A stretch of 39,872 nt of DNA from Candidatus Shapirobacteria bacterium (GTDB lineage: Bacteria > Patescibacteriota > Microgenomatia > UBA12405): positions 1 through 39,872 of the forward strand of contig JAQVSI010000007.1 of NCBI GenBank assembly GCA_028700625.1, in the 5' to 3' direction. The position numbers and the translations under genes are program-made. The notes beneath the pieces are model-generated. The model ran no database searches and had not been told where the DNA came from. It was given only the letters and a program-made list of their open reading frames with translations. Each line of letters starts with the position of its first letter. Positions within the stretch are counted from its first letter, which is position 1. Positions 1 through 39,872 of the stretch are shown here, piece by piece.

Positions 1-1
1 A

Positions 2-1291
2 GAATCTATCACTGAAGTTCATAAATTGGTAAAAAATGGTCAACCAATTTTTTCTAAGATATCTTGGCTTCTTGGAAAAGATAGTCCTCGTAAATATTTA
101 ATGATTTTTCAAAACGATGGTGAACTTAGACCAAGCGGTGGTTTTTGGACAGCCTACAGCACTATAATCGTAAAAAATGGAAAAGTTACTCCAGGAACTG
201 CAAGTAACATTTATGATCTTGACGACAAAATTGCTAGTAAAATTCCAGCTCCACGTTTAATCAAAGATTATCATATCGGAGTTCCCTATTTAAATCTTCG
301 CGACAGCAACCTTTCTCCCGATTTTCCAACCGATGCTCAAATATTTTTAGACCAATACAACAAAGCCGTGGGGAAAAAAGACACTTTTGATGCTGTTATT
401 GCTATCGATACTAGCATTTTAGTCGATATGGTTAAAATTTTGGGTAAATTAGACACCAGGGTAGGAACTTTTACAGCAGAGCCAGATAAAAGATGTTATG
501 GTTGTCCTTCAATAATCTATGAGATGTCTTGGATTTCTGGGCGTCCAAGAAATTATATTGAAAAAAATAGAAAGGACTTTATGAATCCTCTTATGTCAGC
601 TCTTTTAGCAAACGTAATGGGTTCAGAAAAAACAAAAATGGCTCCTCTTATTGAAGCTTTTTTCAAAAACGTTAATCAAAAACATCTGTTAGTTTATTTT
701 CCAGACGCAGAAATGCAAGAAATAGGAAATTTAGCTAATATCACCGGAAAAATCATTAATGTTGAAAATAATATCGATTATTTTCATTTAAACGACACTA
801 ATTTTGCCAGTGCCAAAAGCAATTTTTTCATTACTCAAAAAATTAAACACGAAATAACTATCGAAAATAATGTTGCTGAGCACAAAATTTCAATTACTTA
901 TACTAATCCAAATCCCGCTTCAAACTGCAACCTAGAAAAAGGCGATCTTTGTCTTAATGCAGCTAGATATCGTGATTTATTTAGATTTTATGTTCCAACA
1001 GGTTCACAACTCATTAAAATGACTGGATCAGAAGTAAATCCTGTCCTTTATGAAGAACTAGGTAAACAAGTATTTGAAGGTTTTTATGGTAATAAATATG
1101 CTCTAAACGCTCAATCAAATATTAAAACTTCTATTCAATATACTTCTGGGGTAAAAATTGATTCAACTTACACCTTATTACTTCAAAAACAACCTGGAAC
1201 TAAGCCTGTTGAATATGAATTGATAATTAATGGTCAAGAGCAACCAACTTTCCAATGGGTTGCTGATAAAACCATTAAGTTTTCCCTATAA
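2..1291 (+). CDS. DUF4012 domain protein, 5'-truncated by window edge
   Basis: The frame is open to the left edge, so the N-terminus is missing. A TTG at 26 is probably not the true start. The visible part carries the hallmark DUF4012 block (YLMIFQNDGELRPSGGFW, then the hydrophobic IIVKNGKV) and the later segment FDAVIAIDTSILVDMVKILG. DUF4012 proteins are common in Patescibacteria and Actinobacteria. They are usually anchored by an N-terminal membrane helix, which would lie outside this window, and have no proven function. The stop at 1289-1291 directly abuts the recO start, which suggests co-transcription. Family assignment is confident; function is unknown. Confidence 0.85.
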   Translation, partial: ESITEVHKLVKNGQPIFSKISWLLGKDSPRKYLMIFQNDGELRPSGGFWTAYSTIIVKNGKVTPGTASNIYDLDDKIASKIPAPRLIKDYHIGVPYLNLRDSNLSPDFPTDAQIFLDQYNKAVGKKDTFDAVIAIDTSILVDMVKILGKLDTRVGTFTAEPDKRCYGCPSIIYEMSWISGRPRNYIEKNRKDFMNPLMSALLANVMGSEKTKMAPLIEAFFKNVNQKHLLVYFPDAEMQEIGNLANITGKIINVENNIDYFHLNDTNFASAKSNFFITQKIKHEITIENNVAEHKISITYTNPNPASNCNLEKGDLCLNAARYRDLFRFYVPTGSQLIKMTGSEVNPVLYEELGKQVFEGFYGNKYALNAQSNIKTSIQYTSGVKIDSTYTLLLQKQPGTKPVEYELIINGQEQPTFQWVADKTIKFSL

Positions 1292-1852
1292 ATGGACAAA
1301 TACCAAAATACAATAGGTATTGTTATTAATAAAAAAACAATCAAAGAAACTGATTTATTAGTAACTCTTTTAACCCCTAAAAATGGGAAAATAGTTGCCT
1401 TGGCTAAAGGTGCTAAAAACACCAAAAGCAGTCGTCTAAGTTGTCTTCAACTTGGAAACACCATTAAAATCCAACTTTATAAAAAAAACGATTATCTTTG
1501 GATATCGGAGGCCAAAACTGTTACTCCTTTTTTGCAAAATCAAAAAACATTAACTCAGTTAAATCTATTATTTTATTTTTTAGAAATTCTAAATCGATTA
1601 ATTGCTGAAAATCAACAAATCGAAAAAATTTACCAAATATCTCAAGAAATAATTAATGCCATTAATCAAAATCAATTTCAAAGATATATAAAAAATGAAA
1701 TTCTTTTTTTAGACACTCTTGGTTTTGGCACCCCAAATGAAATCAATCAATATTTTCTAAAAAAAGATTATAAAACCACCCAACAGTTAATTAAAGGTTT
1801 TTTTGAATCCATTATTGAAAAACCCCTAGAAAGCAATAAACTTTTCAAGTAA
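1292..1852 (+). CDS. recO: DNA repair protein RecO, short form
   Basis: This 186-residue protein has an N-terminal OB-fold pattern typical of RecO: GIVINKKTIKETDLLVTLLT, then a GKIVALAKGAK segment and an SRLSCLQLGN segment. RecO loads RecA onto SSB-coated single-stranded DNA with RecR in recombinational repair. E. coli RecO is about 242 residues. This one ends early and shows no C-terminal cysteine cluster, so the zinc-binding part found in many RecO proteins is absent. The ATG directly follows the upstream stop codon, which implies translational coupling. The recO assignment rests mainly on the N-terminal domain; the helical C-terminal half is weakly conserved. Confidence 0.8.
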   Translation: MDKYQNTIGIVINKKTIKETDLLVTLLTPKNGKIVALAKGAKNTKSSRLSCLQLGNTIKIQLYKKNDYLWISEAKTVTPFLQNQKTLTQLNLLFYFLEILNRLIAENQQIEKIYQISQEIINAINQNQFQRYIKNEILFLDTLGFGTPNEINQYFLKKDYKTTQQLIKGFFESIIEKPLESNKLFK

Positions 1853-1858
1853 ATCAGT

Positions 1859-1864
1859 TATAAT
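1859..1864 (+). promoter_or_regulatory. -10 box for glyQS, leaderless type
   Basis: A perfect TATAAT lies 6 bases before the glyQS ATG at 1871. A transcript starting about 7 bases downstream would begin at the start codon. No convincing -35 is visible. Confidence 0.5.
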
Positions 1865-1870
1865 ATTTCC

Positions 1871-3193
1871 ATGGCAGAAAATAATCAAAAAGAACTAGTT
1901 GGTAAAATTGTTAGTCTTTGTAAAAGACGCGGTATTATTTTTCAAAACTCTGAAATTTATGGCGGAGTTCAAGGTTTCTATGATTATGGCCCAGTAGGAT
2001 CTTTAATGAAAATGAACTGGAAAAACATTTGGTGGCAAGATAATATAACTAAGCGCCGTGATGTTGTTGGTATTGATGGTTCTATTATTACTCATCCTCG
2101 TGTTTGGGAAGCTTCTGGTCACATAAAAAATTTCGCCGATATTATGGTTGAATGTAAATCTTGCCATAAAAGATTCCGACCCGATCTTCTTGATAATCCT
2201 TCTAAATGCCCAGAATGCGATGGTCAATTTACTGAGGGTCGAAAATATAATATTTTATTTGAAACAGAAATTGGTGTGATTGAAGGAGAAAAACAACATG
2301 CCTATCTAAGAGGAGAAGCTTGTCAAACCATTTATTTAGATTTTAAAAACATCGTTGATTCTTGCCGAGTTAAAATTCCTTTTGGTGTTGCTCAAATTGG
2401 AAAAGCTTTTAGAAACGAAATTACTCCAAAGAATTTTTTATATAGAACTAGAGAGTTTGAACAATGGGACATTCAATATTTTGTTCATCCAAATGAAATG
2501 GATAAATGGTATGAATATTGGAAAGAAAATCGTATGAATTGGTATAAAAAATTATTCAATAACCCAGAAAATCTCAGATTTAGAAAACATGAAAAAGATG
2601 AATTAGCTTTTTATGCTAAAAAAGCTTTTGATATTGAATACAATGCTCCTTGGGGTTGGTCAGAGATGGAAGGCATTCATTGGCGCTCTGATTATGATTT
2701 AACTCAACACAGTAAGTTTAGTGGAGAAGATTTAATGTATTCAGACCCAGTAAGCCACGAAAAATACCTTCCTCATATAACCGAAACTTCAGGCGGTGTT
2801 GATCGTAGTTTCTTTTTTATGCTTCTCGATGCTTATCATGAAGAAAAAACTGAATCTGGTGAAATTAGGACTGTTTTGAAAATTAATCCAAAGGTTTCTG
2901 CCTACAAAATGGCTATTATCCCACTCGTAGCCAATAAACCAGAATTAATTGAAAAAGCTGAATCAATTTTTTCCTCATTAAGCAATAACTATTCTATTGA
3001 TTGGGATGATTCTAGTAATATTGGTAAAAAATATCGCCGCCAAGACGAAATTGGTACACCTTGGTGCCTTGTAGTCGATTATCAAACTCTAGAAGATGAT
3101 ACTGTCAGCATTCGTGATCGTGACACTATGAAACAAATAAGAGTCAAAACATTAGAAGTTGACAGTTGGCTAGAAAAACAGTTAAATAAGTAA
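1871..3193 (+). CDS. glyQS: Glycyl-tRNA synthetase, homodimeric class II type
   Basis: This 440-residue enzyme attaches glycine to tRNA-Gly in the cytoplasm. It is the single-chain (alpha2) type, not the alpha2beta2 GlyQ/GlyS type. The class II motif 2 is seen as FRNEI at about 180-184 followed by FLYRTREFEQWD. Motif 3 is seen as ETSGGVDRSFF near residue 310. A zinc-ribbon insert has Cys95/Cys98 and Cys113/Cys116 (CKSC and CPEC). The C-terminal anticodon-binding domain begins around KMAIIPLVANKPELI. Length is normal for the compact bacterial form. The start is set by the ATG just after a strong -10 box. Confidence 0.95.
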   Translation: MAENNQKELVGKIVSLCKRRGIIFQNSEIYGGVQGFYDYGPVGSLMKMNWKNIWWQDNITKRRDVVGIDGSIITHPRVWEASGHIKNFADIMVECKSCHKRFRPDLLDNPSKCPECDGQFTEGRKYNILFETEIGVIEGEKQHAYLRGEACQTIYLDFKNIVDSCRVKIPFGVAQIGKAFRNEITPKNFLYRTREFEQWDIQYFVHPNEMDKWYEYWKENRMNWYKKLFNNPENLRFRKHEKDELAFYAKKAFDIEYNAPWGWSEMEGIHWRSDYDLTQHSKFSGEDLMYSDPVSHEKYLPHITETSGGVDRSFFFMLLDAYHEEKTESGEIRTVLKINPKVSAYKMAIIPLVANKPELIEKAESIFSSLSNNYSIDWDDSSNIGKKYRRQDEIGTPWCLVVDYQTLEDDTVSIRDRDTMKQIRVKTLEVDSWLEKQLNK

Positions 3194-3194
3194 T

Positions 3195-3896
3195 ATGAAA
3201 AAAACAATAATTATCTTAGTTTTGATTGTCGTTATTGTTCCTTTATTGGTCTTTTTATTCACTCGCTCCAAAAAAACAACAACTACTACTCCTATTAAAA
3301 AAACTGAAATTAGCAAAAAAATAGAATTGACCGATAATGAAAAACCTTATATTAGTCTTATTCCAAGGGCTGACGGCCATGAATTAAAATTTAAAGTTAT
3401 CAACATTCCTGCTAAATTTTCTACTGCTGAATATGAATTAATTTACACTGCTGAAGATGAAGGTTTGGAAATTGAAAAAGGAGTTAGTGGCACCATAAAG
3501 TTAGATAGTCAAAATTTTGAAAAAGATTTATTATTAGGAACTGAAAGTTGTACTAATGGTTGTAAATACAAATACGACGAAGGTATTGTTGGTGGAGTTT
3601 TAACATTAACTTTAACAACTGACGACAAAGAATATATCTCTTTTGAAACTCCTTTTGTCATAAAAAATTCAGCCCAAATCAATAAAGATAAAGGTATTTC
3701 TTTAATTCAAGAAAATTTTGAAATAAAAGCTACTGTTACTTCTAAAAATGATTTCTTTATTGTTATTAGAAATTTCAAACCAATTTATTCTGTTTTTTCC
3801 AACGGAAAAGGCCTTGGTAAAATCTCTTTAATTGAACCAAGCACTGTCACTAAAGAAAATCTAAATTCTCTAGTTGGTGATTATCTTATTCCTTAA
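3195..3896 (+). CDS. Membrane-anchored hypothetical protein
   Basis: I do not recognise this 233-residue protein. Residues 4-23 form a strong hydrophobic helix after MKK, followed by a positively charged, Thr-rich linker, so it is probably anchored with the rest outside the cell. The remainder looks beta-rich, with alternating hydrophobic residues, and has one close cysteine pair (ESCTNGCKYK) that could form a disulfide. The gene starts one base after the glyQS stop, and its own stop abuts the rsmH ATG, so it is probably transcribed with both. Its position ahead of the wall cluster hints at an envelope role, but that is only context. Confidence 0.6.
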   Translation: MKKTIIILVLIVVIVPLLVFLFTRSKKTTTTTPIKKTEISKKIELTDNEKPYISLIPRADGHELKFKVINIPAKFSTAEYELIYTAEDEGLEIEKGVSGTIKLDSQNFEKDLLLGTESCTNGCKYKYDEGIVGGVLTLTLTTDDKEYISFETPFVIKNSAQINKDKGISLIQENFEIKATVTSKNDFFIVIRNFKPIYSVFSNGKGLGKISLIEPSTVTKENLNSLVGDYLIP

Positions 3897-4781
3897 ATGG
3901 AATTTCACACCCCAGTCATATCAACAGAAACGATAGATCTTCTTAATATTCAAGAAGATAAAGTCTATATTGATGGCACTCTTGGCCACGGTGGTCACAC
4001 TCTAAAAATATTAAAAAAAGGTGGCATTGTTTATGGTATAGATCAAGATCGAAAAAACCTAGAAATTGCCAAAAATAGAATTAAAGAAGCCGGTTTTGAA
4101 GATAAATTCTTTCCAATTTACAACAATTTTAATCAATTAGAAGAAATTGTAAAAAAAGATATTAAACAAAAAATCGACGGATTAATTATTGATCTTGGAT
4201 TAAGCCAAAATCAACAAACAGGTCAAGGCAGGGGATTTTCTTTCAACGATGAAACTTCTTTAGACATGAGATTAGATCCAGAAAAACAAGACTTAAGTGC
4301 TGAAGAAATAATTAATACTTATAATTATGACGAACTTTATGAAATATTTAGTAAGTATGCTCAAGAGATTTACAGTAAGCCAATTATTTTTAAAATAATA
4401 AAAGAACGTCAAAAATCACCAATAAAAACTGCCACCAGACTGGCCAATATTATTAGAGATTTTTACAAAGAGCGTCACATTAGATCTAATATCGATCCAA
4501 GTACTAAAATATTTTTAAGCCTCAGAATTGTGGTTAATGATGAATTTAACAATCTAAAAAATGTCCTTCTCCAAAGTTTAAAAGTAATTAGAAAAGATGG
4601 AATCGCTTGTATTATTACTTTTCATTCCGGAGAAGATAGAATAGTCAAACAATTTGTCAGAGACTACTCTAATCAAAAAATCATCATCGAAAATAAAAAA
4701 CCAATAAAAGCTAGCTTCCAAGAAATTAAAAAAAATCCACTTTCTCGTTCAGCCACTCTCAGATCGTATAGAATCGTATAG
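3897..4781 (+). CDS. rsmH: 16S rRNA m4C1402 methyltransferase RsmH (MraW)
   Basis: This 294-residue SAM-dependent enzyme methylates N4 of C1402 in 16S rRNA. N-terminal features are the HTPVISTET opening and the SAM-binding DGTLGHGGHT block. These are followed by IDGLIIDLGLSQNQ and the family signature GRGFSFNDETSLDMRLD. The C-terminus ends with the typical RSATLRSYR. rsmH is classically the first gene of dcw clusters, directly ahead of ftsL and ftsI, exactly as here. The stop codon lies inside a short 10-base tandem repeat. Confidence 0.95.
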   Translation: MEFHTPVISTETIDLLNIQEDKVYIDGTLGHGGHTLKILKKGGIVYGIDQDRKNLEIAKNRIKEAGFEDKFFPIYNNFNQLEEIVKKDIKQKIDGLIIDLGLSQNQQTGQGRGFSFNDETSLDMRLDPEKQDLSAEEIINTYNYDELYEIFSKYAQEIYSKPIIFKIIKERQKSPIKTATRLANIIRDFYKERHIRSNIDPSTKIFLSLRIVVNDEFNNLKNVLLQSLKVIRKDGIACIITFHSGEDRIVKQFVRDYSNQKIIIENKKPIKASFQEIKKNPLSRSATLRSYRIV

Positions 4782-4782
4782 A
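4763..4782 (+). repeat. 10-bp tandem repeat over the rsmH stop codon
   Basis: The unit ATCGTATAGA occurs twice in a row (4763-4772, 4773-4782), followed by a related ATAGTATTAA. The rsmH stop TAG at 4779-4781 lies in the second unit. Confidence 0.7.
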
Positions 4783-4793
4783 ATAGTATTAAG

Positions 4794-5051
4794 ATGTTAA
4801 ATAAATCATTTTTTTTATTTTTCTTTTTGTTAATTATCGGTCAAGTCCTTTTCTCTTTTTATTATTCTAGTGAAATTATTAATCAAAACAATCTTATTAG
4901 TAAAAATCAAATTATTTTTCAATCTTTAAAAATAGAAAATCAAGAGCTAGAAAAACAATTTACTTCCGCCACCTCTTTAAATCAAACTCAGATTTTAATT
5001 AACCAAAAAGACTATATAAATTTAGAAAAAACTCTTAATCTTCAAAATTAA
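4794..5051 (+). CDS. ftsL: FtsL-like division protein
   Basis: This 85-residue protein has one hydrophobic helix at about residues 5-23 and then a short coiled-coil stretch (roughly 33-60, with LISKNQIIFQSLKIENQELE spacing). That is the FtsL/DivIC layout: a cytoplasmic tip, one membrane pass, and an external leucine-zipper-like helix that pairs with DivIC/FtsB and binds FtsQ. Sequence alone does not identify it, because FtsL evolves fast. Its place between rsmH and the PBP gene is the canonical ftsL position. The start ATG is 12 bases after the rsmH stop, and the stop is one base before the next gene. Confidence 0.65.
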   Translation: MLNKSFFLFFFLLIIGQVLFSFYYSSEIINQNNLISKNQIIFQSLKIENQELEKQFTSATSLNQTQILINQKDYINLEKTLNLQN

Positions 5052-5052
5052 A

Positions 5053-6702
5053 GTGAAAAATCAAAGATCAAAAATATTATCTATTGCTCTTACTTGCTAC
5101 TTTGTTCTGGTTATTTCTAGACTTTTTTATTGGCAAATAATAAAAGGACCTGAATTAAAAGAAAAAGCCAGAAACCAAGCTTACAAACTTGAAAAAATAC
5201 TTCCAGAAAGAGGCAAAATCTATTCATCAGACAATTTTCCTTTAGTTCTAAACCAAACCACTTATCAACTCTCGATATATAAACCAAATCTAAAAGATGA
5301 TTTAAACAATGTTTTCAATAAAATAGACCAAATTTATCCAAACTTTAAAATTGAAAATAGTACCTCTATAGACAAATTAAAAAATAATCCAAATCAAAAA
5401 TGGATAACTTTTCCTTTATTTTTTAACGAAAATCAAAAAAAACAATTAGAAATACCAGGAATCGAATTCGAAAAAATTGAAAAAAGATTTTATCCAGAAA
5501 ATTTATTAGCCAAAGATATTGTTGGATCTGTCGGTAAAAATTATGAAGGACTTCCAGTTGGTTATGGTGGAATTGAAGCTTTTTATCAAAAACAATTAAA
5601 AGGAAAAACGGGTTTTGTTTGGGCTCCTCAAGATGCAACTGGTAAAACCATTTTAAATAAAAAAAGTTGGAGTTCTGATTCTGTCAATGGTAGGGATATT
5701 TATACCAACATCAATCGCAGCGCCCAATTTTATGTAGAAAAACTTCTCAAGGAAGGAATAGAAAAATTTTCAGCTGATTCTGGTTCTATAACTATTATGG
5801 AACCAAAAAGTGGAGCCATTATTGCCATGTCTTCCCTCACCAGCACCAGCTCAGCCAGTGTCAGTTCGATTAGAAATCCTGCTATTTCCGATCTTTTTGA
5901 ACCAGGATCAATTTTCAAACCAATAATTGTTTCTATGGCTCTTGACACTAAATCCATAGATACAAGTTTTATCTGTAGTAAATGTGATAGACCAAATGTA
6001 ATAGGTAAATACAATATTAGTAATTGGGACAATGAACTTCATCCAAACTCAAGTCTTCAAGATATTATTAAAAATTCCGATAATATCGGCATGAGTTACA
6101 TTATTGAAAAACTTGGACTCGAAAACTTTCTAAATTATTATCAAAAGCTTGGACTTAATCAAAAAACAGGAATAGATCTTCAAGGAGAAGCCAAGCCTTC
6201 ACTAAAAACTCAATGGCCAGAAATAGATCTTGCCACTGCTTCCTTTGGACAAGGAATTGTGGTTACTCAAATAAATATGCTTCAAGCCTTCAATACCATT
6301 GCTAATGATGGAATACTAATCAAACCAACAGTTGTTAACTATTTCACTGAAGGCGAAAAAGTTATAAAAAATAAAAACAAAACAGAAACCAGAGTTTTTA
6401 GTCAAGAAACCATTAAAGACATTAAAGATATTTTAAAATATTCCGTTGAAAACGGTGTCGTGGCCAGAATGAAACCAAAAAATATCGAAGTTTGTGCCAA
6501 AAGTGGAACAGCTCAAATAGCCGTTGGGGGCAGTTATACTGATTCTTCAACAATTGCCTCTTACATTGGTTTTTCTCCATGTATCAATCCAAAATTTACC
6601 ATGATTGTTACTATTAATAACCCAAAAAGTTCACCTTGGGGTTCAAGTACTGCTGCTCCAATTTGGTATGAGTTAGCATCAAAATTAAACGATTTGTTAT
6701 AA
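5053..6702 (+). CDS. ftsI: Class B penicillin-binding protein (FtsI/PBP2-like transpeptidase)
   Basis: This 549-residue DD-transpeptidase cross-links septal peptidoglycan on the outer face of the membrane. It begins at a GTG. A membrane helix covers about residues 8-30. The dimerisation domain starts with PERGKIYSSD. The transpeptidase motifs are complete: SIFK (Ser286 nucleophile, Lys289), SDN at 342-344 and KSGT at 483-486. No PASTA domains follow. It sits after ftsL and before murE, as in standard dcw order, and pairs naturally with the SEDS polymerase FtsW downstream. Its stop codon overlaps the -10 box for the next gene. Confidence 0.92.
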   Translation: MKNQRSKILSIALTCYFVLVISRLFYWQIIKGPELKEKARNQAYKLEKILPERGKIYSSDNFPLVLNQTTYQLSIYKPNLKDDLNNVFNKIDQIYPNFKIENSTSIDKLKNNPNQKWITFPLFFNENQKKQLEIPGIEFEKIEKRFYPENLLAKDIVGSVGKNYEGLPVGYGGIEAFYQKQLKGKTGFVWAPQDATGKTILNKKSWSSDSVNGRDIYTNINRSAQFYVEKLLKEGIEKFSADSGSITIMEPKSGAIIAMSSLTSTSSASVSSIRNPAISDLFEPGSIFKPIIVSMALDTKSIDTSFICSKCDRPNVIGKYNISNWDNELHPNSSLQDIIKNSDNIGMSYIIEKLGLENFLNYYQKLGLNQKTGIDLQGEAKPSLKTQWPEIDLATASFGQGIVVTQINMLQAFNTIANDGILIKPTVVNYFTEGEKVIKNKNKTETRVFSQETIKDIKDILKYSVENGVVARMKPKNIEVCAKSGTAQIAVGGSYTDSSTIASYIGFSPCINPKFTMIVTINNPKSSPWGSSTAAPIWYELASKLNDLL

Positions 6703-6703
6703 T
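6698..6703 (+). promoter_or_regulatory. -10 box ahead of the MurE-like gene
   Basis: TATAAT overlaps the ftsI stop codon and ends 12 bases before the ATG at 6716, predicting a leader of about 5 bases. No clear -35 is seen. Confidence 0.4.
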
Positions 6704-6715
6704 TAAGCACTTCTA

Positions 6716-8020
6716 ATGTATCAAAAAATTAAAAATTACTTTTGGCATTTACCCAAAAACCTTTTTTTAAACGCTTACTACGGTTTTCCATCAAAAAAAC
6801 TTACTTTAATCGGTATTACTGGTACTGACGGAAAAACAACCACTTCAGTTTTACTTTACGAAATTCTAAAAAAGGCTGGTATAAACGCAGGTATAATTTC
6901 CACTATTTATGCCAAATTTGGTAATAATCAAGAAATGGACACCGGTCTCCACATGACCAGCCCTGATCCAGCCAGAATTCAAGAAATATTTAGAAAAATG
7001 ATCCAAGCCGGTGTTACTCATGTTGTTTGTGAAGTTACGGCTCATGCTATTGATCAACATCGTTTTCTTGGTTGTAATTTTGCAGTCTCTGGAATAACCA
7101 ACACTTCACATGAACATCTTGATTATTTTAAAAACATTTCTTCCTATGTTGACACTAAAACTAAATTATTTAGAATTTCCAAAAATGCTATTCTAAACAA
7201 AGATGATCCTTCTTTTTCCATTATTAAAAAGCAAATTAAAATTCCTTACAAAACTTTTAGTATCAAAGAAAATTCAGATTACCAAGCTAATAAAATTAAA
7301 TTAGACCAAAATTCGCTTAGTTTTGAAGTTAATAATCAAAAATTTATTACCGACAGTAACACTGAATATCAAGTCTACAATATATTATTAGCTCTTGCGA
7401 TTACAAAAATTTTGAAAATTGATACTTCTATTATTGCCCAAACAATAGAACATTTTCCTGAAACCAAAGGTCGCAGAGAAGAAATTCAAAATGATCTTAA
7501 AATAAAAACTATAATCGATTTTGCTCATACTCCCTTCGCTTTAGAAGCTTCGCTTTATTCACTTAAAAAAACAAATAAGGGCAATCTTATCGTTATTTTT
7601 GGTGCCACTGGAGGTCGTGATCAAAGCAAAAGGCCAATCATGGGAGAAGTTGTTTCCAAACTTGCCAACATTGCCTTAATAACTGCCGACGATACTCGAA
7701 ATGAAAAAATAGAAAATATTAATAAACAAATTATTAGTGGTATTGATCCAAAAAAATCAAAACTAATAGACTACAAAGAAATTATCAGTAAAAAACAAAT
7801 CAAAGAAGTAATTGAATTATCACAAAAAAAATTCGTTTATTTCAATATTCCTAGTCGTCAAGATGCTTTTAATTTGGCTATTAAGTTAAGTAAACCAGAA
7901 GATGTCGTTATTGCATGTGGTAAAGGGCATGAGACTACTATTCTTGATGGCCACACCGAATATCCATGGTCAGAAGCAGAAGCATTTAGAACTGCTTTCA
8001 GACTTAAAACAAATAAATAA
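6716..8020 (+). CDS. murE: MurE-like Mur ligase lacking domain 1
   Basis: Mur ligases use ATP to add an amino acid to a UDP-MurNAc-peptide in the cytoplasm; MurE adds the third residue (mDAP or Lys). The ATP-binding loop GTDGKTTT is at 36-43, followed by MurE-like TSPDPARIQ, SHEHLDYFKNI and FAHTP blocks. The family usually has a UDP-binding domain of about 100 residues before the P-loop. Here only about 35 residues precede it, so domain 1 is missing or severely reduced. At the substrate-recognition site, where mDAP enzymes carry DNPR, this protein has DDTR (325-328). The Arg is kept, which leans towards mDAP or a related diamino acid. 434 residues; the start follows a -10 box. Confidence 0.85.
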   Translation: MYQKIKNYFWHLPKNLFLNAYYGFPSKKLTLIGITGTDGKTTTSVLLYEILKKAGINAGIISTIYAKFGNNQEMDTGLHMTSPDPARIQEIFRKMIQAGVTHVVCEVTAHAIDQHRFLGCNFAVSGITNTSHEHLDYFKNISSYVDTKTKLFRISKNAILNKDDPSFSIIKKQIKIPYKTFSIKENSDYQANKIKLDQNSLSFEVNNQKFITDSNTEYQVYNILLALAITKILKIDTSIIAQTIEHFPETKGRREEIQNDLKIKTIIDFAHTPFALEASLYSLKKTNKGNLIVIFGATGGRDQSKRPIMGEVVSKLANIALITADDTRNEKIENINKQIISGIDPKKSKLIDYKEIISKKQIKEVIELSQKKFVYFNIPSRQDAFNLAIKLSKPEDVVIACGKGHETTILDGHTEYPWSEAEAFRTAFRLKTNK

Positions 8021-8021
8021 T

Positions 8022-8612
8022 ATGACTCAATTCAATTTAAAAAATACTAACAGTATTGATGAAAATTATAAAAAAGGCTTTTTGCCACAAAGAAACGATA
8101 AGAATCTTTTTTATTTTCAAACTAGTTGTCGTTCTAATTTAGAAAAATTTAATTTAAGTTCAGAAAATCGTCGAATATTAAGAAAAACAGAAAATTTTTG
8201 CTTTGAAAAAATATCATTAGAAGATTTTGTTTACAACATTAAAGTTCAAAAAGAAATTCATAATTGGGTTAAAACATTAGAGTGGAATTTTCCCGTTAGT
8301 TCTATAAAAAACATTTTTACTAATCATATTTTTAATTATTTATATATCTGGAAAGACGACAAAAAAAATATTATAGCTTACTCTGTTTGTTATTTTTCAA
8401 ACGAAATTAGTCATATTGCTTATGTTTTTTATAAACCAGATCTTGCCCATGGAAACCTACCAATAAGATTGGTCTTGCAAACAATCATCGATAGTCAAAA
8501 ATCAGGTTTAAAATATTGTTATCTTGGCCGTTTTTCCAAGGATATTGGTTACTATAAGCGCAATATGCCAGGCTTCGAATATTTTGAAAATAATATTTGG
8601 TTAACTTTATAA
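8022..8612 (+). CDS. Arginyl/leucyl-tRNA-protein transferase-fold protein
   Basis: This 196-residue protein resembles the Ate/Bpt family, which moves an amino acid from aminoacyl-tRNA to a protein N-terminus. The opening FQTSCRSNLEKFNLSSENRR parallels the family's CxxC...SRSQRR region, but only one cysteine (Cys36) remains. The C-terminal half has the GNAT-like core: HIAYVFYKPDLAHGNLPIR, then LKYCYLGRFSKDIGYYKRNM, close to the family's YYLGY...MxYK block. It lies between two Mur ligases, 1 base after murE and 3 before the Mpl-like gene. FemX-type enzymes use the same fold to build wall cross-bridges from aminoacyl-tRNA, so a wall-peptide role is an inference worth testing. An in-frame ATG upstream at 7902 lies inside murE and is less likely. 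Confidence 0.6.
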   Translation: MTQFNLKNTNSIDENYKKGFLPQRNDKNLFYFQTSCRSNLEKFNLSSENRRILRKTENFCFEKISLEDFVYNIKVQKEIHNWVKTLEWNFPVSSIKNIFTNHIFNYLYIWKDDKKNIIAYSVCYFSNEISHIAYVFYKPDLAHGNLPIRLVLQTIIDSQKSGLKYCYLGRFSKDIGYYKRNMPGFEYFENNIWLTL

Positions 8613-8615
8613 ACT

Positions 8616-9989
8616 ATGCATATTCATATATTAGGAATTGCAGGAACCATGACCGCTTCTCTGGCCGTCGCTCTTAAAAAAGAAGGGTATTTAATTACTG
8701 GTTCCGATCAGGAAAAAATCTATCCACCAATCAGTACTCTACTCGAGAAAGCAGATATAAAAATAAATAATTCCGAAATCAATAACAATATTGATTTAGT
8801 TATTGTCGGTTCATCTTTTTCTAGTTTTAAAAAATCTAAAGAAGAGTTTAAAAAAATTAAAAAGTTAAAAATAAAATATATTTCAGCTAGTAATTTCATT
8901 GGCCAAAATTTAATCAAAGAAAATTCTATTTTAATTGCTGGAACTTATGGAAAAACAACTATTTCTTCCTTAATTTCTTGGATTTTTCATCAAGCAAAGT
9001 TTAATCCAAATTATATGTTTGGAGGAGAATCTTTAAATAATTTCTCTGCTACTAATATTTCTTCTTCCAATTGGTCAATAGTCGAAGCTGACGAATCAAT
9101 TCATGGTCTAGATACTCAAGCTAAATTTTTATATTACCCCGTCAAATTTTTACTACTAACCAGTGCTGATTGGGAACATAAAGATTCTTATTCCACTGAA
9201 ATTGAAAATTTTAATTCTTTTAAAAAATTAATTACCAATCTTCCCAAAGAAGGACTTCTTTTTATTAATTCTAAAGGTTTTCAAACAAAAGAATTAAGTC
9301 TTTATTCAAATTCAAAAATAATTACTTACAATTCACCAAATTCAGATTATTACCTAAAAAATATCAAAATTAAAACCAATTACACTCTTTTAGAAATTAA
9401 GACACCAAGAAATATCCTTGAAATTAAAACTAATTTAATTGGTCAATTTAATTTTGAAAATATCTTAGCCGCAGTTACCGTTGCTGATAGTTTAAAACTA
9501 GATCAAAACAAAATTAAAAAAGCCATTTCAACTTTTAAAGGAGTCAAGCGCCGAATTGAAAAAATTTATGACAAAAAAAATATATTGATTTTTGATGATT
9601 TTGCTCAATCATCAAACAGAATTGAATCAACACTAACAGCAATTCATTCTCATTTTCCCCAAAAAAATATAAAAGTTTTATATCAACCTCATGCTTCTTT
9701 TCTTCAATACAAAGAAAGTTTAAAAGATTTTGAAAAAGCTTTTGAAATAGCTTCTGAAGTTGTTTTAGCCAAACTAAATTATCAAAATGGGGTTGATAAA
9801 AATAATCGTACTACAGCTAAAGATTTCATAAATATTATTGGTAAAAAATTAAAATATATACCAATAAATGAGGGTATTATTGATTTTTATAAACAAAATT
9901 TAAAAAATGGAGATATTCTTATAAATATGAATTCTGGCGGCTTCGACGAAAACAAGATTATCAAATCTCTTATTAATTCTTTAAAATAA
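8616..9989 (+). CDS. mpl: Mur ligase of the Mpl/MurC type
   Basis: This 457-residue ATP-dependent ligase opens with MHIHILGIAGT and an ITGSD...YPPISTLLE segment, which matches Mpl (the UDP-MurNAc:L-Ala-gamma-D-Glu-mDAP recycling ligase) better than MurC. The P-loop GTYGKTT is at 109-115, with Tyr where most family members have His. IVEADES and LTSADWEHKDSY follow the Mpl/MurC pattern. In a cluster without another MurC, it may serve as the L-Ala-adding enzyme, attach a preformed peptide, or do both. It is placed between the transferase-fold gene and murA on the same strand. Substrate is uncertain; ligase class is firm. Confidence 0.8.
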   Translation: MHIHILGIAGTMTASLAVALKKEGYLITGSDQEKIYPPISTLLEKADIKINNSEINNNIDLVIVGSSFSSFKKSKEEFKKIKKLKIKYISASNFIGQNLIKENSILIAGTYGKTTISSLISWIFHQAKFNPNYMFGGESLNNFSATNISSSNWSIVEADESIHGLDTQAKFLYYPVKFLLLTSADWEHKDSYSTEIENFNSFKKLITNLPKEGLLFINSKGFQTKELSLYSNSKIITYNSPNSDYYLKNIKIKTNYTLLEIKTPRNILEIKTNLIGQFNFENILAAVTVADSLKLDQNKIKKAISTFKGVKRRIEKIYDKKNILIFDDFAQSSNRIESTLTAIHSHFPQKNIKVLYQPHASFLQYKESLKDFEKAFEIASEVVLAKLNYQNGVDKNNRTTAKDFINIIGKKLKYIPINEGIIDFYKQNLKNGDILINMNSGGFDENKIIKSLINSLK

Positions 9990-9992
9990 ACT

Positions 9993-11321
9993 ATGTCCAG
10001 ATATATAATAACCGGAGGTAAACAACTTAAAGGTGAAGTCTCTATAAGAGGTGCCAAAAACGCTAGCTTCAAACAAATAATTGCTTCAATGTTAACTGAT
10101 GAAAAAGTCTTCCTAAATAATGTCCCACAAATCTCTGATGTTAGAATAACTACCAGCATTGCTAAAAATCTTGGCTGTCAAGTAAACCAAACAGGGGACC
10201 ATTGCTTTGAGTTAACTACACCAAAAATAATAAACTCAACAGTTCCTCAGGGTACTGGTGAAAAATCAAGAACTTCTTTTATGTTTGCCGCTCCATTACT
10301 TGCTAGAACCGGAACAGCTATTGTTCCGATTCCTGGTGGAGACAAGTTGGGAGCCAGACCTCTTGATCGTCTCTTCGAGTGTTTCGCTAAAATGAACATA
10401 AAAGTTTCTGAAACAGAAAACAATATTACCTTTACTACCGATAAAATTATTGGCACTAATTATACTTTTATAAAACCATCTCACACTGTTACTGAAGTAA
10501 TTATAATGACCGCTGTTCTTGCTAGCGGTGAAACTATTCTCAACAATGCTGCCATAGAACCAGAAATTGATGATCTTATTTTAATATTAAATAAAATGGG
10601 TGCCAAAATTGAAAGAGATCCAATCGACAACAAAAAAATAATTATTCAAGGAGTTTCTAAGTTAAAAGGAACCAGACATGATGTAATTTGCGACAGAAAT
10701 GAAATAGTCACTTTTGCTTGTGCTGCTCTTGCCACAAAAGGTTCTGTTTGTATTTTAAGAATTAAACCAGATATTGTTAAAACTTTTTTGGAAATCATAG
10801 AAAAAATGGGAGCTCAAGTCAAAATTGGAAACGATGAAATTTGTGTCCAATGGGTAAAAACTCTGACTGGAACAAATATTGAAACTGGCCCAGAACCAGA
10901 ATTTATGACCGATTGGCAAGCTATTTTCACTGTTTTATTAACTCAAACAGTTGGTTGTAGTTCTATTATTGAAAAAGTTTACCCAAATCGTTTCCAGCAT
11001 ATTGAAAACCTTAAAAAAATGGGTGTTAAAGTTAAATTTTTTAACCCAGGTTTAGCTAATCCAGAAAATTACTACCAATTTAACAAAGAAAGTGATCGTC
11101 CAGAATATTTTCACGGAGTTAAAATATATGGCCCTACCAGATTAAAAGCAGCCAACTTTGTTATTAACGATCTTCGAGCTGGTGCTTCCGCTACTATTGC
11201 TGCACTAACTGCCCCAGGTAAATCAATTATTGACGGAGTTGAATACATTGAAAGGGGATATGAAAAACTAGCTGAGCGTCTATGGTCTTTAGGTGCTAAC
11301 ATAGAATATATAAAAACCTAA
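9993..11321 (+). CDS. murA: UDP-GlcNAc 1-carboxyvinyltransferase MurA (Asp at catalytic Cys position)
   Basis: MurA makes the first committed peptidoglycan intermediate, transferring enolpyruvate from PEP to UDP-GlcNAc. It is 442 residues, normal length. Lys22 and Asn23 (GAKNAS) are in place, as are the later TDWQA and DLRAGAS blocks that hold the catalytic Asp and Arg. The flexible-loop cysteine (Cys115 in E. coli, in PGGCxIGARPxD) is replaced: the loop reads PGGDKLGARPLD, with Asp117. Cys-to-Asp enzymes are known from Mycobacterium and Chlamydia; they are active but insensitive to fosfomycin. Three bases separate it from the upstream ligase and three from mraY. Confidence 0.95.
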   Translation: MSRYIITGGKQLKGEVSIRGAKNASFKQIIASMLTDEKVFLNNVPQISDVRITTSIAKNLGCQVNQTGDHCFELTTPKIINSTVPQGTGEKSRTSFMFAAPLLARTGTAIVPIPGGDKLGARPLDRLFECFAKMNIKVSETENNITFTTDKIIGTNYTFIKPSHTVTEVIIMTAVLASGETILNNAAIEPEIDDLILILNKMGAKIERDPIDNKKIIIQGVSKLKGTRHDVICDRNEIVTFACAALATKGSVCILRIKPDIVKTFLEIIEKMGAQVKIGNDEICVQWVKTLTGTNIETGPEPEFMTDWQAIFTVLLTQTVGCSSIIEKVYPNRFQHIENLKKMGVKVKFFNPGLANPENYYQFNKESDRPEYFHGVKIYGPTRLKAANFVINDLRAGASATIAALTAPGKSIIDGVEYIERGYEKLAERLWSLGANIEYIKT

Positions 11322-11324
11322 TTT

Positions 11325-12359
11325 ATGATACATCTTTACCTTGGCTTACTTCTTTTTTCGTTTTTAATTACTAGTATTTTGGTTGTCCCTTTCATTAATC
11401 TTCTCTATAAGCTAAAATTTCAACGCCAACATCAAGAAACCACTGATTTTCAAAATAAAAGAACAACTATTTTTGACAAATTTCATAATCAAAAAAAAGG
11501 TACTCCAGTTGGAGGAGGTCTGTTAGTTATTATTTCTGTTTGTATCCTTTTTCTTATTCTCTTTCCTATTCTTAAGTTTTCCCGAATCTTTATCTCTTCA
11601 AATTACGACATAATTCATGAATTATTCATTCTTTTTTTCACTTTTATTAGTTTTGGTCTTCTCGGTCTATATGACGATATCTATAAATTTTTTGGGTTTA
11701 AAAAAACTAGATTCTTCGGTCTAAAAATGATTCATAAATTGATTTTACAAATAATTCTTTCTTTAATTATCTCTCTGATGATTTACTTCCAGTTAAAAAC
11801 TGATTTTATTTATCTACCTTTCTTAGGAGCAATAAAACTAGGCATTTTCTTCATCCCTATTTCCACCATAATAATTACTGGTTTCGCCAATTTTTTTAAT
11901 ATTACTGATGGACTAGATGGTCTTTCCTGTGGATTACTAATGATTGCTCTTTTTGCTTTTTGGATTTTAGCTAGCACTTCACTAGATACTGTTATTTCCT
12001 CTTTTTTAGCTTTGTGGATCGGCGCCCTAATAGCTTTTCTTTACTTCAATGTTTACCCAGCCAGAATTTGGTTAGGAGACGTCGGATCTCTTTCTTTTGG
12101 AGCCACTTTTGCTGTTATTGCTCTTCTTTTAGGAAAAATAGTTCCTTTAATAATTGTTGGATCACCTTTCATAATAGAAGGTCTTTCTAGTGCCATTCAA
12201 CTTCTTAGTAAAAAATATTTTAAAAGAAAAGTTTTTCCAGCTGCTCCAATTCACCTAACTCTTCAACATCTTGGGTGGGAAGAACCAAAAATAGTCATGC
12301 GTGCTTGGCTAGCTGGCATTATATTAGCAATCTTTGGATTATGGCTGGGAATAAACTAG
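11325..12359 (+). CDS. mraY: Phospho-MurNAc-pentapeptide transferase MraY
   Basis: This polytopic membrane enzyme transfers phospho-MurNAc-peptide to undecaprenyl phosphate to give lipid I. It is 344 residues with about ten hydrophobic segments. Catalytic-site elements are LYDDIY (Asp117, Asp118), NITDGLDGL (192-200) and GDVGSL (251-256). Near the C-terminus the usual PIHHHxE motif is replaced by PIHLTLQHLGWEE (308-320), so two of the three conserved histidines are missing. The rest of that block (GWxEPKIVMR) is typical of MraY. The end overlaps the next gene by 19 bases. Confidence 0.92.
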   Translation: MIHLYLGLLLFSFLITSILVVPFINLLYKLKFQRQHQETTDFQNKRTTIFDKFHNQKKGTPVGGGLLVIISVCILFLILFPILKFSRIFISSNYDIIHELFILFFTFISFGLLGLYDDIYKFFGFKKTRFFGLKMIHKLILQIILSLIISLMIYFQLKTDFIYLPFLGAIKLGIFFIPISTIIITGFANFFNITDGLDGLSCGLLMIALFAFWILASTSLDTVISSFLALWIGALIAFLYFNVYPARIWLGDVGSLSFGATFAVIALLLGKIVPLIIVGSPFIIEGLSSAIQLLSKKYFKRKVFPAAPIHLTLQHLGWEEPKIVMRAWLAGIILAIFGLWLGIN

Positions 12360-12895
12360 AATTATTAAAACAAGAAATTCAATATTATATTGGTTTGCCT
12401 TATAGCAAAAATATTTTAAAAGACAGAAAAATAATCAAAGAACAATTTCTTGGAGGTAAGGGTAATTATCGACAAATTGCTGCTGAAACTATTCGACTCG
12501 CCCAAAAACAAAAAATAGATTTAGTTAAACTAACCAATCAAGAATTTTACAATTTTCAAAAAAAGAATCATCTTGGTATTGATTGTTCTGGTCTTGTTTG
12601 TCAATTATTAAATTTTTATTTTAACGCTAAACTAGAACCTCGAAAAATCTCTGCCAGCATGCTTACTTCAAGTCCAATTTCCCAAGAAATAACTGATTTA
12701 AATGACTTACAAACTGGTGATCTTATTCGCCAAAAAAACGGCCACCATGTTTTATTCATCATAGAAAAAACAGGTAATATCATTAATTATGTAGAAAGCT
12801 CTCTTTCTGGCAGGGGAGTTAAATATGGAAAAGCCAATATTACTGACAAATCATTCAAGCACCAAGGTTTTTATCGTTTATTTTTCCTCGATTAA
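12341..12895 (+). CDS. NlpC/P60-type cysteine peptidase without signal peptide
   Basis: This 184-residue protein has the NlpC/P60 core: the nucleophile Cys82 in GIDCSGLV, the His136 region GHHVLFII, and a polar residue in NYVESS. Family members cut gamma-D-Glu-diamino acid bonds in wall peptides or carry out related papain-fold chemistry. No signal peptide or membrane helix is visible from the ATG at 12341 (MAGNKLELLKQEIQ). A longer frame from 12275 would only add residues encoded inside mraY. It is therefore probably cytoplasmic, acting on precursors or recycled peptides. It overlaps mraY by 19 bases, suggesting translational coupling, and converges tail-to-tail with the LysW-like gene (18-base overlap). 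Confidence 0.75.
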   Translation: MAGNKLELLKQEIQYYIGLPYSKNILKDRKIIKEQFLGGKGNYRQIAAETIRLAQKQKIDLVKLTNQEFYNFQKKNHLGIDCSGLVCQLLNFYFNAKLEPRKISASMLTSSPISQEITDLNDLQTGDLIRQKNGHHVLFIIEKTGNIINYVESSLSGRGVKYGKANITDKSFKHQGFYRLFFLD

Positions 12896-13036
12896 TTCAC
12901 GATATTTTAAAGGGTTTAAGGATAAAATCTCAACTTCTGTACCACATTCTGGACATTCAATAATATCTCCAACCATTGTGGCTTCAATTAATTCAATTTC
13001 TGTTTTACAATCTGGACAAATAACTTTTTCGTTCAT
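12878..13036 (-). CDS. LysW-like zinc-ribbon protein (52 aa)
   Basis: A short minus-strand gene, ATG at 13036 to TAA at 12878, encodes 52 residues. Cys7/Cys10 (ICPDC) and Cys28/Cys31 (ECPEC) form a zinc ribbon. The spacing and the intervening acidic EIELIEATMVGDIIECPECG, followed by EVEILSLNPL, closely match LysW. LysW is the amino-group carrier protein whose C-terminal Glu is loaded by an ATP-grasp ligase (LysX/ArgX) in lysine or arginine synthesis. The canonical C-terminal EDWGE is absent: this protein ends IEEK. It is divergent from the PLP and ATP-grasp genes (40-base gap). Existence as a gene is well supported by the coding pattern; a carrier role is inference. Confidence 0.75.
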   Translation of the reverse strand: MNEKVICPDCKTEIELIEATMVGDIIECPECGTEVEILSLNPLKYRELIEEK

Positions 13037-13059
13037 GTTTTATTAAAATTTATAACTAG

Positions 13060-13065
13060 TATAAT
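13060..13065 (+). promoter_or_regulatory. -10 box for the PLP/ATP-grasp operon
   Basis: TATAAT lies 11 bases before the ATG at 13077, in the 40-base divergent gap shared with the LysW-like gene. The predicted leader is about 5 bases. On the other strand a TTGACA (13083-13078) and a TATACT lie upstream of the LysW-like gene, but their spacing of about 14 is short. Confidence 0.45.
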
Positions 13066-13076
13066 TAAACTATTAT

Positions 13077-13898
13077 ATGTCAAATACACCATTAATTAAA
13101 TTAGAAAATATATATTTCAAAAGGGAAGATTTAAATAAAACTGGTTCAGCCAAAGATAGAGCTATAATTTTTCAAATAGAAAATCTGAAAAAACAAGGTT
13201 TTAAAAGTGCTGTAATTTCCAGTACTGGCAACGCCGCCATTTCTGCTTCCTATTTTTGTCATCTTAATCAAATCGAACTAACAGTCTTTCTTTCTCCAAA
13301 AGTAAATCAAAACAAATTGGCTTTAATTAAAAAAAATCATTGCCAAATAGTCTTTTCTGACAAACCTATCAGTGATTCCATCAAATTTGCTAAAAAAAAT
13401 AATAGTTATCTTTTACGCCAATCGACTGATCCTAGTGCCTTAATTGGCTATCAAGAAATTGGCAAAGAATTAAATAAAGAATTACCAGAAATTACCAGTA
13501 TTTTTATTCCAGTTGGCAGTGGTTCTACCCTTTTAGGAATTTCTAAATCATTAAATCCATCAGTCAAAATTTTTGCAGTTCAACCAGCCAGTAATTGCCC
13601 TCTATCGAAAAATTTTGATCAAAATTATCAACCAGAAACAGAAAATATCACCGATGCTATTTCTGTAAAATATTTACCACTTAAATCTCAAATTATTTCT
13701 ACTATCAAAAATAGTGGAGGAACAAGTTTAGTTATTCAAAATAAGGATATTATCGAAGCTCAAAATGAATTAGAATTAAAACAAATAAAAACTTCACTCG
13801 AAGGAGCACTGGCTTTTGCTGGTCTAAAGAAAACCATTAAAAATAAAATAGAAATAGGTAGTTACCCAGTTGTACTTTTAACCGGATGTCAAAGATAA
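13077..13898 (+). CDS. PLP-dependent fold-type II enzyme (threonine synthase-like)
   Basis: This 273-residue protein carries the fold-type II PLP pattern. The Schiff-base lysine is probably Lys26 in KTGSAKDR (compare GSFKDR in threonine synthase). The substrate/PLP loop is STGNAAIS (49-56), and the phosphate-binding loop is PVGSGSTLLG. At about 270 residues it is shorter than threonine synthase or cysteine synthase, and its substrate cannot be read from sequence. It overlaps the ATP-grasp gene by 13 bases, so the two are almost certainly co-translated, and it is divergent from the LysW-like gene. Making or racemising an unusual amino acid for the next enzyme is a plausible but unproven role. 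Confidence 0.75.
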   Translation: MSNTPLIKLENIYFKREDLNKTGSAKDRAIIFQIENLKKQGFKSAVISSTGNAAISASYFCHLNQIELTVFLSPKVNQNKLALIKKNHCQIVFSDKPISDSIKFAKKNNSYLLRQSTDPSALIGYQEIGKELNKELPEITSIFIPVGSGSTLLGISKSLNPSVKIFAVQPASNCPLSKNFDQNYQPETENITDAISVKYLPLKSQIISTIKNSGGTSLVIQNKDIIEAQNELELKQIKTSLEGALAFAGLKKTIKNKIEIGSYPVVLLTGCQR

Positions 13899-15001
13899 AA
13901 TTAGAAAATATCATCAATAATTCTCCATACGCCTTTTATTTTTTGGTCGTTGATAAATTTTTAGACATAGATTTACCTCAAATCAAAAATTTTCACAAAA
14001 TTTATCTTTCAGACTATTCGTCTATAAAAATTAAAAATAGCGGTAAATTGCTTAGTAATCCAGCAGTAATTAAATATATAAAAACAACTTCTGGTTCTCT
14101 AATTCCAGTTATCATTCCTTTCAAACCATCTGCCAAAATTGACATTATCTGTCAACAAAATAATTGGATAAATATTAGTAATCCCGGCCCAATTAATCGC
14201 TTTTTAGAAAATAAAATTAAATTTGCCAAACTTTGTCAAAAATATCATCTACCTATCATTCCTTTTTCAATAGATATTTTTTCAGAAGAAAACTTTTTGA
14301 AATATCAACATCTTTATGGCCCAAATTTAGTTATTCAAACTCATTTTGGTTGGGCAGGTAACAGCACTTTTTCTGCTTCATCTTGGGATCAAATTAAAGA
14401 TAAAATATCATCAATGGTTATTGTAAAATATAGCCCTTTTATAAAATCTTCTTATTCTTTATTAAATAATTGTTGTCTAACCAAATTTGGTCTAATTCAA
14501 AGTCCACCTGCACTTCAGTATACCGGCATTTCTCCTTACACAAAAAATCCTTTTACCACGGTCGGTCGCCAATGGCCATCTTTTGCTCCACCAAAAATAA
14601 TCAAAATCATCAATAAAATAAGTGAGGACTTTGGTCAAATAATAAAAGAAATCGGCTATAAAGGTTTCTTTGGTTTAGATTTTTTAGTTTCAAATGATAA
14701 AATCTTTTTATTAGAATGTAATCCTCGTCTTACTGCTTCCTTTGCTTTCTATACTAAACTTGAAATCGATCAAAAAATTAATCCCCTTTTCTACTTTCAT
14801 TTAATTGAATTTCTAAAACTAAATTATTCTATTAATTTGAAATTTGAAAAAGAAAGATTTAATAATAAAAAAATTATTGGTTCCGAACTTACTCCAAAAA
14901 ACAAAAACAATTATACTTACAAAAAATTAAATTTTTCTTATCCTCTCTCAAAATCTCCAAATCATATTTCTATCTCCATAAAATTAAATGAAAAAAACTA
15001 A
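13886..15001 (+). CDS. ATP-grasp ligase, substrate unknown
   Basis: This 371-residue protein has ATP-grasp features. The nucleotide-binding beta-loop is LVIQTHFGWAGNSTF (148-162). The metal-binding end is GFFGLDFLVSNDKIFLLECN (260-279), followed by PRLTAS. Enzymes of this class make amide bonds through an acyl-phosphate. Candidates by context are a wall cross-bridge ligase (as for the D-Asp ligase of enterococci) or a LysX-like carrier-protein ligase. It is longer than LysX (about 280 residues). It overlaps the PLP gene by 13 bases and ftsW by 14 bases, which ties it tightly to the wall cluster. Class is firm; substrate is open. Confidence 0.75.
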   Translation: MSKIKLENIINNSPYAFYFLVVDKFLDIDLPQIKNFHKIYLSDYSSIKIKNSGKLLSNPAVIKYIKTTSGSLIPVIIPFKPSAKIDIICQQNNWINISNPGPINRFLENKIKFAKLCQKYHLPIIPFSIDIFSEENFLKYQHLYGPNLVIQTHFGWAGNSTFSASSWDQIKDKISSMVIVKYSPFIKSSYSLLNNCCLTKFGLIQSPPALQYTGISPYTKNPFTTVGRQWPSFAPPKIIKIINKISEDFGQIIKEIGYKGFFGLDFLVSNDKIFLLECNPRLTASFAFYTKLEIDQKINPLFYFHLIEFLKLNYSINLKFEKERFNNKKIIGSELTPKNKNNYTYKKLNFSYPLSKSPNHISISIKLNEKN

Positions 15002-16166
15002 ATCACCTTTACTTTTTTTAGTTTTTAGTCTTGTTTTTATCGGTCTTATTTTCATTTCTATCTCTTCTTTAAGTGAAGCCAATTCTACTATTGGAGATAA
15101 ATTTTTCTTTATTAAAAAACAAGGATTTTGGCTTATATTAGGAATTGCCGCTCTTTATGTAACTTCAAAAGTTAAAATAGAATTTATAAAGAAATTTTCT
15201 TTTGTTTTTTATAGTATTTCTATTTTAGGTTTAATTTTGGTCTTAATTCCTGGTTTAGGAAATGAAGCTCTTGGAGCTAAGCGTTGGTTAGATCTGGGCT
15301 TCACTAGTATTCAACCATCTGAGATATTAAAACTTACTTCTATTATCTATTTTTCTTATCTTTTTTCCAAACCAGAAAAACGTCATTTAAAAAACTTAAT
15401 TCTTTATTTAGGAATTCCTTTTATTCTTATTATTATTGAACCAAATCTAAGCACCGCCATTTTAATCTCTGCCATAGTCGGTTCGATTTACTATCTTTCC
15501 GGAGGTGACATTTTACCTTTGTTTGGAATCATTATTTTCACCTTAATTCTCAGCATTCCTCTAATTTTTTTGTCACCCTATCGATCAGCCAGATTAAAAA
15601 CCTTCTTAGAACCACAACAAAACCAAAGCACTTCTTCGTATCACAGCAATCAAATTATATTAACTCTTTCCAGTGGAGGTTTATTCGGTAAAGGTTTTGC
15701 TAATTCTGATCAAAAATATAAGTTTTTACCAAAAATTTCAACTGATTCAATCTTGGCTGTTATTGGAGAAGAGGTCGGTTTTATTGGTCTTTTTGCTGTT
15801 TTATTAATTTATCTTTCTCTAATAAATTATCTATTAAAGTTTTCTCAAACGATAGAAGATCCTTTTCAAAGTTTATTAGTATCCGCCACTGCTTGTTGGA
15901 TTGCTTATCAGAGCTTAATTAATATTTCTGCTATCGCGGCTCTTATTCCTCTAACAGGAGTTCCTCTTCCTTTTATTTCCTATGGTGGATCTTCACTTCT
16001 AACCCTCTTTATTGCCATCGGTTTGGTTAGAAATGTCGAAAAAAATCAAAAAATGCTGCTATACTCAAAGGGTGAGCATCATGAAAACAAAAAAAACGAT
16101 CATCATCACAGGAACACATCTCACCCCAGCTTTAGAACTAATTCGACAATTGAAAAACGATCCTAA
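14988..16166 (+). CDS. ftsW: SEDS peptidoglycan glycosyltransferase FtsW
   Basis: This 392-residue polytopic membrane protein has about ten hydrophobic helices. SEDS hallmarks are GAKRWLDLGFTSIQPSEILK in the third to fourth helix region, FLPKISTDSILAVIGEE with the conserved Asp of the large external loop, and PLTGVPLPFISYGGSSLL near the end. FtsW polymerises lipid II at the septum with its partner class B PBP. The last ~29 residues are His/Asn-rich (HHENKKNDHHH) and are encoded in a different frame over the first 86 bases of murG, so the tail may be non-functional or the stop displaced. Confidence 0.9.
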   Translation: MKKTKSPLLFLVFSLVFIGLIFISISSLSEANSTIGDKFFFIKKQGFWLILGIAALYVTSKVKIEFIKKFSFVFYSISILGLILVLIPGLGNEALGAKRWLDLGFTSIQPSEILKLTSIIYFSYLFSKPEKRHLKNLILYLGIPFILIIIEPNLSTAILISAIVGSIYYLSGGDILPLFGIIIFTLILSIPLIFLSPYRSARLKTFLEPQQNQSTSSYHSNQIILTLSSGGLFGKGFANSDQKYKFLPKISTDSILAVIGEEVGFIGLFAVLLIYLSLINYLLKFSQTIEDPFQSLLVSATACWIAYQSLINISAIAALIPLTGVPLPFISYGGSSLLTLFIAIGLVRNVEKNQKMLLYSKGEHHENKKNDHHHRNTSHPSFRTNSTIEKRS

Positions 16167-17172
16167 AACAAATTGGCAAATAAACTATATCGGTCGAAAA
16201 AATAATTCCAGTGTTGACAAAACTTCTTCTATAGAATCAAAAATTATTCCCCAAATAGGAATAAATTTTTACTCAATCAATTGTGGGAAATTAGACCGAA
16301 GATGGATTCCAAACACTATTAAAGGCCTCCCTCAAACAGCTAATTCTATTTTTGAAGCTCTATTTTTAATTAAGAAAATAAAACCCAACATAATAGTTTC
16401 CTTCGGTGGTTATGTTTCTGTTCCTATAATTATTGGTGCTTTTATCAAAAAAATTCCATCTCTAACCCACGAACAGACTTTAACCAACAGTTTAACTACT
16501 AAAATAAACAGTTTTTTTGTCAATAAAGTTGCCTTATCTTTCGATAATAAAATTCAAAAAGAAAAACTTCCAAAAAATAAAATAGTTATCACTGGTAATC
16601 TTTTAAGACAAGAAATTTTTAATCCCAAAAAATCAAAAATAGGGGATTCTCTAGAAAAAATTAATTCAAATATTATTTTTATAACTGCTGGAAATCAAGG
16701 TTCTCATACTATAAATTTATTAATAAAAAAAATATTAACTAATCTAAAAAATTATTACATAATTCATCAAACAGGAAAAATCGACTTTTCCTCTTTTAAA
16801 AAACTAGAAAAAAGCAATTCTAACTATCACGTTTTTGATTATTTAGAAGCCAACGACATCGGCCATATTTTTAATAAAGCCGAAATAATTATTAGCCGCT
16901 CAGGCGCCAATACTAGTCAAGAAATTGTTGCCCTAAACAAAAAATCAATTTTAATTCCTCTAAAAGTTAGTCAACAGAATGAACAACTTTTGAACGCTTT
17001 TTGGGTTAAAGAAAAAAATCCAAAACAAACTGAAATTATTGAAGAAAAAGATCTAAACGAAGAAAAACTTTTAAGTAGCATTAATAAACTGTCTTTAGTT
17101 AAAATCGACAAAAAAAATATCAAAAATGAGAATAATCTAAGACTTTTAAACCTAATTCATGAAATTATTTAG
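16081..17172 (+). CDS. murG: Lipid II synthase MurG-like glycosyltransferase
   Basis: MurG adds GlcNAc to lipid I on the inner face of the membrane. It is 363 residues from the ATG at 16081, chosen because MKTKKTIIITGTHLTPALEL is the natural N-terminus and a GGGTGA (16070-16075) lies 5 bases ahead of it; upstream in-frame residues lie inside ftsW. Supporting blocks are IVSFGGYVSVPIIIGA, LTHEQTL, ITAGNQGSHTINLLI and the donor-site ISRSGANTSQEIVALNKKSI. The first glycine-rich loop (GGTGGH in E. coli) is reduced to TGTH. It overlaps ftsW by 86 bases and the next gene by 14 bases. Confidence 0.88.
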   Translation: MKTKKTIIITGTHLTPALELIRQLKNDPKTNWQINYIGRKNNSSVDKTSSIESKIIPQIGINFYSINCGKLDRRWIPNTIKGLPQTANSIFEALFLIKKIKPNIIVSFGGYVSVPIIIGAFIKKIPSLTHEQTLTNSLTTKINSFFVNKVALSFDNKIQKEKLPKNKIVITGNLLRQEIFNPKKSKIGDSLEKINSNIIFITAGNQGSHTINLLIKKILTNLKNYYIIHQTGKIDFSSFKKLEKSNSNYHVFDYLEANDIGHIFNKAEIIISRSGANTSQEIVALNKKSILIPLKVSQQNEQLLNAFWVKEKNPKQTEIIEEKDLNEEKLLSSINKLSLVKIDKKNIKNENNLRLLNLIHEII

Positions 17173-17539
17173 AATTTTTTTAATTATTATTTTTATATCC
17201 CTTTTATCTTTTTCTCTTTATTCCCTCGTTAATTTTTCTGAAAATAAAATAAATCCGGCTTCAGAAAAAAATAATTTTTACTCTCAATTAGAGCACGGAT
17301 TAAAAACGGCCCAAATTGAAATAACTAAAAGTACTATTAGGGATTATCAAAATCAGTTTGAATTCTATATAATTAATAAAAGTAATCCAATTAAAGTTAT
17401 TTTATCAACCGAGAAAAATCCTTATTGGCAAATTACTTCTTTACAAGAAATTTTAAAAACAGCTAAAATTAATAATAAACAACTTCAATTAGTTGATCTA
17501 AGTATCAGTAAACCTTATGCAACATTCAAAAATAATTAA
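17159..17539 (+). CDS. ftsQ: FtsQ-like stub (membrane helix plus beta-domain end)
   Basis: This 126-residue protein has a membrane helix at about residues 5-24 and then a short external part. The last third (IKVILSTEKNPYWQITSLQE, then KQLQLVDLSISKPYATFK) resembles the end of the FtsQ/DivIB beta domain. The POTRA domain that normally follows the helix is missing or too short to see. Its place between murG and ftsA, where ftsQ normally lies, supports the call. It overlaps murG by 14 bases and ftsA by 23. FtsQ links FtsL/FtsB to the divisome outside the membrane. Identity rests mostly on position. Confidence 0.55.
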   Translation: MKLFRIFLIIIFISLLSFSLYSLVNFSENKINPASEKNNFYSQLEHGLKTAQIEITKSTIRDYQNQFEFYIINKSNPIKVILSTEKNPYWQITSLQEILKTAKINNKQLQLVDLSISKPYATFKNN

Positions 17540-18764
17540 CATCATAGATATCGGAACCTCAAAGATTACCACCATGGTTGGTCAATATTTTGACACCGAA
17601 GATAAATTTAATGTTGTTGCTGTTTCTTCAATCCCTTCTTTGGGTTTTAGAAAAGGTCAAATAATAAATCTCGAACAAGCTTCTAATACTATCACTCAAA
17701 GCATCGAAGCCGCCGAAAGAATGGCTGGTTTTCAAATAAATAGTGCTAATATTTCTATTTCTGCTCCTCATATTGAATCGATCAACTCTCATGGTGTCGT
17801 TGCCATAAGTAATCAAAATGGGGAAATAGATGAAAACGACATTAATCGGGTCACTGAAGCTGCTAAAGCTATTTCTTTACCAACAGGTAAGGAAATAATT
17901 CACATCATCCAAAGAAAATTTACCGTCGATGGTCAAGAAGGAGTCATCGATCCAGTTGGTATGAATGGTATTCGTCTTGAAGTTGAAGCTCATCTAATTC
18001 TAGCTTCATCTCCAGCCTTAAAAAATTTAAAAAAATGTCTTGAAGACATTGGTATTAAAATTGAATCTCTAACTTATGCGGGTTTAAGCACTGCTACTGC
18101 TGCTTTAACTGAAACCGAAAAAGAGCTTGGAGTTGCTCTAGTCGATATTGGTGGCAGTATAACCAATATCACTATCTTTATTGAAGGTTCTCCTGTTTTT
18201 TCTTCTGTTATCCCTATTGGTGCCAACAATGTCACCAACGACATTGCCATTGGTCTTCGTTTTTCAATCGAAGATGCTGAAAAAATAAAATTAAAATTAA
18301 CCAAACTAGCAGAAACAAAGAAATTTGAAGACGAAATCGATCTCTCTCATTTTGATATTCATTCCGACGACAAGAAAAAAATCTCTCTTCAAACTGCCAT
18401 TAATGGCATTATTAAACCAAGGCTAGAAGAAATCTTCAATTTAATTTATTCTCAAATTGAGACTAGTGGTTTTCACCAATCAATTCCAGCTGGAATTGTT
18501 TTAACTGGTGGAGGAGCAATGACTATTAACGCTAAGGAAATTTGTAGTAAAGTTATTCCTCTTCCATTAAGAATTGCCAATCCACCAAAAGTCGGTGGCA
18601 TAGTTGATGATATCCTCAATCCAGCTTATACTAGTACCATTGGTCTTTTAATTCACAACAAAAACACCAAAAAAATTGGAGGATCTAACATTAAAGTTCC
18701 AAAAATTTCACTAGGTGGCTTTATGGGTAAAATTAAAAGTCTACTAGAACCACTTTTACCCTAA
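17517..18764 (+). CDS. ftsA: Cell division protein FtsA
   Basis: This actin-fold ATPase tethers FtsZ to the membrane. It is 415 residues. Visible elements are NIIDIGTSKITTMVGQ (phosphate 1), VALVDIGGSITNITIF (phosphate 2) and GIVLTGGGAMTINAKE (adenosine). The C-terminal helix GGFMGKIKSLLEPLLP is amphipathic, the membrane-targeting sequence of the family. It starts inside the FtsQ-like gene and is followed three bases later by ftsZ. Length is normal. Confidence 0.95.
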   Translation: MQHSKIINIIDIGTSKITTMVGQYFDTEDKFNVVAVSSIPSLGFRKGQIINLEQASNTITQSIEAAERMAGFQINSANISISAPHIESINSHGVVAISNQNGEIDENDINRVTEAAKAISLPTGKEIIHIIQRKFTVDGQEGVIDPVGMNGIRLEVEAHLILASSPALKNLKKCLEDIGIKIESLTYAGLSTATAALTETEKELGVALVDIGGSITNITIFIEGSPVFSSVIPIGANNVTNDIAIGLRFSIEDAEKIKLKLTKLAETKKFEDEIDLSHFDIHSDDKKKISLQTAINGIIKPRLEEIFNLIYSQIETSGFHQSIPAGIVLTGGGAMTINAKEICSKVIPLPLRIANPPKVGGIVDDILNPAYTSTIGLLIHNKNTKKIGGSNIKVPKISLGGFMGKIKSLLEPLLP

Positions 18765-18767
18765 ATT

Positions 18768-19946
18768 ATGGGATTAATTAAAACTCTTACAGGACAATTT
18801 GCTAGAATAAAAGTCATCGGTGTCGGTGGCGGAGGTAATAATGCTGTCAACTCTATGATTTCCGAAGATTCAATAAAAAGTGTTGATTTTATTTCTGTAA
18901 ATACTGATTCTCAAGCTTTATTAAATTCCCTTGCTTCAATCAAAATTCAAATTGGAGAAAAACTCACTAAAGGTTTAGGAGCAGGGGGTAATCCTCAAAT
19001 TGGCCAAAAAGCTGCCGAAGAATCTCGAGAAAGAATTAAAGAAGTTCTTGAAGGCACAGATATGGTTTTTATTACAGGGGGCATGGGAGGAGGCACTTGT
19101 ACTGGCGCTGCCCCAATTATCGCCCAAATTGCTAAAAAAGAATTAGGAATTTTGACAATTGGTGTTGTTACTAAACCCTTTTTATTTGAAGGTACTCGCC
19201 GCATGACCAACGCCGAAGAAGGTATTTCTCAATTAAGAGAAAATGTTGACACTCTAATTGTCATCCCAAATCAAAAAGTAATGGAAGTTATTAACGATAA
19301 AGCCACTCTTTTAGAGGCCTTTAAAATCGCTGATTCTGTTTTAAGCAAGGGTACAAAAGCAATTGCTGATTTAATTACTGTTCCAGGTCTAATAAACCTC
19401 GATTTTGCCGACATTAAAACTGTTATGAGTAATGCTGGTTCTGCTCTTATGGGAGTAGGAGAGGCTGAAGGTGAAAATAAAATTCAAAAAGCCGTTGAGG
19501 GAGCCATCGAATCTCCTTTAATTGAAGTAAGTATTGAAGGAGCCAGAGGAGTTTTAATTAATGTCACTGGTGGACCAGATCTCACCATGGCTGAAATCGA
19601 AGAAGCCGCCAAAACTATCACCGATCGAACCGCTCCAGACGCTAATATCATTTTTGGAGCTACCATCGACAATGATCTAAAAGGTAAAGTTAAAATTTCA
19701 GTTATTGCTACTGGTTTTGATACTAATCGAGCCAATATGTATCAGCATGTCAAAAAAGTTCAACCACCTCTAATTAAACTTCCAGAAGTTAAAAAAAATC
19801 CAACTCCAGAAACTAACAATATTTCAAACCCCACAGAACTTAGTGACAATCAAATCAAAGAATTTCTAAATAATAAAGAAGTTCCAGTTGGAATCGATAT
19901 CATCGACGAATACGACATCCCTGCTTTTCTAAGAAAAAATAAATAA
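18768..19946 (+). CDS. ftsZ: Cell division GTPase FtsZ
   Basis: This tubulin homologue forms the division ring. It is 392 residues. GTP-binding elements are GVGGGGNNAV and the tubulin signature at 107-113, which reads GGGTCTG instead of GGGTGTG (Cys111). The T7 loop region is LDFADIKTVM. The C-terminal peptide DIPAFLRKNK is nearly the E. coli sequence that binds FtsA and ZipA, consistent with the adjacent ftsA. A variable linker of about 50 residues precedes it. Strong coding and full length leave no doubt about the family. Confidence 0.97.
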   Translation: MGLIKTLTGQFARIKVIGVGGGGNNAVNSMISEDSIKSVDFISVNTDSQALLNSLASIKIQIGEKLTKGLGAGGNPQIGQKAAEESRERIKEVLEGTDMVFITGGMGGGTCTGAAPIIAQIAKKELGILTIGVVTKPFLFEGTRRMTNAEEGISQLRENVDTLIVIPNQKVMEVINDKATLLEAFKIADSVLSKGTKAIADLITVPGLINLDFADIKTVMSNAGSALMGVGEAEGENKIQKAVEGAIESPLIEVSIEGARGVLINVTGGPDLTMAEIEEAAKTITDRTAPDANIIFGATIDNDLKGKVKISVIATGFDTNRANMYQHVKKVQPPLIKLPEVKKNPTPETNNISNPTELSDNQIKEFLNNKEVPVGIDIIDEYDIPAFLRKNK

Positions 19947-19963
19947 AATAAGTTAAACTTATT
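19947..19963. promoter_or_regulatory. Perfect palindrome between ftsZ and rodA
   Basis: AATAAGTT-A-AACTTATT is a perfect 8-bp inverted repeat with a one-base centre, starting right after the ftsZ stop and ending two bases before the rodA-like ATG. It could be an operator or a weak hairpin over the start. No U-tract follows, so it is not a standard terminator. Confidence 0.5.
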
Positions 19964-19965
19964 CA

Positions 19966-20961
19966 ATGTCGAGATCGTTATGGCTAACCACTTTAATTAG
20001 TTTGTCTGTCCTTTTTTGCATCAATATTTTGATGATTAGTTCTATTGCCCCAAATTTAGTTTTAAAGCAATTACTAGCTTGGCTTATCGGTATTATTTTG
20101 TTTTTTGTTGGTAAGCAAATAAATCTAAAACAACTTAATTCTTACAAATGGCCAATTTTTATTATTTCTTGCGTTCTTCTCTTTCTCCCTATTCTTCTAA
20201 ACAGTATTAACAGAGGTTCTCGTAGGTGGATTTATTTGTTTGGAGCTACCCTCCAGCCATCAGAGTTAGTCAAACCATGGTTAATGTCTTTTCTCGCCAC
20301 AACCAATCTTCCTTTACTTCATTTTATTCCGGTTTCAATTATTATGGCTCAACCAGATCTTGGCAGCGCTATTTCTGTTTTCTTTTTAATTATTCCCATA
20401 ATTTTATACAATAAAAAACTACTAAAACTTTCTCTTCTTTTAGGATTTATTTTTATTTTAGCTTCACCACTAGTTTACAAATATGTTCTTCATGATTATC
20501 AACAAAACCGAATTATTACATTTTTAAACCCCAAAGCTGATCCTCTAGGAGAGGGTTACAATGTTATTCAGTCTCAAATTGCTATTGGATCTGGTGGTAT
20601 TTTTGGTAAAGGTTACAAAAAGGGGACTCAAGGACAATTATTATTTTTACCAGAAAAACACACTGATTTTATGTTTGCTACCACTGCTGAAGAATTAGGT
20701 TTAGTCGGTATTTCAATTGTTGTTTTTGCTTATTATTTATTAATAAGCACTTTATTTAACAAAGCTTTTTCCACTAAAAACAGAGCCTTGTTTTTGTTTA
20801 CTCTTGGTATTGCCATCCAAATTTGGATGCAAACTTTTGTCAACATTGGTATGAACATTGGAATTCTACCAGTAACCGGCATTCCTCTTCCCTTTATTTC
20901 CGTAGGAGGATCTTCGTTAATGACACTTCTTTTTTCTCTCGGAATTATCTACTCTTCCTAG
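19966..20961 (+). CDS. rodA: Second SEDS protein, RodA-like
   Basis: This 331-residue polytopic protein is shorter than FtsW. SEDS motifs are GSRRWIYLFGATLQPSELVK, IMAQPDLGSA, LPEKHTDFMFATTAEELG (with the conserved Asp) and VTGIPLPFISVGGSSLM. The PEKHTDF form matches RodA proteins, which polymerise glycan during elongation with a PBP2 partner. No second class B PBP is in the window, so its partner lies elsewhere or is shared. It sits after ftsZ behind a palindrome. Confidence 0.85.
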   Translation: MSRSLWLTTLISLSVLFCINILMISSIAPNLVLKQLLAWLIGIILFFVGKQINLKQLNSYKWPIFIISCVLLFLPILLNSINRGSRRWIYLFGATLQPSELVKPWLMSFLATTNLPLLHFIPVSIIMAQPDLGSAISVFFLIIPIILYNKKLLKLSLLLGFIFILASPLVYKYVLHDYQQNRIITFLNPKADPLGEGYNVIQSQIAIGSGGIFGKGYKKGTQGQLLFLPEKHTDFMFATTAEELGLVGISIVVFAYYLLISTLFNKAFSTKNRALFLFTLGIAIQIWMQTFVNIGMNIGILPVTGIPLPFISVGGSSLMTLLFSLGIIYSS

Positions 20962-20972
20962 AAATCTTTATC

Positions 20973-21000
20973 TTGTCTAGTAAATTTATTATGATATACT
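20973..21000 (+). promoter_or_regulatory. Promoter for rplU-rpmA
   Basis: TTGTCT (20973-20978), a 16-base spacer and TATACT (20995-21000) lie just ahead of the rplU ATG at 21009. The expected transcript start is at about 21007, so the mRNA would be essentially leaderless. Confidence 0.5.
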
Positions 21001-21008
21001 CGAACAGT

Positions 21009-21323
21009 ATGAAATACGCTGTAATCGCCATTTCTGGCACCCAACATCAAATTGAAGAAAATCAAAAAATTGTCGTCGATCTTTTAGCCCTTAAAGAAGG
21101 TGAAACATCTACAACCGATCAAGTTTTATTAACTGTCAACGAAGACAAAATAGCCATTGGAACCCCAACTGTTAAGGGTGCTTCTGTTGAATTCAAAGTT
21201 TTAAAACATTTTCAAGGCGAAAAACTTAAAGTTTTCAAATATAAATCAAAATCACGTTATCGCAAAACCACTGGTTTTCGAGCTCAATTAACTGAAATTG
21301 AAATTACTAAAATTAACTTTTAA
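21009..21323 (+). CDS. rplU: 50S ribosomal protein L21
   Basis: This 104-residue protein begins MKYAVIAISGTQHQIEENQK, the standard L21 opening (YAVIxxGGKQ), and contains KVLKHFQGEKLKVFKYKSKS and the basic RYRKTTGFRAQLTEIEI end. L21 binds 23S rRNA in the large subunit. The ATG at 21009 gives the family length; an in-frame extension upstream overlaps rodA and lacks similarity. It is followed by rpmA after 8 bases, the conserved L21-L27 pairing. Confidence 0.95.
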   Translation: MKYAVIAISGTQHQIEENQKIVVDLLALKEGETSTTDQVLLTVNEDKIAIGTPTVKGASVEFKVLKHFQGEKLKVFKYKSKSRYRKTTGFRAQLTEIEITKINF

Positions 21324-21331
21324 TTTAAACA

Positions 21332-21595
21332 ATGGCACATACAAAATCACAAGGTAAAACAAATCAAAAATCAAACCGACCTGGGCAAAGAAGAGGAGTC
21401 AAAGTCTTCGGAAGTCAATCAATAAAAGTTGGAGAAATAATCGTCAGGCAAGTTGGATCTAGTGTTCACGCTGGTAAAGGCACAAAAACAGGTAAAGATT
21501 TCACTATATATGCCATGAGACCAGGTATCGTCAAATTTTTTAAAAAATTTGGCAAAAGTGTTGTTTCTGTCATTAAAGCAAAAACAGATAAATAA
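21332..21595 (+). CDS. rpmA: 50S ribosomal protein L27
   Basis: This 87-residue protein opens MAHTKSQGKTNQKSNRPGQR, then RGVKVFGSQSIKVGEIIVRQ, matching L27. The N-terminal tail reaches the peptidyl-transferase centre. There is no extra N-terminal extension that would need cleavage by the Prp protease, unlike Firmicutes L27. It lies 8 bases after rplU and ahead of a likely terminator. Confidence 0.95.
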   Translation: MAHTKSQGKTNQKSNRPGQRRGVKVFGSQSIKVGEIIVRQVGSSVHAGKGTKTGKDFTIYAMRPGIVKFFKKFGKSVVSVIKAKTDK

Positions 21596-21622
21596 GTCTC
21601 TCTATCAAAGAAAATTCTACTT

Positions 21623-21678
21623 TATCCAAAAAAAGTTTTGTTTTTGAGTTAGTTTGAACTATTTTTGGATACTTTTTT
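21623..21678 (+). terminator. Possible terminator after rpmA
   Basis: TATCCAAAAAAAGT (21623-21636) pairs with ACTATTTTTGGATA (21659-21672) with one mismatch, and CTTTTTT follows. The stem is long but AT-rich and the loop is 22 bases, so strength is uncertain. Confidence 0.4.
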
Positions 21679-21707
21679 CACGAGACTTTTCATAGTAATC
21701 TTTAACT

Positions 21708-22547
21708 ATGATAAAAAATGTCTCTCAAATCCCAACTAATCAATTAGAACCTAACCCTCTCCAGCCTAGAGGCATTATCAATCCAGAATCTATTTCCGAA
21801 TTAATAGAATCAATAAGAGAACATGGAATCTTAGAACCATTAATAATTGCCAAAACTCCAGCCGGATATCAAATTATTGCCGGAGAAAGGCGATGGAGGG
21901 CTGCTAGAGCTCTCAAACTAGAATATGTCCCCGCCATTATCAAGGAAACAACTCCCCAACAAATGCTAGAAATGGCCATCGTTGAAAATGTCCAAAGAAA
22001 AGACCTAAATCCTATGGAAAGAGCCAAAGCCTTCATGAGGCTTAAAGATGAGTTTAGTTTTGACAACAACCAAATAGCTAAAAAAGTTAGCAAAAGTGTT
22101 CCTTATGTCATTAATTGTCTTAAATTACTTACTCTTCCAGATGCCATCAAAGATGGTTTATTATCTGGTCTAATCAGCGAAGGCCACGCTAGAGCCCTAT
22201 CTGGAATAGGAGACACTCGTCTAATTATCGAAGCCTACAAAATAATTTTAAAAGAAAAAGCTTCTGTCCGTAGGGCTGAAGATATTGCTAGAAGAATGAG
22301 AAAAAAGATAGAAGAAGGAGATGTTCCAATTACTAAAGAAAATTTACCTCAATTTTTAAAATCAAAGATTGACAACATCGGACAAGATCTTCAATCTTTT
22401 TTTAGCAACAAAACTACTTCAGTTAAAATCGTCCAAACTAATGTTTTAACTAAAGTAACTTTTCAGTTCAAAGGACCAGTAGATCAAAGGTTTGAAGAAT
22501 TAAAAACTCTCTATAAACAAATTTGTAAAAAAGAATTACAAAGTTAA
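21708..22547 (+). CDS. parB: ParB/Spo0J-type chromosome partition protein
   Basis: This 279-residue protein has the ParB N-terminal CTPase/clamp domain: NQLEPNPLQPR, then the GERRWRA box at 59-65 and ENVQRKDLNPMERA at 93-106. A helix-turn-helix segment follows (DNNQIAKKVSKSVPYVINCL). ParB loads at parS sites and spreads as a CTP-dependent clamp to organise the origin region. No parA lies next to it. Upstream (21674-21689) a TTTTTCACGAGA resembles one half of parS (TTTCACG), but the second half does not match. It converges with lepB with a 4-base overlap. Confidence 0.88.
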   Translation: MIKNVSQIPTNQLEPNPLQPRGIINPESISELIESIREHGILEPLIIAKTPAGYQIIAGERRWRAARALKLEYVPAIIKETTPQQMLEMAIVENVQRKDLNPMERAKAFMRLKDEFSFDNNQIAKKVSKSVPYVINCLKLLTLPDAIKDGLLSGLISEGHARALSGIGDTRLIIEAYKIILKEKASVRRAEDIARRMRKKIEEGDVPITKENLPQFLKSKIDNIGQDLQSFFSNKTTSVKIVQTNVLTKVTFQFKGPVDQRFEELKTLYKQICKKELQS

Positions 22548-23134
22548 AATCTAACCGTAGGAATCAGACCGATTGCCGACACTGGCCAATATTTCAAAAA
22601 AGCCTTTCCGATAATCAAATCTTTTTTAATTGGCCCAAACTCTCGGCCATCTCGTGAATGTTCTCTATTGTCACCAAAGCATAAATAGTAACCTTGTGGA
22701 ACTGTTTGTTCAACACCTTCTTCAGAATATTGACCAGGTTTAGTTAAAACTCCATCTGATAAGAAACTTTGATCTAGTAATTGTCCATTTAAATAAACCT
22801 GATTATCTTTAACCATAACCCTATCTCCAGGAAGACCAATGACTCTTTTAATATATTCACATTCCTCAGCAGCACAGGCCTCACCAGCAGGAGCTTTAAA
22901 AACCACCACATCACCTCGTTTAATCTCACCAAAAGCATAAGATATTTTTTCTGTTAATAAATACTCTTTGTTTATAAAATTAGGAACCATTGAACTTCCA
23001 CTAACTTCATTTGGTTGAGCCACAAAAAGATACAAAAGTACAAAAACAGCTAAAGCCAAAACTATTGATTGAATAAAATCTAAAATAAAACTACCAATAG
23101 AACCTCTTTGATTTTTATAAAATTTATCTTTCAT
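22544..23134 (-). CDS. lepB: Signal peptidase I
   Basis: This 196-residue membrane serine protease removes Sec signal peptides on the outer face of the membrane. One N-terminal membrane helix covers about residues 17-39. The catalytic Ser48 is in SGSSMVPN and the general-base Lys96 is in EYIKRVIGLPGD. The C-terminal GDNREHSRDGREFGPI box is conserved. A cysteine-containing insert GEACAAEECEY precedes the lysine motif. The ATG at 23134 follows a -10 box. Confidence 0.93.
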   Translation of the reverse strand: MKDKFYKNQRGSIGSFILDFIQSIVLALAVFVLLYLFVAQPNEVSGSSMVPNFINKEYLLTEKISYAFGEIKRGDVVVFKAPAGEACAAEECEYIKRVIGLPGDRVMVKDNQVYLNGQLLDQSFLSDGVLTKPGQYSEEGVEQTVPQGYYLCFGDNREHSRDGREFGPIKKDLIIGKAFLKYWPVSAIGLIPTVRF

Positions 23135-23142
23135 AATTATCC

Positions 23143-23148
23143 ATTATA
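23143..23148 (-). promoter_or_regulatory. -10 box for lepB
   Basis: On the minus strand TATAAT reads 23148 to 23143, 8 bases before the lepB ATG at 23134. The predicted leader is 0-2 bases. Confidence 0.5.
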
Positions 23149-23169
23149 GTGGAATATTACCCAACTTGG

Positions 23170-23175
23170 TATAAT
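23170..23175 (+). promoter_or_regulatory. -10 box for tRNA-Val
   Basis: TATAAT lies 12 bases before the tRNA-Val 5' end, the right spacing for a short 5' leader removed by RNase P. It is divergent from the lepB promoter. Confidence 0.5.
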
Positions 23176-23187
23176 CTAAATCACTAA

Positions 23188-23261
23188 GGTTGTTTAGCTC
23201 AGTTGGTTAGAGCGTTCCGTTCACATCGGAGAGGTCACAGGTCCGAGTCCTGTAACAACCA
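23188..23261 (+). tRNA. tRNA-Val (CAC)
   Basis: A full cloverleaf is seen: acceptor GGTTGTT with AACAACC, D-arm GCTC...GAGC, anticodon stem TTCCG/CGGAG with loop TTCACAT (anticodon CAC at 23222-23224), and T-arm ACAGG/CCTGT. The T-loop reads TCCGAGT, with C where position 55 is almost always T. The discriminator is A, and CCA is not encoded. The 3' 27 bases overlap, antisense, the end of the lipase-like gene. Confidence 0.9.
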
Positions 23262-25661
23262 CTTCTTAGACCCATTAAAATTATAATTTTTAATTAAAAG
23301 TTCAGTTCCATAATTTAAAGCCGTAAAATTATTTGCACAAACATCAGAATAATCTTTTTTATCTAAATTAATTTTATTAATCTTTAAAAGATTATCCATT
23401 TTTTGATAACTGATTGCCACATATTCACTATTAGAATTCCTTTTATTATTTAGGTTAAACAAAAAATTAATTAATCTTTGATAACCATCAACTTTTTTAA
23501 AACCACTAGTTGCCAAATTTTTAGAACAATTATTTATTAAAGACATCCAAGTTGTTGCATTTTCAATAATTTTTTGGCTAAGAATTCTTTCATTGTTTTT
23601 CAATCTAAAATTAAAAATACTTTTAATCAAAAGCCTTGATTGATTTTTGTCTAAAAATTTTAAAGCCTCTTTTAAATCATTGTTATTTTTATTAGAAATC
23701 AATAAAGATTCAATATCTGCTTTAATTATTGATTTTAAAAATGAAATATTAGCCTTGTCTTTAATAATTTGTCCATTTTTAGGATCAATTTTTATACTAC
23801 CAATTTCACCGACAACTACATTCTTTTCCCAGTATGACCAATTATTATCATTAGTATTTCCTGCCACCACATGAATTAAACCATTCCCAGTTCCAACAAA
23901 ATCAATATTACAATTTTTATAATTTTTATTCTTAATTAATACAAAACCATCTTTTTCTAAAATAGGGGATTCATCATCACATTTAACAGAATAACCAACA
24001 GGCGAACCAACAAAAACAACAACACTATTTGTAAAGTCTTGATTTTCACTAAGTAGATCAACCTGGTTCAAACCAATTTCTGTCATTATTTGATTAATGG
24101 TTTTATCAACAATATCTCCATGATTACTATTAATTTCTGTAAAATTACTTTTCTTATAATTAGCACTTCTTGTCAAGACAGTACCATCTCCATTGTTAGT
24201 ATATAAAGAACTTTTCACCCTTCCGTCTGGCCAAATTCCTAAAATTTTATCAAACAAAGCGTTGTTTGTAAGTTCAATATAATTCATAGTCTTATAACCT
24301 ATTCCTGAAAATAGTTTCAATTTTATTCCTAAATTAGATGCCGCCTCATTTTTATTTTTTAAAAAAACATTCTTTGTCTCTAATTTATCATTAGACAAAT
24401 TATTTCCATTTTTCTTAACAAAATCAAAAGTTGGTAGTAAATCTTTAACTAGTGGAGCATATTTTCTAGCTGCTTCCATATCACTTTTTGCAGTTACTCC
24501 TTGAATTTTTAATAAAATTTTAAAAGCAATTGAGCTAATTTTAGACAAATCAGAAATTTGGCCACCATTCCAAACCTCATAAAGTCCTACCGTTCCAAGA
24601 TGTGGGCTTCCTAAAGTTATTACTTTTTCTAATCTAGAATCGTCCTTATTATCTTCCGCCCAAACTCTAGAAGTTAAACCACCAAGACTATGCCCAACCA
24701 AAATAACTTTTTCATCCATTTTAATTTTTTGATTAATAAAAGTATTTAAATTCAAAACAATCTCAGCCAAGGGTCTTCTCCAATCATAATTCCAAACATA
24801 AAAATCTTCATTTTCCTTCAAATCATTTTCTTTTAATCCGTTTATTAAACCATCATAAGTCTTTACAAAAGGTGTCATTTTCCATTGATCATTTTCAACG
24901 GTTCTGTTGTAAACAATCGCTTCCGAGTTCCAACTCGCCCCCATCCCCGGAATAATTATAATTTTAGGTTTAACAATGGGTTGGTCATAATTAAAATCAC
25001 CAATAATTAAATTATCATATACATTTTTTGTAGACCTATGATAATAATCACCACCCCAATTCAAAAAACCAAAACTTCCATTTAATATTGGATTTAAATC
25101 ATCATTAAAATCAATTACCAAAATTGAATCAAAATACATTTTAACATTAGAACCTTTAACTTCAACTTTAATTTTATGAACTTTATTTTGTATCAAATTT
25201 ACTTGGTCAATTTTATTTGAAGAATCCAAAAGCTTATATCCTGAAACAGAATCATATTTCAATAAAACAATTTTATTGCCATCTTGAGGCCAAAAAGAAT
25301 CATTAAACCTAGTACCTAATACATAATATTCATTTCTATCCTCAGAAATTCTAAAAACAATATTTTGATCAACCCCACTTTCATTTGAAGCATCAACTCT
25401 TATAGAATAATCAGACAAATTCCAAAAAGATTTAGCTAATAAAAAAGAGGATTCTCCTCTGTCTACTTCTCCCACAAGCTGATCGTCGACAATTTTCCAA
25501 CTTTCCTGATCAGAGGAACCATTATCAACAAAAATCCATTTATCTAAATTATTTTGATCAAAATCATCAAAAAAATAATTAACAGCAAAAATTTCTTTAA
25601 CATTAAATATAAATGTTAAAATTAAAAATAATATAAGAAATATTTTTGTTTTTATTAACAC
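23235..25661 (-). CDS. Secreted LCAT/lipase-like alpha/beta hydrolase
   Basis: This 808-residue protein starts at a GTG. Residues 1-26 form a signal peptide (hydrophobic run ending FAVN). Residues ~27-225 look like a concanavalin-type laminin-G/sugar-binding domain (YFFDDFDQNNLDKW, GSFGFLNWGGDYY). Residues ~232-545 form an alpha/beta hydrolase of the lecithin:cholesterol acyltransferase/esterase type: IIIPGMGASWN, NYDWRRPLAE, nucleophile Ser325 in GHSLGG, and a late SNHGDI as the likely catalytic His. A long helical C-terminus follows. The last residues (WLLQDSDL, stop at 23237-23235) are read from the complement of tRNA-Val. The gene looks AT-richer than its neighbours. The substrate is unknown. 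Confidence 0.75.
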   Translation of the reverse strand: MLIKTKIFLILFLILTFIFNVKEIFAVNYFFDDFDQNNLDKWIFVDNGSSDQESWKIVDDQLVGEVDRGESSFLLAKSFWNLSDYSIRVDASNESGVDQNIVFRISEDRNEYYVLGTRFNDSFWPQDGNKIVLLKYDSVSGYKLLDSSNKIDQVNLIQNKVHKIKVEVKGSNVKMYFDSILVIDFNDDLNPILNGSFGFLNWGGDYYHRSTKNVYDNLIIGDFNYDQPIVKPKIIIIPGMGASWNSEAIVYNRTVENDQWKMTPFVKTYDGLINGLKENDLKENEDFYVWNYDWRRPLAEIVLNLNTFINQKIKMDEKVILVGHSLGGLTSRVWAEDNKDDSRLEKVITLGSPHLGTVGLYEVWNGGQISDLSKISSIAFKILLKIQGVTAKSDMEAARKYAPLVKDLLPTFDFVKKNGNNLSNDKLETKNVFLKNKNEAASNLGIKLKLFSGIGYKTMNYIELTNNALFDKILGIWPDGRVKSSLYTNNGDGTVLTRSANYKKSNFTEINSNHGDIVDKTINQIMTEIGLNQVDLLSENQDFTNSVVVFVGSPVGYSVKCDDESPILEKDGFVLIKNKNYKNCNIDFVGTGNGLIHVVAGNTNDNNWSYWEKNVVVGEIGSIKIDPKNGQIIKDKANISFLKSIIKADIESLLISNKNNNDLKEALKFLDKNQSRLLIKSIFNFRLKNNERILSQKIIENATTWMSLINNCSKNLATSGFKKVDGYQRLINFLFNLNNKRNSNSEYVAISYQKMDNLLKINKINLDKKDYSDVCANNFTALNYGTELLIKNYNFNGSKKWLLQDSDL

Positions 25662-25688
25662 AATTTAAATGTAAATTATATATCAAAT

Positions 25689-26546
25689 ATGTCAAGAAGC
25701 AAAATTAGTTTAATAGTTATTAACTACAATTCTTCAAAAAATACAAATAAATTACTGTTGTCTATTAAAAAATACATATATGAGATTATCGATGAAATAA
25801 TAATTATAGATAACAATTCTAGAGATATTAATTATTTAAATATAAAAGACCAAAAAATAAAATTAATAAAAAATAATAAAAATTTAGGATTCGCTAAAGC
25901 AGTTAATCAAGGAATAGATAACTCAAAAAATGATCTAATTATTTTATTAAATCCAGATACTACAATAATTGATAATTCAATTTTAAAAACAATAGATTTG
26001 ATAGAAAAAGATAAAAATATTGGAGTAATTGGTGGAAAAATAAAATATGAATATAAAAAAATATTTACAGCAAACAACACTCCAACGTTTTTAACAGGTC
26101 TTTTTGAATTTACTAACTTAAAAAAAATATTTCCAAATAATAGATTTACATTAAATTTTTGGCCAGAAAAAATAAAAAAAATAAATAAACCAACCGAAGT
26201 TTCGGGAATTTGTGGTGCTTACTTAATTTTTAGAAAATACGATAAAAAAGAAGATATTAATTATTTTAATGAAGAATATTTTTTATATTTAGAAGATTTA
26301 GAATTTGGTTTAAATATGAAATCTAAAGGTTTTAAGGTTATTTTTGATCCTAGATCAGAAATTTCTCATATAGGAGGGGTAAGTAGTAATAATAAATATA
26401 ATATGGCTTTAAATCACTGGTATAAATCGAGAAAAATATTCTTTAAAAAACATTTAAATAAGGTTGAAGGTATAATATTAAATATAATCTTCACACTAGA
26501 AGAATTATTTTTAAAAACAAGGCTTTCAATTAAAAACCATGATTAA
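25689..26546 (+). CDS. Family 2 glycosyltransferase (rhamnosyltransferase-like)
   Basis: This 285-residue GT-A enzyme has SLIVINYNSS at the N-terminus, then IIIIDNNSRD and LGFAKAVNQG. The nucleotide-sugar/metal motif is LLNPDTT and the acceptor-side block is YFLYLEDLEFGLNMKSKGFK. This pattern is typical of WbbL-like rhamnosyltransferases, which extend surface polysaccharides on the cytoplasmic face of the membrane. It is strikingly A/T-rich (runs of AAA, AAT and ATA codons) compared with the next gene, which may mean recent acquisition. It overlaps the next glycosyltransferase by 8 bases. Confidence 0.85.
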   Translation: MSRSKISLIVINYNSSKNTNKLLLSIKKYIYEIIDEIIIIDNNSRDINYLNIKDQKIKLIKNNKNLGFAKAVNQGIDNSKNDLIILLNPDTTIIDNSILKTIDLIEKDKNIGVIGGKIKYEYKKIFTANNTPTFLTGLFEFTNLKKIFPNNRFTLNFWPEKIKKINKPTEVSGICGAYLIFRKYDKKEDINYFNEEYFLYLEDLEFGLNMKSKGFKVIFDPRSEISHIGGVSSNNKYNMALNHWYKSRKIFFKKHLNKVEGIILNIIFTLEELFLKTRLSIKNHD

Positions 26547-27312
26547 ACATCGTCATATCTCCATCCTCCTTCTCACCCACAACGAAGAAAAAAATCTTTC
26601 AAAATATTGGACATGGCTTGATAAGGCAAAAAGAATTAATGAAATAGTTGTTGTCGACGATAATTCTGATGATGAAACTCAAGAAATATTAAAAAAATTA
26701 GAAACAAAAAGAATCAAAGTTAAAATTTTTGAAAGGGGATTAAATAATAATTTTTCTGATCAACGTAATTTCGGCATTACTAAAACAACCAACAATTGGA
26801 TTCTCTATCTCGATGCCGACGAAAAACCAAGTAAAAGTTTAATCCGATTTTTAAATCATATCGATAATCTTCAATATAAAAACTATGCCTTTAAAAGAAA
26901 TGATATTTTTATAAATCACGAATTAAAACACGGCGAAAACGCCAGTCAATATTTTTTAAGATTTTTTAATAAAAAATACGGCCGCTTTACTGGTGCTGTT
27001 CATGAAACTTGGCAAACCCCAGAAGAAATTGAATCAAAAAAAATCCACATTCACCACTATCCTCACCAATCTTTAAAAGGATTCATTAAAAAATTAAATT
27101 TTTATTCCGACATTCGTTCACAAGAATTGTTTGACCAAAATAAAAAAGGTTCATTGTTTCAAATTATTTCCTACCCTTTGGTTAAATTTATTCAAGACTA
27201 TTTTTTCAAATTAGGTTTTTTAGATGGAACTCCAGGAATAATCATGGCCCTTGGTATGAGTTTTCATTCATTTTTAGTTCGAGCTAAACTATGGCATTTG
27301 TCACACCGTTAA
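26539..27312 (+). CDS. Family 2 glycosyltransferase (WaaE/KdtX-like)
   Basis: This 257-residue GT-A protein has ISILLLTHNEEKNL, EIVVVDDNSDDET and DQRNFGITKTTNNWILYLDA with the DADE metal site. An internal GRFTGAVHETW block and a C-terminal hydrophobic segment (FFKLGFLDGTPGIIMALGMS) are typical of the WaaE/lipopolysaccharide-core-type subgroup, which stays attached to the membrane. Codon use looks like the window average. It overlaps its neighbours by 8 and 22 bases, forming a three-gene polysaccharide operon. Confidence 0.85.
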   Translation: MIKHRHISILLLTHNEEKNLSKYWTWLDKAKRINEIVVVDDNSDDETQEILKKLETKRIKVKIFERGLNNNFSDQRNFGITKTTNNWILYLDADEKPSKSLIRFLNHIDNLQYKNYAFKRNDIFINHELKHGENASQYFLRFFNKKYGRFTGAVHETWQTPEEIESKKIHIHHYPHQSLKGFIKKLNFYSDIRSQELFDQNKKGSLFQIISYPLVKFIQDYFFKLGFLDGTPGIIMALGMSFHSFLVRAKLWHLSHR

Positions 27313-28367
27313 TTTATTTATCCACAATTTTTGTCTTTTTTTTCGGCCAATTATTAAGAATAGAAATAAAAAGTATTTCATTTCCTGTAATAGATATCTT
27401 TATTTCCATCATTTTTTGTTTAAACATTTTTCAACAAATTAAAAGTAAAAGTCTAAAAGTAAAAAATAAATATTTACTTTATTTTCTAGTTTTTGCTTGG
27501 CTTGGTTTATTTTTAAATTATTTTAGATATCATTTTGAACTAATAAAACCAATTTTATATTTGTTTCGACTAACTTTTTTACTCTCATTTTTCATTTTTC
27601 CTCCAAAAATAGAAGAAAAGATAAAAAAAATATTCTATTTAGCCATTTTTAGTAATATTATTTTTGGTCTAATTCAATATCTAATTTGGCCAAATTTTAC
27701 CTATTTTAAAGCATTAAATTGGGATCCTCATTTATACCGATTAGTTAGTACTTTCTTTGATCCAACTTTTACTGCTTTAATTTATTTATTTTTAATAATC
27801 GTTGTTTTTTTAAACAAAAAATTTCCACTAAGAAAAATCGTTTTAGCAATTTCTTACCTAGCCTTGGTACTAACTTACAGTCGCTCTAGTTATCTTTCTT
27901 TTCTGGTCGCTTTTACTTTTATTGCTTACCAAAAAAGAAGTTTAAAAATATTCTTTTTAAGTTTTCTTTTAATAATTTCTACTATTTTTTTATTACCTCG
28001 ATTTGAAGGAGAGGGAACAAAACTTGAAAGAACTTCTTCAATCAGTGCCAAAATTGAAAACTACAAAGAAGGATTTAATTTATTTTTAAAAGCTCCAATT
28101 GTTGGCCATGGTTATAATAATCTTTTTTATGTTCGTCAAATTGATAATCAAAATTCTCATGCCAATTCAGGCTTCGACGGATCATTGATGACGGTTCTAA
28201 CGACAAGTGGTATATGTGGTTTAATTCTCTTCGTTCTAGGTCTTAAAAAGATATTTATTAGGGGTAGTTTGGTAATTAAAACAATTCTAATTTCTGTTCT
28301 TTTTCATTCTCTCTTCGCAAACTCTCTTTTATATCCCTGGGTTTTACTTTTCTTTATCTTTCTTTAA
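27291..28367 (+). CDS. O-antigen ligase/polymerase-like membrane protein
   Basis: This 358-residue protein has about ten hydrophobic helices. A large loop near the C-terminus reads NYKEGFNLFLKAPIVGHGYN and then QNSHANSGFDGSLMTVLTTSG, the GHG...HN(x)...L pattern of the Wzy/WaaL ligase family. It would polymerise or transfer lipid-linked glycan outside the membrane. It follows two glycosyltransferases with a 22-base overlap and converges with the next gene (4-base overlap). Ligase versus polymerase cannot be told from sequence. Confidence 0.75.
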   Translation: MAFVTPLIYLSTIFVFFFGQLLRIEIKSISFPVIDIFISIIFCLNIFQQIKSKSLKVKNKYLLYFLVFAWLGLFLNYFRYHFELIKPILYLFRLTFLLSFFIFPPKIEEKIKKIFYLAIFSNIIFGLIQYLIWPNFTYFKALNWDPHLYRLVSTFFDPTFTALIYLFLIIVVFLNKKFPLRKIVLAISYLALVLTYSRSSYLSFLVAFTFIAYQKRSLKIFFLSFLLIISTIFLLPRFEGEGTKLERTSSISAKIENYKEGFNLFLKAPIVGHGYNNLFYVRQIDNQNSHANSGFDGSLMTVLTTSGICGLILFVLGLKKIFIRGSLVIKTILISVLFHSLFANSLLYPWVLLFFIFL

Positions 28368-29080
28368 ATATCGTAAGTAATAGATATTTTCTTTCTGGTC
28401 TCGTTTAAAGCAGAATCTTTTACCACTACTTCAATATCATTTTTACCAGCGTTTAATTGCATTTTTATTTTAAAATTACCATCATTATCCACAACTGCTA
28501 TTCTTCCGTTTACTGAAACACTAACTCCTTTTTCACTTTTTCCAATAATATCAAAATCAGCCGAATCAACCTTTAAATTATCTTCTTTTGGATTAGTTAA
28601 AATTAGTTCTGGTTGTTTATTATCAAGAATAACTACAATTTCACTAGAGTTTTCACTACTTCCATTTTCATCTTTAATTGCCACTGCTGAAAAACTATTT
28701 TCACCTTCACTAAGTTCAATTTGTTCAAAAGAAAAATCACCGCTTTCATTAGTATCTACTTTTCCTACAGATTCTTCATTTTTAAGCAATTCAACTACAG
28801 AACCAGCTTCAGCAAAACCATTAATTTTAATCTTACTACTGCTTGTAGCTTCAAAAGGGATAATCAATCTTGGTGCCATTGGAGGTAAGATATTTTCATT
28901 TATTACTTCTTTTTTATTCTTAGAATTACCTAGAAAAATAGAAAAATTAATTAAAAAAGGTAAACCAAAAATTATAATTAAACCAAAAATTAAAACTGTT
29001 AAAAACCCTAAAAAAATAGTTTTTTTAGTTATTTGTTCTTCTTTTTTTCTTTCTAATCTTGATCTTTTAAAATCTGCCAT
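28364..29080 (-). CDS. Membrane-anchored protein with two Ig-like domains
   Basis: This 238-residue protein has a short charged N-terminus, a membrane helix at about residues 22-49, and two beta-sandwich repeats. The first repeat is KIKINGFAEAGSVVELLKNE with a following NESGDFSFEQIELSEGEN. The second is DFDIIGKSEKGVSVSVNGRI with DGNFKIKMQLNAGKND. The G-(x)n-DGxF...LxxGxN spacing is that of bacterial Ig-like domains found in surface proteins. It is probably an envelope or adhesion component; no catalytic motif is visible. Its start follows a -10 box. Confidence 0.7.
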   Translation of the reverse strand: MADFKRSRLERKKEEQITKKTIFLGFLTVLIFGLIIIFGLPFLINFSIFLGNSKNKKEVINENILPPMAPRLIIPFEATSSSKIKINGFAEAGSVVELLKNEESVGKVDTNESGDFSFEQIELSEGENSFSAVAIKDENGSSENSSEIVVILDNKQPELILTNPKEDNLKVDSADFDIIGKSEKGVSVSVNGRIAVVDNDGNFKIKMQLNAGKNDIEVVVKDSALNETRKKISITYDI

Positions 29081-29090
29081 AAACTTACTT

Positions 29091-29096
29091 ATTATA
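29091..29096 (-). promoter_or_regulatory. -10 box for the Ig-like protein gene
   Basis: TATAAT on the minus strand (29096 to 29091) lies 10 bases before the ATG at 29080, predicting a leader of about 3 bases. Confidence 0.45.
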
Positions 29097-29106
29097 CATT
29101 AATATG

Positions 29107-29151
29107 CTCCCTCCTTTTTTTAAGGGAGAGTGATCACGATTTATCGGGATC
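29107..29151 (-). terminator. Two hairpins downstream of tRNA-Thr
   Basis: Reading on the minus strand from the tRNA, an imperfect palindrome (29151-29132, GATC-CCGAT/ATCG-GATC arms) is followed by a stem with CTCCCT/AGGGAG arms (29128-29107) around an A-rich loop. They probably end the tRNA-Gly/tRNA-Thr transcript. They may instead be fragments of a dispersed repeat. Confidence 0.35.
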
Positions 29152-29165
29152 GGGTGGGTTTAAAG

Positions 29166-29238
29166 AGCCGAAGGGGAGAGTCGAACTCCCGACCCCAGCT
29201 TTACGAAAGCTATGCTCTACCAACTGAGCTACTTCGGC
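29166..29238 (-). tRNA. tRNA-Thr (CGT)
   Basis: The minus-strand cloverleaf has acceptor GCCGAAG/CTTCGGC, D-arm GCTC...GAGC, anticodon stem TAGCT/AGCTG with loop TTCGTAA (anticodon CGT, complement of 29203-29205), and T-arm GGGAG TTCGACT CTCCC. The discriminator base is T and CCA is not encoded. It lies downstream of tRNA-Gly in the same direction, 34 bases apart. Confidence 0.93.
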
Positions 29239-29272
29239 ATCAGCTTCGCCAATCCGTAGCCTTGGCAAAGAA

Positions 29273-29346
29273 TGGAGCGGCTAGAGGGAATCGAACTCTC
29301 GACCTATCCTTGGGAAGGACATGTTTTACCACTAAACTATAGCCGC
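29273..29346 (-). tRNA. tRNA-Gly (CCC)
   Basis: The minus-strand cloverleaf has acceptor GCGGCTA/TAGCCGC, D-arm and anticodon stem TGTCC/GGATA with loop TTCCCAA (anticodon CCC, complement of 29312-29314), and discriminator T. Encoded CCA at 29275-29273 is included. The T-stem GAGAG/CCCTC contains one A-C mismatch (second pair from the loop), which is unusual. Confidence 0.9.
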
Positions 29347-29366
29347 AACGGCTTATTTTACCACGT

Positions 29367-29933
29367 CTATAGCTTTGGAATTTTAATCATCATTCCAATT
29401 TCCAGCAAACTTGGATTTCTAATTATGGCTTTATTTTCTTGCCAAATATCAGTCCATTTGTATCCATCTCCATAAGCCCTAACAGCAATATTCCAAAGAT
29501 TATCATTTCTTACTACTTTATAATCTCCCTGATCAATTTTATTATTTGTGTCTATTTTTGAAGTAGTAATTACAGTTTCATCAACAGACATTTTCAATTT
29601 TTGACCAACATAAAGCACTGAAACATTTTTAAGATTATTTTCTTTAGCAATTTTTGTCCAAGAATAGCCATCATTATATTTTTTCTCAGCAATTTTCCAC
29701 AAGCTATCTCCTTTTTCTACGATATAAACACCATTTTCCTCTTGTTTTTGTTTTATGGCTTCATCAGACAAAACGATATTCGCTTCTCCAGGAATTTCCA
29801 CACTTCCTTTCTTTCTTTGAACAAAATTAAAAATCAAAGATACCACCACAACCACAATTGCCAAACCCAACAACATGCTAACCAATTCTTCCGAAGATTT
29901 AATATATTTTTTACCTGCTTTAATTAAAAACAT
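29367..29933 (-). CDS. Membrane-anchored protein with two LysM domains
   Basis: This is a 188-residue protein from the ATG at 29933. A TTG six codons upstream is possible but less likely. A membrane helix covers about residues 19-38, then a linker and two LysM repeats: YIVEKGDSLWKIAEKKYNDG ending VGQKLKM, and YKVVRNDNLWNIAVRAYGDG ending IGMMIKIP. LysM modules bind GlcNAc-containing glycans, so the protein probably grips peptidoglycan from the membrane. No enzyme domain is present. Its 3' end lies 20 bases from the tRNA-Gly gene. Confidence 0.85.
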   Translation of the reverse strand: MFLIKAGKKYIKSSEELVSMLLGLAIVVVVVSLIFNFVQRKKGSVEIPGEANIVLSDEAIKQKQEENGVYIVEKGDSLWKIAEKKYNDGYSWTKIAKENNLKNVSVLYVGQKLKMSVDETVITTSKIDTNNKIDQGDYKVVRNDNLWNIAVRAYGDGYKWTDIWQENKAIIRNPSLLEIGMMIKIPKL

Positions 29934-30013
29934 ATATATAAAAAACAGCAATTAATAATTTTAGCTGACTTATAATAAAATACAAAATAAAAACTAAATA
30001 GTCAATCCTTTTA

Positions 30014-30316
30014 TTATTTAATCAACCTAACTGTCATTTCTTCGATAATTTTTTCTTCTGGTTTTCCCACAAATTGATTTATGTTTTTAGCAAAAAATAT
30101 AAGTAGTTCTATATTAATTTTATAGATTCTTTGTTTTCCTAAAACTCTACTTTCTACTAATTTTGCTTTTTTCAAAATAGATAAATGATTAGACAAGGTT
30201 GCTTGAGTTATTTCAAAATTTTTTAACAAATCATTAACCGACATTTCGCCATTTTTTAAAAGAGTCAATATTTTCCTTCTATTAATATCTGCCATTGCTT
30301 TAAATATTTTGTCCAT
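30014..30316 (-). CDS. ArsR-family winged-helix repressor
   Basis: This 100-residue protein begins MDKIFKAMADINRRKILTLL, followed by MSVNDLLKNFEITQATLSNH and LSILKKAKLVESRVLGKQRI, the winged helix-turn-helix of ArsR/SdpR regulators. No metal-binding cysteine motif (ELCVCD) is present, so it is not a classical metal sensor; SdpR-type autorepressors are closer. The ATG at 30316 is chosen over longer in-frame starts because a consensus promoter lies immediately upstream and would leave the longer forms untranscribed. It is divergent from ndk. Confidence 0.8.
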   Translation of the reverse strand: MDKIFKAMADINRRKILTLLKNGEMSVNDLLKNFEITQATLSNHLSILKKAKLVESRVLGKQRIYKINIELLIFFAKNINQFVGKPEEKIIEEMTVRLIK

Positions 30317-30322
30317 AAAAGT

Positions 30323-30351
30323 ATTATATAGACAAACATCAATATGTTCAA
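30323..30351 (-). promoter_or_regulatory. Promoter and likely operator of the ArsR-type gene
   Basis: On the minus strand: TTGAAC (30351-30346), a 17-base spacer, and TATAAT (30328-30323) ending 6 bases before the ATG, so the ATG is about +1. Inverted repeat AACAT-CAAT-ATGTT (30335-30348) lies in the spacer and touches the -35, a good place for autorepression. A second palindrome, ATCAACTTGAT (30360-30370), lies towards ndk. Confidence 0.6.
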
Positions 30352-30402
30352 GATTCAACATCAACTTGATTATTCCAATATTTTTAGAGAAAATAAGCCA
30401 AT

Positions 30403-31014
30403 ATGAAAAACTTTGATAACAAACAAGAAAAAACATTAGTTTTAGTTAAACCAGATGGTGTTCAAAGAGGACTAATTGGAGAAACTATTAAAAGGTATGA
30501 ACAATGCGGATTAAAATTAGTTGCTATTAAAATGACTATTCCAAGTAAAAAAGTTGCTTTGGCTCATTATTCTGTTGACCCTGAATGGGCATTTAAAACT
30601 GGAACAAAATCTATTGAGGCTTGGAAAGCAAAAGGATTAACTCCTCCAACCGAAGATCCAATTGAATTAGCTGAGGGTGTTAGAAAACAATTAATTACTT
30701 TCCTTAACAGTGGACCAGTTGTTGCTATGGTTTGGCAAGGGATGAACGCCATTGGTGTTGTTCGAAAAATTACCGGCGGAACAGAACCTCTTACTTCTGT
30801 CCCTGGAACTATCAGGGGAGATTACACTATCGATTCTTACAGAGCCTCTGATGTAGATAAAAGAGCTGTTAGAAATATTATCCATGCTTCTGGTTCAATT
30901 GAAGAATCTGAAAAAGAAATGGCTATTTGGTTTAAGCCAGAAGAAATTATTTCCTACCGCCTAATTAGTGAAGCTATTATCTACGACATCAATCTTGACG
31001 GGATTTTAGAATAA
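30403..31014 (+). CDS. ndk: Nucleoside diphosphate kinase, extended form
   Basis: It transfers the gamma phosphate between nucleoside triphosphates and diphosphates through a phosphohistidine. It is 203 residues against the usual 130-155. KTLVLVKPDGVQRGLIGE is the family opening, and His161 in NIIHASGS is the catalytic residue (canonical NxxHGSDS). The extra length sits mainly at residues ~58-97 (the DPEWAFKTGTKSIEAWKAKG region) and near the C-terminus. Similar insertions occur in archaeal and Patescibacterial NDKs. It is divergent from the ArsR-type gene, with candidate operators between them. Confidence 0.93.
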   Translation: MKNFDNKQEKTLVLVKPDGVQRGLIGETIKRYEQCGLKLVAIKMTIPSKKVALAHYSVDPEWAFKTGTKSIEAWKAKGLTPPTEDPIELAEGVRKQLITFLNSGPVVAMVWQGMNAIGVVRKITGGTEPLTSVPGTIRGDYTIDSYRASDVDKRAVRNIIHASGSIEESEKEMAIWFKPEEIISYRLISEAIIYDINLDGILE

Positions 31015-31047
31015 AAGCAAAATCCAGCAATTAAAGCTAATTTCTGT

Positions 31048-31053
31048 TATAAT
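31048..31053 (+). promoter_or_regulatory. -10 box upstream of the CarD-like gene
   Basis: TATAAT lies 64 bases before the ATG at 31118, giving a leader of about 55-60 bases, one of the longest in the window. A second weaker CATAAT lies right before the ATG. Confidence 0.35.
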
Positions 31054-31117
31054 AAACCTAGTTTTATTCCATTTGTGAATAATTTAAGCTTATTTTTTGT
31101 GAAACATACATAATTTT

Positions 31118-31633
31118 ATGGCAGAAGTTAAAAACATTTTTTCAGTAGGGGATTACATTATAGATTTTGAAAACATCTATCAAATTTCAAGTGAACAAGA
31201 CCAAAAAGATTATTCTGGTAAAACTCTTTCTTATTTTTTCTATAAACCAATTGAAAGTAACGGCCAAAATGAATCAACTTATTCCACTCCAGTTGGAAAT
31301 ATTTTCAAAAGCGGCTTAAGACCTCTAATTGGACAAGATATTGTAAAAAAACTCTACAAAGAGGCTGAAGAAAAAATGGACCCAGAATCAATTATTGATT
31401 ACAAATCAATTAAAGAAACCCTTTATCAAAACGATCAAAGTAAAAGTTTAGTTATATTAAAACAATTATTTTTAGAAAAAGAAAAAGCCCCAGAAGCCTT
31501 TTCTAGAACCAATAAAGAAATTTTAGAATCAATTTTAAAACACATTTCCAACGAAATTGCCTTTGTAACTAAAAAACCAATTGATAAAGTCCGCGAAAAA
31601 CTCACTTCCCTAATCCAAAAATCAATTAAATAG
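31118..31633 (+). CDS. CarD/CdnL-like transcription regulator
   Basis: In this 171-residue protein, residues ~5-70 resemble the CarD/CdnL Tudor-like RNA-polymerase-binding domain (FSVGDYIIDFENIYQIS, later STPVGNIFKSGLRPLI, compare GLRxLIS in CarD). Residues ~75-165 are helical (IKETLYQNDQSKSLVILKQL, ILESILKHISNEIAFVT), matching the C-terminal DNA-contacting helical domain, which stabilises promoter open complexes at rRNA and other promoters. Similarity is moderate, and the CarD Trp wedge is not evident. The gene ends just before a strong terminator. Confidence 0.65.
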   Translation: MAEVKNIFSVGDYIIDFENIYQISSEQDQKDYSGKTLSYFFYKPIESNGQNESTYSTPVGNIFKSGLRPLIGQDIVKKLYKEAEEKMDPESIIDYKSIKETLYQNDQSKSLVILKQLFLEKEKAPEAFSRTNKEILESILKHISNEIAFVTKKPIDKVREKLTSLIQKSIK

Positions 31634-31658
31634 TTTTTATTTTTCTAAATTTTACAAT

Positions 31659-31686
31659 AAAAATCCCCTAAAACAGGGGATTTTTT
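31659..31686 (+). terminator. Strong intrinsic terminator T1
   Basis: AAAAATCCCC pairs with GGGGATTTTT around a 7-base loop, and a T-run forms the distal arm. It follows the CarD-like gene. The stem is nearly identical to T2 and T3. Confidence 0.85.
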
Positions 31687-31758
31687 CATTTGCGGACAAT
31701 GTGGTCCGAACTTGGAACATATTTGACACAATTTGAATTTATAAGCAACACTCTTATA

Positions 31759-31787
31759 TTGAAAGTATGATTAAAAAGTAATATAAT
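31759..31787 (+). promoter_or_regulatory. Sigma70-type promoter of cassette 1
   Basis: TTGAAA (31759-31764), a 17-base spacer, and TATAAT (31782-31787). After it comes CATTATCCGTTAAA, shared with cassette 2. The leader is about 18 bases. Confidence 0.75.
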
Positions 31788-31812
31788 CAACATTATCCGT
31801 TAAAGTTAAAAA

Positions 31813-32364
31813 ATGAACAGAGAAATTGAAAGTTTTTTTAATAAATTAAACGATGTTACAAATAATCTTGAAAATAAGAAACAGGAAGAAGAAATAAGAA
31901 TACAAGAAAAAGAAAGAAAAATAAAAGAATTAAGTAATAGAACAAAAAAAGATTTAGACCAACTTGGTGTGTATAAAATTTTCAAAAAAATAAGGAATAA
32001 CAATATTTTGACTCTTGAGGAAAGTTATACAAAATACGGTGTTGGATATAACTATGTTCCGTGCGAAATAGAATTTTATCATTGTGAAGATGGTTCTTAT
32101 CTTGGTAAACATGGATATCGTTTGTCAATAAATCGATATACAACATGGAATGATGGTCAAGCCTATTGGAGTCATAACTCTATTAGAGTACTAAAAGATA
32201 AAGAAGAAAATTATTATGTTGGATATAAAGGAGAAGATGATTATCTTAAACAAAAAAAAGTAAAAAGAAATGAAGTTTTAGATACCCTTTTTGATGTTGT
32301 TACTCTTTGTAAAACTTATAAAGAACATGAATTAAAAAATCATCTTAATTCATTTTTTAAATAA
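31813..32364 (+). CDS. Cassette 1 hypothetical protein, coiled-coil N-terminus
   Basis: This 183-residue protein is not recognised. Residues ~1-50 are charged and helical (NNLENKKQEEEIRIQEKERK), a likely coiled coil. From about residue 65 the protein turns to an aromatic, probably beta-rich domain (YGVGYNYVPCEIEFYHCEDG, INRYTTWNDGQAYWSHNSIR). A short helical end follows. There is no signal peptide or membrane helix, so it is cytoplasmic. It has its own promoter and its own terminator, and no Shine-Dalgarno. Confidence 0.6.
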   Translation: MNREIESFFNKLNDVTNNLENKKQEEEIRIQEKERKIKELSNRTKKDLDQLGVYKIFKKIRNNNILTLEESYTKYGVGYNYVPCEIEFYHCEDGSYLGKHGYRLSINRYTTWNDGQAYWSHNSIRVLKDKEENYYVGYKGEDDYLKQKKVKRNEVLDTLFDVVTLCKTYKEHELKNHLNSFFK

Positions 32365-32382
32365 ATATATTTATAAGTAACT

Positions 32383-32411
32383 AAAAAATCCCCTAAAACA
32401 GGGGATTTTTT
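32383..32411 (+). terminator. Strong intrinsic terminator T2
   Basis: AAAAAATCCCC and GGGGATTTTTT form an 11-bp stem around a TAAAACA loop. It ends cassette 1 and is identical in stem and loop core to T1. Confidence 0.85.
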
Positions 32412-32530
32412 CATTTGCGGGAAGTGTGGGACGAGCTTGGAACGTTTTTGATAGAGTTTGAACATAAAAGTACTATTCCTATATTGAATGTATAATTAAT
32501 TAGTAATATAATCAATATTATCCGTTAAAA
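32384..32530 (+). repeat. Cassette flank repeat, copy B
   Basis: Second copy of the terminator-plus-promoter flank seen at 31659-31806. It keeps the TTTGCGG...TGTGG...CTTGGAAC segment, the promoter, and the ATTATCCGTTAAA leader motif. Confidence 0.85.
32484..32512 (+). promoter_or_regulatory. Sigma70-type promoter of cassette 2
   Basis: TTGAAT (32484-32489), a 17-base spacer, and TATAAT (32507-32512), followed by AATATTATCCGTTAAA. Same layout as cassette 1. Confidence 0.75.
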
Positions 32531-32540
32531 AAACAAAAAA

Positions 32541-33194
32541 ATGACAAACTGGGAAAGAGAAGTTAGTAGAATAAAAAATACACAACAAGTTGAAGAAAAT
32601 TCAAGAAGAGAAATTCAAAAACAAGAACAAGCACAAAAAGAGAGATTTATTCAAGAACAAACACAAAATGATTATGATAATATAGTCATTCCAGGATTTA
32701 AAGTTCTAGATAGTTTTAATATTAAAGAAACTTTAATTGAAATTAGAGATCAAGTTTGGAAAGTTGGAAAAATATCTAAAGAACCAAATAGTTTCGAGGA
32801 ATATAAAAAAAATAGATCTGAACAAATCGGAATTAAAGAAGCTGCATATAAATTAATTAGTCCTAAATTTTTAGGTTTTTCACCAGGAATTGACGGTTAC
32901 GATAACGATAGTTCTTCCCAAGACGAAGTAGGTGAAATAACAACATCTTTAACAATATCCTCAGATGGTGAATATATTAATATTGAAAGAGAAAAAATTA
33001 AAATAAGTGAAAAAAATCATTCAGAAATTCAAAAAATAATAAATGAAATATTAGTAAAAGACTGTATGAAAAGAAGAGATTATTCTAAAATAGATCCGAT
33101 AGTTTTTAATCACCCTGTATTACTACAAAGATATTATGATGAAAAATCAAGACAAAATCCTAAACGAAGTTTTTTAGATAAATTGTTTGGCTAA
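32541..33194 (+). CDS. Cassette 2 hypothetical protein, coiled-coil N-terminus
   Basis: This 217-residue protein is not recognised. Residues ~1-48 are a Gln/Glu/Arg-rich helix (QQVEENSRREIQKQEQAQKE), a likely coiled coil. The rest is mixed alpha/beta, with GFKVLDSFNIKETLIEIRDQ, an SPKFLGFSPGIDGYDND segment, and a basic C-terminus (PKRSFLDKLFG). It shares overall layout with the cassette 1 protein but shows no clear residue-level similarity by eye. It is cytoplasmic, has its own promoter and is followed by T3. Confidence 0.6.
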   Translation: MTNWEREVSRIKNTQQVEENSRREIQKQEQAQKERFIQEQTQNDYDNIVIPGFKVLDSFNIKETLIEIRDQVWKVGKISKEPNSFEEYKKNRSEQIGIKEAAYKLISPKFLGFSPGIDGYDNDSSSQDEVGEITTSLTISSDGEYINIEREKIKISEKNHSEIQKIINEILVKDCMKRRDYSKIDPIVFNHPVLLQRYYDEKSRQNPKRSFLDKLFG

Positions 33195-33210
33195 TTTTTA
33201 CTTAAGCATT

Positions 33211-33239
33211 AAAAAATCCCCTGAAATAGGGGATTTTTT
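33211..33239. terminator. Terminator T3, possibly bidirectional
   Basis: AAAAAATCCCC and GGGGATTTTTT surround a TGAAATA loop, differing from T2 only in the loop. It lies between cassette 2 and the convergent tRNA-Asp, and the A and T tracts let it work from both sides. Confidence 0.8.
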
Positions 33240-33244
33240 GTAAG

Positions 33245-33318
33245 CGGGCCCGATGGGATTCGAACCCACGATCTTCCGCGTGACAGGCGGATGTGCTAGA
33301 CCGCTGCACCACGAGCCC
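33245..33318 (-). tRNA. tRNA-Asp (GTC)
   Basis: The minus-strand cloverleaf has acceptor GGGCTCG/CGGGCCC with one T-G pair, D-arm GTGC...GCAC, anticodon stem TCCGC/GCGGA with loop CTGTCAC (anticodon GTC, complement of 33282-33284), T-arm GTGGG TTCGAAT CCCAT, and discriminator G. CCA is not encoded. Confidence 0.95.
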
Positions 33319-33339
33319 TTGGTCTATATTTACCTTGAT

Positions 33340-33368
33340 ACTATACCAAAACTTTCAATAACAAACAA
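33340..33368 (-). promoter_or_regulatory. Promoter of tRNA-Asp
   Basis: Minus strand: TTGTTT, 17-base spacer, and TATAGT (33345-33340). The transcript would start about 15 bases before the tRNA. Confidence 0.45.
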
Positions 33369-33397
33369 TGAACTGTTTTTTTATATTTAAATTTAAT

Positions 33398-33418
33398 TTC
33401 CCCTTTTTCAAAGGGGAA
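33398..33418. repeat. GC-rich hairpin in the tRNA-Asp/lemA gap
   Basis: TTCCCCTTT and AAAGGGGAA surround a TTC loop. GC-rich CCCCGAG and AAGGGAAGGGGG follow in an otherwise AT-rich gap of 173 bases (33319-33491). It may be a small dispersed repeat; apart from promoters, nothing else is seen in the gap. Confidence 0.45.
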
Positions 33419-33458
33419 TACCCCGAGTTTATTAAGGGAAGGGGGTTTTAGAAACTGA

Positions 33459-33464
33459 TATAAT
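33459..33464 (+). promoter_or_regulatory. -10 box for lemA-htpX
   Basis: TATAAT lies 27 bases before the lemA ATG, giving a leader of about 20 bases. No clear -35. Confidence 0.45.
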
Positions 33465-33491
33465 GAATATAGTTAAAAATTAAATAAAAAA

Positions 33492-34070
33492 ATGATTTAT
33501 CCAATAATACTACTTGCGATTATAGTTCTATATCTTTTCGGATTTTTTAACAAACTTAAAACCACCCAAGTCCGCATTAAAGCCTCCATCCAAGAAATTG
33601 GCAATCAACTAAAACGCCAAGCCAATTTAATTCCAAACTTAGTTGATTCAGTCAAGGGTTATATGACTCATGAAAAGGGGATTTTTGATCAATTAACCGA
33701 CGCCAGAAAGTCCATCGATCAAGCTGTTAATTCAAACGATCCAAAAGCTTTGGATAAATCTCAAGATTTAATTAATAAAGTCTTAGGTTCAATTAAGGTT
33801 GTTATGGAAAGTAATCCAGAAATCAAAGCTTCAAATTTGGTTTCTAGTTTAATGGATGAGCTTCGAGACACTGCCGACAAATTAATGTATGCCAGACGCA
33901 CTTTAATCGATCTTACTGCCGATTTTAATACTGCCATTTCTACTATTCCTGGTATTTGGATTGCCCCAATTTTAGGTTTTAAAGAAGAAAAAGGATTAAC
34001 CACTCCAACCGACACCGATCAACTCGAAGTTTCTGAAGAAGAAACCAAAAACCCAGAAGTTAAATTGTAA
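33492..34070 (+). CDS. lemA: LemA family protein
   Basis: This 192-residue protein has an N-terminal hydrophobic helix (residues 2-17), then the LemA helical-bundle signature: QANLIPNLVDSVKGYMTHEK, followed by FDQLTDARKSI and later ARRTLIDLTADFN. LemA proteins are membrane-anchored helical bundles of unclear function, often paired with the HtpX protease, which follows after 2 bases. The acidic C-terminus (EVSEEETKNPEVKL) is variable in the family. Confidence 0.92.
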   Translation: MIYPIILLAIIVLYLFGFFNKLKTTQVRIKASIQEIGNQLKRQANLIPNLVDSVKGYMTHEKGIFDQLTDARKSIDQAVNSNDPKALDKSQDLINKVLGSIKVVMESNPEIKASNLVSSLMDELRDTADKLMYARRTLIDLTADFNTAISTIPGIWIAPILGFKEEKGLTTPTDTDQLEVSEEETKNPEVKL

Positions 34071-34072
34071 TT

Positions 34073-34960
34073 ATGATCAATGTCTACGAACAAGTTACTA
34101 ATAACAAGATTAGATCTGGCGTAATAATTGCTATTTTTATTACCTTTATCTTAGCCGCAGTTTACTTTATTTCTCAAGCCTTTGGTTATGGTAACGAATT
34201 CATGATTTTTGCCTTAGTCATTTCTGTTTTTATGTCAGCAGCTAGTTATTTTTGGGGTGATAAACTTGTTGTTTCTATAAACAATGCCAAACCAGCCAAC
34301 CGTAAAGATTTTTTTGATTTTTACACTGTCACTGAAAATTTAAGCATTGCCAATGGCACTCCTATGCCAAAAGTTTATATTATTGATACTCCAGCCATGA
34401 ACGCTTTTGCCACCGGTCGTGATCCAGAAAACGCTCTAATTTGCGCCACCACTGGTCTTTTAGAAAAACTAAATCGGACCGAACTTGAAGCAGTTATTGC
34501 TCATGAACTTTCTCATATTAAAAATTACGACATTCGGTTAATGATGATAGTCAGTATTTTAATTGGTACACTTTCCATTGTTGTTAACACCGCCACTCGA
34601 GCTTCTCTTTTTGGTGGCAGAAATAGAGATAATAATGATAGCGGTAATGGTATATTTGCCATCATTGGTCTCATTATGATTATTTTTGCCCCTATTATTG
34701 CTCGATTAATTCAACTAGCCATTTCTCGTCGTCGTGAATTTTTAGCCGATTCTTCGGGAGTAAAATTAACTCGCCAACCACAAGGTTTAATTGATGCCTT
34801 GGAAAAAATATCAAAAGATACAAACAAATTCGAATCTGCCTCCACCGCAACTGCTTCCCTTTATATTAGTAATCCTTTCAAAGGCAATAAGGTTGCCAGC
34901 CTTTTTTCCACTCACCCCCCAATCGAAAAAAGAATCGCCGCTTTAAAAGAAATGCTTTAA
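34073..34960 (+). CDS. htpX: HtpX-like M48 zinc metalloprotease
   Basis: This 295-residue membrane protease degrades misfolded membrane proteins. Helices are at about 16-36 and 43-62 and in the middle. The zinc site is HELSH at 144-148 with catalytic Glu145, and the third ligand lies in the REFLADSSG block. NAFATGRDPENA and a terminal STHPPIEKRIAAL are conserved in the family. It is co-transcribed with lemA, a widespread pairing. Confidence 0.93.
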   Translation: MINVYEQVTNNKIRSGVIIAIFITFILAAVYFISQAFGYGNEFMIFALVISVFMSAASYFWGDKLVVSINNAKPANRKDFFDFYTVTENLSIANGTPMPKVYIIDTPAMNAFATGRDPENALICATTGLLEKLNRTELEAVIAHELSHIKNYDIRLMMIVSILIGTLSIVVNTATRASLFGGRNRDNNDSGNGIFAIIGLIMIIFAPIIARLIQLAISRRREFLADSSGVKLTRQPQGLIDALEKISKDTNKFESASTATASLYISNPFKGNKVASLFSTHPPIEKRIAALKEML

Positions 34961-34968
34961 AATAGACT

Positions 34969-37900
34969 ATGGCTAAATTTGTTCATCTACATGTTCACAC
35001 TGAATACTCTCTTCTCGACGGTCTCACTAAAATAAAAAAATTAATCCCTCTTATTAAAGAAATGGGGATGGATTCTATTGCTATCACTGATCATGGCAAC
35101 ATGTATGGTGCAGTTGAATTCTTCAAAATTTGTAAAAAAAATGAAATTAAACCAATTATTGGTTGTGAAGTTTATTTGGCTCCAAACGGCCGACTTGATA
35201 AATCAACTGGCAATCGTCGCAATCATCATTTAATTTTATTAGCTAAAAACGAACAAGGTTATCGAAATTTAATGAAATTAGTCAGCATTGGTCAAATTGA
35301 AGGTTATTACTATAAACCTAGAATCGATTGGGAAACATTAATTAAATATAAAGATGGTTTAATTTGTAATAGTGCCTGTGTTGAGGGAGAAATTGCTCAA
35401 TTAATCTTGGATGATAATTACGAAAAAGCCAAGAAAAGAGCTAAAGATTTTCAAAATCTTTTTGGAGAAGATTACTATCTCGAAATTCAACGTCATCCAG
35501 GATTAAAAGATCAAGACAAGGCTAATGAAGGAATAATAAAAATCAGTCGAGAATTGGGTATTCCTTTAGTTGCTGCCAACGATGCTCATTATCTTAAAAA
35601 AACTGATGCCTTTGCTCAAGATGTTTTAGTTATGATTAATACTCAAACCACTATCAACAGTCCAAAAAGAATGAGTATGATGGAGTGGCCAGATTTTTAC
35701 ATTAAATCTCCAGAAGAAATGCAAAAACAGTTTGAAGATCTTCCAGATGCTCTTGAAAATACTGTAAAAATAGCCGAAAAATGTAATTTTGAGATGGAAC
35801 TTGGTAATTGGTATTTTCCTAAATTCAAACTTCCAAAAGGAAAAACACCTCAAAATGCTCTAAAAGAATTATCTTACAAATGTGCCAAAGAATATTATGG
35901 CAATAATTTAAACCAAGAAGTAATTGATCGTCTTGAGTTTGAATTAGAGGTCATTAATCCAAAAGGATATGCTGAATATTTCTTAATTATGTATGATTTC
36001 ATCCGTTGGGCCGAAGAAAACGATACTCCAACCAATACCAGAGGTTCAGCCGGTGGTTGTCTAGTTGCTTTCGTTTTAGGTATTACTTCTGTTGATCCTC
36101 TAACTTATCAACTTCCTTTTGAAAGATTTTTAAATAAAGATCGTCCTTCACCTCCTGATATTGATCTAGATATTGCTGACGATAAAAGACAAGGAATGCT
36201 TCATCATATCGTTGAACAGTACGGTAAAGACGCTGTCGCCCAAATTTGTACTTTTGGACGTATGATGGCCAAAGGTGCTGTTCGTGACACAGCACGAGTC
36301 TTAGGCTACGAATACGCCATTGGCGACAAAATCAGTAAATTAATCCCTCTTGGTTCTCAAGGCTTTCCTATGTCTATTGACAAAGCCCTGGAAACTACCG
36401 CTGAATTAAAACAACTTTACGATACCGATCCAGATTCAAAAAAAATTATCAAAGCCGCCAAACAAATAGAAGGTTGTGCTCGCCATATTAGTGTTCATGC
36501 TTGTGCTCTCGTTATTTCTCCAACAACCATCACAGATTTCTCTCCAGTCCAAACAGAAACTGGTGGAGATAAAATAATTACTCAATACGAAATGCATGCT
36601 TGTGAAGATGTTGGTTTAATTAAATACGATATTTTAGGAATTAGAAATTTATCGTTTTTGGGACAATCTGTTTTAAATGTTCGTAAAACCCAAAACATTG
36701 AAGTTAATTTAAGAAAAATTCCTTTAGATGATAAAAAAACTTTTGAAATGCTTTCTCGTGGTGACACAATGGGTGTTTTCCAACTAGCAGGCGAAGGGAT
36801 GACTAAATGGATTAAAGAACTAAAACCAAATCGAGTCGAAGATTTAATGGCAATGGTGGCCCTCTACAGACCTGGCCCAATGGCTATTATTCCTGAATAT
36901 ATCGCTCGTAAAAATGATCCTTCTAAAACTAGCTATATCGATCCTAAAATGGAAAAATTTTTAGATAAATCTTATGGTCTTTTGGTTTATCAAGATGACT
37001 GTTTATACACTGCCATAGAATTAGCTGGTTACAATTGGACCGAAGTTGATAAATTTAGAAAAGCTATTGGTAAAAAAATTCCTGAAGAAATGGCAATTCA
37101 AAAAGAAAAATTTATTAATGGTTGTATTAGTAATGGTTATACAGAAGAAAAAGCTAAAGAAATTTTCAGCTATATTGAGCCTTTCACTTCCTATGGTTTC
37201 AATAAAGCCCATGCTGCATCTTATGGAATGCTTTCCTATCGTACTGCCTACATGAAAGCCAATTTCCCAGTTGAATACATGTGTGCCCTCTTAACAGCTG
37301 AATCTGGTGATACTGAAAAGATTACAGACGGTATTAATGAATGTCGTCATTTAGGTGTAATTATTAATGCTCCAGATATTAATAAGTCATCGAGTGGTTT
37401 TGAAATGGAAGAAAATTCAGAATCTCTCGAAAAATTAGCGATTCGTTTTGGTTTAAGCGCTATCAAAAATGTTGGTGAAGCTGCTATTGAAAATATTATT
37501 AATGAAAGAAATACTAATGGTCCTTTCTTAAGTTTTGGTGATTTTTGCCTTCGAACCGATTCTCAAAAAATTAACAAAAGAGTTCTTGAAAGTTTAATTC
37601 GAGTTGGCACCATGGATCAATTTGGTGAAAGAAACGCCATTCTTTCTTCTCTAGAAAGAATTAGAGTTGATTGTGGAAAACTAAATAATAAAAAAAATGA
37701 TGGACAATTTGGTCTCTTCGATGATCCAACTCAAAAAACTACCAAAATAGTCGCCCCGTCAGATAATTTTGATGTAGTCAATCCTATGACTGAACATGAT
37801 AGATTAGCCCTAGAAAAAGAATTACTTGGTATTTATGTCACTGAAAACCCTATTAGTAAAATGTTAGAACCTTTTCAGTCTCTTGGTCTCCCTAAAATTT

Positions 37901-38394
37901 TCGAAATTTTAAACAAAAGTAGCGACGTTTCAGTCAAAATAGCTGCCTCTTTATTAAAATTTAAATTAATTAGAACTAAAAAAAATAATGCTAAAATGGC
38001 TTTTTTAACTCTAGAAGACGAAACAGGCAAAATAGAAGCTGTTGTCTTCCCAAAAATATTTGATTCAGTTGAACCAATTCTTGCTGAAAATAAAGTCTTT
38101 TATATCGAAGGTAAAACTAATATGAGGGAAAATACTTTATCGATATTAATTGACACAATCAGTCTTGAAGCTCCAAAGAATTCATCAAAATATGATTTTA
38201 CTATAACCGTTCCTAAATCAGCCACTCAAAATCAATTAATGGAGCTGAATACTTTACTCAAACAAAATCCAAATGGTCACAGAGGTTTAATTATTTTAGC
38301 CAACGGCAAAAACATTCCACTCAATTATGGTGTAAGATACGACGAAAAACTTAAAAAACAAATAGATAATATCCTCTTGTCAAACAAAAATTAG
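34969..38394 (+). CDS. dnaE: DNA polymerase III alpha subunit DnaE
   Basis: This 1141-residue replicative polymerase starts with a PHP domain: HLHVH (His6, 8, 10), TDHG (His42), GCEVY (Glu67), NHHL (86-87), ACVEG (Cys137), QRHPG (His176) and NDAHYL (Asp205, His207). All the metal-ligand positions look filled, so PHP proofreading activity is likely. The catalytic palm aspartates are in PDIDLDI (396-402). Later blocks are YGLLVYQDD, FNKAHAASYG, a helix-hairpin-helix region and a C-terminal OB fold (MAFLTLEDETGKIEAVVFPK). Eight bases follow htpX. Confidence 0.96.
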   Translation: MAKFVHLHVHTEYSLLDGLTKIKKLIPLIKEMGMDSIAITDHGNMYGAVEFFKICKKNEIKPIIGCEVYLAPNGRLDKSTGNRRNHHLILLAKNEQGYRNLMKLVSIGQIEGYYYKPRIDWETLIKYKDGLICNSACVEGEIAQLILDDNYEKAKKRAKDFQNLFGEDYYLEIQRHPGLKDQDKANEGIIKISRELGIPLVAANDAHYLKKTDAFAQDVLVMINTQTTINSPKRMSMMEWPDFYIKSPEEMQKQFEDLPDALENTVKIAEKCNFEMELGNWYFPKFKLPKGKTPQNALKELSYKCAKEYYGNNLNQEVIDRLEFELEVINPKGYAEYFLIMYDFIRWAEENDTPTNTRGSAGGCLVAFVLGITSVDPLTYQLPFERFLNKDRPSPPDIDLDIADDKRQGMLHHIVEQYGKDAVAQICTFGRMMAKGAVRDTARVLGYEYAIGDKISKLIPLGSQGFPMSIDKALETTAELKQLYDTDPDSKKIIKAAKQIEGCARHISVHACALVISPTTITDFSPVQTETGGDKIITQYEMHACEDVGLIKYDILGIRNLSFLGQSVLNVRKTQNIEVNLRKIPLDDKKTFEMLSRGDTMGVFQLAGEGMTKWIKELKPNRVEDLMAMVALYRPGPMAIIPEYIARKNDPSKTSYIDPKMEKFLDKSYGLLVYQDDCLYTAIELAGYNWTEVDKFRKAIGKKIPEEMAIQKEKFINGCISNGYTEEKAKEIFSYIEPFTSYGFNKAHAASYGMLSYRTAYMKANFPVEYMCALLTAESGDTEKITDGINECRHLGVIINAPDINKSSSGFEMEENSESLEKLAIRFGLSAIKNVGEAAIENIINERNTNGPFLSFGDFCLRTDSQKINKRVLESLIRVGTMDQFGERNAILSSLERIRVDCGKLNNKKNDGQFGLFDDPTQKTTKIVAPSDNFDVVNPMTEHDRLALEKELLGIYVTENPISKMLEPFQSLGLPKIFEILNKSSDVSVKIAASLLKFKLIRTKKNNAKMAFLTLEDETGKIEAVVFPKIFDSVEPILAENKVFYIEGKTNMRENTLSILIDTISLEAPKNSSKYDFTITVPKSATQNQLMELNTLLKQNPNGHRGLIILANGKNIPLNYGVRYDEKLKKQIDNILLSNKN

Positions 38395-38399
38395 GTTGC

Positions 38400-38420
38400 T
38401 AGACTACCAAAGTCTATTTT
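38400..38420 (+). terminator. Weak hairpin after dnaE
   Basis: TAGACT and AGTCTA pair around ACCAA, followed by TTTT. It is a short stem, only suggestive of termination, and lies just before the rplS -10 box. Confidence 0.35.
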
Positions 38421-38422
38421 GA

Positions 38423-38428
38423 TATAAT
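38423..38428 (+). promoter_or_regulatory. -10 box for rplS
   Basis: TATAAT lies 25 bases before the rplS ATG at 38454, giving a leader of about 19 bases. Confidence 0.45.
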
Positions 38429-38453
38429 TTCAAAGCATAAATTTAATAAACAT

Positions 38454-38765
38454 ATGTCCTTAAAATTTACATACAAAGAACAAGAAATCTCCGTTGGCGA
38501 TTCCGTTAAGGTCAACTATAAAATCAAAGAAAAAGACAAAGAAAGATTACAAGCTTTTGATGGTGTAGTTTTAGCTATCACTGGAACTGGTGAAAATAAA
38601 AATTTCATCGTTCAAAAAACTGCTTCCGATGCTGTTAAAGTTGAAAGAATCTTTCCTATCAATTCACCTTGGATTGATAGTATCAAAAAATTAAGATCTC
38701 CTAAAACCAAAATTAGACGTGCCAAATTGTATTATCTTCGTAATCCAAAGGCCCGAACAATTTAA
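38454..38765 (+). CDS. rplS: 50S ribosomal protein L19
   Basis: This 103-residue protein contains the L19 core: [31 protein letters not shown], a [19 protein letters not shown] block and a basic [12 protein letters not shown] end. L19 sits at the 30S-50S interface. The usual neighbours rpsP, rimM and trmD are absent; instead tRNA-Lys and lgt follow. The ATG at 38454 gives the normal family length. Confidence 0.95.
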
Positions 38766-38780
38766 GTTATTTAAAAATTT

Positions 38781-38853
38781 GGGTCTTTAGCTCAGTCGGT
38801 AGAGCAGTTGCCTTTTAAGCAATTGGTCGCGGGTTCGATTCCCGCAGGACCCA
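38781..38853 (+). tRNA. tRNA-Lys (TTT)
   Basis: Cloverleaf: acceptor GGGTCTT/AGGACCC, D-arm GCTC...GAGC, anticodon stem GTTGC/GCAAT with loop CTTTTAA (anticodon TTT at 38814-38816), T-arm GCGGG TTCGATT CCCGC, and discriminator A. CCA is not encoded. It lies 15 bases after rplS and ends 3 bases before the lgt start, so it is probably cut out of an rplS-lgt transcript. Confidence 0.95.
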
Positions 38854-38856
38854 CTC

Positions 38857-39483
38857 ATGTCCATTTACGGTCTAATATTAGGAATCTGTTTCGTCGTCGG
38901 TATCACTTTTTTCCAAAAAAATAATAAAATTATTCCTAAAGATAAAGAAAATATTTTTCTTATTTTACTTTTAATTTTTAGTCTTATTGGCGCTCGCCTC
39001 TATTCTGTTATTAATTATTGGTCCTATTTTTCTCAAAATCCAATTCAAATTTTAAATCTTCGCGGTGGGGGATTGGGAATAATTGGAGGCTTAATTTTTG
39101 GAATTATTTTTATATTAATTTTTTCCAAAAAAAATAAAATTCCTTTTCTTAATATTACCAACACTCTGGTTCCAATAATTCCTTTATGTCAAAGTCTTGG
39201 TCGTTTTGGTAATTTCTTTAATCAAGAAATTTATGGAATTAACAACCAACCAGTCTGGCTCTATGAATCCATTTTAATGTTTATCTTATTTCTAATCTTT
39301 AAAAAAATTAAATTTCATCAGACCGCCATTTATTTAATTTACTACGGATTAATCAGATTTTTTCTCGAATTTATTCGGCTCGATGCCATTCCTGTTTATT
39401 TTTTAAGCTTCGGACAAATTTTAAGCCTTTCATTTATTTTAATTGGCTTTATAATCATCAAGTATGAAAATTCTCATAATTAA
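38857..39483 (+). CDS. lgt: Prolipoprotein diacylglyceryl transferase, short and atypical
   Basis: Lgt attaches diacylglycerol to the lipobox Cys of prelipoproteins. It is 208 residues against about 260-290 in most bacteria, with about six hydrophobic helices. The signature GRFGNFFNQEIYG (115-127) has the conserved Arg, Asn, Asn and Glu. GARLYSVINY is also typical. The conserved histidine that follows the Gly-rich turn (His103 in E. coli, in FHGG) is Ile76 here (GLGIIGG). It begins three bases after tRNA-Lys and overlaps the kinase gene by 20 bases. Confidence 0.82.
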   Translation: MSIYGLILGICFVVGITFFQKNNKIIPKDKENIFLILLLIFSLIGARLYSVINYWSYFSQNPIQILNLRGGGLGIIGGLIFGIIFILIFSKKNKIPFLNITNTLVPIIPLCQSLGRFGNFFNQEIYGINNQPVWLYESILMFILFLIFKKIKFHQTAIYLIYYGLIRFFLEFIRLDAIPVYFLSFGQILSLSFILIGFIIIKYENSHN

Positions 39484-39872
39484 CCCAGGTTCAACCACTA
39501 CCAAAATAGCTGTTTTCGAAAATAAAGATCTTGTTTTTGAACATAAAATCGACCATGCTCAAGATTTAGATTTTCAAGAAAAATTCAATAAACCAGGTAA
39601 TGTTTTAGATCAATTAAAACATCGTGCCAAAGATATTGAAGAAATATTAAAAGAAAAAAATATAACTCAACTCGACGCTGTGGTCGGACGAGGAGGAATG
39701 ATTCCTCCAGTTGTTTCTGGAACTTACCAAATAAATGAAAAGATGATTGATGATTTAACCAATCGTCCTTTAGCTAACCATGCTTCCAATTTAGGAGCTC
39801 CACTTGCCAAAAAAATTGCTAAAGATTTTGAAATTGAAGACAAAGCTTTTATTGTCGATCCAGTTACTACCG
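39464..39872 (+). CDS. buk: Butyrate kinase, 3'-truncated by window edge
   Basis: The first 136 residues of an acetokinase-family protein are visible. MKILIINPGSTTTKIAVFEN is the ASKHA phosphate-1 motif. DAVVGRGGMIPPVVSGTYQI and LANHASNLGAPLAKKIA, followed by AFIVDPVTT, match butyrate kinase rather than acetate kinase. The enzyme makes ATP from butyryl phosphate, or uses other short acyl phosphates, in fermentative metabolism. The start ATG lies within the last 20 bases of lgt. The rest is outside the window. Confidence 0.85.
   Translation, partial: MKILIINPGSTTTKIAVFENKDLVFEHKIDHAQDLDFQEKFNKPGNVLDQLKHRAKDIEEILKEKNITQLDAVVGRGGMIPPVVSGTYQINEKMIDDLTNRPLANHASNLGAPLAKKIAKDFEIEDKAFIVDPVTT

Follow-up and report, generated by a model that had tools for sequence, protein, structure and literature searches.

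Integron attC sites fold as single strands, and the SCC elements of Staphylococcus use serine recombinases (CcrAB), stack in tandem at one chromosomal site and have direct-repeat junctions. According to earlier descriptions, large serine recombinases (LSRs) do not target tRNA genes, and cassette arrays have been associated with tyrosine integrases. Indeed, the Islander study of 2014 states that no integrases other than tyrosine integrases are known to insert at tRNA genes (PMC4383910). To enter the TIGER/Islander resource, an element must have an integrase gene and measure at least 2 kb (PMC12424338), so that small cassettes devoid of integrase could have been missed. Among serine integrases, the rumA-specific enzymes of streptococcal ICEs have their att site in the 3′ end of the integrase gene, and integration swaps the integrase C-terminus with the target (PMC4701971).

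Here, we describe a locus in a 39,872-nucleotide stretch of DNA from a Candidatus Shapirobacteria bacterium (hereafter, the window). This locus is very probably a tandem array of two non-autonomous cassettes that were inserted at the 3′ end of a tRNA-Asp gene by an LSR acting in trans. In the open-licence literature on this phylum, we found no earlier mention of LSR cassettes or of LSRs located at tRNA genes, an absence that is not in itself proof.

Results

An earlier note on this DNA had described a terminator, promoter and leader repeated in front of two different ORFs, with a third terminator copy behind them. This repetition is real: the two copies of the terminator and flank (31659-31806 and 32384-32529) are 84% identical over ~147 bases (E 1.3e-39) and can be extended to a direct repeat of 192 nt at 76% identity, while the third terminator copy lies at 33210-33239 (93% identity). 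When the whole 813-kb assembly was searched, the full flank was found as two copies, both in the window. Each unit does have its own terminator-like hairpin. The three hairpins show strong predicted folding (z about -3.2 to -4.7), are all built as A-tract/stem/T-tract and could terminate transcription in either direction. The promoter proposed for each unit stands in part: hexamers are found at equivalent places, but promoter-like sites are in total no more numerous than expected by chance (12 vs 9.5 in shuffles), so that the support lies in their conserved position. Altogether, the P′ arm defined below, the promoter and the leader are common to both units. Two features had escaped the earlier note, namely a tRNA-Asp gene abutting the third unit and the tail of a recombinase gene within the flank (Table 1).

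Table 1. Features of the cassette array at the tRNA-Asp gene of the window.
Feature	Positions	Strand	Remarks
Resident gene, 171 aa	31118-31633	+	weak CarD-like match; left of the array
Hairpin 1	31657-31691		left of junction 1; two-way terminator-like; z -4.5 (+), -3.2 (-)
Junction 1, core GCGG (31692-31695) and P′ arm	31692-31718	+	0 mismatches to att pattern
Putative cassette 1, 725 bp	31692-32416	+	P′ arm, promoter, cargo, hairpin; bounded by junctions 1 and 2
Promoter-like TTGAAA-17-TATAAT, cassette 1	31759-31787	+	11/12 match; conserved aligned position
Cargo ORF 1, 183 aa	31813-32364	+	orphan; helical N-terminus
Hairpin 2	32382-32416		right end of cassette 1
Junction 2, core GCGG and P′ arm	32417-32443	+	0 mismatches to att pattern; LSR frame LREVWDELGTFL
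Putative cassette 2, 827 bp	32417-33243	+	bounded by junction 2 and tRNA 3′ end
Promoter-like TTGAAT-17-TATAAT, cassette 2	32484-32512	+	10/12 match; conserved aligned position
Cargo ORF 2, 217 aa	32541-33194	+	orphan; helical N-terminus
Hairpin 3	33210-33243		right end of cassette 2; adjoins tRNA-Asp 3′ end
tRNA-Asp (GTC), presumed target	33244-33318	-	3′ end, GCGGGCC on + strand, is the outermost core

Within each flank copy lies an att junction in which the core GCGG is followed by GTGTGGNNCGANCTTGGAAC, the tail of an LSR gene. Bases 30-66 of the flank match the 3′ end of an LSR gene from a genome of the same genus, G007 (G007:C11:29154-29190; 37-nt match, 92%), whose product has Resolvase, Recombinase and zinc-ribbon domains; in the reading frame of this gene junction 1 reads LRTMWSELGTYL. 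This shared frame also accounts for a motif readable as CGxCGxxLE, and a zinc-finger remnant, which we had considered, was discarded. The core is at the same time the 3′ end of the tRNA-Asp gene, which begins GCGGGCCCGATGGG on the plus strand, the window junctions beginning GCGGACAATGTGG and GCGGGAAGTGTGG. Since in relatives of the same genus the LSR genes of the tRNA-Asp array run into the tRNA, the array of the window can be read as two single-gene cassettes that both lack an LSR.

We compared the tRNA-Asp 3′ flank among relatives of the same family and order. The site is empty in G014 and G015, where the upstream ndk-like gene ends 2-4 nt from tRNA-Asp, and in G028 and G012, where it ends 39 and 63 nt away. 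In relatives, homologs of the 171-aa resident gene are flanked by the ndk-like gene on one side and tRNA-Asp on the other. Several occupied sites show the order hairpin-GCGG-P′ arm, cargo gene, hairpin and tRNA-Asp. As cargo, G002 has a gene that weakly matches a TnsA-like nuclease, G027 a DUF2726 gene, to which a gene at tRNA-Asp in G004 is similar, and G007 a PH/SHOCT-domain gene; restriction-modification genes occur in the cassettes of some relatives. Thus, unrelated genes reside between the same flank elements, as the earlier note had anticipated in proposing an exchange of payloads between conserved flanks. For the DUF2726 cassette common to G004 and G027, horizontal transfer is not supported: its identity (65%) gives no transfer signal when compared with that of core genes (57-67%). 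A different cassette array is found on a 4.7-kb contig of the window's own assembly (C51; L036, G000:C51), where a coiled-coil gene precedes one for a type I/IIG-like methyltransferase. This contig probably comes from a contaminating related strain, as it carries a second ndk/LysM/ArsR block.

Intact LSR genes are present inside the same tRNA-Asp array in relatives of the same genus. G006 has a 496-codon LSR gene that terminates within tRNA-Asp, GKNDDFSVW being followed by RARWDSNPRSSA and the stop, and 4.6 kb upstream a truncated copy of this 3′ end continues into the P′ arm, GKNDDFSVW being followed there by RTIWDKIRIDLF. The bases that precede GCGG are identical at the two ends. As read from their sequences, these ends are an attL/attR pair, and the crossover would fall within the few bases common to the LSR gene, the P′ arm and the tRNA. 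G007 carries the same type of LSR, ending in tRNA-Asp, and there apparently three tandem elements, two of them with LSRs, lie between the resident genes and tRNA-Asp. Compared over their length, LSRs from Asp, Gln and Ser loci share 42-67% identity with each other and about 30-36% with the other LSR of G007. Elsewhere in the family, LSRs end in tRNA-Asn, or near tRNA-Ile/Met. The window's genome itself has LSR genes ending in tRNA-Tyr (G000:C37) and tRNA-Glu (G000:C48; loci L095 and L115), and their predicted C-termini are antisense tRNA sequence. Odd recombinase annotations with antisense-tRNA C-termini, such as RARWDSNPRSSA, are explained by LSR genes that end in tRNAs. The window's assembly was searched for an LSR close to the tRNA-Asp clade and gave none, its best match being about 31-36% identical; the array may thus be immobile at present unless a recombinase arrives. 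Finally, a gene for a REP_ORF2-G2P replication protein or a homolog lies just upstream of several LSRs (L039, L142, L148, L149), which suggests that the autonomous LSR-bearing elements could be integrating (rolling-circle) replicons.

The att pattern GCGGRNNRTGTGGDNCGANNTTGGAAC, searched with up to 2 mismatches, gave 33 matches in 20 of 373 genomes of the class vs 1 for the reversed pattern used as control, and 21 matches in 12 of 379 genomes of the phylum vs none for the control; this search is biased towards GCGG cores and covers mostly fragmented assemblies. When 84,980 species genomes were scanned for the exact pattern, 13 contigs were returned, including Shapirobacteria, Nomurabacteria, Moraniibacteriota and one labelled Micavibrio; the exact pattern was absent from the viral contigs. 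Outside the window's family, the 3′ end of a tRNA faces the motif at most 4 kb downstream at 20 of 31 loci, while the control placements gave 2, 6 and 2; the 11 loci with no facing tRNA within 4 kb include some at contig ends. The first bases of the junctions also match the local tRNA: over 35 loci the summed prefix match is 204, vs a mean of 155 and a maximum of 182 in 10,000 permutations (p=1e-4). Junctions start with GCTG at tRNA-Gln and with GCGA at a variant tRNA-Asp, and at tRNA-Leu one of two junctions starts with GTGC, like that tRNA.

Arrays occur both with and without an LSR. In the longest one (G161), five junctions (up to 3 mismatches) and a sixth at 5 mismatches are followed by an LSR running into tRNA-Gln. 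When the window locus is excluded, 32 of the 46 junction-junction or junction-tRNA intervals are under 1.3 kb. The 69 proteins that we scanned, mostly cargo with a few element genes, fall into 55 Pfam families, nearly all seen once. G002 has cargo with the TnsA-like match at tRNA-Asp, and G189, from a different family, has such cargo at two tRNA-Ser loci (45-48% identity), which suggests that a pool of cassettes may be common to several genomes.

Elsewhere in the arrays, small GIY-YIG-type nuclease genes recur beside the tRNA-proximal end (L143, L154, L104, L041, L044). At L179 (G498:C3), two adjacent cassettes are exactly 622 bp each, possibly a recent duplication. Some left arms of L144 and L145 (G334) hold an inverted copy, GTTCC, of the GGAAC of the P′ arm, hinting at a partly symmetric LSR site.

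In another reading, the cassettes are not mobile units but scars, left by ordinary LSR islands that stacked at tRNA-Asp and decayed to one gene each. G006 and G007 do have LSR-bearing elements stacked at this site, and both the truncated LSR of G006 and the LSR-less array of the window would suit such decay. We nonetheless hold it to be unlikely, given that so many cassettes are compact and carry one intact gene, that hairpin and core are separated by a short and regular spacing, and that a related cargo family is present at tRNA-Asp in one bacterial family and at tRNA-Ser in another. Insertion of the two cassettes by an LSR acting in trans remains our preferred reading.

The cargo proteins of the window were modelled with a mean pLDDT of 62 (183 aa) and 47 (217 aa). 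The earlier note had seen a common layout in them, with a coiled-coil N-terminus and a distinct C-terminal domain. While both start with a long predicted helix (residues 2-50 and 3-46, respectively), its confidence is high only over about the first 30-40 residues and the remainder of both models is of low confidence; the two proteins have no detectable sequence similarity (E 0.27), remote homology included. Neither gave a Pfam match above chance or a PADLOC or PHROG match, and a defence assignment was therefore rejected for both. ORF 2 has no relatives in viral contigs and no remote homology with the coiled-coil cargo of C51. According to the earlier note, a flank found only here, with the same two ORFs fixed in all relatives, would have pointed to a simple old duplication. 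The relatives show otherwise: in the 373 genomes of the class, neither ORF has homologs beyond weak coiled-coil-type matches.

The 84% identity of the flanks and the similar ORF layouts could also stem from a single gene that was long ago duplicated in tandem, terminator and promoter included, and whose coding parts have since diverged beyond recognition. Such an origin is however very improbable: such flanks beside coding parts without detectable similarity are hard to reach by divergence, the junction holds the tail of an LSR gene and adjoins a tRNA, and the same junctions bracket unrelated genes in relatives, which already disfavours this reading. Least probable of all is a host-encoded contingency or defence array in which homologous recombination through the conserved flanks swaps the payloads, since, while conserved flanks with variable genes and restriction-modification cargo in relatives would agree with it, the flanks of different genomes match over short stretches (23-66 nt), the first bases of the junctions match tRNA 3′ ends and many cargo families are unrelated to defence (including NUDIX, Na/Ca exchanger, DNA glycosylase and TspO). 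The contingency, toxin and adaptor frames of the earlier note likewise find no support, the flank being a junction of site-specific recombination beside a tRNA gene and its cargo being general.

Discussion

Insertion in trans by an LSR can be pictured as follows. In a circular cassette, attP would consist of the terminator hairpin (P arm), GCGG and the P′ arm (about GTGTGGGACGANCTTGGAAC), and would recombine with the tRNA 3′ end, the crossover falling within the few shared bases. The tRNA sequence would be kept by the insertion, because the core is made of its terminal bases. The hairpin of the cassette would end up beside the tRNA as a new two-way terminator, for tRNA and cargo transcripts, while the core and P′ arm would remain at the far junction. 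Repeated insertions would give stacked cassettes. The junctions, the tRNA adjacency and base matching, the empty sites, the LSR 3′ ends across the core and the unrelated cargo are direct observations; from them we infer catalysis by this LSR clade, circularisation of the cassettes and replacement of the tRNA terminator by the hairpins. No circular cassette intermediates were seen. It also counts against the model that the P arms differ, being a hairpin in cassettes and the 3′ end of the LSR gene in autonomous elements, that the window's assembly yielded no cognate LSR, that 11 of 31 loci lack a facing tRNA within 4 kb, and that the DUF2726 cassette gives no transfer signal.

Similar cassette arrays across the phylum look like a serine-recombinase counterpart of integrons. 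We lean, by a modest degree, towards a general form of this proposal for Patescibacteria, in which one LSR clade, with its att site in the 3′ end of its own gene, targets tRNA genes (those for Asp, Ser, Gln and possibly Leu) at their 3′ ends and moves compact, terminator-equipped and often single-gene cassettes in trans, building variable arrays that act as a shared gene pool. If true, such a phylum-wide LSR cassette system would explain how genes are gained and swapped in the reduced genomes of Patescibacteria. Accessory genes could then be found automatically, because recognisable junctions delimit every cassette, and the system predicts LSRs and sites of use in engineering.

As for genomic islands at tRNA genes, insertion takes place at the tRNA 3′ end, the tRNA stays intact, as in the window, tandem islands occur and relatives have empty sites. 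No tyrosine integrase, indeed no integrase at all, is present in the window array, and the relatives have LSRs. As to defence islands, no PADLOC match was obtained for either window ORF. The rumA ICEs offer a precedent for the exchange of the integrase C-terminus upon integration that is proposed for these LSR genes, but their target is a protein gene and the element a single large conjugative one, with no cassette arrays described there (PMC4701971). As in elements mobilised by LSRs, the core GCGG is common to the junctions, the tRNA 3′ end and the LSR gene 3′ ends.

SCC elements and these arrays share serine recombinases, tandem stacking and direct-repeat junctions. However, SCC elements carry their own ccr genes, span tens of kb and target the protein gene rlmH, whereas the cassettes described here are mostly under 1.3 kb, recombinase-less and located at tRNA genes; the window array has no recombinase gene and its target is tRNA-Asp, not rlmH. 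Integrons likewise are arrays of compact, mostly single-gene cassettes between recombination sites with very diverse cargo, as in the 46 cassettes counted here (32 under 1.3 kb). They have the recombinase gene at one end of the array, as in G161, and recombinase-less arrays exist, as in the window. In contrast, their recombinase is of the tyrosine IntI type, while Resolvase/Recombinase-domain serine enzymes are found in the related arrays here. Their attC sites are folded, while the junctions here are short, linear, conserved and match the tRNA end, and are read as double-strand att sites; what folds in the window are hairpins that resemble terminators. Unlike integrons, these arrays are anchored at tRNA genes, and the window cassettes carry their own promoters. 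By analogy, the arrays would work like an integron or an SCC array, yet they fall under the definition of neither.
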